A stretch of DNA of 64,000 nt, taken from an uncultured Lachnospiraceae bacterium. Its GTDB lineage: Bacteria; Bacillota; Clostridia; Lachnospirales; Lachnospiraceae. Of the stretch, positions 1-64,000 are shown in pieces (position 1 is the first letter of the stretch; each line of letters opens with the position of its first letter). Both the position numbers and the translations under genes were made by a program. A model generated the notes under the pieces. That model was given only the letters and a program-made list of their open reading frames with translations, was not told where the DNA came from and did not search any database. Where the stretch lies: the NCBI GenBank assembly GCA_902761585.1, contig CACWKX010000001.1:62001-126000 (forward strand). Reading direction: 5' to 3'.

Positions 1-1
1 G

Positions 2-1135
2 TCAGACGGATCTCTTTCCGCCTACGATTTCATCCGGGACAAGATTTACAATCTGGAAATTACACCGGCGCAGCTCGCCTTGGCACCGTGTTCCGGAGCC
101 ATTGTGGTGACGGATCCTTCCAATGGAGCGGTCCGCGCCTGCGTCACCTATCCGGGATATGACAGCAATCGCCTTGTCAATGAGATGGATTCGGATTATT
201 ACAACAAGCTGGCAACGGATCTGTCGAGTCCGTTCTACAGCCGGGCAACCCAGGAACTTCTGGCACCGGGTTCGACCTTCAAGCTGGTCACGGCGACGGC
301 GGCGCTCAGCGAGGGCGTGCTGAGCCTCGGGGAGACGATCTACTGCTCTGGTATCTTCGAGCAGACAGATAAACCAATCAAGTGCTGGATCTACAATGAA
401 GGCGGCATCCACGGGACGGAAGACCTGGTCGCGGGCATCAAGAATTCCTGCAACTTCTTCTTCAATACGCTGGGCTACCGGCTGGGGTCCGAGGGTGGTA
501 CGTACAACGATGAAGACGGTGTCAAGAAGCTCCAGCAATATGCTTCCCTGTACGGATTGGACTCCAAGTCCGGGATAGAGGTTCCGGAGACGAGTCCGCA
601 TCTGCTGACCTACGATGCGGTGCGTGGTGCGATGGGGCAGTCCGACAATGCTTACACTGTATCGGAGCTTGCCCGTTACGTGACCACCATCGCAAACTCG
701 GGCAGCTGCTATGATCTGTCTCTGATCAGCAAGACAACCGATTCGAACGGGAATACGGTGACGGAGCATGAGCCGGAGCTGCACTCCCAGGTATCGATGC
801 CGCAGGAGGACTGGGACGCCATCCACGAGGGAATGAAACAGGTGGTGCAGAACAGCAGCGCCTTCACCGGGTACAGCGGCGTCAGCGTGTCCGGAAAGAC
901 CGGAACTGCTCAGGAGGTTGTGACAAAGCCGAACCATGCGTTGTTTGTCGGCTATGCTCCGTCTGACAAGCCGACGATGGCGCTGGCCGTCCGTGTCGCA
1001 AATGGCTACAGCTCTGCGAATACAGCCGCCATCGCAAAGGACGTCGTCAACTATTACTTCAACCAGAAGGATCTTTCTGAGCTCACGCCGGGGCATGCGA
1101 TCCAGGTGCAGAGCGGAAATACAAGGAATGACTAA
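2..1135 (+). CDS. mrdA: Penicillin-binding protein 2 (peptidoglycan D,D-transpeptidase), 3' part
   Basis: The gene is cut by the left window edge; 377 residues of the C-terminal transpeptidase domain remain. Three active-site motifs of the penicillin-binding fold are visible: the nucleophile motif STFK (fragment residue 91), SCN (149) and KTGT (299). The enzyme cross-links peptidoglycan stem peptides on the outer face of the membrane. It is followed by minC and rodA, which points to the elongation-type PBP2 that works with the RodA glycosyltransferase rather than the divisome PBP3. The N-terminal anchor and pedestal domains lie outside the window, so the PBP2/PBP3 choice rests on context. Confidence 0.85.
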   Translation, partial: SDGSLSAYDFIRDKIYNLEITPAQLALAPCSGAIVVTDPSNGAVRACVTYPGYDSNRLVNEMDSDYYNKLATDLSSPFYSRATQELLAPGSTFKLVTATAALSEGVLSLGETIYCSGIFEQTDKPIKCWIYNEGGIHGTEDLVAGIKNSCNFFFNTLGYRLGSEGGTYNDEDGVKKLQQYASLYGLDSKSGIEVPETSPHLLTYDAVRGAMGQSDNAYTVSELARYVTTIANSGSCYDLSLISKTTDSNGNTVTEHEPELHSQVSMPQEDWDAIHEGMKQVVQNSSAFTGYSGVSVSGKTGTAQEVVTKPNHALFVGYAPSDKPTMALAVRVANGYSSANTAAIAKDVVNYYFNQKDLSELTPGHAIQVQSGNTRND

Positions 1136-1163
1136 ACTGACAGATTCATCAGGGAGATGAAGG

Positions 1164-1913
1164 ATGGCTTCGTTTGAACTCAAAAGCAACCAGTATGTTC
1201 TGACACTTCTGTGCGCGCCAGATGTCCCGTTTGAGACCTTGCTTGTGGATGTCCGGGACAAATTCCGGAAAAGTGCGAAGTTTTTCAAAAATGGGCAGAT
1301 GGCGGTGCGCTTTCAGGGAAGGGTGCTGAGTGATGAGGAACAGCGCCTTCTTGTGAAGGCGATTACGGACAGCTGCCAGCTCGATATCACCTGCATCATC
1401 GATGAGGATGCCTCCCAGCAAGAGAGGGAGGCCGAGCTGATTGCTAAGAGCATCCGCGATACAACCGAGAATTCAGCTGTCCTGGTCACGCAGTCTCTGA
1501 AAAATGGTCAGCGGCTGTCCTTTGGCCGGACTGTCGTGATTCTGGGCGATGTACAGCCCGGTGCTGAGGTGGTGTCGGACGGCAGCATCGTTGTGCTCGG
1601 AATCGCCATGGGCATTCTGAGAGCCGGTGCATCCGGGAACGAGCATTCATTCATATCCGGAACGGTGCTGAAGCCATTTGAGATATCGATCGCCGGGCGC
1701 AGGGCTGTCTCGGGAATCCGGAAAACGGAGATTGACAGAGAGTATGCGCCGGATCCGAAGGTCGCCTGTCTGAGGGAAGGGCATATCAGTCTGGAACCGT
1801 TGTCAGGTGACTTGTTCGACGCCATTCTTCATGGCAAAAAACTTCCTGGGAAAACTTCCAGGGGAGCTGCTGACAGCAAGCCAGGGACGGACGGACCTCA
1901 GAAAAAGGCATGA
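1164..1913 (+). CDS. minC: Septum site-determining protein MinC
   Basis: The 249-residue protein has an N-terminal SpoIIAA-like MinC domain (about 1-80). A C-terminal right-handed beta-helix domain follows (about 105-185), recognisable by the KNGQR motif (113) and the repeated pattern VVILGDVQPGAEVVSDG. MinC inhibits FtsZ polymerisation away from mid-cell and normally needs the ATPase MinD for membrane recruitment. The start has a GGGAGATGAAGG ribosome site. The last 65 residues, including a Lys/Gly-rich tail, look like a lineage-specific extension. No minD or minE follows: the next gene is rodA, 19 bases downstream. Confidence 0.88.
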   Translation: MASFELKSNQYVLTLLCAPDVPFETLLVDVRDKFRKSAKFFKNGQMAVRFQGRVLSDEEQRLLVKAITDSCQLDITCIIDEDASQQEREAELIAKSIRDTTENSAVLVTQSLKNGQRLSFGRTVVILGDVQPGAEVVSDGSIVVLGIAMGILRAGASGNEHSFISGTVLKPFEISIAGRRAVSGIRKTEIDREYAPDPKVACLREGHISLEPLSGDLFDAILHGKKLPGKTSRGAADSKPGTDGPQKKA

Positions 1914-1932
1914 TGCCGGGAGAGGAATCTTC

Positions 1933-3099
1933 ATGTTCAGACAATATCGAATCAGAAATTACAGCTTCCCGCTCGCAGGGGCTTGCATTCTCCTTGCCAC
2001 GATCGGGCTGCTTGTCATCGGAAGCGCGCAGGAGTCCTACCAGTCCAGACAGCTGGTTGGAATGATCATCGGGATCATTGCAATGGTTGTCCTGTCGCTG
2101 GCGGACTATACGTATCTGCTGCATTTCCGCTGGATTTTTTATGTCGGGGTATGTCTGCTGCTGGCGGCCGTCCTGGTTTTCGGTGAGAATATCGGCGGTG
2201 CGACAAGATGGATCACAATTGCCGGAATCCAGTTCCAGCCATCCGATCTGATGAAGCTGGTACTGATTTTGTTTTTCTCGGGCTTTTTTGCACATTATGA
2301 GAATCGAATCAATTCGCTGTGGATGATTCTGCTCACGCTGGTTCTCGCAGGAGTTCCGCTGTTTCTGACCCTGAAAGAGCCTGATCTCTCGACGACCATC
2401 GCGACAGCAGCTGCATTCTGTGTTATAATGTTTGCAGCCGGGCTCAGCATGAAGATTGTAATCGGTGTTCTGGCAGTGGCGATTCCAGCTGTTCTGATTG
2501 TTCTGAACAGATTGCTGAACCAGCCGGGAATCGGGGAGAAAAACTACCAGGTTCTCCGGATCCTCGCATGGCTCCACCCGACACAGTACCCGGAGGCAGC
2601 CATGCAGCAGCAGAATTCGATCATCGCGATCGGTTCAGGCCAGCTGTTTGGAAAGGGACTCAACAACGATGCCATCAACTCTGTCAAGAATGGCAATTTT
2701 ATCTCCGAGTCACAGACGGATTTTATATTTGCGGTTGCAGGCGAAGAACTTGGATTTGCCGGCTGCGTCCTGATTGTCATCCTGGAGCTGATCATCGGGC
2801 TTTTGTGCATTCGGATTGCGATGAGGGCAAGGGATAAGGCCGGGGCGCTGATCTGCATTGGAATGGGCAGCCTGATCCTGATTCAGAGTACCCTGAACAT
2901 CTGTGTTACCACGGGGCTGCTGCCGAATACCGGGATCACACTTCCGTTTGTCAGTTACGGGAACACGAGTCTTGTGATCTTCTTTGCAGGAATCGGTATC
3001 TGTCTGAATGTGGGGCTGCAGCCGAAAAAAGAATATGTCCCCCGAAGGAGGGGACCCGGCAAGGCGGAGGTTCGAAAAACCTACCGTTATCTGCCATAA
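1933..3099 (+). CDS. rodA: Peptidoglycan glycosyltransferase RodA/FtsW (SEDS family)
   Basis: A 388-residue polytopic membrane protein with about ten hydrophobic helices and the SEDS-family signatures GGATRWI (near residue 70), the FQPSDLMK stretch and the C-terminal LPFVSYGNTSL segment. RodA polymerises lipid II glycan strands and pairs with a class B PBP. The PBP gene lies two genes upstream. I place the start at the ATG after GGGAGAGG rather than at an earlier start inside minC, because only this one has a ribosome site and gives the usual N-terminus before the first helix. Confidence 0.9.
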   Translation: MFRQYRIRNYSFPLAGACILLATIGLLVIGSAQESYQSRQLVGMIIGIIAMVVLSLADYTYLLHFRWIFYVGVCLLLAAVLVFGENIGGATRWITIAGIQFQPSDLMKLVLILFFSGFFAHYENRINSLWMILLTLVLAGVPLFLTLKEPDLSTTIATAAAFCVIMFAAGLSMKIVIGVLAVAIPAVLIVLNRLLNQPGIGEKNYQVLRILAWLHPTQYPEAAMQQQNSIIAIGSGQLFGKGLNNDAINSVKNGNFISESQTDFIFAVAGEELGFAGCVLIVILELIIGLLCIRIAMRARDKAGALICIGMGSLILIQSTLNICVTTGLLPNTGITLPFVSYGNTSLVIFFAGIGICLNVGLQPKKEYVPRRRGPGKAEVRKTYRYLP

Positions 3100-3135
3100 C
3101 AACTCACCTGACGGTGATGGGAAGGAGGTTTCCCT

Positions 3136-3540
3136 ATGAATGTTGGACTAATCGCTGACGATGCAAAGAAAAAACTGATGCAGAACTGCTGCATTGCCTA
3201 CAGGGGAATTCTCTCCCGTCACCAGCTTTACGCGACGGGAACGACCGGAAGGCTGATTCAGGAAGCTGCGGGGCTGAACGTCCACAAGCTGCTGGAGGGG
3301 CATGTCGGCGGAGAGCAGCAGATGAGTGCCATGATTGAACAGAATCAGATGGACCTTGTCCTGTATTTCCGGGATCCGGACAGAGAAACCAGCATCCGTA
3401 ACGGCAACTCGGATCTCACAAAAGCCATCAGAAGCTGTGATATCCATAACATTCCGCTTGCGACGAATATCGCTTCTGCGGAGATCCTTTTGAAATCTCT
3501 TGACCGGGGCGACCTTGACTGGCGCGAGATGTACCGCTGA
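3136..3540 (+). CDS. mgsA: Methylglyoxal synthase (divergent active-site loop)
   Basis: The 134-residue protein converts dihydroxyacetone phosphate to methylglyoxal and phosphate. The phosphate-binding stretch LYATGTTGRLI (31-41) and the C-terminal NIPLATNIASAE block are clear family marks. Compared with E. coli MgsA, the catalytic Asp71 position is Glu60 (GGEQQ instead of GGDQQ). The loop that normally reads PHxPD is replaced by a three-residue-longer Asn/Ser-rich stretch, and Asp93 probably takes the place of Asp101. The position after rodA is common in Clostridia. Activity is likely but not certain given the changed loop. Confidence 0.85.
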   Translation: MNVGLIADDAKKKLMQNCCIAYRGILSRHQLYATGTTGRLIQEAAGLNVHKLLEGHVGGEQQMSAMIEQNQMDLVLYFRDPDRETSIRNGNSDLTKAIRSCDIHNIPLATNIASAEILLKSLDRGDLDWREMYR

Positions 3541-3568
3541 GTGCGTCTGAACGGCCTGAACAGATGAT

Positions 3569-4642
3569 ATGAGAAAAACAGAACAGAAACCTGATTATTA
3601 TACACAGCGTGAATGGAACAGAATACAGGCCAGGGAAACGGAGGAAAGGCAGAAGAATCTGAAGCTCGCACTTGTGGCCGCTTTCCTGCTGGTGCTGACC
3701 GCCTGTGCCATCTGGGCTGTGTACTTTTATGTCTTCCGGTCGCATGATGTTTCCCTTCCGGAAGCCTATTCCGACAGCAGCCCTGTTTTCGGCCTTCCGG
3801 GAGCGGAAGAAAGGATGAGTGCGGACCCGTTTTCCGAGGGGTTGTGCGTGACAGATTCGGATGTGAATCCGGATGCGGTCTTTATCACCTCGACGGAGGG
3901 AGCGCTTTTCGATGTGACTGGCCAGAAGGTGGTCTATGCAAAGGATATCTTCGAACAGCGTCCGCAGGCCTCTCTGACAAAGCTGATGACAGCGCTGGTG
4001 GCTTTCAAGTATGGCAACCTTGACGACGTTGTGACGGTGACAGAGACAGCAAATGATATCGAGGAGGGTTCCTCTGTCTGCGGGCTGCACGTCGGTGATC
4101 AGCTGACACTGAAGCAGCTTGTATATGGAATGCTCATTGCCTCCGGCAATGACGCCGCGATGATGGTCGCGGAGCATGTCGGGGGGTCCGTCGACAAGTT
4201 TGTACAGATGATGAATGACGAATCCGTGAAACTCGGAGCGACCCATACGCATTTTGTGAATCCCTATGGCATGACGCAGGACAATCATTACACCTGTGCC
4301 TATGATGTCTATCTGACATTCAACGCGCTGATGCAGTATGATCTGTTTCTGGACATCATCGGCAGAAAAACCTACTATGCCGAGTACAAGGATGCGACGG
4401 GAGATGCCTACGGGAACACATGGACGACAACGGACCATTATCTTGACGGAAGTGCTGAGACGCCGGACAATGTGACGGTCTACGGAGGGAAAACCGGCAC
4501 GACGGATGCGGCCGGTGCCTGCCTCAGTATTCTGTCGAAGGATGCATATGGAAATCCGTACATTTCTGTCATTCTGAATTCACAGGATAAAGAACAGCTG
4601 TATGTCGATATGACCCAGATTCTTTCACTTGCCGGCAAGTGA
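3569..4642 (+). CDS. D-alanyl-D-alanine carboxypeptidase (S11 family), membrane-anchored
   Basis: The 357-residue protein has a cytoplasmic basic N-terminus and one transmembrane helix (about 32-55). The peptidase S11 domain follows, with all three catalytic motifs: SLTK (Ser135, Lys138), SGN (192-194) and KTGT (308). It trims the terminal D-Ala from peptidoglycan pentapeptides outside the membrane. Unlike classical DacA/DacF there is no cleavable signal and no obvious C-terminal amphipathic anchor; the N-terminal helix holds it in place. It lies downstream of the PBP2/rodA genes, consistent with wall maturation. Confidence 0.88.
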   Translation: MRKTEQKPDYYTQREWNRIQARETEERQKNLKLALVAAFLLVLTACAIWAVYFYVFRSHDVSLPEAYSDSSPVFGLPGAEERMSADPFSEGLCVTDSDVNPDAVFITSTEGALFDVTGQKVVYAKDIFEQRPQASLTKLMTALVAFKYGNLDDVVTVTETANDIEEGSSVCGLHVGDQLTLKQLVYGMLIASGNDAAMMVAEHVGGSVDKFVQMMNDESVKLGATHTHFVNPYGMTQDNHYTCAYDVYLTFNALMQYDLFLDIIGRKTYYAEYKDATGDAYGNTWTTTDHYLDGSAETPDNVTVYGGKTGTTDAAGACLSILSKDAYGNPYISVILNSQDKEQLYVDMTQILSLAGK

Positions 4643-4694
4643 GGGTGGAGACGTATCCGGATGAACTTGTTTCAACTTGTTTGATGAACAGTTC

Positions 4695-4723
4695 TTGAAT
4701 TTGAGAGGGCAATCGTTTATACT
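4695..4723 (+). promoter_or_regulatory. Putative sigma-A promoter for the small P-loop gene
   Basis: TTGAAT (4695-4700) and TATACT (4718-4723) are separated by exactly 17 bases and lie about 55 bases before the ATG at 4776, which has its own AGGAGG at 4761. Confidence 0.6.
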
Positions 4724-4775
4724 GATTTCAGAGCATTTGCATGAACCGATCCCGAATATAAGGAGGAAACGACAT

Positions 4776-5198
4776 ATGATACAGTTCATCATCGGAGAAA
4801 AGGGCAGAGGCAAGACAAAGGTACTTCTGGAAAAGGCAAACAACGAGATCAAGAATGTAAGCGGGAACGTTGTTTACCTTGATAAAAGTACGCAGCATAT
4901 GTATGAACTGAACAATAAAATCCGTCTGATCGACATGACAAATTTCCCAATCAAGGATAGTGACGAATTCTTAGGTTTTATCTGCGGTATCATTTCCCAG
5001 GATCACGATCTTGAATATGTGTACCTTGACAGCTTCCTGAAGATTGCGAAGCTTGAGGAGAACGGTGACCCGGTACCGGTTCTGAAGGAACTGGAAAACA
5101 TCTCGAAGCAGTTCGGCGTACATTTTGTCGTGAGCATATCCCTTACAAAACAGCAGCTTCCTGAACAGTACCATGATGCGGTGATTGCGGAGCTGTGA
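4776..5198 (+). CDS. Small P-loop protein of unknown function
   Basis: This 140-residue protein starts with a short beta strand leading straight into a Walker A motif, GEKGRGKT (residues 7-14). A hydrophobic strand near residues 80-90, ending in YLDS, could serve as Walker B. It has no membrane segment and is too short for a full motor ATPase. The ATG after AGGAGG at 4761 is preferred over an upstream start without a ribosome site. Its own promoter and a strong terminator just downstream suggest a separate transcript. Small proteins of this type are sometimes labelled PilT-like; I see no evidence for a pilus role here. Confidence 0.7.
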   Translation: MIQFIIGEKGRGKTKVLLEKANNEIKNVSGNVVYLDKSTQHMYELNNKIRLIDMTNFPIKDSDEFLGFICGIISQDHDLEYVYLDSFLKIAKLEENGDPVPVLKELENISKQFGVHFVVSISLTKQQLPEQYHDAVIAEL

Positions 5199-5272
5199 TC
5201 TCGGCAGGCTCATCGATTAATCAACTGAATGAAATCCAAACATTCAACACAGAGGTGTTGGAAAACTGAATA

Positions 5273-5317
5273 CGGCGGGTTTCCGGACGCTTGAAGCCGG
5301 CAGCCCGCCGCCTTTTG
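5273..5317 (+). terminator. Rho-independent terminator after the P-loop gene
   Basis: CGGCGGG (5273-5279) pairs with CCCGCCG (5304-5310). An inner CCGG/CCGG pairing extends the stem, and it is followed by CCTTTTG. It ends only two bases before the first ATG of the HlyD-like gene, so that gene may depend on read-through. Confidence 0.7.
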
Positions 5318-5318
5318 T

Positions 5319-6722
5319 ATGTATAAGAGGGCAGGATCTTTGGCTGGTACAGAAAAGAAAAAACAGAATAACCGGAAAATCATCCGCCTGGACAATCGGT
5401 TCGATCTGAATATAGGAACGATCCTGTTCGGAATGATCCTGATCTACCTGATCATTATCTTTGTGGTTTACCTGACACGCGAAAAGGTGACGCCTTATGA
5501 GGTTGTCAGCGGCTCTCTCTCCGGCAACTATAGATACAGCGCACTCGCGCTGAAGTCTGAGCAAGTTGTGCAGGCGCAGGAATCAGGCGCGGTCACATAT
5601 TATGCCCGTGAGGGCTCGAATGTCGGAAGCGGGGAGCTGATCTGTTCTGTCGGAGGGCAGGCTGATGAATCCGGCAGGAAGGCATCCATTCAGACTAGTC
5701 TTTCGAATGAGGATCTGACTTCTGTCAAGAGCATGCTTTCGACATACAGTGCAAACGCTGGTCCGAATGACTTCTCTGCGGTATATAACCTGAAGGCGGA
5801 CCTGGAAAGTGTGATCCTCCAGTCTTCGATCGATGAGAATGCAGGCCAGTACGTGAGCGGCAGCTATCAGTCCCAGAGCGCCGGGTTTGTCGTCTACGCT
5901 GTCGATGGCTATGAGCATACAGAAGAGTCGCAGCTTGACGCGGATATGTTTGGAAAGCGGGCCTACAAACGTGAGAACCTCCGACTTCGCAAGAGCGTCT
6001 CGGCGGGCGATGATATCTATAAGCTTGTAACCAGCGAGACATGGTATTTGTATTTTCCGATTGATGACCAGCTCCGCACCCAGCTTGACGGAACGGAAAG
6101 AATCCGCATCCGATTTCTGAAGGACAACAGTGTCTTTACAGCTCCGTTTACGATCATTTCCGGGAAAGACGGTCATTATGGGAAGATCACGCTGACAAAC
6201 TCACTAGTGCGGTTTACAGAGGACAGATTCCTTGATATCGAACTGATCCTGAGTAAGGCAGAGGGGCTGAAGATACCGGTTTCAGCCATCGTCAGCAGGG
6301 ATTTCTACAGAATACCCGCAGAGTATGTCACGGTGAGTCAGTCTTCTGAGAAGGAGGTCTATCTCCAGACCCAGACATTTCGCAGCGATGGATCTGCACA
6401 AAATCGCAATTTCACAGCGAATGTATACGCGAAAGATACGGATTCCAACACATACCTGGTTGACGCTTCTGTGTTGAAGGATGGCGATTATATCATTATG
6501 CCGGGCACAGAGAAGAAATATGAAATCTCGGACGATGTGAAGGAGACGGTCCAGGGTGTTTACAATATCAACAAGGGATACGCGGTATTTCGCGAGGTGA
6601 ATATTGTCGACCAGAATGAAGAATTCTGCATTGTCAATCCCGAGAATGCCTATGGGCTTTCCGCGCACGACCGGATTGCACTGGATGCTTCCAAGGTGAA
6701 GGAAGATGAAATCATTGCCTGA
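5319..6722 (+). CDS. HlyD-like membrane protein of the sepF cluster
   Basis: The 467-residue protein has a basic N-terminus, one transmembrane helix (about 32-52) and a large extracellular part. A biotinyl/lipoyl-like segment lies near residues 85-115 (a stretch around YYAREGSNVGSGELIC), as in HlyD-family adaptors. No ABC exporter or outer-membrane factor is nearby, so a type I secretion role is not supported. Genes like this sit before yggS-sepF in Clostridia, hinting at a cell-division or envelope role. The ATG at 5319 lacks a ribosome site. A TTG at 5340, nine bases after GAGG (5327-5330), is a good alternative start. Confidence 0.75.
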   Translation: MYKRAGSLAGTEKKKQNNRKIIRLDNRFDLNIGTILFGMILIYLIIIFVVYLTREKVTPYEVVSGSLSGNYRYSALALKSEQVVQAQESGAVTYYAREGSNVGSGELICSVGGQADESGRKASIQTSLSNEDLTSVKSMLSTYSANAGPNDFSAVYNLKADLESVILQSSIDENAGQYVSGSYQSQSAGFVVYAVDGYEHTEESQLDADMFGKRAYKRENLRLRKSVSAGDDIYKLVTSETWYLYFPIDDQLRTQLDGTERIRIRFLKDNSVFTAPFTIISGKDGHYGKITLTNSLVRFTEDRFLDIELILSKAEGLKIPVSAIVSRDFYRIPAEYVTVSQSSEKEVYLQTQTFRSDGSAQNRNFTANVYAKDTDSNTYLVDASVLKDGDYIIMPGTEKKYEISDDVKETVQGVYNINKGYAVFREVNIVDQNEEFCIVNPENAYGLSAHDRIALDASKVKEDEIIA

Positions 6723-6758
6723 GATCTCGGAAACCGGATTCATACATGGAGGGTAATC

Positions 6759-7481
6759 ATGATCAAGGAAAATCTGGAGGGTGTTGAAAAGAGGATACAG
6801 GCTGCCTGCGACAGGGCTGGAAGGAGTCGCAGCGAGGTGACACTGATTGCGGTCAGCAAGACAAAGCCGGTTTCCATGATCGAGGAAGCTATGGCGGAGG
6901 GGATCATCGATTTCGGTGAAAACAAACCGCAGGAGTTGAGAGATAAATATGAGATTCTTCCCAAAAACCTCCGCTGGCATATGATCGGGAACCTTCAGCG
7001 AAACAAGGTTAAATATATCATCGACAAGGCGGTGATGATCCATTCGCTGGGTTCGCTTGAGCTTGCCGAGACCATTGAGAAGGAGGCTGAGAAGCATCAG
7101 CTTGTGATGCCTGTCCTTGTGGAAGTGAATGTGGCCGGTGAGGCTTCCAAGGGCGGCATCCGTCCGGAGGATGCAGAAGCCTTTGTCAGAGCGGTGTCGC
7201 GTTATCCGCATATCCGGATCAAGGGGCTGATGACAATTGCGCCGATTGCGGAGAAACCGGAGGACAGCAGGCCTGTATTCAGGTCGCTCCGAAATTTAGC
7301 GGTTGACATCGCCCGTCAAAACATTGATAATGTATCTATGTCTGAGCTCAGCATGGGGATGACCGGAGACTTCGAGACGGCTGTCGAGGAGGGGGCTACC
7401 TATGTAAGAGTCGGAACCGGAATCTTCGGTGAGAGAGATTACGGCATGAAAGAGAAGACAGGAGAGTCCAGCATTTCATGA
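6759..7481 (+). CDS. yggS: YggS/PROSC-family pyridoxal phosphate homeostasis protein
   Basis: The 240-residue protein folds as an alanine-racemase-type TIM barrel that binds pyridoxal 5'-phosphate. Lys34 in AVSKTKP is the expected Schiff-base residue. The blocks HMIGNLQRNK, a GLMTIAP stretch and ELSMGMTGDFE are characteristic. The family has no known reaction of its own and buffers PLP supply. The start follows ATGGAGGG. The last codons overlap the start of sepF by four bases (ATGA), so the two are probably translationally coupled. Confidence 0.93.
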   Translation: MIKENLEGVEKRIQAACDRAGRSRSEVTLIAVSKTKPVSMIEEAMAEGIIDFGENKPQELRDKYEILPKNLRWHMIGNLQRNKVKYIIDKAVMIHSLGSLELAETIEKEAEKHQLVMPVLVEVNVAGEASKGGIRPEDAEAFVRAVSRYPHIRIKGLMTIAPIAEKPEDSRPVFRSLRNLAVDIARQNIDNVSMSELSMGMTGDFETAVEEGATYVRVGTGIFGERDYGMKEKTGESSIS

Positions 7482-8107
7482 AATTTCCTAGTTTCGATAA
7501 GTTTCTGGAAAAAGTCACCCTGAATGATGATGTCGACGAGGACGATTATCTGGATGAGGATGATTCCGATGTGGATCTTGTAGATCGTCACCCATCGAGA
7601 CGCCTCATTCGGAAACGTGAGGAGACAGACAGCGGGTCTAAGTCTGCTGTGACATCTCTCCCCCAGCAAAAACGGGAAAGACGTTCATTCTTCGGACAGG
7701 CAGTGGAAAAAACCGAAAGTGCAGATGAATCAGCTCCGGAAAGAACAAGGAGCCCGAAGGTATCGAACTTCCGGCCGAGGAAAGCCGTACAGGAGGACGA
7801 AGAGACGAATAATTATTCTGTATGTGTGATCAGGCCGAAGTCGATGGAGGATGCGCTTGAGATTGCAAAGACACTGGTAGCCAGATGTGTTGTCATCCTG
7901 AACTTGGAGGGGCTTGATCTGGACGTCTCCCAGAGATTGTTTGATTTTGCTTCCGGGTGTACTTGTGCGCTTCAGGGAAGACTGGACAAGATCAGTAATT
8001 ATATTTTCGTACTCACACCGAAGGATATTCAGATCACCGGAGAGTTTCAGGAGATCCTCACCGGGACATTTGATCCGGATGACCTGGGAGACGATGAGGA
8101 TTTTTAA
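7478..8107 (+). CDS. sepF: Cell division protein SepF
   Basis: A 209-residue protein. An N-terminal membrane-binding helix (MKFPSFDKFLEKV) precedes a long acidic and charged linker (about 15-110) and the compact SepF domain (about 113-187, beginning YSVCVIRP). SepF tethers FtsZ to the membrane and bundles it at the division septum. It overlaps yggS by four bases. The linker is longer and more acidic than in Bacillus SepF (about 150 residues). A perfect hairpin terminator follows. Confidence 0.93.
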   Translation: MKFPSFDKFLEKVTLNDDVDEDDYLDEDDSDVDLVDRHPSRRLIRKREETDSGSKSAVTSLPQQKRERRSFFGQAVEKTESADESAPERTRSPKVSNFRPRKAVQEDEETNNYSVCVIRPKSMEDALEIAKTLVARCVVILNLEGLDLDVSQRLFDFASGCTCALQGRLDKISNYIFVLTPKDIQITGEFQEILTGTFDPDDLGDDEDF

Positions 8108-8135
8108 TGTTGCCTGCGGGCAGGAAAGATCGCAC

Positions 8136-8174
8136 AAGACCGCCGTAAAGTCCATTGACCCGGCGGTCTTTTCA
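8136..8174 (+). terminator. Rho-independent terminator after sepF
   Basis: AAGACCGCCG (8136-8145) and CGGCGGTCTT (8161-8170) form a perfect 10-bp stem around a 15-base loop, running into TTTTC. It separates the envelope/division genes from the aroB group. Confidence 0.85.
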
Positions 8175-8202
8175 TATCCGGAAAAAGGGAGGAGAGAATA
8201 AG

Positions 8203-9339
8203 ATGGAACAGACAGGAAACACAGCGGCAGCCTTTCACAGTCCGATATCCGTCAGAAAAGGATCAGAGGAGATCTACCGCATCTATCCGGAGGATTCCTT
8301 TGATCATCTTGGGGCACGCATGGCGGACCTCAGCCCGTCAGGAAGACGGATCGCTGTCATCACAGACAGCCATGTGGAAAAGCTATATCTGAGAGAGGTG
8401 CTGGACAAACTAAGGCCTGTCTGTGTCGGGCTCTCATCTTTCGTGATCCAGGCCGGGGAAGAACACAAAAACCTGGACTGGATTCGGAAGATCCTGACGC
8501 ACCTGATTGAAAACCGCCTTGACCGCCATGATATCGTTGTTGCACTCGGCGGGGGCGTTGTCGGTGATATGGCGGGCTTTGCTGCTGCCTGCTATCTGCG
8601 CGGAATCCGGTTTGTTCAGATTCCGACGACGCTTCTGTCACAGGTTGATTCGAGTATCGGCGGAAAGACAGGGGTTGATTTTGACAAGTACAAGAATATG
8701 GTCGGTGCTTTCCATCAGCCGTCTATGGTATACCTCAACATCAGTACGCTTCAGTCCCTCGATGGTCTTCAGTTCGCCAGCGGCATGGGGGAGGTTCTCA
8801 AGCATGGGCTGATCCGGGATGCCGGCTACTACGAATGGCTGCTCGACCATATGGAGGCAATTGAGGAGCGCGACAGCGCAACGCTTCTTCAGATGGTGGT
8901 GCGGAGTGTCAACATCAAGCGGGAGATTGTGGAGAAGGATCCGGAGGAAATGAACGACCGTGCCCTTCTGAATTTTGGCCATACCGCAGGCCATGCGATC
9001 GAGCGGCTGAAAGATTTCTCGCTTGCACACGGGCAGTGTGTGGCGCTTGGATGCGTGGTGGCAGCCTATATCTCCTGGCAGAGAAAGTATTTGGATGATG
9101 ATACGTTCTATGAAATCCGCGATATGTTTGTCGGCTTTGACCTTCCCATTTCTTTTGACAGTCTCCAGATCGACGACATTCTCCGCGTGATGAAGCTGGA
9201 TAAGAAGATGGACAAAGGACAGCTTCGCTTTATACTGCTTCACCAGCTGGGTGATGCCTTCATTGACCGGACAGTAACCGATGAGGAAATCCGGAAGGCA
9301 CTGGAGTTTATTGATGCGGATCTTCATCAGAACGATTGA
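8203..9339 (+). CDS. aroB: 3-dehydroquinate synthase
   Basis: The 378-residue enzyme makes 3-dehydroquinate from DAHP, the second step of the shikimate pathway, using NAD and a divalent metal. The NAD-binding GGGVVGD (about residue 116), the QIPTTLLSQVDSS block (139) with GGKTGVD, and the metal ligands in GEVLKHG and FGHTAGHAIE are all present. The start at 8203 follows GGGAGGAGA. tyrA and aroA lie far away at 57.9-60.6 kb, so the aromatic pathway is split across loci here. It heads a run of closely spaced genes with lspA, the pseudouridine synthase and dtd. Confidence 0.95.
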   Translation: MEQTGNTAAAFHSPISVRKGSEEIYRIYPEDSFDHLGARMADLSPSGRRIAVITDSHVEKLYLREVLDKLRPVCVGLSSFVIQAGEEHKNLDWIRKILTHLIENRLDRHDIVVALGGGVVGDMAGFAAACYLRGIRFVQIPTTLLSQVDSSIGGKTGVDFDKYKNMVGAFHQPSMVYLNISTLQSLDGLQFASGMGEVLKHGLIRDAGYYEWLLDHMEAIEERDSATLLQMVVRSVNIKREIVEKDPEEMNDRALLNFGHTAGHAIERLKDFSLAHGQCVALGCVVAAYISWQRKYLDDDTFYEIRDMFVGFDLPISFDSLQIDDILRVMKLDKKMDKGQLRFILLHQLGDAFIDRTVTDEEIRKALEFIDADLHQND

Positions 9340-9362
9340 AAACGATTGAGGGAGATGGACTT

Positions 9363-9917
9363 ATGCGGATCAGCCGCCGGGAAAAAAGAAAACAATGGAT
9401 CGCAGGCGCATTCGGGGTATGTGCGGCTGTCGTGGCTGATCAGCTGACCAAGGAGCTGGCATACAGAAACCTGAAGCTTTCAGGAAAGGGATTTGCCACT
9501 CTGATTCCGGGCGTGCTTGAGCTTCGCTACCTGGAAAACCGGGGAGCAGCCTTTGGAATGCTGCAGAACCGGCTGCCACTGTTCATCCTGTTTGCGGCTG
9601 CTGTCAGCCTGGCTGCCGTCATCTGCTATATCAGAGTACCGGACAGCAGAAGATACCTGGCACTTAGGGTCTGCATGGCAGGTCTGACGGCAGGAGCCGT
9701 CGGAAACCTGATTGACCGCATCTTCAGAGGATATGTGATCGACTTCATCTACATTTCGCTGATTCATTTTCCGATTTTCAATGTGGCAGACATCTGTGTC
9801 TCCCTGAGCGCAGGACTCCTTCTGATCCTGATGCTTTTTGTCTACAGGGACGATGAACTGGAGATATGGACAGGAGGCCGGACACAAGACAGGAGCGATG
9901 AAAAAAAGGATGAATGA
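9363..9917 (+). CDS. lspA: Lipoprotein signal peptidase (signal peptidase II)
   Basis: The 184-residue protein spans the membrane about four times. It carries the LspA signatures: the ENRGAAFG block, GNLIDR (catalytic Asp118) and FNVADICV (catalytic Asp143). It is the aspartic protease that cleaves prolipoprotein signal peptides after lipid attachment. I chose the ATG at 9363, preceded by GAGGGAGATGG, over an upstream TTG overlapping the aroB stop. The charged tail overlaps the start region of the downstream pseudouridine synthase. Confidence 0.94.
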   Translation: MRISRREKRKQWIAGAFGVCAAVVADQLTKELAYRNLKLSGKGFATLIPGVLELRYLENRGAAFGMLQNRLPLFILFAAAVSLAAVICYIRVPDSRRYLALRVCMAGLTAGAVGNLIDRIFRGYVIDFIYISLIHFPIFNVADICVSLSAGLLLILMLFVYRDDELEIWTGGRTQDRSDEKKDE

Positions 9918-10956
9918 AGCAGAACCGCAAAACGAAATTCGGGCAGCTCTTTTACAGCCAGATGGAGCGAGTCCGGGACCGGAAGACACAGAGGATGCGG
10001 AGGAGATCAGCATGCCTGCGGCTGAGGTGCTGGTCTATCGGACAGATGTGGCAGAAGCTGGCAGCCGGCTGGATGTCTTTCTGACGGAGAAAATGAATGG
10101 ACAGACCCGGTCCTACATCCGGAAGCTGATTGAGGAGGGGCATGTTCTGACGCCCGGTACAGATTCTGTGCCTGTTCCTGCCGGAAAAGCCGGGTTGAAG
10201 CTGAAGGAAGGACAGATGGTTTATGTGCTTTTGCCGCCGCCGGACGATCTGAAGGTTGAGCCTGAGAATATCCCGCTGGATATTCTGTATGAGGATGACG
10301 ACGTGATCGTCGTGAACAAGCCGAAGGGCATGGTCGTGCATCCGGCTGCCGGCCATATGACCGGTACGCTTGTCAACGCGCTGCTTTATCATTGCAGAGG
10401 AAGCCTGTCCGGGATCAATGGGGTTCTGAGACCGGGGATCGTACACCGGATTGATATGGACACAACCGGGTCACTTGTTGCCGCTAAAAATGATAAAGCC
10501 CATCAATGTCTGGCTGTGCAGTTCCATGACCACACGATTACAAGACGTTATCGGGCAATCGTGACCGGAAATCTGAAGCAGGATGAAGGCGTGATCGATG
10601 CGCCTCTGGCAAGGCACCCGGCTGACCGGAAGAAGATGGCTGTCTGTGAGCCGGGACGGGGAAAAAGGGCAGTGACGCATTACCGTGTTCTGGAACGGTT
10701 TGGCACATACACGTATATTGAATGCCGGCTTGAAACCGGCCGCACGCATCAGATCCGGGTCCACATGGCACATATCGGACACCCGCTTCTCGGAGATGCC
10801 GTCTACGGACCTTCCAGATGCCCGTATTCCCTTGAAGGACAGACCCTGCATGCGATGGTGCTGGGCTTCAAACACCCCGCCACAGGAGCTTACATGGAGT
10901 TTACGGCGCCTCTCCCGGAGTATTTTGAGCAGCTGCTTGAAAAATTCAGGCACTGA
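9898..10956 (+). CDS. RluA-family 23S rRNA pseudouridine synthase (RluD-like)
   Basis: The 352-residue protein has a variable N-terminal tail of about 40 residues and an S4 RNA-binding domain (around SRLDVFL to VYVLLPPP). The catalytic domain carries HRIDMDTTG, whose Asp is the catalytic residue. The family usually reads HRLDxDTSG; here Met and Thr replace common residues without touching the Asp. ETGRTHQIRVHMA is intact. It converts specific uridines in 23S rRNA. The start is uncertain: ATG 9898 or ATG 9910, both overlapping lspA. The stop codon lies inside an imperfect tandem repeat. Confidence 0.88.
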   Translation: MKKRMNEAEPQNEIRAALLQPDGASPGPEDTEDAEEISMPAAEVLVYRTDVAEAGSRLDVFLTEKMNGQTRSYIRKLIEEGHVLTPGTDSVPVPAGKAGLKLKEGQMVYVLLPPPDDLKVEPENIPLDILYEDDDVIVVNKPKGMVVHPAAGHMTGTLVNALLYHCRGSLSGINGVLRPGIVHRIDMDTTGSLVAAKNDKAHQCLAVQFHDHTITRRYRAIVTGNLKQDEGVIDAPLARHPADRKKMAVCEPGRGKRAVTHYRVLERFGTYTYIECRLETGRTHQIRVHMAHIGHPLLGDAVYGPSRCPYSLEGQTLHAMVLGFKHPATGAYMEFTAPLPEYFEQLLEKFRH

Positions 10957-11002
10957 AGATGGCAGTAGACGCTTGAATCATTCAGGCGCTGAAGATGACA
11001 GT
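10935..11002 (+). repeat. Imperfect tandem duplication at the end of the pseudouridine synthase gene
   Basis: Bases 10935-10966 and 10971-11002 match at 28 of 32 positions with a 36-base period; both begin GCTTGAA. The first copy contains the gene's stop codon, the second is noncoding. It looks like a recent local duplication. Confidence 0.75.
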
Positions 11003-11028
11003 GGAAGAAAGGTTAAGGAAACAGAAAG

Positions 11029-11487
11029 ATGAAGTTTCTGATCCAGCGAGTTGCACATGCGTCCGTGGATGTCGACGGCAGGACGGTCGGATCCATTCAG
11101 AGGGGATACCTTGTCCTGATCGGAGTCTGTGACAAGGATACAAGAAGGACGGCTGACCAGTACATACGGAAGCTCCTTTCCCTTCGGATCTTTGAGGACG
11201 ATCAGGGAAAAACGAACCGTTCGCTGGCTGATGTTGACGGCGGATTGCTCTTAATTTCCCAGTTTACACTGTATGCAAACTGCCGGAGGGGGAACCGTCC
11301 GAGCTTTATAGAGGCCGGAAGTCCGCAGCACGCGGAGGAAATCTATCAGTATATTGTGGAGGAATGCCGGAAGGCGGTCCCGCTTGTACAGACCGGCATC
11401 TTCGGAGCAGATATGAAGGTCAGCCTGATGAATGACGGCCCCTTCACCATTCTGCTCGACGAGCATGCATTTGCAGCTCAGAACTGA
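11029..11487 (+). CDS. dtd: D-aminoacyl-tRNA deacylase
   Basis: The 152-residue enzyme removes D-amino acids (and glycine on tRNA-Ala) mischarged onto tRNA. Both DTD signatures are present: SQFTLYA and the C-terminal NDGPFTI motif, which forms the cross-subunit Gly-Pro active-site element. The length matches the family. It is the last gene of the aroB-lspA-rluA-dtd run and ends before a hairpin terminator shared by the converging recombinase gene. Confidence 0.94.
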
Positions 11488-11508
11488 TCGCGGAACACCT
11501 TTTCTATG

Positions 11509-11547
11509 GCCTGCCTGAGGTGTAAACTGACGGCAGGCGTTTTTTTA
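11509..11547 (+). terminator. Terminator after dtd
   Basis: GCCTGCC (11509-11515) pairs with GGCAGGC (11532-11538), followed by a run of seven T (11540-11546). The T run reaches the stop codon of the converging recombinase gene. Confidence 0.8.
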
Positions 11548-12702
11548 TGATTCAGGTGTCTCCCGCAGCCTGACGGCGCCTGCAGCGCTGCGGCGCCGGG
11601 CATCGTCCATGGCCGCATAGTGTTTCCTGGTGGTGTTGACATCCTTGTGACCGAGAACATCGGCTACCAGATATATGTCTCCGGTCTGCTGATACAGGGC
11701 TGTTCCGTAGGTGCTGCGGAGCTTGTGCGGCGTAATTTTCTTGGTCGTCGTGATCTGCCGAGCATATTTCTTGACCATGTTTTCCACAGCCTGAACGCCC
11801 ATCCGGCGTCTCTGGGTTGAGTAGAAGAGAGCGTTCTCCTCACCCGGCTGTGGAATGATGGATGTTCTTTCCTCCAGATAATCCTTCAGCGCCTTTTCCA
11901 CTTCTTCGCCGAAGTAGACAATGGACTCTGAGCCGCCCTTTCGGATGATACGGATGCCGTTGTTCCGGAAATCCACATCTGTGACATCCAGCCCGACGCA
12001 TTCACTGACACGGATTCCGGTTCCAAGGAGCAGCGTGACAATTGCAAGATCACGAAGGCGCGTTTTTTCATAGTATCGTTTCTTCTGACCTGTCAGGTTA
12101 TCCCCACCATGTTCAATCAAGTCCAGCAGAGCCGCCGATTCGCCTGCGTCAAGACGGACAATCGCCTTCTCATGAAGTTTCGGCATGTCGACCAGAAGGG
12201 TTGGATTGGTCTGAATCATCTGTCTCTTGAAGTAATAGGCATAGAAGCTCCTCAGAGCCGACATCTTGCGCTTGAGACCTTTTTCACCGTTGGTGTAGGT
12301 TTCCTCACGCGCAGCGCCAACAAGAGAAGGATCCACTGTATAGACCTTCAGAAAGGATTCATATTCCTCGATATCGGTCGGCTGGATCTGATCAAGGACG
12401 GACACATCCCAGGTGAGGATATCTTTCTGGGAAAGGATCGGGTTGTTTTCCTGCAGATACCGGAAAAAGGTGCGGATGTCGTAGGCGTACGACAGTCTCG
12501 TCCGGGTGGCTGTCGTGGATTCAATTCCAAGGAAATATTGCTTTGCAAACGGAGGAAATTCCTTCAGAATTTCGCGAAGCTGGAGGGTATTCTGGATGTC
12601 CTTTTCGTCATGATAGCTGCGCAGGCGGTTTGATGTCTGCGCAGAGGACGAGCTGGATTCGGATGCCGGGCGGATTGTATTTTCACTGGGTGCTGGTTTC
12701 AT
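11545..12702 (-). CDS. Tyrosine recombinase (XerC/XerD-like site-specific integrase)
   Basis: The 385-residue protein has an N-terminal SAM-like core-binding domain (about 45-165) and a catalytic domain with the full residue set: Arg231 (GTGIRVSE), a Lys near 255, His326 and Arg329 (HKLR), His352 (LGHKD) and Tyr362 (RKHYA). It cuts and rejoins DNA through a 3'-phosphotyrosine link. The first 30 residues are Ser-rich and low-complexity. The ATG follows AGGGAG. No excisionase, att repeats or cargo genes are visible, so a chromosomal Xer-like role is as likely as a former mobile element. Its leader carries an SOS-like palindrome. Confidence 0.9.
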   Translation of the reverse strand: MKPAPSENTIRPASESSSSSAQTSNRLRSYHDEKDIQNTLQLREILKEFPPFAKQYFLGIESTTATRTRLSYAYDIRTFFRYLQENNPILSQKDILTWDVSVLDQIQPTDIEEYESFLKVYTVDPSLVGAAREETYTNGEKGLKRKMSALRSFYAYYFKRQMIQTNPTLLVDMPKLHEKAIVRLDAGESAALLDLIEHGGDNLTGQKKRYYEKTRLRDLAIVTLLLGTGIRVSECVGLDVTDVDFRNNGIRIIRKGGSESIVYFGEEVEKALKDYLEERTSIIPQPGEENALFYSTQRRRMGVQAVENMVKKYARQITTTKKITPHKLRSTYGTALYQQTGDIYLVADVLGHKDVNTTRKHYAAMDDARRRSAAGAVRLRETPES

Positions 12703-12739
12703 AATAAAAACTCCCTTATGATTCACTGCATCTATTTGT

Positions 12740-12753
12740 AAAACATGTGTTTT
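12740..12753 (-). promoter_or_regulatory. SOS-box-like palindrome upstream of the recombinase
   Basis: AAAACATGTGTTTT matches the lexA-proximal box (15265-15278) at 12 of 14 positions. It is close to the Gram-positive LexA consensus (GAAC-N4-GTTY), with A in place of the first G. It lies about 16-29 bases downstream of the predicted transcription start and 38 bases before the ATG. Confidence 0.5.
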
Positions 12754-12774
12754 CTGTATAGATCTATTGCGGAC

Positions 12775-12803
12775 ATCATACTTCTTCTTCCGGAGAAAGT
12801 CAA
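12775..12803 (-). promoter_or_regulatory. Putative sigma-A promoter of the recombinase gene
   Basis: On the minus strand TTGACT (12803-12798) and TATGAT (12780-12775) are spaced by exactly 17 bases. The start would be near 12768, giving a leader of about 65 bases. Confidence 0.65.
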
Positions 12804-12875
12804 GCAAATCCGGTCCCACGGCGTCTGTTTGTCACAAATCCTCAATCCATTCGAAATATTTAAATTCTGTATTTT

Positions 12876-12915
12876 GCAAAAGAATACGCCCTGGCGGAAA
12901 GGCTGCCAGGGCGTA
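12876..12915 (-). terminator. Terminator of the DUF1002 gene
   Basis: TACGCCCTGGC (12885-12895) pairs perfectly over 11 bp with GCCAGGGCGTA (12905-12915). On the minus strand the stem runs into TTCTTTTGC. Confidence 0.85.
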
Positions 12916-12948
12916 CATAATTATGATGCTTTCAATCAGTGAAATGGC

Positions 12949-15048
12949 TTACTGGGCCTGAACCGGGATAAAGTACCGAAGGGTTGAGCCCTGTGCAGAG
13001 GCATCTGCGGACTCTGTTTCACCAGCGCTGGCTGCGGAATACTGCAGGTCCACTTCCGCAAGGCCAGGCGCATTCTGAAGCGTGATGGTGACAGAAAGAT
13101 CGCCGCCTGCTGTAACCGAACCAGAACCGTCGGCGGTATTGACTGCCGCTGTTCCATCCGGACTGCTCAGAGCGGCTGTTGCAAAGGAACCGTCGTCCGC
13201 CACTGCTGCGCTCAGCATCGCGCCTGCCTTCAGGTCAGACAAAGATATGTTCCCGAGATTCAGACCGGAGGCTGCCTGAGCTGAAGCATTGTATGTCACA
13301 TTCTGAAGGTCGACGGAGATCTGTGGTGCTGAGGAAACCGCTGATGCGTCTGTGGTCTGTGCGAAGGTGCCGCTCAGCGTCAGCTGATAGGTTGTTCCGG
13401 CTGCCGGGACGACAGGATTTCCGTTTGTATCCTTCGGCAGGAAGAACAGGCCGGTCAGCTGATCCCAATTGTTTTCAGACTTGAACTCGTCATTCGCAGT
13501 TCCACCGCTGACGGCGGTTACCTGGCTCTTGTCAGAGAGATCTGCACTTCCAAGTACATTGCCGGATGCGTCTGCAACCGTGAAGGTACCGCTGACCGGA
13601 ATGAGTGAATCGCTCTTCAGCGCGACTGCAAAGGACGGTACGAAGGCTTCTCCGGCTTTTGACAGGTAAGTGGTCGAATAGGAAGATGTCTGATCGGTTG
13701 TGATGGAAGCTGCTGTCTCAGCCGCCGGTTCGGTTACAGCTGTCTGAGGCTGATCGGATGCCTGCGCATCTGCAGCCTGAGTCTCCGGTGTCTGTGCGGC
13801 GTCGGACTGGGCTGTCTGGTCTGTGTTGGAGTCCTGTGTCGTGATCACAAGCCCGGATGCGTCGGTCTGGGACGCCGACTCGGACTGTGCCTGGGTCTCC
13901 TGCTCTCCTGCAATCAGCTTGTCATTGTCCGAAGCGCCATTCTGAATGTCATTCTGAATGACAGCGGAATCTGTGCCGGTGACGAGTGTGCTGCTGGTAT
14001 CGCCATTGTTCAATGCGGACAGATCTGTATCGGAGAAGATGCTTGCCTCCGACTCGGATGAAGCGGTCTCTGTCTCGCCTCCCGAAGAAGAATTTGCTTC
14101 GGTTGCCTTCTCTGTCGAAGACTGGTCCTTTGCAGTGTCATCGACAATCTTCTGTGCGTTGTCGGTGTTGGCAACGCCGGTGGTCTGCGACAGATCCTTC
14201 TGAACCTGGGACTGCGCTTCAAGCTGGGCCTTCGCTTCTGCTGCTCCCTGCTGGTAAGCCTGCTCTGCAAGCTTTTTCGCATAGTCTGTCAGCTGCTGGA
14301 CGTCTTCCTGACTGAGCGTGATGCCGTTGTTATTGGTTGTGTACTGATTGACAACGTTGTTGACAATGTTTGTGACCGACTGATCGTTGACCGTGTTGTT
14401 TGTGATGACAGAGTTGTCCGTATTCTGGGACTCATCCACTGTTCCGTTGATGACCTGCAGCTTGACATCGTTAACGATCTGCTGCGCAACCTGCTGGTTC
14501 TCGGCGGAATTGCTCAGATTCTCAGTAATCTGGATCTCCTGAGCGGACAGATCCTTCGCCTGCTGGCTGATCTGGCTCCCGGTCGCATTCTCATATGCCA
14601 TCAGAATCCCGGTCAGTGCGCCGGTGCCGGAAACTTCAAATGGTGCTGCTGCGATCGCCTGGCAGTTTGTGACGCCGCAGGTGATCAAATTGGATGCAAT
14701 CATGTTGCTGGTAATATAATTCAGGTTTGCAGTTTTGACCTGCACACCTCCGGTCGTTGTCGGCTTTACCAGCGCACAGCTGATGGTCCGGGAACCGATC
14801 TGTTCAATCGGAATATAGGATGCCAGATGGCTGCGCTCGTCCTGGTTTGTGACGGTAATGGTCTGAACGCTGTTGTTACCGTAGATTCCGAAATATTTGA
14901 GGATCGCACTCTTCTGATCCTCTGTCAGATCGGCACCGATGGAGACCACCATGGTTCCGTCGGCAAGAACGGTAAGTGGAGCAGCTCCGCCAAGAAGTGA
15001 CGCTGCGACGGTTGCCGCTGCCAGTATACTCACTACTTTCTTTTTCAT
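12949..15048 (-). CDS. Secreted DUF1002 protein with a long low-complexity linker and extra C-terminal domain
   Basis: The 699-residue protein has a signal peptide (about 1-30, cleavage near VLADG). A DUF1002 domain follows (about 30-290), resembling Bacillus YpuA, with Asn/Gln-rich stretches. Next comes an Ala/Thr/Ser/Asp/Gln-rich linker (about 290-460). The beta-rich C-terminal region (about 460-699) has Ser/Gly/Asp-rich repeats like extracellular adhesion or immunoglobulin-type folds. No LPxTG motif, transmembrane tail or choline/SLH repeats are seen, so attachment is unclear. The function of DUF1002 proteins is unknown. It is monocistronic, with its own promoter, a structured leader and a terminator. 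Confidence 0.82.
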   Translation of the reverse strand: MKKKVVSILAAATVAASLLGGAAPLTVLADGTMVVSIGADLTEDQKSAILKYFGIYGNNSVQTITVTNQDERSHLASYIPIEQIGSRTISCALVKPTTTGGVQVKTANLNYITSNMIASNLITCGVTNCQAIAAAPFEVSGTGALTGILMAYENATGSQISQQAKDLSAQEIQITENLSNSAENQQVAQQIVNDVKLQVINGTVDESQNTDNSVITNNTVNDQSVTNIVNNVVNQYTTNNNGITLSQEDVQQLTDYAKKLAEQAYQQGAAEAKAQLEAQSQVQKDLSQTTGVANTDNAQKIVDDTAKDQSSTEKATEANSSSGGETETASSESEASIFSDTDLSALNNGDTSSTLVTGTDSAVIQNDIQNGASDNDKLIAGEQETQAQSESASQTDASGLVITTQDSNTDQTAQSDAAQTPETQAADAQASDQPQTAVTEPAAETAASITTDQTSSYSTTYLSKAGEAFVPSFAVALKSDSLIPVSGTFTVADASGNVLGSADLSDKSQVTAVSGGTANDEFKSENNWDQLTGLFFLPKDTNGNPVVPAAGTTYQLTLSGTFAQTTDASAVSSAPQISVDLQNVTYNASAQAASGLNLGNISLSDLKAGAMLSAAVADDGSFATAALSSPDGTAAVNTADGSGSVTAGGDLSVTITLQNAPGLAEVDLQYSAASAGETESADASAQGSTLRYFIPVQAQ

Positions 15049-15062
15049 AGGATTTCTTCCTC

Positions 15063-15138
15063 CTGTCTGAAGACAGCAGTCCTGTTCACCAGGACCTTCT
15101 GCATATCAGATTGACAAAGACCTTCGGGCGGAATGCCC
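15063..15138 (-). ncRNA. Structured 5' leader of the DUF1002 mRNA (three hairpins)
   Basis: Three hairpins lie between the predicted start and the AGGAGGAAG ribosome site: GGGC/GCCC (15126-15129 with 15135-15138), GTCCTG/CAGGAC (15079-15084 with 15090-15095) and CTGTC/GACAG (15063-15067 with 15072-15076). The last ends just before the ribosome site. They may stabilise the mRNA or control translation. No known riboswitch was recognised. Confidence 0.45.
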
Positions 15139-15152
15139 TGTAACTAGTGCAA

Positions 15153-15181
15153 ATTATATCATCTGAAAGCTTGAATAACAA
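15153..15181 (-). promoter_or_regulatory. Putative sigma-A promoter of the DUF1002 gene
   Basis: TTGTTA (15181-15176) and TATAAT (15158-15153) on the minus strand, 17 bases apart. Predicted leader is about 98 bases. The intergenic stretch 15049-15402 holds this promoter and leader, the lexA operator and lexA's leader; I see no gene in it. Confidence 0.7.
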
Positions 15182-15264
15182 TGAAGGCACAATCATCTAT
15201 TCATTAAGAAAAAATGAAAGAAGCGAAAATGAAAGAAGACACAGAGATTGAAACGACTGAAACA

Positions 15265-15278
15265 AGAACATGTGTTTG
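15265..15278 (+). promoter_or_regulatory. LexA operator (SOS box) upstream of lexA
   Basis: AGAACATGTGTTTG contains the Gram-positive SOS pattern GAAC-N4-GTTT (15266-15277), 125 bases before the lexA ATG. It overlaps the region of a weak promoter candidate, TTGCAT (15276) with TAAGAT 17 bases later. This fits autorepression. Confidence 0.7.
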
Positions 15279-15402
15279 CATTCTGCCACCATGTGTGTTA
15301 AGATGTTGAAAACCGGACGGGATAACAGATGATGGCGCGGGTTGGATGAAGGCTGAAGCCTGCGTTCAGCAGGCGGGTATTACGGTGGGAGGTTCTCTGT
15401 TT

Positions 15403-16026
15403 ATGGCGTATGGAAAGATATCAAAGAAGCAGCAGGAAATTCTGGATTACCTGAAGAGCGAGATTGTCAGGCGCGGCTACCCGCCGACAGTCAGGGAGAT
15501 CTGTGATGCCGTACACCTGAAGTCTACCTCCTCCGTCCACTCCCATCTGGAATCTCTGGAGAAGAATGGTTATATCAGGCGGGATCCGGCAAAGCCCAGG
15601 GCAATCGAGGTCGTGGACGATGCGTTTAACGTTACAAGGCGCGAGGTTGCCAGCATCCCGCTTGTCGGTCAGGTGGCGGCAGGAGTTCCGATTCTCGCAG
15701 CGCAGAATATCGAAAGCTATTTTCCGTTCCCGGCCGACTATATGCCGCAAAACCCGGCTTTTATGCTGCGGGTGAAGGGAACCAGTATGATCAATGCTGG
15801 CATCAACAACGGAGATCTTCTTCTGGTAGAGGAACAGAAAACCGCTCGGAACGGTGACATTGTCGTTGCGATGATTGACGACTCCGCAACCGTCAAGCGG
15901 TTTTACAGAGAAAAGGGATATATCAGGCTCCAGCCCGAGAATGACAGCATGGATCCGATCATTGTGAAGGATCATCTTCAGATTATCGGAAAGGTATTCG
16001 GCGTCCTTCGGTTGATGGAGAACTGA
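15403..16026 (+). CDS. lexA: LexA repressor
   Basis: The 207-residue protein has an N-terminal winged-helix DNA-binding domain (about 1-70) and a C-terminal S24 autoprotease domain. The self-cleavage site AAGVP (Ala93-Gly94), nucleophile Ser128 (GTSM) and general base Lys165 (VKRFY) are present. LexA represses SOS genes and cleaves itself on RecA-ssDNA filaments. The ATG at 15403 is preceded by GGTGGGAGG and gives the standard N-terminus; an upstream ATG at 15346 would add 19 unconserved residues. An SOS box lies upstream. Confidence 0.95.
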   Translation: MAYGKISKKQQEILDYLKSEIVRRGYPPTVREICDAVHLKSTSSVHSHLESLEKNGYIRRDPAKPRAIEVVDDAFNVTRREVASIPLVGQVAAGVPILAAQNIESYFPFPADYMPQNPAFMLRVKGTSMINAGINNGDLLLVEEQKTARNGDIVVAMIDDSATVKRFYREKGYIRLQPENDSMDPIIVKDHLQIIGKVFGVLRLMEN

Positions 16027-16052
16027 GTCTATCCTGTCCCTCTTTATCCTCT

Positions 16053-17156
16053 TTATTCTTCAGGCTGCTTTGTGGAAGCAGAATCCGGCTGCTTTTCGGA
16101 AGGTTTCTGTTCTTCCGGCGCTCTCCTGACCGGCCGGTAGACTGGCGCGGGAGCTGTCTCTTTTCCCGCTCCTCCTCTGGATGTGAAGGAGGGCGTCAGC
16201 ACCTTGGAGTGTCCGGGGAGATGGCTGACCGGCACCTCTTTCCTCTTCTCTTCAGGCCTTTTTTCAGGTGTTTTTTTCCTGGCTTCGCTTGTTTTTTTAG
16301 CATATTCCTGAGCCTGACGGACAACCTCATTCGCTTTTTGAATCCCTTCCTGGATTCGATCCGGAAAGGCCTTTACGAGCGCTTCGATCAGTTCCTTTGT
16401 GAGAACCATCGACATTCCCATCGGGTTGAGCATGAAGCCGTCGGTATCTTTCCCGGCGTACTGCATCAGCCCGGGAAGCGGAACTGCGAGCTCCAGAAGT
16501 TTCTGCTTCTGGCGGAACTTGTCATACTCAAACTGATCTGAGAAACAGGGAACAAACTTCTTGCCATTTTTCATGTTCAGGACAGGGACGGAAAATTCAT
16601 GCCGCTGGAGTTTTTCAGGAAGTGTCCCGGGGCCTTCCTTCGGAATCACAGCCACGATATAGCGGGCTGCTGCCAGATTGGCCGAGAACTCCTCATTCAG
16701 TTCGCTGAGGTTCTTTTTTTCCTCATTGGGGATCTGCCGGGTCGCCTCCTGCATGAAATAAAGTCCTGAGAGCTGGAGGGACGGATTCTCAACTGGCCTC
16801 TGGAGCGGCGGAAGGTTGGAAAAATCGAGTCGCTTCACAAGGTCTGACAGCGCGATCTTTGAGACTGTGTCATCTGACACATAGACGATCTCATTCACGT
16901 CAAGCGTATAGAGGGAAGCAAAGAAGCCGCCAAACTGCTTCTGCTCCATCTTTGCGCCGCGTATCAGATATTTCTTCTGTGCATATTCTTCCACAAATTT
17001 CTTCAGCGCATCCTCACCGTCGAAAACCCATACCTGATCATTGTAGGTATCCGGATCGCAGATGATGAATGGCATCTTGGTATTCATGCAGAAGGCTGCG
17101 TAGAGCGTCTCCTTCTTTTTGATCTGCTGAATGATGAATGCCTGATCGATTGCCAT
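16053..17156 (-). CDS. SseB-family protein with charged C-terminal tail
   Basis: The 367-residue protein is soluble. A middle domain (about 185-275) carries SseB N-terminal family features: VPVLNMKNGKKFVPCFSD, AVPLPGLMQYAG, and NPMGMSMVLTKELI. The first 160 residues are less conserved and may be a second degenerate copy of the fold. Residues 290-367 are a Lys/Glu/Pro-rich tail. SseB is named for serine-sensitivity enhancement in E. coli, and the molecular role is unknown. The ATG at 17156 is preferred over the GTG three codons earlier because AGGAGAA then sits at good distance. Confidence 0.75.
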   Translation of the reverse strand: MAIDQAFIIQQIKKKETLYAAFCMNTKMPFIICDPDTYNDQVWVFDGEDALKKFVEEYAQKKYLIRGAKMEQKQFGGFFASLYTLDVNEIVYVSDDTVSKIALSDLVKRLDFSNLPPLQRPVENPSLQLSGLYFMQEATRQIPNEEKKNLSELNEEFSANLAAARYIVAVIPKEGPGTLPEKLQRHEFSVPVLNMKNGKKFVPCFSDQFEYDKFRQKQKLLELAVPLPGLMQYAGKDTDGFMLNPMGMSMVLTKELIEALVKAFPDRIQEGIQKANEVVRQAQEYAKKTSEARKKTPEKRPEEKRKEVPVSHLPGHSKVLTPSFTSRGGAGKETAPAPVYRPVRRAPEEQKPSEKQPDSASTKQPEE

Positions 17157-17212
17157 AGTGTTCACTTCTCCTGGTTTCTATTTGACTCTGAAAGTATTTT
17201 GACACACCTTTT

Positions 17213-17241
17213 ATTATAAAGCCTTCAGGCATAATTATCAA
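17213..17241 (-). promoter_or_regulatory. Putative promoter of the SseB-like gene
   Basis: TTGATA (17241-17236) and TATAAT (17218-17213), 17 bases apart on the minus strand. The -35 lies inside the end of the epimerase gene, so the SseB-like gene is likely transcribed on its own. Confidence 0.65.
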
Positions 17242-18334
17242 ATAGTGGTCTTGTGTATCCGGGTTTGATACTGGATATGCCAAGGCCAGGGGCATCTGAC
17301 ACCGTAATCTGCCGTTCCTGGAAAACTGCGCCGCCCACAATCGGGTCCTCTTTCAGAAGGACAGGCCCGTCCAGATCGATCCGGGTGATGATCTGGCGGG
17401 CGCAGGCAAGTTCCACGGCGGCATTCACGGAAATCTTTGCTTCCAGCATGCAGCCGAGCATGCATTCCATCCCGTACACCTCTGCGGCGGAAAGAATCCG
17501 GAGCGCATTCGTGATGCCGCCGCACTTCATCAGTTTGATATTGATCATGTCTGCCGCATGGCGCTGCATGATGGTGAGTGCATCCTGCGGGGAAAAGACA
17601 GCCTCATCCGCCAGAACCGGGATCGGACTGTGGGAGGTTACAAAGGAAAGCCCGTCCAGATCGGCAGCCTTCACCGGCTGTTCTACCAGTTCGATGCCAA
17701 GATCCTTCCGCTCCATCTCCTCGAGGATCCGGACCGCCTGCTTCGGCGTCCATGCCTGATTTGCATCAATCCGGATCTGAATGTCTGGCCCGGCTGCCGC
17801 CCGCACAGCCAGAAGCCTTGAAACGTCGAGTGACGGCTCCACTCCGACCTTTACCTTCAGGGTGCGGTATCCGCGCCGGATGGCGTCAAGTGTGTCCTGC
17901 GCCATGACCTCCGGGTCATTCACGCTGATTGTGATGTCGGTCTCAATCTCACGCCGGGCGGCCCCCAGAAGGCGGAAAACAGAAAGTCCCAGATGCTTTC
18001 CGTACAGATCCCAGAGGGCAATGTCGACAGCTGCCTTCGCGCTTGTATTGTGAACAAGGGCAGTCTGGACATCCTTCAGGAGAGTTTCAAACTCTTCTAT
18101 ATCACGGCCGATCAGCTTCGGCGCAATATGATCCCGGATGGCTCCGACGATGGCGCCGGTCGTGTCCCCGGTGATCACGCCGGTCGGAGGAGCCTCACCG
18201 AAGCCTGTCTCGTCCGTATCGGTGAGAATCTTGACTACAACATCCTGAACTGAGCTGACGCTGCGCAGAGCGGTTTTGAAAGGAACCCGCAGCGGAACAG
18301 AAAGGATGGACAGCCTGATATCCCTGATCTTCAT
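17225..18334 (-). CDS. L-Ala-D/L-Glu epimerase (enolase superfamily, YkfB-like)
   Basis: The 369-residue enolase-superfamily enzyme has a capping N-terminal domain and a TIM barrel. The catalytic lysines are in LKVKVG (Lys160/Lys162) and INIKLMK (Lys267). Metal ligands are Asp190 (RIDANQAW), Glu218 (ELVEQPV) and Asp243 (LADEA). These match dipeptide epimerases, which convert L-Ala-D-Glu from murein peptides into L-Ala-L-Glu for ordinary peptidases. Its neighbours, an NlpC/P60 peptidase, a serine hydrolase and a peptide ABC transporter, strongly support murein-peptide salvage. Other dipeptide specificities of this superfamily cannot be excluded. Confidence 0.88.
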   Translation of the reverse strand: MKIRDIRLSILSVPLRVPFKTALRSVSSVQDVVVKILTDTDETGFGEAPPTGVITGDTTGAIVGAIRDHIAPKLIGRDIEEFETLLKDVQTALVHNTSAKAAVDIALWDLYGKHLGLSVFRLLGAARREIETDITISVNDPEVMAQDTLDAIRRGYRTLKVKVGVEPSLDVSRLLAVRAAAGPDIQIRIDANQAWTPKQAVRILEEMERKDLGIELVEQPVKAADLDGLSFVTSHSPIPVLADEAVFSPQDALTIMQRHAADMINIKLMKCGGITNALRILSAAEVYGMECMLGCMLEAKISVNAAVELACARQIITRIDLDGPVLLKEDPIVGGAVFQERQITVSDAPGLGISSIKPGYTRPLFDNYA

Positions 18335-18361
18335 AAGTAATGTTTCCTCCTTGTAAAGCCG

Positions 18362-19261
18362 TTATGAAAAGATGCTTCCGACCGCAGTGCATCTGCCGTC
18401 CAGATCGGGTCTGTACCCGGCCTCTCCTTCAACCAGACTGCCGTATACGCAGCCGAAATCCCGGGTAAAGCCTGTGCTGTGAAGATACCGCCCATTTCCG
18501 AGATACATGGCGACATGCCCCGGGAAATACAGCAGGTCGGCGGGTTTCTTATCAGCCCAGGAAATTTCATGAACCGGATATCCATCGTGAAGCTCCGCAT
18601 CCCGGTAGATCAGAATACCGTTCAACAGATAGCTCATGAATGTCAGGCCGGAGCAGTCGGTTCCGGAACCGGAATGCCCTCCCCAGCGGTACTGGACACC
18701 GAGGTAGCTTTCCGCGCTGCGGACAATCCGATGTCTGGTCGTCTCCTGATCGGCGGGAGCCTTCTGCGAATGGAACCATGACGGGTCACAGCCGCACAAA
18801 AAGTAACCGTCGCTGTCCTTCCGCCCGGAAAGGCTTGAAGCAGGCATATAACCGCGCTGACCATCTGCCACTTCGACAAGCAGATACCCATGTTCAGCAG
18901 GTTTTATCAGCTGCAGGAAGGAACCGATGGAAAGGGTTGTGAGGATCTGTCCCTGAACGCGCGGCTGAGAGAGCAGGTCGGCAAAACGCTTTGTGACAAC
19001 CATTGTCTTCTCTCCTGCTGCCCGGCGCCGGATGTCATCCAGTGCGATGGGGCGAAGCGCCGATGGGTCTATATACCCGCGGTACCCGTAGTGTGTCTGC
19101 ACGGGGATCCTGGCATCAGAGGCGGAGCCCCTTTCAGCCTTTTCAGGAAGCCGCTGGAGGATCCATCCGGACAGCACTTCATCCGCCACGGTTCCGTCCT
19201 TCTCATAGAGAAACGCCTGAGGCACCTTTGTCATATAGTACGAGTCGGTTCCAAGCTGCAT
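18362..19261 (-). CDS. NlpC/P60 cysteine peptidase with SH3-like domains (YkfC-like)
   Basis: The 299-residue protein has bacterial SH3-like segments in its first 150 residues. A C-terminal NlpC/P60 domain follows, with Cys203 (TDCSGLTF), His249 (GHVAMYLG) and His261 (LHSTG) as the likely catalytic set. YkfC-type enzymes cut the gamma-D-Glu-diamino acid bond of free murein peptides with an unblocked L-Ala N-terminus. No signal peptide is visible, so it likely acts in the cytoplasm on imported peptides and releases L-Ala-D-Glu for the epimerase. The ATG at 19261 follows AGGAGAGG and lies five bases after the stop of the serine hydrolase gene. Confidence 0.86.
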   Translation of the reverse strand: MQLGTDSYYMTKVPQAFLYEKDGTVADEVLSGWILQRLPEKAERGSASDARIPVQTHYGYRGYIDPSALRPIALDDIRRRAAGEKTMVVTKRFADLLSQPRVQGQILTTLSIGSFLQLIKPAEHGYLLVEVADGQRGYMPASSLSGRKDSDGYFLCGCDPSWFHSQKAPADQETTRHRIVRSAESYLGVQYRWGGHSGSGTDCSGLTFMSYLLNGILIYRDAELHDGYPVHEISWADKKPADLLYFPGHVAMYLGNGRYLHSTGFTRDFGCVYGSLVEGEAGYRPDLDGRCTAVGSIFS

Positions 19262-19266
19262 ACGCT

Positions 19267-20082
19267 TTACCTCTCCTTCATATAATCGAAAACAACTCTT
19301 GAGATACGGCCGATCCAAGCCCGCGCCGTTTCGTAATCCATGTCCGTTCCATCGAAGCCGGAGGTGAAGACACCAAGAAACCACCGTTTCCCCTGCCATT
19401 CAAAGATGCCGGCATCGTGGGCAACGGTGTCCAGATCACCTGACTTGTGGGCACAGACCGGCTGTTCCCAGATATATCGAAGGAGGGCGTCATAGTCCCT
19501 GTTTCCTCTCAGAAACTGCATCAAAAGGGAGGCTTTGCGTCGTTCATTCTCAGATCCGTGCTCCTCTCCCCTGCTGAGCCGGTCTTCCCGGATCACGAGG
19601 GCCGCATAATCGGAAGGGGATATGTAATTGTTCCGCCCCTGGCGGATGGCATCGTAATCAAGCATCATCCGCTCTGCACGGGTAGACAGAAGGTTATGTG
19701 CCCTGCACCAGCTGTTGATTTTCGGGAAGGTCAGAGCCTCCATCAGGACATTGGCGGCGGTATTGTCGGAGTTGACGATCATCCACCAGGCAATCTCGTA
19801 CCAGGATGCCTCGCGCGCACCGGTATCGAATACGAGCGTATCGTCAAGAATATCTTCCTTTGTCACCGGATGGAGTGCATCAAGTGGTATGCCATCCTCC
19901 TCCAGGGAATCAAGCAGGCAGGCGAATACCGGAACCTTGATGGTGCTGGCCGAGACCACCCTCTCATCCGGGAAAATTGCCACCTCACAGGGCGCTCCAT
20001 TCAGTGTCCGGAAGATCAGCTGCATCTTCCCCGGAAATGCAGCTGCCATGTCATTCAGTTTCTCTGATATTGTTGCTGACAT
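19267..20082 (-). CDS. Class A beta-lactamase-fold serine hydrolase, cytoplasmic
   Basis: The 271-residue protein has the class A beta-lactamase motif set: Ser46-Thr-Ile-Lys49, SDN (105-107) and HKSG (Lys213). There is no signal peptide or lipobox, which argues against antibiotic resistance, since resistance enzymes act outside the membrane. Its position between the oligopeptide-binding protein and the NlpC/P60 peptidase suggests a peptidase or amidase acting on imported wall peptides. A role replacing YkfA (an L,D-carboxypeptidase in Bacillus) is conceivable but unproven. Start ATG 20082 is chosen over a GTG/TTG-type extension into the terminator region. Confidence 0.78.
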   Translation of the reverse strand: MSATISEKLNDMAAAFPGKMQLIFRTLNGAPCEVAIFPDERVVSASTIKVPVFACLLDSLEEDGIPLDALHPVTKEDILDDTLVFDTGAREASWYEIAWWMIVNSDNTAANVLMEALTFPKINSWCRAHNLLSTRAERMMLDYDAIRQGRNNYISPSDYAALVIREDRLSRGEEHGSENERRKASLLMQFLRGNRDYDALLRYIWEQPVCAHKSGDLDTVAHDAGIFEWQGKRWFLGVFTSGFDGTDMDYETARAWIGRISRVVFDYMKER

Positions 20083-20106
20083 TGTGGAACCCTTTCCCAG
20101 TACCTG

Positions 20107-20138
20107 CAAAAGGCCGCAGCGGGCAAGCCGCGCGGCCT
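20107..20138 (-). terminator. Terminator-like hairpin after oppA
   Basis: AGGCCGC (20111-20117) pairs with GCGGCCT (20132-20138); the minus-strand stem runs into TTTTGC. The short T run suggests partial termination, giving more binding protein than downstream enzymes. Confidence 0.5.
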
Positions 20139-20149
20139 CTCTTTGTGAA

Positions 20150-20199
20150 GGCGACCACTTATCATCGAGTGCGGAGCACGAGATGACGGCGGAGTCGCC
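20150..20199 (-). repeat. Nested palindromic intergenic element after oppA
   Basis: An outer stem GGCGAC/GTCGCC (20150-20155 with 20194-20199) encloses TCATC/GATGA (20162-20166 with 20182-20186) and GTGC/GCAC (20169-20172 with 20176-20179). A competing hairpin CGGCG/CGCCG is also possible. The compact symmetric layout resembles REP-like intergenic repeats; copy number cannot be judged from one window. Confidence 0.45.
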
Positions 20200-20218
20200 G
20201 AATCGAGTAGGGCAGCAA

Positions 20219-21790
20219 TTACTTCTGTGTCACGTAACCGAAGAATGCATTGCCGCAATAGTAGACAAGTCCGTCATAGTTGGTGTCGTCGAAGAGGTAG
20301 GAATTCTTCGAGTGCAGAATCGGCGTAATCGGACGATCCTCTGCGAGAATGGACTCGCACTCATCATAGTCTTTCCAGCGGGCTTTCTCATCTGTTTCAG
20401 CCACTGCCTTGTTGTACGCGTCGTCATATTTGGTGTTTGAATACTTTGCATCGTTCTGGCCTGTGGTCATCGTCACAAGCATGTTCGAGATATCCGGATA
20501 GTCCATGTACCAGCCAAAGTATGCAATGTCAAAGTCACCGCTCTCTCGTGCTGAGAAGAAGTTCTCGACCGTCTCAACCGTGATGGAATCAATGCCCAGC
20601 GCATCCTTCCAGTCGGAGACAATGGCTTCAGCCACCGTTTTGCGGGAATCGTTGTTGACGATGTAGCGCAGCGCCGGGAAGTCTTTGCCGTCTTCGTATC
20701 CGGCTTCCTTCATCAACTCTTTCGCTTCATCGACATCCTTCTGGTGGTCGTCAGAGAACCAGGGGGTGACGGTGCTGTTGAACTCGGTGCCGTCAGCATC
20801 AGTCAGGCCGCCTGGCGTATAGGTATCTGCCAGCTCGTCCTGAAGTCCGCGGATGCTGATGACACGTTCCCTGTCAATTGCAAGAGACAGAGCCTTCCGG
20901 ACACGGGCATCCTTCAGAACCTCATTTCCACTGTCACCGAGGTTGAACATCGTGCAGTAGGTGTTGTAGCCTTCCTCAAAGTGAAGGCCATTGTCCATCA
21001 GAGAATCGGCATCCTCCTCCGGATAGGTATCAGAATAAATGACATCGCCGCTCTTGAAGGAGTTCGCCATGGTTGCAGAATCGCTCATGAGCTCCCAGCT
21101 GATGTTGTCGACGGTGATCTTGTCAGCATCGTAATAATCGGTCCGCTTTGTCAGCGTCATCGACTGCTGGTGCGTCCAGTCTGTCAGCTCATAAGGACCA
21201 TTGTAGACAGCCTTGTCCGGGTCGGTTGCGTAGGAATCACCGTTTGCCTTCACAATGTCTTCACGGACAGGGTATGCAGACGGGAATGCCAGAAGGCTAT
21301 GGAAATATGCACATGGATAAGCCAGCGTCACGACAAGCGTCTTGTCATCCTTTGCCGTTGCGTCTGTGATCAGGTCCAGAAGCGTGCTGTAGTCGCCGGC
21401 TGAATCCTTCAGATACTTCCAGCCATAGACGAAATCGCCTGCAGTGACCGGTTTTCCGTCAGACCAGGTGATGTCATCGCGGAGGGTGAATGTGTAGGTC
21501 TTCCCGTCATCGGAGACCTTCTCATCCTTGAGCTGCCCCGGAACCAGGTCCCCCTTTTCATCCAGCTTATAGAGACCTTCAAAGAGGTGGCGGCAGACGG
21601 ACATGCCGGCCAGTGTTGCGACCTTGGCCGTATTGATATCCATCGCATCCTCGGAACCGTCTGTCACGGAGATGCTGATTCCTCCCGAAGGCGCTTCCTT
21701 TTCTGTTTCTGCAGCGGCTGCGGGCAGCGCTGCAATCATGGCTGCCGCTACGGTGCAAGCCAGTACGTTGAGTAAGCCTTTTCTAATCAT
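20219..21790 (-). CDS. oppA: Oligopeptide ABC transporter substrate-binding protein
   Basis: The 523-residue protein belongs to the SBP_bac_5 family (OppA/DppA type). Typical blocks are ADGVSW-like text near FTLRDDITWSDGKPVTAGDFVYGWKY, read here in parts, and YNGPYELTDW. It captures peptides outside the cell and hands them to OppBC. The N-terminus is a signal sequence ending AALPAAAAETEKE. A Cys at residue 12 sits too early in the hydrophobic core for a convincing lipobox, which is unusual for a monoderm binding protein. The ATG at 21790 follows GAGGAGAAGGG. Context suggests murein tripeptides or tetrapeptides among its ligands. Confidence 0.9.
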   Translation of the reverse strand: MIRKGLLNVLACTVAAAMIAALPAAAAETEKEAPSGGISISVTDGSEDAMDINTAKVATLAGMSVCRHLFEGLYKLDEKGDLVPGQLKDEKVSDDGKTYTFTLRDDITWSDGKPVTAGDFVYGWKYLKDSAGDYSTLLDLITDATAKDDKTLVVTLAYPCAYFHSLLAFPSAYPVREDIVKANGDSYATDPDKAVYNGPYELTDWTHQQSMTLTKRTDYYDADKITVDNISWELMSDSATMANSFKSGDVIYSDTYPEEDADSLMDNGLHFEEGYNTYCTMFNLGDSGNEVLKDARVRKALSLAIDRERVISIRGLQDELADTYTPGGLTDADGTEFNSTVTPWFSDDHQKDVDEAKELMKEAGYEDGKDFPALRYIVNNDSRKTVAEAIVSDWKDALGIDSITVETVENFFSARESGDFDIAYFGWYMDYPDISNMLVTMTTGQNDAKYSNTKYDDAYNKAVAETDEKARWKDYDECESILAEDRPITPILHSKNSYLFDDTNYDGLVYYCGNAFFGYVTQK

Positions 21791-21870
21791 AATCCCTTCT
21801 CCTCTCTCGTTCGACAGATTCAGTCTGCCAGTTACAGATTCTTTTTCCAAAGGCCTGTGGGCTCAGCCGC

Positions 21871-22872
21871 TCAGCGTTTCTTCATCTTCGGATCAAGGGC
21901 GTCACGCAGACCGTCGCCGAAGAGGTTGAATGCCAGTATGATCAGGCTGATGAGGACAGCCGGAAAAAGCATGCGGTAAGGAGCCCTGTTGATTCCGGAG
22001 AGCGCTTCGGAGGTCAGAGAGCCTAAAGAAGCCATTGGCGCGGAAACGCCGATGCCAAGGAAGGAAAGGAAAGCTTCTGTGAAGATCGCTGACGGGATCT
22101 GCATCATCATTGTTGCGATGATCTGCCCCATGCAGTTCGGAAGCAGATGCTGCCGGATGAGCCAGCCATTCGGTGCACCGAGCGCATCGGAAGCCGTCAC
22201 GTATTCCATTTCCTTCAGCTGCAGAACCTGGCCGCGCACAATGCGGGCCATTCCGACCCAGTACAGGCAGCCATATACGATAAAGATTGCAATTAGCCCC
22301 GATCCCAGCTTCTGCAGAGGGTGGAAAAACGGTACATTGTCCACCAGATTCGTCAGAGGCTGATCGATGACCAGTTTGATGACAACGATCAGCAGGATTT
22401 CCGGGACCGAGTAGATGATATCGACAATCCGCATCATGATGGTATCTGCTTTTCCGCCGAGAAGACCGGAAATCGCACCGTATATGGAGCCGATGATCAT
22501 GACGATGATGGCGGAAACGACACCAACCAGGAGGGAAATCCGGGTTCCGGTCATGCAGCGGACCATCAGATCCCGGCCCAGCCGGTCTGTACCAAATGGA
22601 TGCTTCAGGCAGGGCCAGAGGTTCTCATCTCCATGTACCTGCTGGTCATAGGAATAGGGTGAAAGAATCGGCCCAAGGACAGCAAAGACGATGATTGCAA
22701 GAATGATCACAAGAGAAACCATCGCAATTTTGTTCTCGCGAAGTCTCCGCCAGCTGGATCTCCAGAATCCGATTTCATCTGTCTGTGATGTCTGTGTCTT
22801 GTAAAAATCTGCCGGCAGCTTGTCGTAGTCGCCCTTCTCCACCGGAAGCTGGAGGGACAGGATATTTTTCAT
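21871..22872 (-). CDS. oppC: Oligopeptide ABC transporter permease OppC
   Basis: The 333-residue permease has a cytoplasmic N-terminus, a first helix at about 48-70, and five further helices forming the BPD_transp_1 domain. The EAA-type loop (ASDALGAPNGWLIRQHLLPN) contacts the ATPases. The GTDRLGRD stretch after the first helix is typical of OppC/DppC. It sits directly between oppB and oppA. The start ATG is preceded by AAGGAGG. Confidence 0.92.
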   Translation of the reverse strand: MKNILSLQLPVEKGDYDKLPADFYKTQTSQTDEIGFWRSSWRRLRENKIAMVSLVIILAIIVFAVLGPILSPYSYDQQVHGDENLWPCLKHPFGTDRLGRDLMVRCMTGTRISLLVGVVSAIIVMIIGSIYGAISGLLGGKADTIMMRIVDIIYSVPEILLIVVIKLVIDQPLTNLVDNVPFFHPLQKLGSGLIAIFIVYGCLYWVGMARIVRGQVLQLKEMEYVTASDALGAPNGWLIRQHLLPNCMGQIIATMMMQIPSAIFTEAFLSFLGIGVSAPMASLGSLTSEALSGINRAPYRMLFPAVLISLIILAFNLFGDGLRDALDPKMKKR

Positions 22873-22886
22873 GATCAGGTGCCTCC

Positions 22887-23807
22887 TTATGCCATCTGGA
22901 TACGTGGATCCACAACCTGGTACAGAATGTCGCAGATCAGGTTCATCGTGATAATCAGAGCTGCATAGAAGACCGTGACCCCCATGATCAGCGTGTAGTC
23001 ACGTGCACTGATGGCATTCACAAAGTATCGGCCAAGCCCCGGGACATTGAATACAGACTCCGCCACGAAGCCGCCGGTCAGGATGGAGGCGGTCAGAGGG
23101 CCCAGGTAGGTGATGATCGGGATCAGAGAATTCTTCAACGCGTGAATGAAGATGACTCTTCCCTCTCCCATGCCCCTTGCGCGCTCAGTCTTCAGATAGT
23201 CCTGTCCGAGGACTTCCAGAATGGAAGCTCTTGTCAGGCGCATCAGGTAACAGGTCGGATAAACGGCCAGCACGATGATCGGCATCACCTCTCCACCTGG
23301 TTTTCCATAGGAGACAGGAAGCGCTTTCAGATTGACCGCAAGAACAAGCATCAGAACAGCGGCAAGCACATAACCCGGAATTGAGATGCCGATGGCTGAG
23401 ATCACGCGGATGGCACCGTCAGCGGCCTTTCCCTTGAAGAGTCCGGCGATACAGCCGAGCGGAACGCCGATCAGGATGGCAGCAATCAGAGCCTTCAGAC
23501 CGAGCCGCACAGATACTGCGAAGGATTCCGTCACGATCGTGCTGATCGCACGTCCTTTCTGAAGTACGTAGCTGGTCCCCATATCACCGTGAAACAGATT
23601 CTGAAGATACCGGCCATACTGGACGATCAGCGGTTTATCCAGACCGTATTTGGCGATCAGGATCGCCCTGGTTTCTTCAGTCGCCTTCTCCGACATGAAT
23701 GGATCGCCCGGGATGATGTTCATCAGGAAAAACGTGATTGTAATAATTGCAAACAGACTGACGGCTGCAAGCAGCACCCGTTTCAAAATCTTTTCGAACA
23801 TAGCCAT
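22887..23807 (-). CDS. oppB: Oligopeptide ABC transporter permease OppB
   Basis: The 306-residue permease has six transmembrane helices. Its GDPFMSEKATEE stretch after helix one and the EAA loop ERARGMGEGRVIFIHALKNSLIP are typical of OppB/DppB. With OppC it forms the import channel. I place the start at the ATG (MAMFEK) that follows GAGGAAGG by 12 bases; an ATG two codons later is equally possible. A longer upstream reading overlaps the end of oppF and lacks conservation. Confidence 0.9.
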   Translation of the reverse strand: MAMFEKILKRVLLAAVSLFAIITITFFLMNIIPGDPFMSEKATEETRAILIAKYGLDKPLIVQYGRYLQNLFHGDMGTSYVLQKGRAISTIVTESFAVSVRLGLKALIAAILIGVPLGCIAGLFKGKAADGAIRVISAIGISIPGYVLAAVLMLVLAVNLKALPVSYGKPGGEVMPIIVLAVYPTCYLMRLTRASILEVLGQDYLKTERARGMGEGRVIFIHALKNSLIPIITYLGPLTASILTGGFVAESVFNVPGLGRYFVNAISARDYTLIMGVTVFYAALIITMNLICDILYQVVDPRIQMA

Positions 23808-23893
23808 ATGGGATTCCAACCTTCCTCTCAACGTTGACCGGCTTGCCTGTGTTGAAGCTGACATGCCGCTCTATTCCGGGAACGACCCTGCGT

Positions 23894-24862
23894 CTACAGC
23901 TGGGTGCAGGCGGCAAAGTGCCCCGGCGCAACTTCCTTCAGCGTTGGAAATGCCTCTGCGCATCGCTTTGTCTGATGCGGACAGCGGGTCCAGAATGGGC
24001 AGCCGGATGGCGGATTCAGAGGCGACGGGATCTCGCCTTCCAGTACCACTCTCTTTCGCTGTGCACTCTTGTCGGGATCCGGAATCGGAATCGCGGACAG
24101 CAGCATTTTTGTGTAGGGATGCTGCGGATGTTTGTAAAGCTCATTGCTGTCTGCCAGCTCCACAAGCCTGCCAAGGTAAAGGACAGCGATGCGGTTGCTG
24201 ATATGGCGGACGACAGAGAGGTCATGGGCAATGAACAGGTATGTGATGCCTTCATCCTGCTGAAGCTTCTCCAGCATGTTGATGACCTGGGCCTGAATTG
24301 AAACGTCCAGCGCCGACACAGGCTCGTCGCAGACAATGAATTCCGGATGTACCGAGAGGGCTCTTGCAATGCCGATCCTCTGGCGCTGACCGCCGGAGAA
24401 TTCATGCGGGTACCGGTTGTAGAAGTATTCGGAAAGCCCGACCATCTTCATCAGGGAAAGGATCTTCTCCTGACGTTCCATGCGGTCTGCATAAAGCTTG
24501 TGAAGGTCAAGCCCTTCTCCGATCAGATCGGATACAGTCTTTCTGGGATCGAGCGAAGCATATGGATCCTGAAAGACGATCTGCATCTTCTGGCGGTAGG
24601 GGTGCATATCCACCTCGTTGAGGCGCTGGCCTTTGAAGAAAATATCACCTCCGGTCGGCTCCAGCAGCCGAAGTACACACCTGCCCAGCGTGGATTTCCC
24701 GCAGCCGGACTCCCCTACCAGACCGAGGGTCTCTCCCTTTCGGATTGAGAAGGAGACATCGTCGACTGCGCGGACCTTGTCATGATGGAAGAAGCTCTGT
24801 TTCACATCAAAGTATTTCTTCAGATGCCTCACTTCCAGGAGTGTATCTTCATGTGTCTGCAT
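23894..24862 (-). CDS. oppF: Oligopeptide ABC transporter ATP-binding protein OppF
   Basis: The 322-residue ATPase carries Walker [10 protein letters not shown]-loop [11 protein letters not shown], signature FSGGQRQR, Walker [12 protein letters not shown] and the switch His in AHDLS. The C-terminal Cys-rich segment (around [14 protein letters not shown]) matches the oligo_HPY extension, which in related transporters binds an iron-sulfur cluster. It overlaps oppD by 14 bases, so the two are probably translated together. The start follows AAGGAGGG. Confidence 0.93.
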
Positions 24863-25883
24863 CCCGCATTCCCTCCTTCGCCTGTTCCTCGTGGAAGACC
24901 TTCCAGCAGCGGACGGTGTGCCCGTCTCCGAGAGACGCCTCCGGCGGTCTCTTCCGTGCGCAGAGATTCATCGCGTAAGGACAGCGGCGGGCAAAGGCGC
25001 ACTCGTCACCCAGCAGCGACATCTCCGGCGGATTTCCCTCAATCGGAACAAGCGGCTTTTTTTCGTCTCCATCGACGTCCGGGATGGAACGAAGAAGCCC
25101 CTCTGTATACGGATGCCGGTGATTGTTGAAGATCTGTCTTTTATCGCCGGACTCAACGATCTCCCCGGCGTACATAACCAGAACACGGTCACAGATATCC
25201 GCCATCACCCCCAGGTCATGCGTGATAAAGATGATCGATGTGTGGAATTTTTCCTTTAATTCTTTCAGAAGATCAATGATCTGAGCCTGAATTGTGACAT
25301 CCAGGGCGGTTGTCGGCTCATCGGCAATCAGAAGCTCCGGGTCGCAGGCGAGTGCCGTCGCAATCATCGCTCTCTGGCGCATCCCGCCGGAAAACTCATG
25401 CGGATATTGGTCAATCCTGCGTTCCGGCTGATTGATCCCGACCATCCTCAGCAGTTCAATGCTGCGCTTCTCTCGCTCCTCCCTTGACAGGCTCGTATGC
25501 TTTTTCAGGACTTCATTTAACTGGTAGCCGATTGTAAAAAGCGGGTCGAGAGATGTCATCGGATCCTGAAAAATCTCGGAGATCCGCCTGCCACGGACTT
25601 TCCGGAGATCACGAAGAGGAAGTTTCAGCAGGTCCTGACCATCAAAAAGAATCTGACCGCCCTCAATGACGGCGTTTTCCGGGAGAAGCCGGATAATGGC
25701 ATTCGATGAAATGGACTTTCCGCTTCCCGATTCTCCAACAATTCCGAGGACTTCGCCGCGCCTGAGCGTATAGCTGACGTCCCGGATGGTCGGTACCAGT
25801 TTTTTCTGAATCCGAAAGGAAAGCTTCAGATCCTTCACCTCAAGGAGGGTTTCCTTCTCTGTTGTCTCACCTGTGTTTATCAT
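24849..25883 (-). CDS. oppD: Oligopeptide ABC transporter ATP-binding protein OppD
   Basis: The 344-residue ATPase is the first gene of the transporter operon. It has Walker A GESGSGKS, signature FSGGMRQR, Walker B LIADEPTTALD, switch His in THDLG, and the oligo_HPY C-terminal Cys motif (CAFARRCPYAMNLC). With OppF it powers peptide import. The ATG at 25883 follows CAGGAGCAGG; an upstream start would run through the leader terminator and is rejected. Confidence 0.93.
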   Translation of the reverse strand: MINTGETTEKETLLEVKDLKLSFRIQKKLVPTIRDVSYTLRRGEVLGIVGESGSGKSISSNAIIRLLPENAVIEGGQILFDGQDLLKLPLRDLRKVRGRRISEIFQDPMTSLDPLFTIGYQLNEVLKKHTSLSREEREKRSIELLRMVGINQPERRIDQYPHEFSGGMRQRAMIATALACDPELLIADEPTTALDVTIQAQIIDLLKELKEKFHTSIIFITHDLGVMADICDRVLVMYAGEIVESGDKRQIFNNHRHPYTEGLLRSIPDVDGDEKKPLVPIEGNPPEMSLLGDECAFARRCPYAMNLCARKRPPEASLGDGHTVRCWKVFHEEQAKEGMRDADT

Positions 25884-25901
25884 ATCCTGCTCCTGAAAAA
25901 T

Positions 25902-25990
25902 AAAAAAGCGCACAGAAGAAAGATTTCCTCTCCTCTGCACGCCTTTGTGCCTTGCTGCTATCGTGTATCTCTTACAACCGGCTGCACGAT
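25902..25990 (-). promoter_or_regulatory. Attenuator-like leader of the opp/murein-salvage operon
   Basis: In minus-strand order, ATCGTG/CACGAT (25985-25990 with 25960-25965) forms an upstream hairpin. Then GCAC/GTGC (25947-25950 with 25937-25940) can form a small stem that uses part of the terminator's 5' arm. The terminator itself pairs 25933-25942 with 25908-25917 (GCGTGCAGAG type, with wobble pairs) and runs into T6-A-T5. The ribosome site follows within 15 bases. The layout is that of transcription attenuation; I recognise no known riboswitch or T-box motif. Confidence 0.55.
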
Positions 25991-26036
25991 TACAGGAACT
26001 TGTTTTCTGCCGAATTTGTTTCAGTAATTAAGCCTT

Positions 26037-26064
26037 ACTATACATCATCTGACTGAAATGTCAA
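26037..26064 (-). promoter_or_regulatory. Strong putative promoter of the opp operon
   Basis: TTGACA (26064-26059) and TATAGT (26042-26037) on the minus strand, 16 bases apart. The predicted leader is about 147 bases and contains the attenuator-like fold. Confidence 0.7.
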
Positions 26065-26136
26065 TAAAAAATGTTCGGAATTCAGGTTTTCATAAAAATA
26101 ATTTTGATTTCGACTGGTTTATCCCGGAACAGGGAT

Positions 26137-26517
26137 TCATTTTTTCTCTTCCTGGGAATCGGACAGCTCTTCGATTGTCATCTGCCGGCCGTCGCGCCAG
26201 ATCCGTTCCAGATCATAGAACAACCGGTTCTCCCGGTCAAAGATATGGACGATCAGGTCGCCGAAATCAAGAAGCACCCAGTTCGCATTCTGATATCCTT
26301 CCGTGTCCTTCGCGACAAAACCGGCTTTGCCGAGCGTCTCCGAGACATGATCCGCCATCGCCTGAACCTGGCTGCGGTTTTCGCCTGAGGCGATCAAAAA
26401 ATAGTCTGCGATGACACTCACGTGTCCGATATCGATCACGCTGATGTCGGCGGCCTTCTTGTCCTCCAGCGCGCGGTAGGCCAGGATCGTCATTTCTCTC
26501 GATTTTTCATCTGCCAT
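26137..26517 (-). CDS. rsfS: Ribosome silencing factor RsfS (Iojap family)
   Basis: The 126-residue protein has the RsfS core: ADYFLIASGENRSQVQA-type block, GYQNANWVLLDFGDLIVHIF, read in parts, and a C-terminal acidic tail. It binds ribosomal protein L14 and blocks subunit joining when nutrients are short. The second ATG (26517) is preferred because GGAGGG then lies at normal distance. It is the last gene of yhbY-nadD-yqeK-rsfS, a usual clostridial order. Confidence 0.93.
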   Translation of the reverse strand: MADEKSREMTILAYRALEDKKAADISVIDIGHVSVIADYFLIASGENRSQVQAMADHVSETLGKAGFVAKDTEGYQNANWVLLDFGDLIVHIFDRENRLFYDLERIWRDGRQMTIEELSDSQEEKK

Positions 26518-26568
26518 TCTCATTTCCCTCCATGGCGGGTTTAAAAGCTTTGAAGCGATCTGCCGGGA

Positions 26569-27177
26569 TCAGACGGTCAGGGAATCTCCCTTGTCATCCG
26601 GCTCATTGAACAGGTTGTAATAGTACCGAAAAGCGCTCCGGCTCATCTCATCGATCTCCCCGTGACCCTTATCCAGATAATGAAGGGTATCTTCCAGGAT
26701 TCGGAGCACGGTCTGGTTCAAGTCCCGGAATGCTAGGGCCCTGATCGTGGAGAGATTTGCCGCCTTATACCGGGCAGGTTCAATGTAGTCCGCGATGAAG
26801 ATGATTTTCTCAAGAACGGACATGTTCGGCCGACCGGTCGTATGCCATCGGATTGCACTCAGGACATCTTCATCAGTGACGCCATACTGCTCTTTTGCAA
26901 GATATGCGCCAAGCTTGGAATGCAGCAGGTACTGTGCCTTCATCTCTGTCTTTGATACTTCAATTCCATATTCCTGACAAAGCTTCAGCTTCCGGTCATT
27001 CGGAATGCACTTTGCGCAGTCATGCAGAAGCCCCGCACACTCTGCCTTCTGGATGTCGGCGCCGTGACACATGGCAAGTGAAGAGGCCGTGAACATCACA
27101 CCCAGCGTATGCTGATAGCGGTCCTCGTCCAGTTCCTTTCTGAGTCTGTGTTCCGTCTTTATGAAATCGTACTGCAT
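26569..27177 (-). CDS. yqeK: YqeK-type HD hydrolase (diadenosine tetraphosphatase)
   Basis: The 202-residue HD-domain protein contains LHDCAK (HD pair) and the further metal ligands His in LLHSKLGA, His in RWHTTG and Asp in FIADYIEP. YqeK enzymes hydrolyse Ap4A symmetrically to two ADP in Firmicutes. It overlaps nadD by 19 bases. The C-terminal extension after YYYNLF is short and acidic. Confidence 0.9.
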   Translation of the reverse strand: MQYDFIKTEHRLRKELDEDRYQHTLGVMFTASSLAMCHGADIQKAECAGLLHDCAKCIPNDRKLKLCQEYGIEVSKTEMKAQYLLHSKLGAYLAKEQYGVTDEDVLSAIRWHTTGRPNMSVLEKIIFIADYIEPARYKAANLSTIRALAFRDLNQTVLRILEDTLHYLDKGHGEIDEMSRSAFRYYYNLFNEPDDKGDSLTV

Positions 27178-27788
27178 CTGTAGACTCCATTTTCCATGAT
27201 GTACCTCCGCACCTGGTCAGGGACATAATACCGGATGCTGCTTCCCTCAGAAATCCATCTCCGGATCGTATGAGAGGAGATGTCAAGATTCGGGCTGGTA
27301 AGCTTCCGGATATCCGCCTGGTATCGGAGCTTCAGTTCATCAATTCGGGGATCAAGCTCGCTGGAGGAAAGTCCATCCCGGACGGCCACAATCAGTGTGC
27401 AGAGCCGGGCAATCTCATCCGGGCATTTCCACGTATCAAATTCAAACAGGGAATCAGCGCCCATGATAAAAAAGTAATCCGTATCCGGATGCTCGCCTGT
27501 CAGACGGGTCAGCGTCTCCTTCGTGTAGGTGTACCCTTCCTCATGCATCTCCTCGAGGGAGAGCTGAAAATGATCGTTTCCCTGGATTGCGAGCCGGACC
27601 ATCTCGATCCGCTGGCTGTTTGATGCCCCCTCGCGGTTCCTTTTATGCGGAGGGTTTCCCGATGGCATAAAGAGAACCGTGTCGAGCTGGAACTGCTCGT
27701 AGGCACTCTCCCCGAGAATCAGGTGCCCGATATGGATCGGGTCAAAGGTCCCGCCCATGATTCCCACTTTCCTTCGCCTGGCGGGCAT
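27159..27788 (-). CDS. nadD: Nicotinate-nucleotide adenylyltransferase
   Basis: The 209-residue enzyme adenylates nicotinic acid mononucleotide in NAD synthesis. GGTFDPIHIGHL (Rossmann-type HxGH) and the C-terminal ISSHTIRRWISEG (ISSTxxR-type) motif are clear. Its start overlaps the yhbY stop (TGATG), implying coupling. Confidence 0.94.
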   Translation of the reverse strand: MPARRRKVGIMGGTFDPIHIGHLILGESAYEQFQLDTVLFMPSGNPPHKRNREGASNSQRIEMVRLAIQGNDHFQLSLEEMHEEGYTYTKETLTRLTGEHPDTDYFFIMGADSLFEFDTWKCPDEIARLCTLIVAVRDGLSSSELDPRIDELKLRYQADIRKLTSPNLDISSHTIRRWISEGSSIRYYVPDQVRRYIMENGVYRCSTIS

Positions 27789-28096
27789 CAGCTCTTCTTT
27801 CCGGCCGGCGGAAGGATGATCTTCTTCTTTTCATCCCGGCCTTCCTTATATAAGACAAACTTTCTTCCGATCACCTGGATCAGCTGAGAGCGGGTGCGCT
27901 CCGCGGCTGTCCTCGCGAGCTCCTCGAGATCTCCGTCATAATTTTGAAGAATACCGATTTTGACCAGCTCTCTCGCCGCAAGCGCCTCAGCGATGGACGC
28001 TGTGCACTCCGGTGTGAGCCCCTCTTTTCCAATCTGAAGAATGGTCTCTGAGGTAGAAGCCAGACTCTTCAGATATGCCCTTTGCTTGCCTGTCAT
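27788..28096 (-). CDS. yhbY: YhbY-family RNA-binding protein (CRM domain)
   Basis: The 102-residue protein is one CRM domain with the GKEGLTPE loop and KIGILQN. YhbY homologues associate with pre-50S ribosomal particles. The ATG at 28096 gives the standard MTGKQRAYLK start; an upstream in-frame extension crosses the promoter and is rejected. Confidence 0.92.
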   Translation of the reverse strand: MTGKQRAYLKSLASTSETILQIGKEGLTPECTASIAEALAARELVKIGILQNYDGDLEELARTAAERTRSQLIQVIGRKFVLYKEGRDEKKKIILPPAGKKS

Positions 28097-28144
28097 AGAA
28101 GATAAACCTTTCAATATGCAATCGATTCTGCTGAAACAGGTGTC

Positions 28145-28173
28145 ATTATACCATACAGAGAAAGCTGTCTCAA
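28145..28173 (-). promoter_or_regulatory. Putative promoter of yhbY-nadD-yqeK-rsfS
   Basis: TTGAGA (28173-28168) and TATAAT (28150-28145), 17 bases apart on the minus strand, about 50 bases before the yhbY ATG. Confidence 0.7.
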
Positions 28174-28240
28174 CCATGCATCAAACGACCGAAAAATACG
28201 TATAATGCGCGGAAGACGGCACTCATAGCGTACCATATAG

Positions 28241-28278
28241 GAAAGGCGCCTGCATGTCCGACTGGAGACACAGGCGCC
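28241..28278 (-). terminator. Terminator after the fumarase beta-subunit gene
   Basis: GGCGCCTG (28245-28252) pairs perfectly with CAGGCGCC (28271-28278); the minus-strand stem is followed by TTTCC. It closes the Hdr-Flx-Frd-fumarase gene set. Confidence 0.65.
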
Positions 28279-28293
28279 CTTCTGTAAGGCTGT

Positions 28294-28875
28294 TTAAGCC
28301 TTCTGATTTTCCTCATGAAGCTTCAGGTACTCCGCCCTGCCACTCTTATAGAGGTCATTGCCTTCACTGTCGATGATCACCGTCACCGGAAAATCCTCAA
28401 CATAAAGCTCTCTGATTGCCTCAGGACCAAGATCCTCATAAGCAATCAGCTTACACTTCTTGATGTGCTTGGCAAGCAGTGCACCGGCCCCGCCGATGGC
28501 TCCGAAGTACACACCGCTGTACTTCTTCATCGCATCGACAACAGATGGCTGGCGGGCGCCTTTTCCGATCATGCCGCGGGCGCCGAGAGAAATCATCTCG
28601 GGTGCCCATTTGTCCATACGGCCGGCGGTTGTCGGTCCGGCGGATCCGATCACCTTTCCAGGCTCAGCCGGTGTCGGGCCGACATAGTAGATCGTTGCAT
28701 TCATCGGATCAAACGGAAGCGGGATTCCTTTTGCAAGGTTCTCCGTCATGCGCTCATGGGCTGCGTCGCGGGCCGTATAGATGGTTCCGGTCAGGAGAAC
28801 ATTGTCTCCCATGTGAAGTGTCCTGGCAAGCTCAGGAGTCAGCGGAAGCTGTACTCTGCGAAGTTCCTCAGCCAT
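28294..28875 (-). CDS. Class I fumarate hydratase, beta subunit
   Basis: The 193-residue protein matches the C-terminal swivelling domain of iron-sulfur hydro-lyases. Marks are the GPTTAGRMDKW block, GKGARQPSVVDA, and AIGGAGALLAKHIK. With the alpha subunit it forms the oxygen-sensitive [4Fe-4S] fumarase that interconverts malate and fumarate. Tartrate dehydratase beta subunits are close relatives, but the adjacent fumarate reductase genes favour fumarase. The start codon lies one base after the alpha-subunit stop and follows GGAGGTGA. Confidence 0.9.
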   Translation of the reverse strand: MAEELRRVQLPLTPELARTLHMGDNVLLTGTIYTARDAAHERMTENLAKGIPLPFDPMNATIYYVGPTPAEPGKVIGSAGPTTAGRMDKWAPEMISLGARGMIGKGARQPSVVDAMKKYSGVYFGAIGGAGALLAKHIKKCKLIAYEDLGPEAIRELYVEDFPVTVIIDSEGNDLYKSGRAEYLKLHEENQKA

Positions 28876-28876
28876 C

Positions 28877-29719
28877 TCAGATCACCTCCGTTTCATGTCT
28901 TGTCACGTGGCAGCTGATATTGACTGCACAGGGCATCCCGGCAATGTGTGTCGGAAGGGTTTCGATATTGACACCGACAGCGGTCGTCCTTCCGCCAAAG
29001 CCCTGCGGACCGATGCCCAGCTCATTGATCTTCTCAAGCATCTCATCCTCGAGAGCCGCATAATACGGATCCGGGTTGTGGGAGTCGATCGGACGGAGAA
29101 GCGCCTTCTTGGCTGCCAGGGCAACATGGTCGAAATTGCCGCCGATCCCGACCCCGACAACGATCGGCGGGCACGGATTCGGGCCTGCCTTTTCAACCGT
29201 CTCCAGAATGAAATCCTTGATGCCCTGAAGGCCCGCGGAGGGCTTGAACATGCGAAGCGCACTCATGTTTTCGGAGCCGAATCCCTTCGGCGCGACTGTG
29301 ATCTTGACCTTGTCTCCCGGGACAATGTCGACTGTAATCATAGCCGGTGTGTTGTCTCCGGTGTTGCCACGGCGGATCGGATCCGCTTCAACGCTCTTTC
29401 TCAGATATCCCTTTGTATAACCTCTTCTGACACCTTCATTGACGGCATCATACAGAGCGCCGCCTGTAAAATGCACTTCCTGTCCGACTTCGAGGAAGAT
29501 GCATGCCATTCCGGTGTCCTGGCAGATCGGGACATTCTCCTTGTCCGCGGTCTGAAAGTTGTCGATAATCTGGTCGAGAATCGTGCAGGCAATCGGTCCG
29601 TCCTCACAGGCTCTGCAGGCCTTGATGCCGGCCTGCATGTCCTGCGGAAGGTGACGGTTCGCGTTGATACACATCTTCTCGATTGCATCAGTGATGACGC
29701 TGACGTCTATGTCCCTCAT
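28877..29719 (-). CDS. Class I fumarate hydratase, alpha subunit
   Basis: The 280-residue catalytic subunit carries the cluster region. [14 protein letters not shown] and CQDTGMA hold cysteines expected to ligate the [4Fe-4S] cluster; a further Cys lies in [16 protein letters not shown]. The enzyme hydrates fumarate or dehydrates malate in the cytoplasm. The ATG at 29719 follows GGAGGAGA; an upstream extension is rejected. In this operon it would supply fumarate to the reductase encoded just upstream. Confidence 0.9.
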
Positions 29720-29735
29720 GTGTCTCCTCCGGTAA

Positions 29736-29753
29736 GCTGAAATTCGTTTCAGC
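29736..29753 (-). other. Intercistronic hairpin between frdA and the fumarase genes
   Basis: GCTGAAA (29736-29742) and TTTCAGC (29747-29753) form a perfect 7-bp stem with a four-base loop and no T tract. It may be an mRNA processing or stability element. Confidence 0.5.
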
Positions 29754-29762
29754 AGATCTTGT

Positions 29763-31391
29763 TTACTGGAACTGGAAGCCTCTCTGCTCGTACTCACGTG
29801 CGTGACGTGCGTACTTCGGAAGAAGAAGCGGGGAAACCTTTCCGGTGTTCAGACCTGCTTCCTCAAGCTCCTCGGCGTACTCTGTCACATGCTCCAGGGT
29901 TGGTTCGCCAAGCTCGACAGAAGCTGCTCTCTTTGCAGCGCTCTTTCCGGCATCACGGCCAAAGACAATGACATCCAGAAGAGAGTTCCCCATCAGACGG
30001 TTTCTTCCATGGACACCGCCGGAGCACTCACCCGCGACAAGCAGATTGTCGATGCTGGTCGCGCATTCAGAGTTGATCTCGACACCACCGTTCTGGTAGT
30101 GCAGGGTCGGGTAAACCGGAACCGGTACCTTGCGCATGTCAATGCCGTACTGCAGGAACATGCGGAGCATGGCCGGGATTCTGGCCTCAATCGTGCCTTC
30201 GCCGCCGAGCTGTTCGATCATCGGGGTATCGAGCCAGATGGCATCGCCAAGCGGTGTCGTGACACCTTCATGTCTGCCCTTGCACTCACGGATGATACCA
30301 GCCGCGGAGACATCGCGGGTTTCCAGCGGATGAAGATATGCAACTCCGTCTTTGTTGACAAGCTGTGCGCCGAGAGAACGAACCTTCTCGGTGACCAGTG
30401 CGCCCTGAATCTGAGACGGGAATGCAGCTCCGGTCGGATGATACTGAATTGTATCCTGATACAGCAGCGGAGCGCCTGCGCGGTATGCGAGGATCAGGCC
30501 GTCTGCTGTTGCACCGTAGTGGTTGGAGGTCGGGAAGTTCTGATAATGGAGTCTTCCGCAGCCGCCGGTCGCGAGGATGACAATCTTCGCGCGCGCAACA
30601 AGGTAGTCACCTGTCTCCATGTTCAGAAGAACAGCACCTGCGACCTGTCCCTTGGAATCCTTGATCAGCTCAACTGCCGAAGTGAATTCGATGACCGGGA
30701 TCTGGCGGTTCTGAACCTCATCGCGAAGGGTACGCATAATCTCCGCACCGGAATAATCCTTGCAGGCATGCATTCTCTTTCTGGAGGTTCCGCCGCCGTG
30801 TGTTGTGATCATGGTTCCATCCGGTGCCTTGTCGAACATAACACCGAGATCATTCAGCCATTTGATGGCATCCGGAGCTTCCATGACAAGCTTTTCAACA
30901 AGCTCACGCTTTGCGGCAAAATGGCCGCCGCCGTATGCATCCAGAAAATGCTGTACAGGAGAATCATTCTCCTTGTCTGCAGCCTGGATACCGCCTTCTG
31001 CCATCATGGTGTTGGCATCACCAGCGCGGAGCTTCGTCACGATCATGACCTTCGCACCGGCATTGTCAGCTTCGATTGCTGCGGAGCATCCTGCTCCGCC
31101 TCCGCCGATGACCAGGACGTCTGTGTCATAGTCGACCTTGGACAGGTCAATGTTCATGCCGTACAGGCGGCTGTTAGAATGAAGAAGCTCAGCAAGCTGC
31201 TTCGGAGCCTTCTGACCTTTGTTCGGGCCGATTTTGATGGTATCAAATGCATCCTCGCGATAATCCGGATGCCACTGTCTGAGGAGTTCATCCTTCTCCT
31301 CGGCGTTCAGACGCCTTGGTTCCGTGTGAAGACGCTCCGGACGGGTCGCCTCCACCTTTTTGATGGATTCCAGCATCTCTTCTGTATACAT
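29763..31391 (-). CDS. frdA: FrdA/TfrA-like fumarate reductase flavoprotein
   Basis: The 542-residue protein has an unusual 88-residue N-terminal extension before the FAD fold (IGGGGAG, 95-101). Fumarate reductase active-site residues are conserved: HPTG (319), Arg338 (KVRSLG), His431 (PTLHYQNGG) and Arg464 (HGRNRL). The histidine that covalently holds FAD in membrane succinate dehydrogenases and fumarate reductases is absent; the place reads AGDANTMMAEGG. FAD is therefore probably noncovalent, as in soluble thiol:fumarate reductase and L-aspartate oxidase. No membrane anchor genes are present. It likely reduces fumarate to succinate using electrons from the adjoining FrdB/Hdr/Flx proteins. 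Confidence 0.87.
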   Translation of the reverse strand: MYTEEMLESIKKVEATRPERLHTEPRRLNAEEKDELLRQWHPDYREDAFDTIKIGPNKGQKAPKQLAELLHSNSRLYGMNIDLSKVDYDTDVLVIGGGGAGCSAAIEADNAGAKVMIVTKLRAGDANTMMAEGGIQAADKENDSPVQHFLDAYGGGHFAAKRELVEKLVMEAPDAIKWLNDLGVMFDKAPDGTMITTHGGGTSRKRMHACKDYSGAEIMRTLRDEVQNRQIPVIEFTSAVELIKDSKGQVAGAVLLNMETGDYLVARAKIVILATGGCGRLHYQNFPTSNHYGATADGLILAYRAGAPLLYQDTIQYHPTGAAFPSQIQGALVTEKVRSLGAQLVNKDGVAYLHPLETRDVSAAGIIRECKGRHEGVTTPLGDAIWLDTPMIEQLGGEGTIEARIPAMLRMFLQYGIDMRKVPVPVYPTLHYQNGGVEINSECATSIDNLLVAGECSGGVHGRNRLMGNSLLDVIVFGRDAGKSAAKRAASVELGEPTLEHVTEYAEELEEAGLNTGKVSPLLLPKYARHAREYEQRGFQFQ

Positions 31392-31403
31392 CTTCGCCCC
31401 TCC

Positions 31404-32078
31404 TTATTTCTCGATCTCGCGGTTGTTGTAGAGCTCTTCAAGCTTTTCGGTCGGAAGAGATGCCATCTCCTTCATCGGCTCGTCGAACTTGCCTTCAGCA
31501 ATCTCCTCGACTCTCTTTTCGAGATGCTGGCTCTTCGGAGCAATATACTTGCCGGTCAGTCTTCTTGCAAGAAGGCCCACATACGGGTGAGAAATGCCGG
31601 CCGGGCATCTGGTCGAGCAGCAGCCGCACATGACACAGTCAAAGGACTCTTCTGCGCACTTCTCAAATTCTCCCCTCTGAGCGTACGCGATGTACTGCAT
31701 GACGTTCAGACTCTGAGGGCAGGCCTTCGTGCAGGCATTGCAGCCGATGCAGCTGTAGATCTCCGGATACAGCTCCATCATGACGTTATCGGAGACCTTC
31801 AGATCGTTGATGTTGTAGATTCTCTTATCCTGCGGATAGAACGGGATCGAGGCGATATACATGTTGTCCTCGACCTGCTTCTGGCAGGCAAGACAGGTAT
31901 GGAGCTCGTTGGAGCCCTTGATGCGGTAGATTGTAGCACAGGCACCGCAGAAGCCGTGACGGCATCCGACTCCGCGCTTCAGCGTGTAGCCGGCATACTC
32001 CCAGGCTGCGATGACGGTCAGACTCTCCGGAACGCTGTAGCGCTTTCCGTAGAAGTATACATTCACCATCTTCTCCAT
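31404..32078 (-). CDS. frdB: FrdB/TfrB-like iron-sulfur protein
   Basis: The 224-residue protein has a plant-type [2Fe-2S] motif (Cys39, 44, 47 and 62). Two full four-cysteine ferredoxin motifs follow (Cys110/113/116/120 and 148/151/154/158). Classical FrdB/SdhB carry one [3Fe-4S] site with only three cysteines; here both look like [4Fe-4S] sites, as in TfrB-type proteins. The heterodisulfide-reductase-like CCG domain that methanogen TfrB has at its C-terminus is missing; HdrB encoded upstream could fill that role. Start ATG 32078 follows AAGAAAGGA. It probably wires electrons into FrdA. Confidence 0.87.
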   Translation of the reverse strand: MEKMVNVYFYGKRYSVPESLTVIAAWEYAGYTLKRGVGCRHGFCGACATIYRIKGSNELHTCLACQKQVEDNMYIASIPFYPQDKRIYNINDLKVSDNVMMELYPEIYSCIGCNACTKACPQSLNVMQYIAYAQRGEFEKCAEESFDCVMCGCCSTRCPAGISHPYVGLLARRLTGKYIAPKSQHLEKRVEEIAEGKFDEPMKEMASLPTEKLEELYNNREIEK

Positions 32079-32103
32079 GGCTTTGTCCTTTCTTGAATGA
32101 GAA

Positions 32104-32134
32104 AAATTGTCATCCGGTCTGCTTGAGAACCGGA
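32104..32134 (-). terminator. Terminator-like hairpin in the frdB leader
   Basis: TCCGGT (32113-32118) pairs with ACCGGA (32129-32134). On the minus strand it is followed, after six bases, by a T-rich ATTTTTC. It sits between the large structured element and the frdB ribosome site. Confidence 0.4.
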
Positions 32135-32142
32135 CAGCATAC

Positions 32143-32286
32143 AGGCAGCCTCGGCAAGGCTCGCAGCAAAGCTGCTCGCTTTGCCGGGGCACCGTGGCTT
32201 CGCCACGCGCCCCACAGCCGTCCAGTCCGTTCAGGAAACGCACGCGAGGGTGCGTTCCTTCACGTCCTGAACGTCTGTGGCTGCCT
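32143..32286 (-). ncRNA. Large cloverleaf-like structured element between flxA and frdB
   Basis: Read on the minus strand, P1 AGGCAG/CTGCCT (32281-32286 with 32143-32148) closes three hairpins. P2 pairs CCACAG/CTGTGG (32275-32280 with 32212-32217) and continues as GTTCAGGA/TCCTGAAC (32265-32272 with 32229-32236) and AACGCAC/GTGCGTT (32250-32256 with 32237-32243). P3 pairs GTGGC/GCCAC around a three-base loop (32194-32206). P4 pairs CGGCAA/TTGCCG with inner GCAGC/GCTGC (32152-32186). Helices abut with almost no linker. It may be a cis-acting leader RNA of frdB, a processed small RNA, or a palindromic mobile repeat. The terminal inverted repeats fit the last option too. Confidence 0.6.
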
Positions 32287-32290
32287 TTGA

Positions 32291-33151
32291 TTAATATTCC
32301 TGGGGGAGTTCGTCAATCTGGTCGCATCTGAACACCGGTCCGTCCTTGCAGACGTACTTGGTTCCAATGTTGCAGCGGCCGCACTTGCCGATTCCGCATT
32401 TCATGCGAAGCTCCAGTGTCGTGTAGACCTGCTCCTTCGAGAAACCGAGTTCTGTCAGGCCCTGCAGGCAGAACTTGATCATGATCGGCGGCCCGCAGAT
32501 GATGGCGGTCAGGTCTGTATCAAATCCGACTTCCTTGAGGTAGGTCGGGACAAAGCCTACGTGACCGTTCCATTCCGGATCTTCCCTGTCGATTGTCAGA
32601 TAGACATTCGTGTTCGGGGCCTTCTCCCATACGTTCTGGATTTCCTCAAGCTTGACGAGATCCTTTTTGGAACGGGAGCCGTAGAGAATGTTGATGGTTC
32701 CGTAGTCCTCACGGTGTGCGAGACAGTAGTTGATGACAGAGCGAAGCGGTGCGAGACCGATTCCGCCTGCGATGAACAGGAGGTTCTTGCCCTTGAACTT
32801 GTCCTCGACCGGGAAATGATTGCCATAAGGGCCTCTGACCAGAATCTGGTCCCCCTCATGCAGACCGTGAAGATAAGTGGTGAGCTCTCCGCATTCCTTA
32901 ATGGAGAATTCGTTGTATTCTTTGACAGTGGGCGAGGATGTGATGGAGAACATCGCCTCGCCGATACCAGGTGCGCAGATCATCGCACACTGTCCAGGCA
33001 TCTGGTCAATCAGCTTGCCGCCGCCCGGTTTGATGACCTGGAAGGATCTCACATCGGGCGTTTCCTGCGTGATCTTCTGGATGATTCCGATCTGTGGGAT
33101 CAGAGCATCACGCACATATTTGTCGTTATGGCACAGGCATTCTTCAGACAT
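32291..33151 (-). CDS. flxA: FlxA-like FAD/NAD(P)H oxidoreductase subunit
   Basis: The 286-residue protein has a ferredoxin-reductase-type FAD domain (GPYGNHFP), an NAD(P)-binding domain (IAGGIGLAPLRS and CGPPIMI) and a C-terminal [2Fe-2S] motif (MKCGIGKCGRC with a further Cys in KYVCKDG). This matches FlxA/AsrB/HydG-type subunits, which oxidise NAD(P)H. In the Flx-Hdr complex of sulfate reducers it feeds electrons to the MvhD-like subunit and then HdrA. It overlaps flxC by eight bases. Its own stop is followed at once by the structured element. Confidence 0.87.
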   Translation of the reverse strand: MSEECLCHNDKYVRDALIPQIGIIQKITQETPDVRSFQVIKPGGGKLIDQMPGQCAMICAPGIGEAMFSITSSPTVKEYNEFSIKECGELTTYLHGLHEGDQILVRGPYGNHFPVEDKFKGKNLLFIAGGIGLAPLRSVINYCLAHREDYGTINILYGSRSKKDLVKLEEIQNVWEKAPNTNVYLTIDREDPEWNGHVGFVPTYLKEVGFDTDLTAIICGPPIMIKFCLQGLTELGFSKEQVYTTLELRMKCGIGKCGRCNIGTKYVCKDGPVFRCDQIDELPQEY

Positions 33152-34184
33152 CTGCGTTCTCCTTTCCCATCGTCTTGATCACTTTGACAATATTCAGTGC
33201 CTGCGGACACTTGTCCACGCAGCGGCCGCAGCCGACGCACATATACAGACCGTTGTTGTTCTCCGGGAAGTATACCAGCTTGTGCATGAATCTCTGGCGG
33301 TAGCGCTGCATCTGGGTCAGACGATTGTTCGCCGCAGCCATCAGCGTGAAGTCAGAGTACATGCAGCTGTCCCAGCAGCGGTATCTCTGGATGCCATGAC
33401 CGGTATTGAAGTCCTTGATGTCATAGCACTGGCAGGTCGGACAGACAAAGGTACAGGTTCCGCATGCCAGGCATGCATCCGAGAGCTCCTTCCAGTGAGG
33501 ATCATTGAACTTCTCCTCAACCTTGCCGGGGCCCCATCCTTCAAGCGAAAGGTGCGTGTAGGGAAGCGATTCGACAATGCTGCGGATCGAATCCTGTTCC
33601 TTTGCGATCTTGTCACCGGCACCCTCCGCATCCTCGAAGGCATCTGCGAACTGATCCAGCCAGGCGGTACCCTTCTCTGTCTGCGCTTCAAGATAGAAGA
33701 ACTCGTCGATCTTCCACATAGCGACATCTGCATCCGGAGCCGCAGCATCCGTGCCGAAAACTTTGCAGAAGCAGGTCTGCGCCGGTTTGTGGCATGCAAG
33801 CGAAACCAGAACGGCATGTTCTCTTCTCGCCTTGTAGAAGGTGTCAACCGGCTCCTGGTTCAGGAAAACCTGATCCATGACCGTCAGTGCCTTCACATCA
33901 CAGGGACGGATTCCAAATACGCAGAATGGCTTCTCGGTCAGCTTCATCGGGCTGATCTCAAATCCATTGTCATCATGGTGAACCATGTAAAGCGTCTGGC
34001 ACTGCGGGAAAAAGACATCCTTCGGGCTCTTGACCGTTTTCAGCGTGTCAAGGTCTGCCACTCTGCTGTCATCCCACAGTCCCCAGTTTGTCACATCGGC
34101 CATCTTCACAGGTGTGAAGAGATCCATTGCAGCCGATACCTCAGCAAAGAGCTTCGGGAGGTTCTCTTTCGCAATCTTTTTCAT
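33144..34184 (-). CDS. flxC: FlxC-like iron-sulfur subunit
   Basis: The 346-residue protein resembles AsrA/HydB-type subunits. The N-terminal two thirds contain scattered Cys motifs (RPCDVKAL, and LACHKPAQTCFC). The C-terminal part carries two ferredoxin sites, CLACGTCTFVCP and CVGCGRCVDKCP. It probably carries electrons inside the Flx module. Its start overlaps the flxB stop by four bases. Confidence 0.84.
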   Translation of the reverse strand: MKKIAKENLPKLFAEVSAAMDLFTPVKMADVTNWGLWDDSRVADLDTLKTVKSPKDVFFPQCQTLYMVHHDDNGFEISPMKLTEKPFCVFGIRPCDVKALTVMDQVFLNQEPVDTFYKARREHAVLVSLACHKPAQTCFCKVFGTDAAAPDADVAMWKIDEFFYLEAQTEKGTAWLDQFADAFEDAEGAGDKIAKEQDSIRSIVESLPYTHLSLEGWGPGKVEEKFNDPHWKELSDACLACGTCTFVCPTCQCYDIKDFNTGHGIQRYRCWDSCMYSDFTLMAAANNRLTQMQRYRQRFMHKLVYFPENNNGLYMCVGCGRCVDKCPQALNIVKVIKTMGKENADV

Positions 34185-35173
34185 CCTCTGCTCCTCTCCA
34201 GCCCGGCTGCGGGCTCAACATCGTGAAGCGTGTATGCGGTCAGAGGTCCGGGAGTCGTCGTATCCGAACCGGCCTGGAACTCTCCATACAGGTCATCTGC
34301 ATCCAGAATGAACTTGCGGTTGAACAGATGCAGCGGGATGTTCTGCGGACAGACTCTGGAACACTCACCACAGTCTGTACATCTTCCTGCGACATGGAAG
34401 GCGCGTATGATGTGGAACATGTTCTCTTCAAATGTATCTGCGTTTGCCTTCTGGGCAGTGTCATATTTCGTATTGTCAAAGACACAGTGTCTGCAGTTGC
34501 ATGCCGGGCACACATTTCTGCAGGCGTTGCAGCGAATGCACTTTGAAAGCTCTGAGCGGAAGAACGCATAGCGCTCCGCCGGTGTCATCGCCTCAATCTT
34601 TCGGACTTCCTCAAAGCGGTCAGCTCCCTCTGCAACTGTATCCTTGGAATCGAGGAGCTTCTCATCGAAGATCTGGTGTTCCTTCGTCTTGCAGAAGAAG
34701 CATCTTTCCAGCATGACATCGCGATAATCAATGTCCTTTTCCTCGCCGTAAATTGTCTTTACATGAATCCGGTCGCATGCATCGCTCAGCTCGATTCCGG
34801 AGATCTCGGCGATATCGCCAAGCCCCATTGCGGCAAACTTTCTGTGGTCGAGCTTGCCCTTGCAGCCGACACCGATGATGTACGCATTGTCGCGGTTCAC
34901 CTGATGCTCCTTGATCAGCTGGTTGAAGCTGAACGTGTCGCACGGTTTCAGAAAGACAAGCGTCTTTCCTTCCAGCTTCGTTGCCGCAATCATGTATTTG
35001 CTGAGGTTTGCTCCGCAGAATCCATTGTAAATGAAATCCTTCTCAAGCTCCTGAGCAGACGTAAAGATATGCGGTTCCGGATTGTACGGCAGATCCCCTT
35101 TCTTCCAGCCGAGAACGCGGACGACAGTGCCGTCAGCGAGGAGTTCTTTTGCGCGGTTGATCAATTCCTGCAT
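34181..35173 (-). CDS. flxB: FlxB-like iron-sulfur subunit (FrhB-related)
   Basis: The 330-residue protein is related to the F420-hydrogenase beta-type fold. FCGANLSKYM, FLKPCDTF and GVGCKGKLDH lie in the first 120 residues. Two ferredoxin motifs follow (CIRCNACRNVCP and CTDCGECSRVCP). It has no visible F420-specific feature; in Flx complexes the subunit relays electrons. The ATG at 35173 follows GGAGGA and overlaps the mvhD-like gene by 13 bases. Confidence 0.84.
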   Translation of the reverse strand: MQELINRAKELLADGTVVRVLGWKKGDLPYNPEPHIFTSAQELEKDFIYNGFCGANLSKYMIAATKLEGKTLVFLKPCDTFSFNQLIKEHQVNRDNAYIIGVGCKGKLDHRKFAAMGLGDIAEISGIELSDACDRIHVKTIYGEEKDIDYRDVMLERCFFCKTKEHQIFDEKLLDSKDTVAEGADRFEEVRKIEAMTPAERYAFFRSELSKCIRCNACRNVCPACNCRHCVFDNTKYDTAQKANADTFEENMFHIIRAFHVAGRCTDCGECSRVCPQNIPLHLFNRKFILDADDLYGEFQAGSDTTTPGPLTAYTLHDVEPAAGLERSRG

Positions 35174-35676
35174 CTGATATCCTCCAATCTCACGTTCCTG
35201 CCGAGGTTTTTGATCGTATCTGCAAACTCGTTCATGATCGATGCGAACCTCGCCCCTTCCGATGCGGAAACCCACTCAACACGGACTCTTCCTTTGTCGA
35301 CGCCCAGATAGTCCAGCATCGAAATCAGAAGGGCCATTCTTCTGCGTGTATAGTAGTTTCCTGTCGTATAGTGGCAGTCTCCCGGGTGGCAGCCGCAGAT
35401 GATGACACCGTCGGCGCCCTTTTCAAATGCCCTCATAATGAACAGCGGATTGACACGCCCGGAACATGGGACACGGATAATCTTGATGTCCGCCGGGTAA
35501 TCCGCTCTGTTGTTTCCGGCAAGATCGGCGCCTGCATAGGAACACCAGTTGCAGCAGAATGCGACAATCTTCGGGGTGAAGGTACTCTCCTTCTTTGCGT
35601 CCGCCTCACCAAGATATGCGAGGTTCTCTTTTTCAAGCATCGCCTCCGGGGAGGCAGTCTTTTCGATTACTGGCAT
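35161..35676 (-). CDS. flxD: MvhD/FlxD-type electron-transfer subunit
   Basis: The 171-residue protein shows the MvhD signature cysteines: FCCNWCSYAGAD, RVPCSGRV and CGCHPGDCHY, which bind a [2Fe-2S] cluster. MvhD/FlxD physically links an electron donor module to HdrA. An N-terminal tail of about 35 residues precedes the domain. Its start overlaps hdrA by ten bases and follows GGAGGTAG. Confidence 0.9.
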   Translation of the reverse strand: MPVIEKTASPEAMLEKENLAYLGEADAKKESTFTPKIVAFCCNWCSYAGADLAGNNRADYPADIKIIRVPCSGRVNPLFIMRAFEKGADGVIICGCHPGDCHYTTGNYYTRRRMALLISMLDYLGVDKGRVRVEWVSASEGARFASIMNEFADTIKNLGRNVRLEDIRCRN

Positions 35677-37661
35677 ACTGTATCTACCTCCGCCATGATC
35701 TGTCTGTTGGTGAATCCCTTCAGGTTCATCGCGCCGGACGGGCATGCGACTGAGCAGGCACCGCAACCCTTGCACAAAGCCGAGTTGACCGAAGCAATTC
35801 TTCTGGTCTCACGCAGACCATGATCACGAATTTCCTTGTCGACATAAGTAATCGCGCCGTACGGGCAGACATTTGCGCAGACGGAGCAGCCGTTGCAGTA
35901 CAGCTCATCCGGTTCCGCAATGCACGGATTCGTCTTCAGCTTATCCTTTGCGAGGAGGCCAACAACCTTGATGGCGGCCGCACCTGCCTGGGCAACTGTC
36001 TCCGGGATATCCTTCGGTCCCTGGACGACACCGGACATGAAGACGCCGGCGGTTGCTGCCTCAACCGGACGGAGCTTTGCATGTGCTTCGTTGAGGAAGT
36101 TGTTGTTGTCGATGGAGAGTGTCAGCATCGTTGCCAGCTTCCGGATATCCGGATTCGGCTCGATTGCGCCTGCAAGGACAACCATATCCGCATCGATCTC
36201 GACATCCTTCTGGTCAAGAAGATCAACGCCGTGAACGTGAAGTTTACCGTTCGGAAGCGGTGTCACCTTTCCGACATTGCCCTTGATGTAGTCAACACCA
36301 TACTGCTCGACTGCTCTGCGGTAGAATTCATCAAAATTCTTCCCAGGCGTACGGACATCGATGTAGAACACATGGATGTTGGTGTCCGGATAGTGATCCT
36401 TGATCAGGATTGCCTGCTTTGCTGTGTACATACAGCAGATCTTGGAACAGTAGGTCTTTCCTCTCCTGTCATCCGGCGCGCATCTGGAGCCGACACACTG
36501 GATGAAGACCATTTCCTTCGGCTGCTTATGGTCGGACATCCTTTCAAGATGGCCGGATGTCGGACCGGCTGCGTTCATCAGTCGTTCCAGCTCGATGGAG
36601 GAAACGACATCCTTGCTCACACCGTAGCCGAGCTCGCCGAACTTGTGAAGATCGATCATGTCAAATCCGGTTGCAACGACAATCGCACCGTATTTCTCCT
36701 CGATGATCTCATCCTTCAGCTCGTAGTCGACTGCATGGGACGGGCAGACCTTGGAGCAGATTCCGCACTTTCCGGTCTTGAAATGGATGCAGTGCTCCTT
36801 GTCGATGACCGGAACATTCGGAATCGCCTGTGCGAATGGAATATAGATCGCCGGTCTTGTATCGAGCCCTCTGTTGAATTCATTCGGAGTTTTTCTGGAC
36901 GGACACTTGGACGTGCAGATTCCGCAGCCTGTGCAGTCCTCAGCCCTCACGGAACGGGAATGTTTTGTGATCTGGACTGTGAAGTTTCCGACGAAGCCAG
37001 ACACATCCGTCACCTCTGAGTATGTGAAGATCCGGATATTCGGGTTCTGGTTGACCTCTGTCATCCTCGGAGTAAGGATGCAGGATGAGCAGTCGAGCGT
37101 CGGGAATGTCTTGTCCAGCTGGCTCATGCGTCCGCCGATGGACGGAAGTTTTTCAACGATATCGACCTTGTATCCGGCATCCGCAATGTCAAGCGCTGTC
37201 TGAATTCCTGCGATTCCGCCGCCGATGACCAGGGCGCGCTTTGTAACTGTACTCTCACCTTCCTGGAGCGGGCTGTCCAGATTCACCTTGGCGACAGCCG
37301 TCTTCATCAGCGTGATCGCCTTCGGCGTTCCTTCCTCCATATCCTTGTGGACCCAGGAACACTGCTCACGGATATTGGCGATCTCTACCATGAACGGATT
37401 GATGCCGGCCTTCTCGGCAACGGCACGGAATGTAGCCTCATGCATACGCGGAGAGCAGGAGCAGACCACGATTGCGGTAAGACCGTAATCCTTAATTGCC
37501 TGGGCGATCAGATTCTGACCGTTCTCGGAACACATATATGTGTAATCAACGGCATAGACCACGCCCGGCTCATGTTTGGCTGCCTCGGCGACTTTGGAAA
37601 CATCAACCGTAGCGGCGATGTTTGTGCCGCAGTGACAGACAAATACACCGATTCTTTGCAC
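35667..37661 (-). CDS. hdrA: HdrA-like FAD-dependent heterodisulfide reductase subunit A
   Basis: The 664-residue protein is the flavin hub of Hdr complexes. It has the N-terminal CHCG (9-12) segment, an FAD-binding IGGGIAG (146), the TLDCSSCILTPRM block (189) and four ferredoxin motifs. These start at Cys243, Cys291 (a spaced variant), Cys589 and Cys630. HdrA bifurcates electrons from a mid-potential donor to ferredoxin and a high-potential acceptor. The start codon is GTG with GGAGGTGA upstream. The position between hdrC and the MvhD-like gene matches known Hdr-Flx operons. Confidence 0.92.
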   Translation of the reverse strand: MQRIGVFVCHCGTNIAATVDVSKVAEAAKHEPGVVYAVDYTYMCSENGQNLIAQAIKDYGLTAIVVCSCSPRMHEATFRAVAEKAGINPFMVEIANIREQCSWVHKDMEEGTPKAITLMKTAVAKVNLDSPLQEGESTVTKRALVIGGGIAGIQTALDIADAGYKVDIVEKLPSIGGRMSQLDKTFPTLDCSSCILTPRMTEVNQNPNIRIFTYSEVTDVSGFVGNFTVQITKHSRSVRAEDCTGCGICTSKCPSRKTPNEFNRGLDTRPAIYIPFAQAIPNVPVIDKEHCIHFKTGKCGICSKVCPSHAVDYELKDEIIEEKYGAIVVATGFDMIDLHKFGELGYGVSKDVVSSIELERLMNAAGPTSGHLERMSDHKQPKEMVFIQCVGSRCAPDDRRGKTYCSKICCMYTAKQAILIKDHYPDTNIHVFYIDVRTPGKNFDEFYRRAVEQYGVDYIKGNVGKVTPLPNGKLHVHGVDLLDQKDVEIDADMVVLAGAIEPNPDIRKLATMLTLSIDNNNFLNEAHAKLRPVEAATAGVFMSGVVQGPKDIPETVAQAGAAAIKVVGLLAKDKLKTNPCIAEPDELYCNGCSVCANVCPYGAITYVDKEIRDHGLRETRRIASVNSALCKGCGACSVACPSGAMNLKGFTNRQIMAEVDTVCQ

Positions 37662-37677
37662 CTGATTTCACCTCCGC

Positions 37678-38070
37678 TTACTTTCTCTCTCTGCGCAGTA
37701 CGCTGACGAGCAGCTGCTGCGGCATCTGTGGGTCGACCATAGCCGGAATCTGTTCCGGATACAGATGAGAACCGCCGCGCTGACGAATGACAGCCTGGCG
37801 GACACCATCGATGAGTTTACCCGGCTTGACATTCCTCGGGCACCTCTCGATGCAGGTGGAGCACCCAAGGCATTCCCAGATCGTTGTGGAGTTCATAAGC
37901 TCGCGGATCTCACCGTGAGCCATATAGCTCGGGAACTGGTGCGGTTTGATGTCCATCACATCGTAGGCCGGGCAGGAAGCGGAGCACTTACCACAGTGCA
38001 TGCACTTTGTCACATCGACTTCCGAGATTGCGAGAATTTCGTCTCTGATCAGTCTTTCATCAGGAGTCAT
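37678..38070 (-). CDS. hdrC: HdrC-like iron-sulfur subunit
   Basis: The 130-residue protein carries two [4Fe-4S] ferredoxin motifs, CMHCGKCSASCP (starting about residue 23) and CLGCSTCIERCP (about 68). It is the usual bridge between HdrA and HdrB. It begins two bases after the hdrB stop with AAGGAGG. Confidence 0.9.
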   Translation of the reverse strand: MTPDERLIRDEILAISEVDVTKCMHCGKCSASCPAYDVMDIKPHQFPSYMAHGEIRELMNSTTIWECLGCSTCIERCPRNVKPGKLIDGVRQAVIRQRGGSHLYPEQIPAMVDPQMPQQLLVSVLRRERK

Positions 38071-38072
38071 CT

Positions 38073-38939
38073 TCAGGCCTCCTTTCCGGCTTCGTGCATA
38101 CATGCACAGGATACGCCGTCAAGCTCAGCTGGATCCGGCTTCGCTTCCAGAAGGTCAAGCGCCTCCGCGAGAACCTCGGTCATATAGCGGACCGGGAGCT
38201 TATCCGGCCCCTGGTACTGGTTCAGATTGTACCAGCAGAGCGGACAGGCAGTGATCAGCTCTTCACAGCCTGCATTCTTTGCGTCTGTGAAAATCTTGCC
38301 GACGAGCTTGTCGGAAAGTGCACGGTTTTCCATCGAACGATAGCCGCCGCAGCATTCATTCCTCATCTGGTAACGAACCGGTGTCGCGCCGATCGCGCTG
38401 ATAAAGTCTTCCATGATGGAAGGATTCTCCGGATCATCAAACTGAAGGATCTTCGACGGGCGAAGCAGAAGGCAGCCATAGTACGCTCCGATCTTCTTTC
38501 CGGTCAGCGGTTTTGTCACCGCTTCCTTCACCTTGTCAAAACCGATCCGGTCGCGAAGAAGCTCCAGATAATGCAGAACCTTCGTCTCTCCCTTGTAAGG
38601 TTCGTCGAACTGTGCGTAATTGTTCGCACGCGTCTGAATATCCGGAACATTGGCCATATCATCATTCACGCGCTTGATGACATGGTAGCAGGCCGAACAG
38701 ACGGTTACGAGCTCCAGGCCATGTTCCTTGGCATCGTTCAGCGCCCTCACAGAGGACAGCTTGTTCCCGATCTCGTCAGAGCCAAGCGGATAGACACCGC
38801 CGCAGCACTGCCACATCTCCGGCTCGACAAGCTCTGCGCCGAGCTTCGCCGCACAGGATCTGGCATAGCGGTCAAGATCCCTGGCCTTGGTCTTCAGCGT
38901 ACATCCGGGGAAATAGCTGTATTGTGTGATTTCACCCAT
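38073..38939 (-). CDS. hdrB: HdrB-like subunit (two CCG domains)
   Basis: The 288-residue protein has two cysteine-rich CCG domains: YFPGCT, WQCCGG and VCSACYH, then YYGCLL, ECCGGY and ACPLCW. In methanogens these hold the noncubane [4Fe-4S] clusters that split the CoM-S-S-CoB disulfide. The natural acceptor here is unknown; the operon partner suggests electrons pass on to FrdB/FrdA, or to an unidentified thiol-disulfide carrier. It is the first gene of the set and follows AAAGGAGAAAG. Confidence 0.9.
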   Translation of the reverse strand: MGEITQYSYFPGCTLKTKARDLDRYARSCAAKLGAELVEPEMWQCCGGVYPLGSDEIGNKLSSVRALNDAKEHGLELVTVCSACYHVIKRVNDDMANVPDIQTRANNYAQFDEPYKGETKVLHYLELLRDRIGFDKVKEAVTKPLTGKKIGAYYGCLLLRPSKILQFDDPENPSIMEDFISAIGATPVRYQMRNECCGGYRSMENRALSDKLVGKIFTDAKNAGCEELITACPLCWYNLNQYQGPDKLPVRYMTEVLAEALDLLEAKPDPAELDGVSCACMHEAGKEA

Positions 38940-38970
38940 ATGTGCTGTCTTTCTCCTTTCTCATGATAAA

Positions 38971-39001
38971 AGCCGAACTATTTTTCAGACACCAGTCGGC
39001 T
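38971..39001 (-). promoter_or_regulatory. Hairpin in the hdrB leader
   Basis: AGCCGA (38971-38976) pairs with TCGGCT (38996-39001). On the minus strand it is followed by TTTATC, resembling a weak attenuator about 35 bases before the hdrB start. Confidence 0.3.
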
Positions 39002-39018
39002 CCCTCAGTATCTTTTCT

Positions 39019-39047
39019 ATCGTACTCTCTCAGGCACTGATTGTCAA
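39019..39047 (-). promoter_or_regulatory. Putative promoter of the hdr-flx-frd-fum operon
   Basis: TTGACA (39047-39042) and TACGAT (39024-39019), 17 bases apart on the minus strand, between recJ and hdrB. The leader is about 72 bases. Confidence 0.7.
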
Positions 39048-39081
39048 ACTTTTCACAGACATGAACAGACGTCAGACATGT

Positions 39082-40872
39082 CTATTTCATGTTCGTTATG
39101 CATATCTGGATTTCTCTGTTTCCGCGGTATTCGTTCACTTCCGGGTAGAAGGCAGCCGTCACACGCAGACTGTTTGGAAGGCCTGCCATCAGCTTCTTCA
39201 CTTCGCCCTCACCGCCCTTTGCAGAGAGCCTTTGGAGCAGACTGTCCGCGTCGCAGAAACAGACCGCACTCATGCGCCGGGTGCCGGATGCAACCGACAG
39301 CTTCAGTACATTTCTTCGTTTTCCCAGTATCCTGCAGGAAAGAAGAGAGAGGTTCTGTTCTCCGAAAAGAGGACGTTCATTGCCCTTTCCAAAGGGTTCC
39401 AGAAGCTTCAGGCTTTCAACGAGTCCTTCGGAAATGTACGAAAGCGGAAGGCGCGCGTCCAGCATGACTTTTCGGGCGAGATCCTCTTCTGTCAGTGTGC
39501 AGGCTTCATTGAGCCTTCTGCGGAACTCTTCCAGATTCTCTGCCCGGAGTGATAAACCAGCCGCCATCGGGTGTCCGCCGAATTTTTCAAGCAGATCGCT
39601 GCAGCCTACCAGCTCATCATACATCGAGTATTCTGCAATCGAGCGGCCGCTTCCCTTTAACAGTCCTTCTTCCTGAGCATCCGTCAGGATAAAGCACGGC
39701 TTGCCTGTGCGCTCTCTCACTTTCCCGGCGATGATGCCCGCGATGGATTCGTGTGTGCCCGGCAGATAGATCACGAGGACCTTATCGGATAATAGAGGCT
39801 CATTCTCTGTCCCTTCCATGGCCTGTGTGACTCCCCTGTCGGTCAGCTCCTTCCGTTCCTGGTTGAGGCTGCAGAGATGCTCTGCAAGCTGACGGGCCTT
39901 CTGCTCGTCCCCGGCCAGGAAAAGCGCCACAGCCTCGTGTGCTGTCTCCAGTCTTCCTCCGGCGTTGATGCAAGGCCCCAGTACAAATCCGATGTGATAG
40001 GCTGATAGAGACCGTCCCTGTAGCCCGCAGGCTGATATGAGCGCTCTCATCCCGATATTTTCCGATTTTTCCAGGAGGTGGAGCCCGGTTTTGACAAGAA
40101 TCCGGTTCTCGCCCTTCAAATCCATGACGTCTCCGACGGTCGCAAATGCGGCAAACGGGAGAAGCTTTATTGTCAGCGGACAGCTTTCCGGAGACGGAAG
40201 GCTGCCGTTTGATGTCTGGAGGCGGGCCTCCATCATATAGAGAAGCTTCCACGCAACCCCTGCACCGCAGAGTGCCTTGTTCGGATATCTGCAGTCGTGC
40301 AGATTCGGGTCGATGACAACATCCGCAGGCGGTTTCAACCAAATCCGGACACCGTCCTCCTCCCAGTATGGCTGCGAATGATGGTCTGTCACAATGACCG
40401 TCATGCCGGCATCCTTAGCAAGCTGAATCTGGGACAAGGCAGAGATTCCGTTATCAACCGTGATCAGTGTATCGATCCCATCCCGGATGGCTTCTTTCAC
40501 CAGGCGGACATTGAGACCATAGCCATCCGAAAGCCGCTCGGGAATATCATAGGAAACATCGCCGCCGAGGGCTGAAAGCCCCTTCACCAGAATGCAGGTC
40601 GCGCAGACACCATCGATATCATAGTCTCCGATGACGCGGATGGTTTTATGCTGACGGATTTTTTCCAGGATGATGTCTGATGCCCTGTCAATCCCATCCA
40701 GCCCAACGGGATTGTCGAGATCCTGGAGCGAACCATAGAGATAACGCCTGACATCCGCCTCGCTCTCGATTCCGCGGTTGCGCATAACCCTTGCTGTCAT
40801 CGGATCAATGCCGAATTGCTTTCCCATTTTGATGAAATCTCCGGATTTCCGGATTTCAAACCATTTTTCCAA
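39082..40872 (-). CDS. recJ: Single-stranded-DNA-specific exonuclease RecJ
   Basis: The 596-residue protein contains the DHH-family motifs: GDYDIDG (about 102), VDNGIS, VTDHHSQ (about 161) and the NPNLHD-like block read as DPNLHDCRYP, followed by the DHHA1 domain with GHPMAAGL-type glycine motif. RecJ degrades single-stranded DNA 5' to 3' in recombination and base-excision repair. The start is TTG (MEKWFE) with AAAGGT upstream. It is separated from secDF by a strong terminator. Confidence 0.93.
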   Translation of the reverse strand: MEKWFEIRKSGDFIKMGKQFGIDPMTARVMRNRGIESEADVRRYLYGSLQDLDNPVGLDGIDRASDIILEKIRQHKTIRVIGDYDIDGVCATCILVKGLSALGGDVSYDIPERLSDGYGLNVRLVKEAIRDGIDTLITVDNGISALSQIQLAKDAGMTVIVTDHHSQPYWEEDGVRIWLKPPADVVIDPNLHDCRYPNKALCGAGVAWKLLYMMEARLQTSNGSLPSPESCPLTIKLLPFAAFATVGDVMDLKGENRILVKTGLHLLEKSENIGMRALISACGLQGRSLSAYHIGFVLGPCINAGGRLETAHEAVALFLAGDEQKARQLAEHLCSLNQERKELTDRGVTQAMEGTENEPLLSDKVLVIYLPGTHESIAGIIAGKVRERTGKPCFILTDAQEEGLLKGSGRSIAEYSMYDELVGCSDLLEKFGGHPMAAGLSLRAENLEEFRRRLNEACTLTEEDLARKVMLDARLPLSYISEGLVESLKLLEPFGKGNERPLFGEQNLSLLSCRILGKRRNVLKLSVASGTRRMSAVCFCDADSLLQRLSAKGGEGEVKKLMAGLPNSLRVTAAFYPEVNEYRGNREIQICITNMK

Positions 40873-40907
40873 TGTAATCTACCTTTCTGCGACTGAAAAA
40901 GATAAGT

Positions 40908-40964
40908 TAAAAAAGGCCTGCGGCCTCCCGGGTGCGTATGGCGCAGCGCGGGGAAGCCGCAGGC
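40908..40964 (-). terminator. Terminator after secDF
   Basis: GCCTGCGGC (40916-40924) pairs perfectly with GCCGCAGGC (40956-40964); on the minus strand it is followed by CTTTTTTAA. Confidence 0.85.
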
Positions 40965-41013
40965 TCTTTCCAGCTGCCTTTCGGCAGTCTGAAAATGATT
41001 TGTCCGCCAGGCT

Positions 41014-43269
41014 TCAGGCCTGTGGAACGTGTTTTTTCTTTTTCTTGCTCGCAGTAATTCTGCTGGCTGCCTTTGCGGCTGCAGCGGACTGGGCGGCTGC
41101 CTGATCTTTCATGTCCTTGCGGATCCGCATCGTGTACCACATCGCTCCTGTCAGGCACACGGAGGAGTACATTCCGGCAATGATACCGACGATCAGAGGA
41201 AGAGAGAATTCCTTGATCGAAGGGACACCGACGATGTACAGGAAGAAGACGGTGACAAAGGTTGTCAGCGAGGTATAGATGCTCCGCGTCATGGTGGAAG
41301 TGATGCTGTCATCGACCAGCGCTTCAAGTGACTCATACTTGTCACGGCTCTTCAGGTTCTCGCGGACACGGTCGAAGATGACGATCGTGGAGTTGATCGA
41401 ATAACCGACGATTGTCAGCATGACCGCGATGAAGGTACCGCCGACCGAGATCCGCGTGATGGCATAGCTTGCAAATACGACCAGCACATCATGGATCAGG
41501 GCGATGATGGCCGAGGAGGCAAAGCGCAGATCCGAGAAGCGGAACCAGATGTAAATCAGCATGCAGACGACCGCGATGATAACCGCAACGACAGCATCTC
41601 TCCTCATCTCATTTGAAACCGTTCCAGATATGGTCTCAAAGCTGATGGCCTTTGCCTGCTCGCCGGCATTGTCCTTGTACGTATCGATCGGGAACTCCTT
41701 GTCGAGCGCGTCGGAAAGCTTCTGACGTTCGTCATTGCTCAGCGTGCGGGTCTTGAAGATGATCTCATTGCCGCCGGCAACCTTCTGCGCCTGCACCTCC
41801 GCTTCCCCGATCACCTTCTGGATGACAGGTTTGATCTTGGTATCGATGGCATTGATGTCATAGGAATCCTTGAACGTCACATCTGTGGAGGTGCCGCCGC
41901 GGAACTCCATCGAGAAGTTCAGGGCCCCTCTCCCTGCAGCATGGTTTGCAATGCAGGCGACAGGACCGGTCAGGATTGCGATCAGAGCGATCGTGAAGAA
42001 AAGCTTCCTGCGCCCGACCATGTTGAGCCGCCTGATCGCGATCATCTTTCCGAAGTACTTCGGATCGGACATGCCAAGCTCATAGAAGGACTTGACAATC
42101 CACTTGGACACGAAGAGCGCCGTAAACATGGACAGGAAAATACCAAGCGCCAGGGATTCGGCAAAGCCCTTCACGGAGCCTGTTCCCATAATGTAAAGAA
42201 CCAGGCATGCGATCAGTGTTGTGACATTGCCGTCGATGATGGCGGACAGGGCCTTGCGGAATCCGGTGTCAATGGCGGAGCGGACAGAATTGCCGCTTGC
42301 AATCTCCTCGCGGATGCGGGCATAGATGATGACATTGGCATCGACTGCCATACCAATCGACAGAATGACACCTGCAATGCCAGGGAGCGTCAGCGTCATG
42401 TCAAAGGCATTCATGGCAACGAGATCCAGCGCCGTGTAAAGAAGGAGGGCGAAGGAAGCGACAATGCCCGGAACCTTGTAGGCAATGATCATGATGATCA
42501 TGACACAGATGACGCCGATGATACCGCCGATCAGGGAGGTCTTCAGAGCCTGCTGACCAAGCTGTGCACCGACAACCTGTGAGCGGATTTCCTCCAGTTC
42601 CAGGGAAAGGGAGCCGATCCGAATGGAAGAGGCCAGTTCCTTGGCGGAATCCAGCGTGAAGTTGCCTGAAATCTCGCACTTCCCGTCTGTGATAGCCTGC
42701 TGCACAACCGGAGAACTGATCGTTTCACCATCATAGACAATGGAAATCGGCTTCCCGACATTCTTGGTTGTCGCATCGCCGAACGCCTTCGCGCCCTTCT
42801 TGTCGAAGGTGACCTCGACAACGTACTTGGTGTTGTTCATGTTGTCTCTGGTTGAAGCGGCTTCCGCGGACTCAATATGAGACCCGTCCAGGATTTCAGT
42901 CCCGTCCGAAAGCTCAAACTTCAGAGAGCCTGGTTTCCCCAGCTGGGAGAGAATCTCCTCCGCGTTGGAAACGCCGGGGATCTCGATGTTGATCCGGTTC
43001 GATCCTTCCTGGTAGACATGCGCTTCGGTCGAGATCGCGTCGACACGCTTCTGGAGCTTGTACACAGTGTCTGCCATGTCCTCGGCTGAAGGGTTGTCCT
43101 CCTTCGCCTGATAAGTGACAGACACGCCGCCCTCCAGATCAAGGCCCAGCTTGATGTTTTTCATGGCACCTGTCCCGGTCGGTCCCCACCCGATAAACGC
43201 AGTGTAGAGCAGAAGGACCAGGGAAGCTGCCAGAAGGATCAGAATGATTCTTGCCTTCTTCTTGCTCAT
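41014..43269 (-). CDS. secDF: Fused protein translocase subunit SecDF
   Basis: The 751-residue protein is a SecD-SecF fusion with twelve predicted membrane helices. The SecD half has LGLDLEGGVSVTYQ after the first helix, a large P1 domain, and the GMAVDANVIIYARIREE motif. The SecF half starts near MGRRKLFFTIALIA, with FRGGTSTDVTF and the SIVGYSINSTIVIFDRVREN-like motif read in parts. It uses the proton or sodium gradient to pull secreted proteins out. A Lys-rich tail ends the protein. It follows scfB by 26 bases. Confidence 0.94.
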   Translation of the reverse strand: MSKKKARIILILLAASLVLLLYTAFIGWGPTGTGAMKNIKLGLDLEGGVSVTYQAKEDNPSAEDMADTVYKLQKRVDAISTEAHVYQEGSNRINIEIPGVSNAEEILSQLGKPGSLKFELSDGTEILDGSHIESAEAASTRDNMNNTKYVVEVTFDKKGAKAFGDATTKNVGKPISIVYDGETISSPVVQQAITDGKCEISGNFTLDSAKELASSIRIGSLSLELEEIRSQVVGAQLGQQALKTSLIGGIIGVICVMIIMIIAYKVPGIVASFALLLYTALDLVAMNAFDMTLTLPGIAGVILSIGMAVDANVIIYARIREEIASGNSVRSAIDTGFRKALSAIIDGNVTTLIACLVLYIMGTGSVKGFAESLALGIFLSMFTALFVSKWIVKSFYELGMSDPKYFGKMIAIRRLNMVGRRKLFFTIALIAILTGPVACIANHAAGRGALNFSMEFRGGTSTDVTFKDSYDINAIDTKIKPVIQKVIGEAEVQAQKVAGGNEIIFKTRTLSNDERQKLSDALDKEFPIDTYKDNAGEQAKAISFETISGTVSNEMRRDAVVAVIIAVVCMLIYIWFRFSDLRFASSAIIALIHDVLVVFASYAITRISVGGTFIAVMLTIVGYSINSTIVIFDRVRENLKSRDKYESLEALVDDSITSTMTRSIYTSLTTFVTVFFLYIVGVPSIKEFSLPLIVGIIAGMYSSVCLTGAMWYTMRIRKDMKDQAAAQSAAAAKAASRITASKKKKKHVPQA

Positions 43270-43295
43270 TGGTATGACTCCTTTGCTTTTTATCT

Positions 43296-44675
43296 TTATG
43301 ACTCCGGGCTGCCTGCAAGGGCGGCCTTGATCATAATGGCACATTCAACCCGCTTTCTCTCAAGCTCGCAGCCGATCTCGTATACATCATCAATCCGGCC
43401 ATGGAAGTTCCATGAATTCGCTGCGCAGCCGCCGCTGCAATAGTACCTTGCAAAGCAGGTGCGGCATTCCTTTCTGGAATAGACGTTGCAGCACTTGAAG
43501 CTGTCAACAATGTCCGTCCGGACAATGCCGTCTTTTACGTTGCCGAGGAGGAACTGCTCATTCCCGACAAACTGGTGGCAAGGATACAGGTCTCCCCATG
43601 GCGTGACACCGAGGTATTCCGTGCCGGAGCCGCAGCCGGAGAGCCGTTTGTAGACACACGGGCCGCCCGTCAGATCGATCATAAAGTGGAAGAAAGTAAA
43701 TCCTCTCCCTTCCTTCTGACGGCGGATCATCTCCTGGGCCAGAAGGTCATACTGCTCCTTCAGAACCGGGATATCCTCCGGACGGATGGCGTAATCTGCA
43801 TCAGCCGGGGCGACGACTGGTTCCATTGAGAGCTGATCGAATCCGAGATCCGCAAAGTGAATGACGTCCCTGGCAAAATCGAGATTGTAGTGTGTGTAGG
43901 TTCCGCGGATGTAATACTGTTTTCCGAGTGCTTTTCTCTGTGCCGCAAACTTCTGGAATTTCGGGACAACCAGCTCATAGCTGCCCTTGCCATTCCGGAA
44001 CGGACGCATGTGATCATGAACGGCTTGTCTGCCGTCCAGACTCATGACCACATTGTCCATCTCACGGTTGCAGAATTCCATGACCTCGTCGTTCAGAAGA
44101 ACTCCGTTTGTCGTGATGGTGAATCGGAAGTGTTTGTCATGCTTTTTTTCAAGCGATCTTCCATATGCGACCAGCTTTTTGACAACTTCCCAGTTCATCA
44201 GAGGCTCGCCCCCGAAGAAGTCAACCTCCAGGTTATGTCTGTTGCCGGAGTGAGCGACAAGAAAATCAAGCGCCTGGCAGCCGACCTCATAGCTCATGAG
44301 CGCCCGTCTTCCGTGATATTCTCCTTCCTCTGCGAAACAATACTTGCATGCCAGATTGCAGTCGTGCGCGATATTCAGGCAGAGTGCCTTGACGACGGTC
44401 GGTCTGTTTTTGAAATCGATGACAGCGTTCTTGTAGATATCTTCTGTGAAGAGCTGCCCGGCCGACTCAAGGCCGTGAATTTCAGAGAGCGCTTCCTGAA
44501 TGTCTGAAGGATCATATCTGTCCCTGAACATCCCGGTGAGCTCCTCGTCGGTCAGCGCTCTGTTTTTTTCAAGTTCAGCAATCAGCTGATAGCTGAGATC
44601 GTCCAGAATGTGAACGCTTCCGCTGTCTACATCCAGAGCGATATTATATCCGTTGTTGCGATACTGATGAACCAA
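43296..44675 (-). CDS. scfB: SCIFF maturase (radical SAM/SPASM thioether-forming enzyme)
   Basis: The 459-residue enzyme has an N-terminal peptide-recognition domain and the radical SAM motif CNLACKYCF (Cys106, 110, 113). A C-terminal SPASM region is rich in Cys (around CCNVYSRKECRTCFARYYCSGGC), binding auxiliary [4Fe-4S] clusters. It forms Cys-to-Thr type thioether cross-links in the SCIFF precursor (ranthipeptide class). The start is TTG, with AAGAGGAG upstream; MVHQYRNNGYNIALD is the family's usual N-terminus. scfA lies directly upstream and secDF downstream. Confidence 0.95.
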   Translation of the reverse strand: MVHQYRNNGYNIALDVDSGSVHILDDLSYQLIAELEKNRALTDEELTGMFRDRYDPSDIQEALSEIHGLESAGQLFTEDIYKNAVIDFKNRPTVVKALCLNIAHDCNLACKYCFAEEGEYHGRRALMSYEVGCQALDFLVAHSGNRHNLEVDFFGGEPLMNWEVVKKLVAYGRSLEKKHDKHFRFTITTNGVLLNDEVMEFCNREMDNVVMSLDGRQAVHDHMRPFRNGKGSYELVVPKFQKFAAQRKALGKQYYIRGTYTHYNLDFARDVIHFADLGFDQLSMEPVVAPADADYAIRPEDIPVLKEQYDLLAQEMIRRQKEGRGFTFFHFMIDLTGGPCVYKRLSGCGSGTEYLGVTPWGDLYPCHQFVGNEQFLLGNVKDGIVRTDIVDSFKCCNVYSRKECRTCFARYYCSGGCAANSWNFHGRIDDVYEIGCELERKRVECAIMIKAALAGSPES

Positions 44676-44707
44676 AAGCTTGTACTCCTCTTCCCTGTTA
44701 TCACAGA

Positions 44708-44742
44708 ACAGGCTGCCGCAGGTCCTATCTGCGACAGCCTGT
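44708..44742 (-). other. Intercistronic hairpin between scfA and scfB
   Basis: ACAGGCTG (44708-44715) pairs with CAGCCTGT (44735-44742), with inner GCAG/CTGC. No long T run follows. It probably limits read-through or protects the scfA mRNA, so that peptide exceeds maturase. Confidence 0.6.
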
Positions 44743-44786
44743 CATAATACATCTTGAATCAACCTTGAATGGAAATGACGCTCCCG

Positions 44787-44936
44787 TCAGTTCTTCTTCA
44801 TCTGCTCACAGGTCTGGTTGCCGACCGTGCAGCTGGTCTTGCATGCAGACTGGCAGGATGTCTGGCACTCGCCGCATCCGCCCTTCTTGAGAGACTGCTG
44901 AAGAGATCTGGTGCTGAGGGTCTGAATATGCTTCAT
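44787..44936 (-). CDS. scfA: SCIFF ranthipeptide precursor (six cysteines in about 45 residues)
   Basis: The 49-residue peptide begins MKHIQTLSTR and has six cysteines at 21, 24, 28, 32, 36 and 43. It keeps the family core CGECQTSCQSACKTSCTV. The TAAGGAGG ribosome site and adjacent scfB confirm it as a gene. It is matured by ScfB through thioether links; the product is nearly universal in Clostridia and its role is debated (signalling has been proposed). The C-terminus is a few residues longer than usual (EQMKKN). Confidence 0.95.
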   Translation of the reverse strand: MKHIQTLSTRSLQQSLKKGGCGECQTSCQSACKTSCTVGNQTCEQMKKN

Positions 44937-45050
44937 AATGATGCCTCCTTATACGAACGAATTCACGCTTCCCATTGCCACGCGATCCCGGTCGTGGAAT
45001 CTATAAAACAGTGTCCAGTGCCCGAAACGCAAGCGGAAATCAACAGTCGC

Positions 45051-45080
45051 ATTATAACACACGGTAATTTTAAAATACAA
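45051..45080 (-). promoter_or_regulatory. Putative promoter of scfA-scfB-secDF
   Basis: TTGTAT (45080-45075) and TATAAT (45056-45051), 18 bases apart on the minus strand, immediately after the EF-G-like stop codon. Predicted leader is about 108 bases. Confidence 0.6.
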
Positions 45081-45083
45081 GAT

Positions 45084-47162
45084 TTACTTTGCGGCTTCCT
45101 CTGCTCTCGCCTCGATCTCCTTCTCCTGAACATCCGCAGGCGCCTGCTCATAGCGGGCGAACGTATACTCGAAGCTTCCTGCTCCGCCGGTGATGGAGCG
45201 AAGCGTCGTGCAGTAGCCGTACAGCTCACTCTGCGGGACATCCGCCTCCACGATCGTGTTCCCTTTGTGATCAGGATTCATGCCGAGCACGCGGCCGCGT
45301 CTTTTGTTGAGGTCGCCCATGATGTCGCCGGTATACTTGTCAGGTGCCGTGACCTTCAGGGAAGCAATCGGTTCAAGCAGGACCGGACCTGCTTCCATGA
45401 AGCCCTTCTTGAAGGCCATGCTGGCTGCGGTCTTGAACGCCTGCTCGGACGAATCAACCGGATGGTAAGAACCGTCATAAAGGATCGCCTTGACCCCGAC
45501 AACCGGGTATCCGGCCATTGGTCCCTTCAGAACGGACTCTGCAATTCCCTTCTCGACTGCCGGATAATAATTCTTCGGAACGGATCCGCCGACCACAATC
45601 TGCTCGAAAACATAAGGCTTCTCCAGATCTCCAGACGGTTCAAACTTCATCTTGACGTGGCCATACTGGCCATGTCCGCCGGACTGCTTCTTGTACTTGC
45701 TGTCGACATCGGACGTTTTCCGGATCGTCTCGCGGAACGCAACCGCCGGCTTCTCAAGCGCGATTTTTACCTTGTACTTATTCAGCAGCTTGCTGGCCGC
45801 AACCTCAAGCTGCTGGTCACCGATCCCGTAGAGAAGCGTCTGGTGATTCTCCGCATTGTTGACAACACGGAGCGTCTGATCTTCCTGCGCAAGCTTCGAG
45901 AGTCCCTGCGCGGCCTTGTCCTCCTCGCCCTTTGTCAAAGCCACATATTTCTTATAGGTGTAAGGAGTCGAGATTTCGAACTTACCATACTGAACCGGGT
46001 TTGCCTTGGTGGAAATGCTGTCACGGGTGTCGACATCCAGCTTGGAGAGCGCACCAATGTCCCCCGCCATCAACTCGGATACCTCGGTCGGCTTGCTGCC
46101 CTCAAACACATAGAGCTTGCCAGCGCGGAATTCATTCTGATTCTCCGTATCGAACAGCATATCGTCCGGGCGAAGCGATCCGGAGGCCACCTTGATCATC
46201 GAATACTTGCCGATGAACGGATCGACGATTGTCTTCCATACAAATGCACTCTTCGCTTTTGAAAAGTCATAGTCCGCCTGGAAAACCTCATTCGATTTCA
46301 GGCTGACTCCGGCAATCTGGCGCTCCTGAGGACTCGGGAAATAGCTGATGATATCGTCAAGAAGAATCATGATGCCCTGGAGGTTGACGCTGGCACCCAT
46401 TGTGACAGGTACCATATCACAGGTAGAGACATTCGCCTTGAGCGCGGACACGATCTCAGCCTCCGTGAACTCCTCTCCGTTGAAATAGCGGTCCATGAAG
46501 GCCTCACTCGTCTCGGCGACGGATTCCAGCATCGTGTCCCGGTAGTTTGCGAGGTAATCCTTCAGATAATCGGGGATCTCGCACTCTACCTTGTTCTGCT
46601 TGTCCACATAGCGGCGCGCGCGCTGCTTGACCACATTGACGTAACCGACGAACTTCTCATTCTCACGAATCGGAAGATACATCGGAGCGATTTTCTTGCC
46701 GTAAAGGTCGGTCAGTGCCTCGACGATCTTTCTGTATGAAGCGTTGTCAAAGTCCATGTTGGAAACGTAGAACATACGCGGGAGATGGTACTTTTCACAA
46801 AGCTCCCATGCTTTCTGCGTGCCGACCTCGATGCCATTCTTCCCGTTTACAACAATAATCGCTGCGTCAGCCGCTGCGACAGCCTCCTCCACCTCTCCGA
46901 TGAAGTCAAAATAGCCAGGGGTATCAAGAACATTGATCTTGCAGTCATTCCAGATGATCGGAGCCATCGAGGTATTGATTGAGAACTTACGGTTCTGCTC
47001 TTCTTTATCAAAATCGCTCAGGGTGGTGCCGTCCGCGACAGAGCCGAGCCTGGAAGTAATACCGGTCAGGTATGCCATCGCTTCCAGAAGGCTTGTCTTC
47101 CCTGCTCCACCGTGACCTAACAGAACAACGTTGCGTATTTTGTCAGTGGTGTAAACATTCAT
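45084..47162 (-). CDS. Elongation factor G-like GTPase (second EF-G paralogue type)
   Basis: The 692-residue protein has all five EF-G domains. G1 is GHGGAGKT (16-23) and G3 is DTPGYFD (80). The G4 motif is SNMD (134-137) instead of NKMD, losing the lysine that contacts the guanine. The protein sits alone with its own promoter, away from the str operon (rpsL-rpsG-fusA-tuf), so it is likely the auxiliary EF-G seen in many Clostridia rather than the main translocase. Its function (translocation variant, recycling or stress) is not settled. Start ATG 47162 follows CGGAGG. Confidence 0.85.
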   Translation of the reverse strand: MNVYTTDKIRNVVLLGHGGAGKTSLLEAMAYLTGITSRLGSVADGTTLSDFDKEEQNRKFSINTSMAPIIWNDCKINVLDTPGYFDFIGEVEEAVAAADAAIIVVNGKNGIEVGTQKAWELCEKYHLPRMFYVSNMDFDNASYRKIVEALTDLYGKKIAPMYLPIRENEKFVGYVNVVKQRARRYVDKQNKVECEIPDYLKDYLANYRDTMLESVAETSEAFMDRYFNGEEFTEAEIVSALKANVSTCDMVPVTMGASVNLQGIMILLDDIISYFPSPQERQIAGVSLKSNEVFQADYDFSKAKSAFVWKTIVDPFIGKYSMIKVASGSLRPDDMLFDTENQNEFRAGKLYVFEGSKPTEVSELMAGDIGALSKLDVDTRDSISTKANPVQYGKFEISTPYTYKKYVALTKGEEDKAAQGLSKLAQEDQTLRVVNNAENHQTLLYGIGDQQLEVAASKLLNKYKVKIALEKPAVAFRETIRKTSDVDSKYKKQSGGHGQYGHVKMKFEPSGDLEKPYVFEQIVVGGSVPKNYYPAVEKGIAESVLKGPMAGYPVVGVKAILYDGSYHPVDSSEQAFKTAASMAFKKGFMEAGPVLLEPIASLKVTAPDKYTGDIMGDLNKRRGRVLGMNPDHKGNTIVEADVPQSELYGYCTTLRSITGGAGSFEYTFARYEQAPADVQEKEIEARAEEAAK

Positions 47163-47210
47163 AAGTTTTTCCTCCGTGCTCGTATTGTGGGATGTGACCC
47201 ATATGAACAC

Positions 47211-47239
47211 ATTGTACTAAAGCACATGGATGTTTGCAA
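47211..47239 (-). promoter_or_regulatory. Putative promoter of the EF-G-like gene
   Basis: TTGCAA (47239-47234) and TACAAT (47216-47211), 17 bases apart on the minus strand, about 50 bases before the ATG. A possible weak terminator for fabZ, ACAGGCA/TGCCTGT (47280-47286 with 47311-47317), lies just upstream. Confidence 0.55.
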
Positions 47240-47359
47240 GCATTTCTATCCAATATTTACAGTATTGAACAAGAAATGAACAGGCAAAATGCATTCTCTT
47301 TTCAGCAACATGCCTGTCTGAAGCAGATACCGGCCGGGGCGGATGATGATACTGAACAG

Positions 47360-47800
47360 TCAGACCGCGGGGACATCTCCCACGACAAAGGAAAGCTCCG
47401 CCTCCGCTGCCCGCTCGCCGTCTACTGTTGCGACGGCGGTTCCGAAACCAACAGAGCCTCTCATCTTTGTCAGCTCACAGTGTATCTCGAGGACATCTCC
47501 CGGTACGACCTGCCGCCGGAATCTGGCATTCCGGATACCACCGAAGAAGACAAGCCTTCCGGCATTCTCCGGCATCGTGAGGAGCGCAACCGCTCCGGTC
47601 TGAGCCATTGCCTCGATGATCAGAACGCCCGGCATCACCGGATAAGACGGAAAATGCCCCATGAACTGCAACTCATTGGCACTGACGCACCGTACGGCGT
47701 CCGCACTCTTTCCGGGCTGGCAGTCCGTCACCTTGTCAATCATAAGAAACGGATAACGATGCGGAAGGATCTGCTGAATCTGTCTGCTGTCAAGCTGCAT
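47360..47800 (-). CDS. fabZ: 3-hydroxyacyl-ACP dehydratase FabZ
   Basis: The 146-residue hot-dog-fold enzyme contains LPHRYPFLMIDKV, and the catalytic block FMGHFPSYPVMPGVL with the His and the downstream EAMAQ Glu. It removes water from 3-hydroxyacyl-ACP in each elongation cycle. It is the last gene of the fatty-acid operon. Start ATG 47800 has AAGGAGGT. Confidence 0.95.
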   Translation of the reverse strand: MQLDSRQIQQILPHRYPFLMIDKVTDCQPGKSADAVRCVSANELQFMGHFPSYPVMPGVLIIEAMAQTGAVALLTMPENAGRLVFFGGIRNARFRRQVVPGDVLEIHCELTKMRGSVGFGTAVATVDGERAAEAELSFVVGDVPAV

Positions 47801-47881
47801 CAAAAGACCTCCTTGGTTCTGGTGAAGCATATGTCTGCTTCGAAATCTGTCTGAGGATGTGATCGGCTGCGGCGGGAGGAA

Positions 47882-49123
47882 TCATGCATTTTCCTCTCTG
47901 TGGAAGGCCAGGCAGACGTTATGTCCTCCGAAACCAAATGATTCAGACAAAGCGTTGCGGATCGTACAGGGGAAGCCTGTCTCCGGAACATAGTTCAGGT
48001 CACATTCCGGATCTGGAACTCTCAGACCGATGGTCGGCGGGACGAAGCCCTCTTCCATCGCAAGCAGCGTGATGACGGCTTCAACCGCTGCCGCTGCGCC
48101 AAGCATATGTCCGGTCATGGACTTGGTGGAGCTGACCTTCAGATGGTCTGCGGCATCGCCGAAGACTGCCCGGATCGCTTTCGTCTCGCAGGAATCGTTC
48201 AGATGCGTGGAGGTTCCGTGTGCATTGATGTAGTCGACATCCTCCGGCGAAAGCCCTGCCTCCTCCATCGCCAGGCGGATGCAGTCCGCAGCTTCCTTTG
48301 CGTCAGGATCCGGTGAAGTGATGTGGTAGGCATCGCAGGTTGCGCCATAGCCGGTGATTTCTCCGTAGATGTGTGCGCCTCTCTTTCTGGCATGCTCGTA
48401 TTCCTCAAGGACAAGCACGGCACCGCCCTCTCCCATTACAAAACCATTGCGCTCCTTGTCAAACGGGATGGAGGCCCGGGAAGGATCCTGAGAAAGAGAG
48501 AGCGCCTGAAGGGAGGTGAATCCACCGATGCTCAGCGGTGTGACGGCAGCTTCCGAACCTCCGGTCAGACAGATATCCACACGATCTTCCAGAACCTTGA
48601 GGTAAGCTTCGCCGATGGCATTTGCGGAGCTTGCGCAGGCACTCACTGTTGTTTCGCAGATTCCTCTGAGACCGAAACGCAGCGCGACATGACCGGCAGA
48701 CATATTGCTGATGGCTCTCGGGATAAAAAAAGGATTGACTCTGTCAAAGCCGTGTTTTTCACCCCGGATCTGCTGCTGCTCGATGGTTTCAATTCCGCCT
48801 ATTCCGGTTCCGAGGATCACGCCGCATCTTTGTCTGTCCTCTTCATCAAAGGAAAGGCCGCTGTCTTTGACAGCCTGGATGGCCGCACACAGCGCATACT
48901 GTGTGTAAAGGTCCATCTTTCTGGCTTCAGACGGGTCGATATAAGAATCGATCTGAAGCCCTTTAACCTCGCCGGCAAGCTTTACCTTCTGTGCAGAGGT
49001 GTCGTACCGGGTGATTGGAGCGATCCCGCATCGTCCATTCCGGACGCTGCTTATAACCTCCTCCGTTGAATTGCCGATCGGACACACGATTCCAAGCCCT
49101 GTGACAGCCACCCTCCTGCTCAT
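47882..49123 (-). CDS. fabF: 3-oxoacyl-ACP synthase II FabF
   Basis: The 413-residue condensing enzyme has the Cys-His-His triad: Cys163 (SACASSAN), His in NAHGTSTHLND (about 304) and His in KSMTGHMLGAA (about 341). It extends acyl-ACP with malonyl-ACP. The start follows GGGAGAA. Gene order fabG-fabF-fabZ is usual for the group. Confidence 0.95.
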   Translation of the reverse strand: MSRRVAVTGLGIVCPIGNSTEEVISSVRNGRCGIAPITRYDTSAQKVKLAGEVKGLQIDSYIDPSEARKMDLYTQYALCAAIQAVKDSGLSFDEEDRQRCGVILGTGIGGIETIEQQQIRGEKHGFDRVNPFFIPRAISNMSAGHVALRFGLRGICETTVSACASSANAIGEAYLKVLEDRVDICLTGGSEAAVTPLSIGGFTSLQALSLSQDPSRASIPFDKERNGFVMGEGGAVLVLEEYEHARKRGAHIYGEITGYGATCDAYHITSPDPDAKEAADCIRLAMEEAGLSPEDVDYINAHGTSTHLNDSCETKAIRAVFGDAADHLKVSSTKSMTGHMLGAAAAVEAVITLLAMEEGFVPPTIGLRVPDPECDLNYVPETGFPCTIRNALSESFGFGGHNVCLAFHREENA

Positions 49124-49204
49124 CCTGATTCTCCCTTCCCCATTTGACCTGTTTTGAAAATCCGCTGCGCTCCATAACGCACGAATGCAGATGTAGTCTT
49201 TCTT

Positions 49205-50077
49205 TTATGTTCCCATTCCACCATCTACACCGAGCACCTGTCCTGTGATGTAGCCAGCCTGCGGCAGTGCCAGAAAGCGGACGGCGGCGGCGACGTCCTC
49301 AGGCCTGCCGGCATATCCGGCCGGAATCTGGGCTTCCATGGCAGTCCTGGCAACCCCGGACATCGCCCCCGTCATCTTTGTATCGATCATGCCCGGAGCG
49401 ATGGCATTGACAGTGATGTTTCGAGAGGCAAGCTCTTTTGCGAGAGATTTCGTCATGCCGATGATACCGGCTTTGCTCGCAGCGTAGTTGGTCTGTCCGG
49501 CATTGCCGTGGAGCCCGACAATGCTTGATATGCTGATGATACGGCCGTACCGGGCTCTCAGCATATATTTTGCGGCTGCCTGGGCACAATAAAATGCGCC
49601 GTACAGGTTGACCTTCAGCACGCGATCAAAGTCCTCCATGTGCATTGCCAGGGCAAGGGTGTCCTTCGTGATCCCGGCATTGTTAACCAGAATATCCAGC
49701 CTGCCATAGGCCTTGTATGCCTCATCGATCAGTTTTTTTGATGAGGACAGCTCTGAGACATCCGCTTCCACGATCTGTGCTTCCGGGCCAAGTCTGCGGC
49801 AGGCGTCCGCCGTCTCCTCCGCTTCCTGCCGGTTGTGCCCGTACCCGATGACGACATGAGCGCCAGCCCTGGCAAGCTCAAGGCAGATGGCTCTTCCGAT
49901 CCCCCTGCCTCCGCCTGTGACGACAGCTGTCTGGCCCTTCAGACTGCCAAAGCTGTCCGGCTGGCAATCCTGCCCACCAGCGGATCCAGGCTGGCACTCC
50001 TGTCTGCCGTTGGCAGCAGTCTGACCGTTCAGACGGCTGACTTTTTCAGGTATTTCATCCAGATGTACATTCGCCAT
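49205..50077 (-). CDS. fabG: 3-oxoacyl-ACP reductase FabG with N-terminal extension
   Basis: The 290-residue short-chain dehydrogenase reduces 3-oxoacyl-ACP with NADPH. The nucleotide motif TGGGRGIG (54-61), NNAG (132), and catalytic Ser184, Tyr198 and Lys202 are intact, and the C-terminus ends in the normal DGGMGT. About 46 extra residues precede the usual start, containing the near-repeats QECQPGSAGG and QDCQPDSFGS. The ATG at 50077 has GAGGAGAA and no internal start fits, so the extension is probably translated. Confidence 0.93.
   Translation of the reverse strand: MANVHLDEIPEKVSRLNGQTAANGRQECQPGSAGGQDCQPDSFGSLKGQTAVVTGGGRGIGRAICLELARAGAHVVIGYGHNRQEAEETADACRRLGPEAQIVEADVSELSSSKKLIDEAYKAYGRLDILVNNAGITKDTLALAMHMEDFDRVLKVNLYGAFYCAQAAAKYMLRARYGRIISISSIVGLHGNAGQTNYAASKAGIIGMTKSLAKELASRNITVNAIAPGMIDTKMTGAMSGVARTAMEAQIPAGYAGRPEDVAAAVRFLALPQAGYITGQVLGVDGGMGT
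49924..50032 (-). repeat. Imperfect direct repeats inside the 5' end of fabG
   Basis: Bases 49924-49942 and 50014-50032 match at 16 of 19 positions (encoding LKGQTAV and LNGQTAA), 90 bases apart. Shorter repeats lie between them. This suggests the N-terminal extension arose by local duplication. Confidence 0.6.
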
Positions 50078-50093
50078 GGTTATGGTTCTCCTC

Positions 50094-51059
50094 TCACTGA
50101 TGCTGCTGTTTGAAGGTTTTCAGGACACCATCTAGGTCTGCTGCGCTGTCGATTGTCATGGTTGTGACTCCGCTGACAGTTTTTCTGACAAAACCAGACA
50201 AGACCCTGCCGGGACCGATTTCGATGATGGTGTCGATCCCCTCTGAGGCCAGATAAAGGATGGACTGTGCCATCCGGACACCGTTTGTCACCTGCCGTGT
50301 CATCATCTCCTTCAGCTGACTGTTCTGCTGCAGGGGCTTTCCTGTTACATTCAGGACAACCGGAATGCGTATCGGGTGAAGGTTGACTGTCCATAGATAT
50401 TCAGAAAGGGCCTCCGCGGCCGGCTTCATGAAATGGGTGTGGAACGCGCCGGAGACTCTCAGCTCCATGCATCGTCCCAGTCCTTCGCTTCGTACCAGCT
50501 CCTCTGCGCGCGTGACAGCCGCCACATCTCCCGAGATCACGTTCTGGACAGGTGTATTGTAGTTGGATATTTCAACCGTTCCGATTTTCTCATCGCACAC
50601 ACGCTCGCAGAGCTTCTGCACTGTGTCAGAATCCGGACCGATGACGGCGCACATTTTCGTCTTCTGACCAGATCCGGCCAGCTCCATCGCTCTGCCGCGG
50701 AAGGAAGTCAGACGAATCAGTGTATCCAGATCCAGAACTCCGGAGGCATAAAGTGCGCTGTACTCACCAAGTGAAAGACCGGCCAGATAAGAAGGGGTGA
50801 TACCGGCCTCAGCAAGCACTGCATAGACACCGGCCGCGTAGGCGGCAAGTGCAGGCTGCGTGTTCTGTGTCCGGGACAATTCTTCCAGAGGCGCCTTGAA
50901 CATCAGATCTCTGAGATCTCTTCTGTCAGGGTATTCTGCATGGTAAACATCAGCTGCCCGGTCAAGGATTTTCCGGAATGCCGGATATGCCTCATACAGG
51001 TCAGCGCCCATGCCCTCGCGCTGGCTGCCCTGGCCGGCAAACAGATAGGCTAATTTCAT
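50094..51059 (-). CDS. fabD: Malonyl-CoA:ACP transacylase FabD
   Basis: The 321-residue enzyme loads malonate on acyl carrier protein. FAGQGSQ at the N-terminus, the nucleophile elbow GLSLGEY (Ser), and the catalytic His in GAFHTHFM are present. It starts two bases after fabK ends. Confidence 0.95.
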   Translation of the reverse strand: MKLAYLFAGQGSQREGMGADLYEAYPAFRKILDRAADVYHAEYPDRRDLRDLMFKAPLEELSRTQNTQPALAAYAAGVYAVLAEAGITPSYLAGLSLGEYSALYASGVLDLDTLIRLTSFRGRAMELAGSGQKTKMCAVIGPDSDTVQKLCERVCDEKIGTVEISNYNTPVQNVISGDVAAVTRAEELVRSEGLGRCMELRVSGAFHTHFMKPAAEALSEYLWTVNLHPIRIPVVLNVTGKPLQQNSQLKEMMTRQVTNGVRMAQSILYLASEGIDTIIEIGPGRVLSGFVRKTVSGVTTMTIDSAADLDGVLKTFKQQHQ

Positions 51060-51061
51060 GG

Positions 51062-52015
51062 TCAGAGTCCTCCCAGACAGCGGAGCGTTTCACTTTGCTT
51101 CCTTATGACATCCGATGCCTCCCCGGCAAGAGACTGGAAGATCTCTTTGAGCGGGCGGATTTCTTTCAACTGTCCGCAGACCTGACCCGCCATCAGGGAG
51201 CCCTCATCGACATTGCCGTCAAAAACAGCTTTCCGAAGCGAGCCAAGCGTGTACTTTTCAAGCTCCATCTGATCGGCTCCTTGTCTTTCCAGCCGGATAT
51301 AGTCTCTTGCCATTCGGTTTTTCAGAATCCGGGTCGGCGAACCACCGATCCGCCCGGTCACGCACGTTCCATTGTCCTTTGCCTTCAGTAGAGCGTTTTT
51401 GTAATTGTCATGAATTGGACATTCCTCGCTTACAAGCAGACAGGTTCCCATCTGGACGCCGATCGCGCCGAGGGCATAGGCAGCGGCAAGCTGCCGTCCG
51501 TCTGCAATCCCGCCGGCAGCGATAACCGGGACATCTACCCCATCCACCATCTGCGGGACAAGTGTCAGCGTTGTCATCTCCCCGACATGTCCGCCGCTCT
51601 CCGTCCCTTCGGCGATGATCATATCGGCGCCTGCCCGGACAAGCTGCTGTGCCAGAAGGACGCTTGCACAAACCGGAATTACCAGAATACCGGCCTCCTT
51701 CCACATCTGCACATATTTCTGCGGACTGCCGGCCCCTGTCGTCACCACCTTGACGCCGCTTCTGGCAACAAGCTCAGCCATCCTGGGGGTGTCCGGGTTC
51801 ATGAGCATGAGGTTGACGCCGAACGGCTTGTCCGTCAGAGACTTGCAGATCCGGATATGTTCCTCAAGTTTCTCCGCATTCATACCGCCGGATCCGATGA
51901 TTCCAAGTGCTCCGGCATTGGACACGGCTGCTGCGAAGGCACCAGTCGCGACATTTGCCATTCCGCCTTGTATAAATGGGTATTTGATTCCGAGTATTTC
52001 ATTCAGATACTGCAT
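51062..52015 (-). CDS. fabK: FMN-dependent enoyl-ACP reductase II FabK
   Basis: The 317-residue TIM-barrel flavoenzyme belongs to the nitronate-monooxygenase/FabK family, with FIQGGMANVATG, GTESGGHVGE, AAGGIADG and GVQMGTCLLVSEEC marks. It performs the last reduction of the elongation cycle, replacing FabI. FabK enzymes are insensitive to triclosan. The operon position between fabH and fabD, as in streptococci, supports this over nitronate monooxygenase. Confidence 0.93.
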   Translation of the reverse strand: MQYLNEILGIKYPFIQGGMANVATGAFAAAVSNAGALGIIGSGGMNAEKLEEHIRICKSLTDKPFGVNLMLMNPDTPRMAELVARSGVKVVTTGAGSPQKYVQMWKEAGILVIPVCASVLLAQQLVRAGADMIIAEGTESGGHVGEMTTLTLVPQMVDGVDVPVIAAGGIADGRQLAAAYALGAIGVQMGTCLLVSEECPIHDNYKNALLKAKDNGTCVTGRIGGSPTRILKNRMARDYIRLERQGADQMELEKYTLGSLRKAVFDGNVDEGSLMAGQVCGQLKEIRPLKEIFQSLAGEASDVIRKQSETLRCLGGL

Positions 52016-52084
52016 GCAGACCTCCTTATTTCCGTCATACGAAGTGCTCCTGCAGGCGGCTGCTTGGCTTGAGCCTGAAACCGC

Positions 52085-52106
52085 GCTGTCATGGTTTGAT
52101 GACAGC
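52085..52106 (-). other. Hairpin in the fabH-fabK intergenic region
   Basis: GCTGTCAT (52085-52092) pairs perfectly with ATGACAGC (52099-52106) around a six-base loop, without T tract. It lies in a 113-base gap, the longest between the fab enzyme genes from acpP to fabZ, and may be a processing or stability element. Confidence 0.45.
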
Positions 52107-52128
52107 CTGAAGCTGCAGCAAAAGCAGC

Positions 52129-53151
52129 CTATACTCTCAGGTACATGCTGCCCCAGGTAAGGCCGCCGCCAAAGCCAACAAGAAGCAGTGAGTCTCCGTT
52201 CTTCAGCCTGCCCTGCTGTTTCATATCAGCCAGGGCAATCGGAACGCTTGCCGCGCCGGTGTTTCCGAACCGGTCCAGATCCATGAACAGCTGGTCATCT
52301 CTGAGGCGGCGGGCTCTTTTCACATAATCCAGGATCCGGCTGTTTGCCTGATGACAGAGAATATGTGTGATTTCATCCGGGCTGACCCCGGTTGTCTGAT
52401 TCAGGTGATCCATTTCCCCGAGAATTTTAGAAACAGCAAACCGAAAGACAGCCCTGCCATCCATTCTGAGCCTTCCGTTCTCGCAGAAAAGCGCCTCGTC
52501 ATTCCCTTCTGCCCCCAGATGAAAATGACAGGGATATCTGGTCTCATCGTCCAGCTTCACCACGGCAGCCCCTGCCCCATCCCCAAACAGGACGCAGGTG
52601 CTGCGGTCCCGGAAGTCCAGGATCTCTGACATTGCATCTGCTCCTATGACGAGGGCGTATGCTCCACCAGGAGCATGGCCCGTCTGCAGGAGGCTGAATG
52701 CCACAGACATGGCATAAATAAAACCTGTACAGGCAGCATTCAGATCGAGTGCTGCGGTCCCGGATGGGATGCCGAGGTATTTCTGCACAAAACAGGCGGT
52801 CGATGGCATCGCACCTGACGGTGTTGAGGTTGCGCAGATGATCAGGCCGATGTCACAGGGAGAGATGCCCGCATTTCTCAGTGCCTCCTCTCCTGCCCGT
52901 ACAGCCAGGGTCATTGTGCGATCCGTCCGGAACGGCACCTCCTGCCCCGAACCGGATTGCGTCTCTGAAATTTCAGGGCTCTCCGCGCAGCGAATCGTTT
53001 CCAGCGGATGCCGGCAGAAATACCGGGTCCTGATTCCTGTGCGAGGCCTGATCCAGGCGTCTGACGTGTCAAGCCAGTCCGAAAAATCATCATTAGAAAA
53101 ACGGATTCCTGGAACCGCCATTCCTGTTCCAATCAATCTGAATCCTCTCAT
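52129..53151 (-). CDS. fabH: 3-oxoacyl-ACP synthase III FabH with loop insertion
   Basis: The 340-residue initiating condensing enzyme has Cys141 (NAACTGF), His267 (CHQAN) and Asn297 (FGNTGAAS). It condenses acetyl-CoA or a branched starter with malonyl-ACP. Between TGIRTRYF and the helix beginning TLAVRAGEEAL there are about 23 extra residues (46-75) rich in Ser, Glu and Gln compared with E. coli FabH. This lies near the substrate-gate region. It overlaps the accDA stop by four bases. Confidence 0.93.
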   Translation of the reverse strand: MRGFRLIGTGMAVPGIRFSNDDFSDWLDTSDAWIRPRTGIRTRYFCRHPLETIRCAESPEISETQSGSGQEVPFRTDRTMTLAVRAGEEALRNAGISPCDIGLIICATSTPSGAMPSTACFVQKYLGIPSGTAALDLNAACTGFIYAMSVAFSLLQTGHAPGGAYALVIGADAMSEILDFRDRSTCVLFGDGAGAAVVKLDDETRYPCHFHLGAEGNDEALFCENGRLRMDGRAVFRFAVSKILGEMDHLNQTTGVSPDEITHILCHQANSRILDYVKRARRLRDDQLFMDLDRFGNTGAASVPIALADMKQQGRLKNGDSLLLVGFGGGLTWGSMYLRV

Positions 53152-54884
53152 ATGTCTGACTCCTGTTTTTGCAGAGTTGCATTAAAAGATTCCTCCGGTT
53201 TGAGCACAGGGCCTCCTGCAGCCTTGCAGACGGGACGAAGGGCACCTTCAAATGAGCGATACTTCTGGTACCTGCGCTCTGTCAGCTCATCTGCGTCTGC
53301 TCCATACAGGTCGGACAGAAAGGTCTCAATCGCCTCTTTCATCCGGCGATAGCAAAATCCCGGTTCTTTTTGAATGCCGCCCTCCGGTTCCTCAATGATT
53401 CCGTCTATCAGACCGTGGTCAAGAAGCTCCGGCGCTGTCATCTGCATGATTTCGCTGGCTTCAGCCGCCCGTTTGGAATCCTTCCAGAGGATGCTTGCGA
53501 AGCCTTCAGGAGAGAGCACGGAATAGACCGCATTTTCCAGCATCAGGATGCGGTCTCCTGCCCCGATCCCGAGTGCCCCGCCGCTGCTGCCCTCCCCCGT
53601 GACGATCGACAGAATCGGGACACGCAGCTCCGCCATCGCCGCCAGGTTCTCCGCAATCGCACTGCTGATGCCATTCTCCTCGGCTTCCTTCCCGGGATAA
53701 GCACCAGGCGTATCGATGAACGTGATGACAGGCCGGCCGAACTTCTCTGCCTCCCGCATCAGACGAAGCGCCTTCCGGTATCCGCCCGGACCGGGCATAC
53801 CGAAATTGAACCGCAGGCTGTCCCTGAGGTTCTTTCCTTTCCGGTGACCGATTACGGTAACCGGCTGTGAGCCAAAGAAGGCCAGCCCGCACAGAATGGC
53901 AGGATCCTCCGTTCCGCAGCGGTCACCGCAAAGCTCCGTGAAATCGGTGAAAAGAGCATCTATATAGTCGGTGATCTTCGGTCGGTCTTCCGAGCGGACA
54001 AGCCGGACACGCTCATAGGCAGACAGCTGCCCGCGATGGCCCTCTCCTTGCCCGTGGTTTTTCACCATATCCGGAAGGTCAGGCGCCTGTTGGATGCATT
54101 CATCGTCAGGCAGGTCTTTCCGTAGCAGTGTTTTTTCTCCTTTGACATGGAACCTGAGAAGCTGCAGGACTTCCTCCCGCATCTTCTCAGGTTCTGCGAT
54201 ACGGTCAGCAAATCCATGCTCCAGCTGGAACTGCGCCTTTTGGAACCCCTTCGGAAGCTTCTGATGAATGGTTTGCGCAATGACTCTGGGACCGGCAAAA
54301 CCAATCAGTGCATCCGGCTCAGCCAGGATCAGATCTCCGAGGCTCGCAAAACTGGCGCTCACCCCACCCATCGTCGGATCTGTCAGAATCGATATGAACA
54401 AGCCCCCATGCCTCTGGAAACGGCGGATGGAAGCCGCTGTCTTCTCCATTTGAAAAAGCGCATACATGCCCTCCTGCATGCGGGCGCCGCCGCTTGCGGA
54501 TATGATGATCAGCGGGCACTTGTCCTGATCGGCTTCCTCTGCAGCCCGCGCAATCTTCTCTCCGACAACACTCCCCATGCTTCCCATCAGAAAGGACGCT
54601 GAAAGCTCGCAGCAGACCACGGGATTGGAGTCGATCGTGCCCTTTACACACATCAGAGCGTCCCTGGCGCCAGTTCGCTGCTGGTTGTCTTCCAGCTTCT
54701 CCCGATATCCGGGAAATTGAAGCGGATCCTGCGTCTCAAGGTCTTGCCAGAGTTCTGTGACAGATCCCGGATCCATGAGTCGTCTGAGTTTCAAACCCAC
54801 ATGAGCGTATTTTCGTCCGCGGACACGCTGCTCTTTGTATGCGAGCAGGACAGCCCTCTTTCTTGCAAACGGATTCTCCCCCAC
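53148..54884 (-). CDS. accDA: Fused acetyl-CoA carboxylase carboxyltransferase (AccD-AccA), zinc ribbon absent
   Basis: The 578-residue protein joins the beta domain (about 40-270: MGSMGSVVGEKI, ASGGARMQEG, GFAGPRVI) and the alpha domain (about 290-540: GLAFFGSQPVTVIGH, IDTPGAYPG, GEGSSGGALGIG). Together they transfer CO2 from carboxybiotin to acetyl-CoA. The N-terminal Cys4 zinc ribbon of bacterial AccD is missing; the first 40 residues contain no cysteine and are Arg/Lys-rich. The start codon is GTG with AAAGGAGG upstream. It follows accC and overlaps fabH. Confidence 0.92.
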   Translation of the reverse strand: MGENPFARKRAVLLAYKEQRVRGRKYAHVGLKLRRLMDPGSVTELWQDLETQDPLQFPGYREKLEDNQQRTGARDALMCVKGTIDSNPVVCCELSASFLMGSMGSVVGEKIARAAEEADQDKCPLIIISASGGARMQEGMYALFQMEKTAASIRRFQRHGGLFISILTDPTMGGVSASFASLGDLILAEPDALIGFAGPRVIAQTIHQKLPKGFQKAQFQLEHGFADRIAEPEKMREEVLQLLRFHVKGEKTLLRKDLPDDECIQQAPDLPDMVKNHGQGEGHRGQLSAYERVRLVRSEDRPKITDYIDALFTDFTELCGDRCGTEDPAILCGLAFFGSQPVTVIGHRKGKNLRDSLRFNFGMPGPGGYRKALRLMREAEKFGRPVITFIDTPGAYPGKEAEENGISSAIAENLAAMAELRVPILSIVTGEGSSGGALGIGAGDRILMLENAVYSVLSPEGFASILWKDSKRAAEASEIMQMTAPELLDHGLIDGIIEEPEGGIQKEPGFCYRRMKEAIETFLSDLYGADADELTERRYQKYRSFEGALRPVCKAAGGPVLKPEESFNATLQKQESDI

Positions 54885-54928
54885 GAACCGCGCCTCCTTT
54901 CAGACGGTTGACTGATTGATTTTGCGAT

Positions 54929-56320
54929 TTAACCAGTCAGTCCCGCTTTTTTCCGGCATGCCTTCTCCCATCGCAGAATTTTCTCTGTGTTCTCTTCGAT
55001 GAACGAGGTATCAAACTGTCCAAGCAGATAGTCTCGCTGGAACATCATTAGGTACAGGTAGTCAATGTTTGTGCGGACACCTTCTATTGTCAGTTCCTCG
55101 AGCGCTGCCCGCATCTTGTGGATGGCCTCCTGACGGCCGGAAGCGTGTACAATCAGCTTCGCGATCATTGAATCATAGAACGGACTGACGCGTGAGCCGC
55201 TGTAGACGGCGCTCTCAATCCGTACGCCACCTCCGCAGGGAAAGTGCACGAACGAAATATTCCCCGGGGACGGCGCAAAGTCCTGCTGCGGGTCTTCGGC
55301 ATTGATCCGGACCTCGATCGTATGACCGGAGGGATGGATGTCTGACTGCCGGATTGACAGCTTCATTCCGTCTGCAATGCGGATCTGCTCCCGCACAAGG
55401 TCGATCCCCGTCTCCATCTCCGTTACGCAGTGTTCGACCTGGATGCGGGTGTTCATTTCAATAAAGAAGAAGTTTCCGCCCTGATCGACGACAAACTCGA
55501 CCGTTCCGGCACTGACATACCCAGATGCCTTTGCAGCCGCGATGGCAGCTTTTGCCATCTTCGCCCGAAGCTTTGGCGTCAGGAAATTTGCCGGAGCTTC
55601 CTCTATCATCTTCTGGCGGCGGCGCTGCATGGAGCAGTCTCGTTCCCCAAGCTGAACGATGCTACCATACCGGTCTGCAAGAATCTGAAATTCGATGTGA
55701 TGCGGGTGGACGATTTCCTTCTCGAGATACACAGAGCTGTCTCCGAAGGCAGCCTGAGCTTCTGCGCGTGCATCCTGATATGCTGCTATGACTTCGTCAC
55801 GGCTGGCAGCGCGGCGCATTCCACGGCCGCCGCCTCCGGCCGATGCCTTGACCAGCACCGGATAGCCAAGGCTGTCTGCCACCCGGACGGCTTCCTCAGC
55901 TGTATCGACCAGACCGTCAGAGCCTGGAACGGTCGGTATGCCGTTTCTTTTCATCAGCTCCCTGGCTTTCTCCTTGTCCCCCATCAGACGGATGGCTTCA
56001 GGATCCGGGCCTATGAACACCATACCGTTTTCATGGACAAGCGCTGCGAAATCTGCATTTTCAGACAAAAATCCATACCCCGGATGAACAGCGTCGCAGG
56101 AAGCAGCTTTCGCGGCCTCCACAAGGGCGGCCTGGTTCAGATAGCTTTCCGAGGCAGGAGCCGGTCCGATACAGACCGCATCCGTTGCCATCTGGACTGG
56201 AAGAGAATCGGCATCCTCCGAAGAATAGGCAAGGACACTCTCGATCCCCATCTCCTTCATGCAGCGGATCAGTCTCATGGCGATTTCGCCCCTGTTAGCA
56301 ATCAGAATTCTCCGGAACAT
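54929..56320 (-). CDS. accC: Acetyl-CoA carboxylase biotin carboxylase AccC
   Basis: The 463-residue ATP-grasp enzyme carboxylates the biotin on AccB. It has the Rossmann start RRILIANRGEIAMR, the Gly-rich ATP loop KASAGGGGRGMR, HHIEFQILAD, and EMNTRIQVEH with the catalytic Arg. Start ATG 56320 overlaps the accB stop in a TGATG arrangement, so the two are translationally coupled. Confidence 0.95.
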   Translation of the reverse strand: MFRRILIANRGEIAMRLIRCMKEMGIESVLAYSSEDADSLPVQMATDAVCIGPAPASESYLNQAALVEAAKAASCDAVHPGYGFLSENADFAALVHENGMVFIGPDPEAIRLMGDKEKARELMKRNGIPTVPGSDGLVDTAEEAVRVADSLGYPVLVKASAGGGGRGMRRAASRDEVIAAYQDARAEAQAAFGDSSVYLEKEIVHPHHIEFQILADRYGSIVQLGERDCSMQRRRQKMIEEAPANFLTPKLRAKMAKAAIAAAKASGYVSAGTVEFVVDQGGNFFFIEMNTRIQVEHCVTEMETGIDLVREQIRIADGMKLSIRQSDIHPSGHTIEVRINAEDPQQDFAPSPGNISFVHFPCGGGVRIESAVYSGSRVSPFYDSMIAKLIVHASGRQEAIHKMRAALEELTIEGVRTNIDYLYLMMFQRDYLLGQFDTSFIEENTEKILRWEKACRKKAGLTG

Positions 56321-56841
56321 CACATGCCCTCATCTGGCTGAATCAACATCAGAACCTTCCCATACTCGCAGAAATCAGCGTCTCCGACTACGACTGATAA
56401 GATCGTACCGCTTACGGGCGCTTTGATTTCGCTCATCATCTTCATGGCTTCCATCAGGCCGACGGTCTCTCCCTTCTGCACTTTTTTCCCTGGCTCGGCA
56501 TAGACCAGTCCCCTATCCGGATTTTTCGTATGAAAGACACCTGTGAGCGGGGCCTTCAGCTCGGCAGCCGTCTTCCCCTCCGCAGGCACATCCGTCTGAC
56601 CGCCTTTTTCAATGCAGCCGCTGGCATGGGTGTGATTTTCCGCCTTCCCTACACAGACCGCCCCAGATTCACTCACGTGGTTCGAAGAATCTCCTGACAC
56701 CACCGCCTCATGACTGATTGCGGAGCCACCGGCTTTCTTCAGCCGGAGCCTCTGCCCCCTGTTCTTCAGGTCCATCTCGGAAAGATCTGAACGCTCAAAC
56801 AGGGTTATGATTCGTTCGATATCTGTCAATTCCAGTTCCAT
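56320..56841 (-). CDS. accB: Biotin carboxyl carrier protein AccB
   Basis: The 173-residue protein has an N-terminal ELTDIERIITLFE helix, a variable linker (about 40-95) and a C-terminal biotinyl domain with EAMKMM (biotinylated Lys134). It carries CO2 between AccC and the carboxyltransferase. Start ATG 56841 follows GAAGAGAA; the upstream reading is a shadow of acpP. Confidence 0.94.
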   Translation of the reverse strand: MELELTDIERIITLFERSDLSEMDLKNRGQRLRLKKAGGSAISHEAVVSGDSSNHVSESGAVCVGKAENHTHASGCIEKGGQTDVPAEGKTAAELKAPLTGVFHTKNPDRGLVYAEPGKKVQKGETVGLMEAMKMMSEIKAPVSGTILSVVVGDADFCEYGKVLMLIQPDEGM

Positions 56842-56854
56842 CGCGGTTCTCTTC

Positions 56855-57088
56855 TCAACCCTTCTGTGTCTTCTTGTCGATATAAGTGACGATATCGCCG
56901 ACCGTCTCCAGGTTTGCCATATCTTCGTTTGGGATCTCGACGCCGAACTTCTCCTCAAGCGCCATGACAAGCTCCACACCGTCCAGAGAGTCCATAATCA
57001 GATCTCCCTTCAGCTTTGTATTCGTCGTCACATCCCCGCTGTATTTCAGCGTCTCATCAATAACTTCCTTTACTCCATCCAGCGTCAT
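56855..57088 (-). CDS. acpP: Acyl carrier protein
   Basis: The 77-residue acidic four-helix protein carries the 4'-phosphopantetheine on Ser34 in the motif MDSLDGVEL. It is the first gene of the biosynthetic run, followed by accB after 13 bases. Start ATG 57088 follows GGAGGG; an ATG five codons earlier lacks spacing. Confidence 0.95.
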   Translation of the reverse strand: MTLDGVKEVIDETLKYSGDVTTNTKLKGDLIMDSLDGVELVMALEEKFGVEIPNEDMANLETVGDIVTYIDKKTQKG

Positions 57089-57126
57089 AACGATGCCCTC
57101 CATGAAAAGTCTTTTTGTGATAAGTC

Positions 57127-57152
57127 TTTATCTAAATATATTTATCTAAATA
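57127..57152 (-). promoter_or_regulatory. Candidate FabT operator at the acpP transcription start
   Basis: TTTATCTAAATA occurs twice (57127-57138, 57141-57152) with a 14-base period, and a perfect palindrome TAAATATATTTA (57133-57144) bridges them. It lies about 2-28 bases after the predicted start. MarR-type FabT regulators bind such AT-rich palindromes at fab promoters. Confidence 0.5.
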
Positions 57153-57160
57153 CGCTGCTA

Positions 57161-57189
57161 ATCATAATTCAGTCAACCATGTCTGTCAA
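57161..57189 (-). promoter_or_regulatory. Putative promoter of the acpP-fabZ operon
   Basis: TTGACA (57189-57184) and TATGAT (57166-57161) on the minus strand, 17 bases apart; leader about 65 bases. Confidence 0.75.
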
Positions 57190-57212
57190 TCCGCGTTCCT
57201 GAAAAAATGCAT

Positions 57213-57244
57213 GAAAAAAGCTCCGGTGCCATGCACCAGAGCTT
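57213..57244 (-). terminator. Terminator after fabT
   Basis: AAGCTC-x-GGTGC (57218-57229) pairs with GCACC-x-GAGCTT (57233-57244). The minus-strand stem runs into TTTTTTC. The regulator and the biosynthetic genes are thus separate transcripts, about 25 bases apart. Confidence 0.8.
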
Positions 57245-57298
57245 AAGAGGAACCATTCTGTCATCCGAGGGGCGCTGATAACCGGAGATGTAAAACCA

Positions 57299-57775
57299 TC
57301 AGTCATCTGATATGGAGGCCGGCAGATGACCGTCCGGAAGCGGTGTCTCGTCCATCTGCTCGGCGTAGATGACCTCAAGGCTTCTGTCAAAGCCGTGGAT
57401 CTCTTCAGGGGTCATCTTCTCCTGAACATGACCGATGACGTTGTTCATATAGGAAGCGCTGATATTGTAGTAATCCATATAGCGCTGCGTCACCTCCAGC
57501 CGGTATTCCCGCTTGTCATCCGGACACTGAACCTTCTTCAGATATCCTTTTTTGACCAGATTCGCAATTTTGTAGGCTGTGTTCGGGGTCGAGAGTCCGA
57601 TGAACGAGCCGAACTCGCTGATGGTCGGACGGCCAAGTGCATAGATGACTTCCATACAGAATGTTTCCACTGTCGTGAGGGAAGTCTCACGTCCCTGGAT
57701 CTTATGGAAGATCTCTCTGTAAAAGTGAAGCTTGAAGTTGTTGTAGACAAGTTCAAATTTTTCCTGAGTATTCAT
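57299..57775 (-). CDS. fabT: MarR-family transcriptional regulator, likely FabT
   Basis: The 158-residue protein has a MarR winged helix: the PTISEFGSFIGLSTPNTAYKIANLVKKGYL segment, read here in parts, is the recognition region, followed by the wing DDKREYRLEVT. FabT represses fatty-acid synthesis genes in streptococci when bound to acyl-ACP, and a gene at this position before acpP/fabH fits that role. It is separated from acpP by a terminator and a strong promoter. Confidence 0.85.
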   Translation of the reverse strand: MNTQEKFELVYNNFKLHFYREIFHKIQGRETSLTTVETFCMEVIYALGRPTISEFGSFIGLSTPNTAYKIANLVKKGYLKKVQCPDDKREYRLEVTQRYMDYYNISASYMNNVIGHVQEKMTPEEIHGFDRSLEVIYAEQMDETPLPDGHLPASISDD

Positions 57776-57874
57776 ACGTCGTCTCCCTGTCAGATTTCCA
57801 AAGCACGCATGACGCGGCGAATGATGTTTTGCCTATTATACGCCTGAATTGGTCCTTTCAGGAAGTCAACTTGA

Positions 57875-57903
57875 TTGATTCCTCTGCCTGAATATGGCAT
57901 ACT
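57875..57903 (+). promoter_or_regulatory. Putative promoter of tyrA
   Basis: TTGATT (57875-57880) and CATACT (57898-57903), 17 bases apart. It lies in the 167-base divergent region shared with fabT. Confidence 0.5.
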
Positions 57904-57942
57904 GAGCGGGACACAGAATGATCTGACAGGAGTGGTGATGCG

Positions 57943-59037
57943 ATGAAGTATGGGTTTATTGGCCTGGGCCTGATTGGCGGGTCGCTTGCAAGAAATCTGA
58001 AGAAGCTGGATCCCGCGTGCACAATCTGCGCCTACACAAGGACACAGAAAACCTCCATGGAGGCGCGGGAGGCAGGGGTGCTTGATGAGATCTGCACATC
58101 GCCGTCCGACGAGCTGTTTCGCGGCTGCGACTATATTTTTCTGTGTGCGCCGGTCATCACCAACATCCGCATGTTATCTGAGATCCGGACCGTTCTTGGA
58201 AAAAAGACCATCCTCACGGATGTCGGCTCTGTCAAGACGGGCATTCATCAGGAAGCCGAGCGGCTTGGGCTGGACAATCAGTTTATCGGCGGCCATCCGA
58301 TGACCGGCTCCGAGAAAACCGGCTTTGAGAGCGGCAACGACCATCTGTTTGAAAATGCGTACTATATCCTGACTCCTGGGAAGCGTGTCCCCGGAGAATG
58401 GACAGACCGCTATTACCGGCTTGTTCAGTCGCTCAAGGCAATCCCGCTTGTGCTGGACTATCGGGAGCATGACTACATCACGGCGGCTGTCAGTCATCTT
58501 CCGCATGTCATCGCTTCCTCGCTTGTCAACACCGTCCATACCCTCGACGGGCGGGAGGAACATATGAAGATGATCGCTGCAGGCGGGTTTCGGGACATCA
58601 CGCGGATCGCCTCCTCCTCCCCTGAGATGTGGGAGCAGATCTGCATCGATAATTCCGATAATATCGCGAAGGTTCTTGGCGAGTTCATCCGGGAAATGGA
58701 GGCGGCAAGAGATCATATGATGGCCGGTGACGGCGCCTACATCAATCAGATGTTTGCGTCTTCCCGGGACTATAGAGATTCCTTCAGCTTCTCCTCCTCA
58801 GGGCCGGTCAAGAAGATCTACCGGATTTACTGCGACCTGATCGATGAAAGCGGCGCCATCGCAACGATTGCGACCATTCTTGCCGTCCATTCGATCTCGA
58901 TCAAGAACATCGGGATCGTGCATAACCGTGAGTTTGAAAAGGGCGCTCTTTCCATTGAGTTCTATAAGGAAGACGCTTGCCATCAGGCCGCAGAGCTGCT
59001 CAGACACCATCGCTACACAGTGTGGGTGAACGAGTAA
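57943..59037 (+). CDS. tyrA: Prephenate dehydrogenase with ACT domain
   Basis: The 364-residue enzyme oxidatively decarboxylates prephenate to 4-hydroxyphenylpyruvate in tyrosine synthesis. GLGLIGGS (7-14) binds NAD(P). HPMTGSEKTGFE and SHLPHVIASSL carry the active-site residues. Residues about 285-364 form an ACT domain (ATIATILAVHSISIKNIG), the likely site of tyrosine feedback. The start follows AGGAGTGGTG. aroA lies downstream after 151 bases. Confidence 0.94.
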   Translation: MKYGFIGLGLIGGSLARNLKKLDPACTICAYTRTQKTSMEAREAGVLDEICTSPSDELFRGCDYIFLCAPVITNIRMLSEIRTVLGKKTILTDVGSVKTGIHQEAERLGLDNQFIGGHPMTGSEKTGFESGNDHLFENAYYILTPGKRVPGEWTDRYYRLVQSLKAIPLVLDYREHDYITAAVSHLPHVIASSLVNTVHTLDGREEHMKMIAAGGFRDITRIASSSPEMWEQICIDNSDNIAKVLGEFIREMEAARDHMMAGDGAYINQMFASSRDYRDSFSFSSSGPVKKIYRIYCDLIDESGAIATIATILAVHSISIKNIGIVHNREFEKGALSIEFYKEDACHQAAELLRHHRYTVWVNE

Positions 59038-59038
59038 G

Positions 59039-59069
59039 CTGTCTGCGCTGGTCTCACCGCAGCAGACAG
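59039..59069 (+). other. Hairpin between tyrA and aroA
   Basis: CTGTCTGC (59039-59046) pairs perfectly with GCAGACAG (59062-59069), no T run. It is probably an intercistronic stability element. Confidence 0.45.
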
Positions 59070-59188
59070 GATGACAGGCCAGTCCTGAATCCTGTCCAGG
59101 TATCACAGAAAAAGTGGCCGTCAGGGCTGAACAGGGCAGGGAGAATGGGTGCCCGGAGGATGGCCGAGGCTGAGAAGGAGAACAGGAT

Positions 59189-60571
59189 ATGAGGATCAGA
59201 GAATTTCAGAGGGCTGGTGCCCTGCACGGGGAAATCGAAGTCCCGGGAGACAAGTCCATTTCCCACCGCTCCATCATGCTGGGAGCGCTTGCAGAAGGAG
59301 ATACGCGCGCCTCTCATTTCCTGATGAGCGCAGACTGTCTGTCGACCATCTCATGCTTTCGTCAGCTCGGAATTGATATAGAGGAAGACCGTGAGGCGGA
59401 CACCGTTGTTGTGCACGGGAAAGGTCTGCATGGGCTTTCAGCGCCATTGGATACACTGGATACGGGAAATTCCGGCACGACAACGCGCATTCTCTCCGGT
59501 ATTCTGGCCGGACAGGCTTTTCAAAGTCAGATCAACGGGGACAGCTCGATCCAGGCCAGGCCGATGAAACGCATCATCCGGCCGCTGACCGAGATGGGAG
59601 CCAGGATCACATCCCTGCGGGGCAACGACTGTACGCCGCTTGAGATCAGCGGAGGACATCTGCATGGAATTGACTACCTGTCTCCCGTCGCGAGCGCACA
59701 GGTCAAGTCCTGCATCCTTCTGGCAGGTCTGTATGCAGACGGCAGGACCTCGGTCACGGAGCCTTCTCTTTCCCGCAATCACACGGAGCTGATGCTCAGA
59801 GGCTTCGGGGCAGAGATAAGCTCACTGCCGGCTGATGAATATGCTGCTTCAGGGGCAAAGACTCGTCCGTCGTCCAGTAAAAATGATACGGCAGACAGAA
59901 GCCGCATGTCTGGCATGGTACCCTGGCGCGCAGAAGTCTGTCCGGAACCACAGCTCAGAGGGCAGGATATCATCGTCCCGGGCGACATCTCTTCCGCTGC
60001 GTATTTTATTGCAGCGGGGCTGATCGCGCCCGGCTCGGAGATTCTGGTGAAGAATGTCGGCATCAATCCGACCAGGGCGGGCATCCTCGAGGTCGCGCGC
60101 GACATGGGCGGGCAGATTGAGGTGATCCGCGAATATGACCGGGGCGGCGAGAAGGCTGCCGATCTGCTCGTGAAAAGCTCTTCGCTGCACGGCACAACGA
60201 TCGAAGGCGCACTGATTCCGACACTGATCGACGAAATTCCGGTAATTGCGGTGATGGCAGCCTATGCGGAAGGGACCACCGTCATTAGGGACGCCGCGGA
60301 GCTGAAGGTCAAAGAGTCAAACCGTATCGCGACCATGACGGAAAACCTGAAGGCGATGGGAGCCGATATTGCGCCGGAAGAAGATGGGATGGTCATACGT
60401 GGCACAGGGTTCCTTCATGGCGCGAGGGTCAGGTCCTTTCTGGATCATCGTGTTGCCATGAGCATGGCTGTCGCCGCGCTTGCTGCCGAAGGAACAACCA
60501 CAATCGAAGATGCGGACTGCGTCCTCATCTCCTACCCTTCATTCTATGAGGATCTCGAAAAACTGATCTGA
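59189..60571 (+). CDS. aroA: 3-phosphoshikimate 1-carboxyvinyltransferase (EPSP synthase)
   Basis: The 460-residue enzyme joins shikimate 3-phosphate and phosphoenolpyruvate. GDKSISHR, DTGNSGTTTRIL, the VPGDISSAAYF block and the KESNRI motif are present. About 30 residues (roughly 212-245) rich in Ser, Lys, Arg and Asp are inserted between the two lobes relative to the usual 427-residue protein. The start follows AAGGAGAACAGG. The Gly-rich GNSGTT loop reads as a class with Gly-Thr-Thr; glyphosate sensitivity cannot be judged. Confidence 0.94.
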   Translation: MRIREFQRAGALHGEIEVPGDKSISHRSIMLGALAEGDTRASHFLMSADCLSTISCFRQLGIDIEEDREADTVVVHGKGLHGLSAPLDTLDTGNSGTTTRILSGILAGQAFQSQINGDSSIQARPMKRIIRPLTEMGARITSLRGNDCTPLEISGGHLHGIDYLSPVASAQVKSCILLAGLYADGRTSVTEPSLSRNHTELMLRGFGAEISSLPADEYAASGAKTRPSSSKNDTADRSRMSGMVPWRAEVCPEPQLRGQDIIVPGDISSAAYFIAAGLIAPGSEILVKNVGINPTRAGILEVARDMGGQIEVIREYDRGGEKAADLLVKSSSLHGTTIEGALIPTLIDEIPVIAVMAAYAEGTTVIRDAAELKVKESNRIATMTENLKAMGADIAPEEDGMVIRGTGFLHGARVRSFLDHRVAMSMAVAALAAEGTTTIEDADCVLISYPSFYEDLEKLI

Positions 60572-60578
60572 ACTGGCT

Positions 60579-61640
60579 TTACTGTGAATTTCCAGGGACC
60601 AGGACCAGCTCGTCAACCCGGTTCTGGAAAGCAGGGCCCGCCGTGATGATGGCGCTGGTTTCTGTCAGCGGACCGTTGTATGAAAAGTGCAGATGGCCTG
60701 AGGCTTCCAGGGCAACCGGGCTGTCCTTGGCCAGGATCAGCTCCAGTGCCTGCTTTGTCGTATCGTCCGGGTGATAATAGCAGTCGCCGTCTCCCCACAG
60801 AAGCGCCCTGCCATTTCTCTGCAGAGATTCCTGCTCCAGCTTGTCTGTGACCGTTCCCTTCAGCGGGACGTGGCAGAGAAAAAGGACCGGACTTTTTTCA
60901 TCCTTCGCTTCCTGCAGGTACTTTTTCAGGTCGCGAAGGCCTTTCTTTGTCATCTGCGCCGTGTTGTTGTCCCAGCCGATGATGGTCAGCTTCCCGATCT
61001 TCTGACGCATTACCTTTTTGCGCGGAGCTGTATGCCTCTGAAGCAGGATCGCATCCTTCTGCGTCTCATACGTCTTGCTGTACCAGGCAGCGTAGTCATG
61101 GTCGCCCCGCACATACATCCATGACGTTTTCAAGGAATCAAAGCCTGCTCTCAGGCTGTCTGTGCTTGCCTTCGTGGCAAAGTCAACCATATCCCCCGCA
61201 AACAGAATCATGTCTGCTTTCATGCCGTCCAGCTGTGAAGGAAGTGTCTGCCAAAGCTGGAATGAAGATTCCCCCGACGGAGTCCTGAACATCTGATTCA
61301 GCCGGCTGTCTGCGACATCCGCGCTTTCCGGATCGACCTGCGGATCGCCCGGAACGATGATGTGAAGGTCCGAGACCAGCAGCAGCCGGTATGTGCGGTC
61401 CAGCCCGGCGACCGAAAATGTCGTCTTTGTGACGGAAACCGGATGGTCTGCGTCCGGTTCGGTCTGTGACTCAGTGATCTGCACAGATTCTTCGGCGGCT
61501 TTTGGGATGGATGAAGCCTGCCGGTCTCCTGCTGACGCGGCACCAGGGAAGATCAAAAAAACAGCATAGAAAAACAGGACAGCAGGAAAAAGATACCCCG
61601 CAGCCCTGTTCTTTTTCTCCCGGATCGTATTCTGATTCAC
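60579..61640 (-). CDS. Secreted or membrane-anchored metallophosphoesterase
   Basis: The 353-residue protein has an N-terminal hydrophobic segment (about 14-37, possible cleavage after AASA). A calcineurin-like phosphoesterase domain follows: SDLH, AGDMVD, RGDHD (normally GNHD), FLCHVPL and ASGHLHF. The Asn-to-Asp change in the third motif affects a usual metal ligand or catalytic contact. The substrate is unknown. The start is GTG after GGAG. It converges with aroA, eight bases apart. Confidence 0.83.
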   Translation of the reverse strand: MNQNTIREKKNRAAGYLFPAVLFFYAVFLIFPGAASAGDRQASSIPKAAEESVQITESQTEPDADHPVSVTKTTFSVAGLDRTYRLLLVSDLHIIVPGDPQVDPESADVADSRLNQMFRTPSGESSFQLWQTLPSQLDGMKADMILFAGDMVDFATKASTDSLRAGFDSLKTSWMYVRGDHDYAAWYSKTYETQKDAILLQRHTAPRKKVMRQKIGKLTIIGWDNNTAQMTKKGLRDLKKYLQEAKDEKSPVLFLCHVPLKGTVTDKLEQESLQRNGRALLWGDGDCYYHPDDTTKQALELILAKDSPVALEASGHLHFSYNGPLTETSAIITAGPAFQNRVDELVLVPGNSQ

Positions 61641-61658
61641 GGCGTTTTCTCCATTCTT

Positions 61659-62483
61659 TCAGCGTTCCACCTTGCCGGACAGCAGGATCCGGTCATTGTC
61701 CAGCTCCTTCCCCGCCTGGATGCTGAACTGTTCCAGCAGATCATCGACTGTCATGTGAGCACGCTCCTCTCCTTCCTTGTCAAGGATGATGGTGCCATTG
61801 TACATCATGAGCGTCCGGTTTCCGACATCCAGTGCCTGATGCATATTGTGGGTCACCATCAGACAGGTGAGGTGGTTTTCCGCCACAACACGCTTCGTCA
61901 GATCCAGCACCTTCTCGGCTGTCGCCGGATCCAGGGCGGCCGTATGCTCATCGAGCAGCAGGATCTTCGGGGTGACCATCGTCGCCATCACCAGCGTCAG
62001 GGCCTGCCGCTGACCGCCGGACAGAAGGCCGACCGGATTGTCCATCCGGTCCTCCAGCCCCATGTGGAGCTGTGCGAGCTTGCCGCGGAAGAACGCCTTG
62101 TCCTTCTTTGTGATGCTTGAAAACAGACTCTTTCTGTGGTAGGAAGCCTTCAGGTATGCCAGAGACATGTTTTCCTCGATTGTCATGTGAGGCGCTGTTC
62201 CCATCAGCGGATCCTGAAACAGGTGACCGATGTCACGGGAACGCAGATGTTCCTTCTTGAATGTGATGTCTTCCCCGTCCAGGCAGATCCGACCGCTGTC
62301 GGTGAAGAACGCGCCGGTGATGGCGTTGAACAGAGTGGACTTGCCTGCCCCGTTGCTGCCGACAATCGTTGCGAAATCCCCTCTCTTCAGATTCAGAGTC
62401 ACATTCCTGAGAGCTGTCTTCTCATTGACCGTTCCGGGATTGAAGGTTTTTGTAACATGGTCGATCTGAAGCATATATTCCAT
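61659..62483 (-). CDS. ABC transporter ATP-binding protein (ABC_sub_bind-type system)
   Basis: The 274-residue ATPase has Walker A GSNGAGKS, signature LSGGQRQA, Walker B LLLDEHTAALD and His in VTHNM. Glu is followed by His rather than Pro in the Walker B tail, as seen in this subfamily. With the permease and binding protein upstream it forms a three-gene importer of the TrpXYZ-like group; aromatic amino acid or other small-ligand uptake is possible but not shown. Confidence 0.87.
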   Translation of the reverse strand: MEYMLQIDHVTKTFNPGTVNEKTALRNVTLNLKRGDFATIVGSNGAGKSTLFNAITGAFFTDSGRICLDGEDITFKKEHLRSRDIGHLFQDPLMGTAPHMTIEENMSLAYLKASYHRKSLFSSITKKDKAFFRGKLAQLHMGLEDRMDNPVGLLSGGQRQALTLVMATMVTPKILLLDEHTAALDPATAEKVLDLTKRVVAENHLTCLMVTHNMHQALDVGNRTLMMYNGTIILDKEGEERAHMTVDDLLEQFSIQAGKELDNDRILLSGKVER

Positions 62484-62575
62484 GATGAATCATCCTATCT
62501 TTACGCTGCAATCTGGTGTCTGCGTGAAGCGTGTCTACGTGTAGTGTGTCTGCGTGTAACGCCCTCTGGCTGCGG

Positions 62576-63505
62576 TCATTTTCCGGTCAGATTTCCTCTG
62601 CCCATCCGTCTCCTGTAAAAGGCTGCCTTCTCCCTCATGTACGGGATGACGATGGCTGCCGTCACAATCAGAGCGGAGGCGAGCTTCAGGAATTCGGCCG
62701 GCATGTTGAACTTCATCGCAATGGCGACAATCAGGCGGTACAGGCAGCTTCCCAGGATGACGCCGATTGTCCTTTTGAATATGGATCCTCTCCGAACGAG
62801 TGTCTCACCGATCATCAGGGAAGCCAGGGCAATGGTGACCTGTCCTGTCCCGAAGTTGATGTCGCAGGACTTCTGATATTGTGCAAGAAGGGCGCCGGAC
62901 AAGGCGGTCAGGGAAGAGGAAATGCACAGGCCGACTGTGATCGTAAACGCAGGGTTGACAGATGAGGCACGGACCATGTTTTCATTGTCACCGGTCGCCC
63001 GGATGGAAAGCCCGAGGGTTGTATTGAGAAACCAATGCAGGATGAAGCAGATGACAAGGACAATACACAGAAGGATGAGCAGCGTGAAGAGCTTTCTGTA
63101 CCATCCGGCAGAGCTGACACCCTTTGCGAGTGAAAAAATCGTGTCCGAACCGAAGATATTCAGGTTTGAGGAGGATCCCATCGCCAGAAAGTTGATGGTA
63201 TAAAGGCCAGTATTGACAATGATACCGGCAAGGATGGACTCAACTCCCAGTCTTGTCTGAAGAAAAGCCGTCACATACCCGGAAACGATACCTGCCGCCA
63301 TGGCTGCCGGGAGCGCCAGAAATGGATGCCCCGCGACGGTCATGCTGGCGCCGACTGCACAGCCGAGTGTAAAGCAGCCGTCCGTTGAAAGATCGGCGAT
63401 CTTCAGCAGGCCGAATGATATATAGAGCGCGAGGGCGACCAGACCGTAGAGAAGCCCGAGCTCCATGGAAGTCGTGAACTGAGTACCGGTGAAAAACTGC
63501 AGCAT
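62576..63505 (-). CDS. ABC transporter permease (ABC_sub_bind-type system)
   Basis: The 309-residue permease belongs to the branched-chain/ribose-type family (BPD_transp_2), with about eight to nine helices. Gly-rich stretches, ADLSTDGCFTLGCAVGAS and the loop RATGDNENMVRASSVN, are typical of the TrpY-like subgroup. It lies between the binding-protein gene and the ATPase. Confidence 0.86.
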   Translation of the reverse strand: MLQFFTGTQFTTSMELGLLYGLVALALYISFGLLKIADLSTDGCFTLGCAVGASMTVAGHPFLALPAAMAAGIVSGYVTAFLQTRLGVESILAGIIVNTGLYTINFLAMGSSSNLNIFGSDTIFSLAKGVSSAGWYRKLFTLLILLCIVLVICFILHWFLNTTLGLSIRATGDNENMVRASSVNPAFTITVGLCISSSLTALSGALLAQYQKSCDINFGTGQVTIALASLMIGETLVRRGSIFKRTIGVILGSCLYRLIVAIAMKFNMPAEFLKLASALIVTAAIVIPYMREKAAFYRRRMGRGNLTGK

Positions 63506-63525
63506 ACAAAACCTCTTCAGACAAA

Positions 63526-63566
63526 GAAAAGCGGGCTGTCATGTGAGTGGTCACAGAACAGCCCGC
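63526..63566 (-). terminator. Terminator between the binding-protein and permease genes
   Basis: GCGGGCTGT (63531-63539) pairs with ACAGCCCGC (63558-63566); the minus-strand stem runs into TTTTCTTTG. Partial termination here would keep the binding protein in excess over the membrane parts. Confidence 0.75.
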
Positions 63567-63699
63567 ACAGGATCATAGATTGTTTGAGTTGTTGTGCCGG
63601 GGAAGCATCCCCGACGCCTATTGTACTGAAATCAGACCGATCTGGCAAGTATCGAACGGCATCAGCATGCAGCCGTTTTCTCCGCCCTGGCGGGCAGCT

Positions 63700-64000
63700 T
63701 CAACTCTCTGCCTCTGTTGCTGCCTCCGTCTGGTCGGAGAACTCCTTCGCAGTCTTAGTCTCGATAACCTTCTCACACATATCCTTGAACATGCTGTAGT
63801 CGATGCCGATCGCCTCTGCGGTCTCCGTGTTGACAGTCGCGATTCCATTGTTCAGTGTCCGGACAGCAGTCGTTGCCGGGTCCGCACCACCGGCAAGAAT
63901 GTCTGAAACCATGTTTGCCGTCTCAGTGCCAAGCTCTGCATAGTTGACGCCATAGCCGCAGAACGCACCGTTCAGGGCAAAGGAGTCAGCGCCACAGTAC
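63700..64000 (-). CDS. ABC transporter substrate-binding protein (ABC_sub_bind), 3' part
   Basis: The gene is truncated by the right window edge; 99 C-terminal residues are visible. The segment reads YCGADSFALNGAFCGYGVNY, followed by ELGTETANMVSDILAGG, typical of the ABC_sub_bind periplasmic-binding family (TrpX-like). The tail is Glu/Ala/Thr-rich. It is upstream of the permease and ATPase, with a terminator in between. Confidence 0.85.
   Translation of the reverse strand, partial: YCGADSFALNGAFCGYGVNYAELGTETANMVSDILAGGADPATTAVRTLNNGIATVNTETAEAIGIDYSMFKDMCEKVIETKTAKEFSDQTEAATEAES

Follow-up and report, generated by a model that had tools for sequence, protein, structure and literature searches.

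A cloverleaf-folding element inside a Lachnospiraceae operon is probably a diverged copy of a small mobile repeat

An element that folds into a cloverleaf lies between an asrB/flxA-like and a tfrB/frdB-like gene in the genome of a Porcincola-like Lachnospiraceae. We consider it probable, at a likelihood of roughly 0.8, that this element belongs to a superfamily of small non-autonomous mobile (MITE-like) elements of the Lachnospiraceae, as a diverged copy specific to its lineage. Members of the superfamily combine terminal inverted repeats with a three-hairpin core and thus form a cloverleaf on either strand. The element would have entered the short flxA-frdB gap in an ancestor of two Porcincola species, by a transposition for which the transposase was supplied in trans; since then, it would have diverged and probably become immobile. 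A preliminary description of this DNA had left open a mobile intergenic repeat as the alternative to a riboswitch-like structure; dispersal, terminal inverted repeats and target-site duplications in other Lachnospiraceae support that alternative.

The window, i.e., the whole stretch of 64,000 nucleotides analysed, contains an operon on the minus strand (28294-37661) that unites HdrA2-like, AsrAB/Flx-like, TfrAB-like and fumarase genes. Read along the minus strand, the order is HdrA2-like, AsrA-like, AsrB/FlxA-like, the element, TfrB-like, TfrA-like and two fumarase subunits. The fumarase subunits passed the NCBIfam cut-offs, while the HdrA2-, Asr- and Tfr-like proteins scored below them, which suggests an unnamed type of electron-bifurcating fumarate reductase. 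Genes, element and a terminator-like hairpin all lie on the minus strand, so the RNA sense of the element runs from 32288 to 32141:

32291..33151, minus strand: upstream gene, AsrB/HydG/FlxA-like FAD/NAD(P) oxidoreductase subunit (matches below curated cut-offs)
32141..32288, minus strand: whole cloverleaf element (folds; matched by model R2, built from copies of another genus)
32279..32286, minus strand: 5' half of the closing helix or terminal inverted repeat, AGGCAGCC on the minus strand (fold)
32214..32278, minus strand: arm H1, a long hairpin with a CUCG-type tip (fold, two-species comparison)
32186..32213, minus strand: arm H2, GGGGCGCGTGGCGAAGCCACGGTGCCCC, with a GAA triloop at the tip (fold, two-species comparison)
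32153..32185, minus strand: arm H3, GGCAAAGCGAGCAGCTTTGCTGCGAGCCTTGCC, with the motif CGAG-stem-triloop-stem-CGAG (motif comparison, R2 match)
32143..32150, minus strand: 3' half of the closing helix or terminal inverted repeat, GGCTGCCT on the minus strand (fold)
32136-32111, minus strand: terminator-like hairpin of 9 pairs with the tail ACAATTTTTC, present in both Porcincola species
31404..32078, minus strand: downstream gene, TfrB/FrdB-like iron-sulfur subunit (weak match, below cut-off)
31391-29763, minus strand: TfrA-like flavoprotein gene, following the frdB-like gene

The flxA-like gene overlaps the preceding gene and frdB and frdA are 12 bp apart, whereas flxA and frdB are separated by 209 bp in the window. 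The element therefore fills the only large gap of the operon, as had been claimed. Positions 32143-32286 fold into a closing helix of 8 bp and three long arms, in agreement with the initial reading of the letters, and no other fold in the window is as strong (MFE -85.5 kcal/mol and z -6.85 on the plus strand). On the minus strand, from which the operon is transcribed, the z-score was -7.51 over 32100-32310, and after GC correction the element ranked first among all 140-nt windows in the 64 kb. All 8 pairs of the closing helix are identical in P. intestinalis. The tip of H1, GCTCGC, is also intact there, while the window copy is without one closing pair.

We then turned to covariance models for relatives of the element. 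Model R1, built from the window copy and the P. intestinalis copy, matched other genera, including the genome G250 at E 6.5e-7, in which at least 47 dispersed matches to the H2-H3 module were found. Model R2 was built from G250 copies alone, without Porcincola. It matched the window copy at E 7.9e-8 (over 664 kb), the P. intestinalis copy at 9.5e-9 and, in another species, an insert between flxA and frdB (L024) at 1.2e-6; otherwise, the 664 kb yielded only a partial match in G003 and one opposite-strand palindromic match. When R2 was run over 505 kb of frdB-type loci, all three matches lay at the flxA-frdB junction. Among 397 genomes, R2 matched at least 19 genomes from at least 18 Lachnospiraceae genera, a count that is a lower bound, with seven candidates scored per genome. 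The window genome itself was missed in this search, most likely owing to the seven-candidate scoring.

The G250 copies, of about 155 bp, consist of a terminal inverted repeat GTAAYTATTCAGCACCCC, a variable H1 with the tip GAGCTTGCTC, H2 GGGCGGACAAGCGGCGAAGCCGCTCTGTCCGCCC, H3 AACGAGGAACGCGAAGCGTTCCGAGTCT and the second terminal inverted repeat. The window element has the same architecture, with a closing terminal inverted repeat followed by H1, H2 and H3 in this order. In single-sequence folds of representatives, the tips recur: CUUG or CUCG in H1, GAA/GNA or four-base G-loops in H2, and GAA/AAA-type triloops between CGAG boxes in H3. CUUG and GNRA loops are unusually stable in RNA, as are GNA loops in single-stranded DNA. 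The CGAG motif of H3 is common to the copies of other genera and to one dispersed family of the window genome. The pattern CGAG-stem-short loop-stem-CGAG is exact in the window copy and occurs 5 times in 441 kb, compared to 0-2 times in shuffled sequence. At one G250 locus and its neighbours (L196, ~1330-1660), the H3 arm and terminal repeat stand in tandem, as if the 3' module had been duplicated head to tail.

Next, we compared the insertion site among relatives. Across 80 Lachnospiraceae frdB loci, flxA and frdB are typically 11-40 bp apart (median 23), and in three genomes of the same genus (G005, G011, G018) the gap is short and empty, at 34-41 bp. Among the same-genus genomes compared, the element was found only in the window genome (G000) and in P. 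intestinalis (G004, locus L021), the two regions being 91% identical over 211 bp. The next closest genome, G003, has a 290-bp gap holding a related H2-H3 module (the partial R2 match, E 0.02). Inserts of at least 100 bp occurred at the flxA-frdB junction in 11 of 77 operons, but at the hdr-flx junction in 0 of 74 and at the frdB-frdA junction in 0 of 79. Most inserts at the flxA-frdB junction are structured and differ in sequence. The junction tolerates or favours insertions, without one conserved RNA. The bias towards it is no more than suggestive, given the tight coupling at the other two.

Two Lachnospiraceae carry inserts of about 750 bp in this gap (L074, L081). At L067 and L082, the inserts, 179 and 273 bp long, fold strongly (MFE values of -91 and -116 kcal/mol); they did not match the cloverleaf models and are possibly other palindromic element classes.

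These comparisons bear directly on the idea of a cis-acting riboswitch or attenuator for frdB-frdA, in which the cloverleaf would sense a signal and control the terminator-like hairpin. The element does fold strongly in the transcript sense, it resembles riboswitches and structured leaders in that a terminator-like hairpin follows a multi-stem junction, and three double changes between the two Porcincola species are compensatory. However, most relatives, also within the genus, have the site without the element, and the other inserts found there are mostly different. Moreover, copies of this class adjoin unrelated genes (transporters, MatE, ApbE, a histidine kinase, an ornithine cyclodeaminase-family gene and others) in no fixed orientation: by crude ORF calls, 18 were sense, 12 antisense, 7 divergent and 6 convergent. 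The fold also leaves almost no unpaired conserved core to which a ligand could bind. No Rfam 15 family was matched at the gathering threshold, and sub-threshold hits to glutamine and c-di-GMP riboswitch models at relaxed thresholds were judged to be chance. The riboswitch-like reading of the preliminary description is therefore highly improbable. The open-access literature searched holds no description of such repeats in Lachnospiraceae or Clostridia, and the element family is thus without an earlier description in Rfam or in these papers.

A covariance model with a check for compensatory changes had been proposed at the outset, and it gave a positive result at both levels. Between the window element and its P. 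intestinalis counterpart, 16 of 148 compared positions differ. Of the 56 pairs, 3 show double changes that stay paired, all of them in arm H1, and 3 others are unpaired in P. intestinalis; at least 3 compensated pairs arose in 0.065% of trials when changes were placed at random (P 6.5e-4). At fourfold sites in the genes on either side, the two species differ by 10-22%, and the element sequence therefore evolves at about a neutral pace. Among 22 G250 copies, double compensatory changes affected 21 of 57 pairs, a count reached in 0 of 500 shuffles, and covariation cells numbered 59 compared to 13 in shuffles and 4-11 in slid controls. Since the dispersed copies covary too, the element cannot be called a riboswitch on the strength of this covariation.

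The same compensatory pattern could arise without selection, by template switching in quasi-palindromes. This opens the way to another explanation, namely that quasi-palindrome correction built the arms as a cluster of palindromes without common descent, the likeness to other copies being convergence. The element occupies a single site in the sampled stretches of its own genome, which would fit, and unrelated palindromes can also receive scores from covariance models built on long palindromes. Against this stand the reciprocal model matches at E 1e-6 or better, the tip and CGAG motifs common across 18 genera and the presence or absence of the element at a syntenic site. Convergence is accordingly improbable in our view.

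Evidence for mobility comes from families whose terminal inverted repeats begin with GTAA (GTAACTATTCAGC), which occur in G250, G095, G280 and other genomes. At GTAA-type ends in a fixed 8-bp register, 5 of 38 copies had perfect direct repeats and 11 of 38 were identical at 6 or more of the 8 positions, a count in which element L227 was entered on both strands; among control pairs, flanks this similar were found in 1 of 228. Target duplications of 8 bp were found in the G250 and G095 copies. The ISBst12-group element ISDge4 has terminal inverted repeats GTGACTACTCAGCA / GTAACTGCTCAGCA, an 8-bp repeat and one transposase of 449 amino acids (PMC12898284). Given that GTAA ends and 8-bp duplications are as in the ISBst12 group, the cloverleaf families with such ends would be transposable, very probably as MITEs moved by ISBst12-type IS66 transposases. 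The IS66 protein TnpB (PF05717) was absent from G250, and a helper was therefore sought as an ISBst12-type single-gene IS66 element. Such a helper was found only on an IMG/VR contig (L278, 645-2440), with GTAACTATTCAGCACCCC ends, the 8-bp duplication CTATGGCA and a 440-aa frame containing DDE_Tnp_IS66 (PF03050). This IS66 element of the ISBst12 type is complete, has GTAACTATTCAGC ends and is a candidate helper for the MITEs; the contig is presumed to be from a phage. Y1/RAYT transposases were rejected as the mover: among 21 Y1-transposase loci in seven genomes, one weak copy lay nearby (L277, E 1.7e-4).

The window copy is outside the GTAA-ended group, with which it has the core in common and not the ends. 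Its ends read A[AC]AGGCAGCC and no target duplication was visible at the site; its own transposition is for these reasons inferred from its relatives. It would then be a diverged or differently mobilised relic. The likeness to ISBst12-group IS66 MITEs extends to the GTAA-starting terminal inverted repeat (GTAACTATTCAGCACC) and 8-bp duplications of the G250, G095 and G280 families and to the complete L278 element, which has such ends and encodes a PF03050 transposase. In contrast, the window copy differs in its ends and is without a duplication, and the three-hairpin core, common to families with other ends, was not seen in the complete L278 element.

That families with different ends have one core is not accounted for by simple transposition. 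As a tentative extension, the cloverleaf core may be a module of its own, with a structure under selection, be it as folded RNA or as single-stranded DNA. It would have been joined to several unrelated sets of ends (GTAACTATTCAGC, GCATAAGCAGA, GAGCCATGC and A[AC]AGGCAGCC among them) and have become widespread in the Lachnospiraceae. Such a module might spread, e.g., by aiding transposition or by protecting the transcript of the host where the element has inserted.

Near-identical copies scattered between unrelated genes had been named as the sign of a repeat element; they were found in another genus, while the window genome has one detectable copy in the stretches sampled. BLAST of the element against its own genome and relatives returned one copy and its P. 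intestinalis orthologue, the other matches being 15-25-bp chance or arm matches. Most of the weak arm matches turned out to lie in coding DNA. R1 found no further copy in 658 kb, including 441 kb sampled from the window genome.

Three of the weak arm matches, in the same-genus genome G001, exposed a separate dispersed palindromic repeat (L105, L110-L130; 19 matches, arm CATCTCGCAGCAAAGCTGCCCGATG) that lies beside terminators. A second dispersed hairpin repeat has 31 partly overlapping matches each in the window genome and P. intestinalis, among them L148, L150, L158, L160 and L161-L189. Its sequence is TTTGTGAAGGCGACCGCTCATCATCGAGTGCGGAGCACGAGATGACGGCGGAGTCGCCGAATCG, with the H3-type arm ATCGAGTGCGGAGCACGAGAT, and it often directly follows an intrinsic terminator or the T run of one. 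One copy lies in the window:

~20140-20205, plus strand: copy of the second dispersed hairpin family

R1 and R2 found no link between this family and the cloverleaf class, only the CGAG-stem-CGAG motif of H3 being common to both.

If the element is a diverged mobile repeat, it could still matter for expression. In the polycistronic mRNA, the cloverleaf might form a very stable roadblock, which, together with the terminator-like hairpin, might lower the expression of frdB-frdA-fum or uncouple it from the upstream hdr-flx genes. An insert of mobile origin may even have been domesticated, being kept as a partial terminator or mRNA decay barrier between the hdr-flx and frd-fum modules. The concentration of long inserts at this one junction, several of them independent in sequence, and the position of all three R2 matches there are consistent with this. 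However, insertion at the other junctions, which overlap or span about 12 bp, may be more harmful, and 66 of the 77 operons are without an insert. The hairpin predicted before frdB is present as described, outside the cloverleaf class, but is weak as evidence: 1 such hairpin was found against 0.4 expected in shuffles, and a spacer precedes its T run. Domestication is thus possible though doubtful; it refines the mobile origin and overlaps it, so that the confidences in the two do not sum to one.

The enterobacterial ERIC/RU-1 and RU-2 repeats are 100-170 bp long, intergenic, palindromic, transcribed with operons and non-coding. As small palindromic MITE-like repeats, they resemble the cloverleaf elements in these traits (PMC2759123). 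They are set apart from the defined cloverleaf with its conserved tips and covarying arms in a different phylum. REPs are 20-40 bp long with a GTAG or CGTC tag (PMC3733652). As in REP/RAYT systems, the hairpins of the cloverleaf elements are intergenic and have very short, stable loops; unlike REPs, the cloverleaf ends inspected carry no GTAG/CGTC tag, and co-location with Y1 was limited to the one weak case.

Catalogues cover the small mobile elements in gut Firmicutes only poorly. If our reading is true, a family-wide, covarying cloverleaf core with exchangeable ends would account for many structured intergenic regions, which structured-RNA pipelines may mistake for riboswitches, and the reason for a transposable element to preserve a multi-arm fold would become testable. 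The locus would be a natural example of an electron-bifurcation/fumarate-reductase operon split by a mobile cluster of hairpins.

The second strongest fold of the window (28176-28315, minus strand, z -4.0) is located between a short gene and that for the fumarase beta subunit and is probably a terminator.
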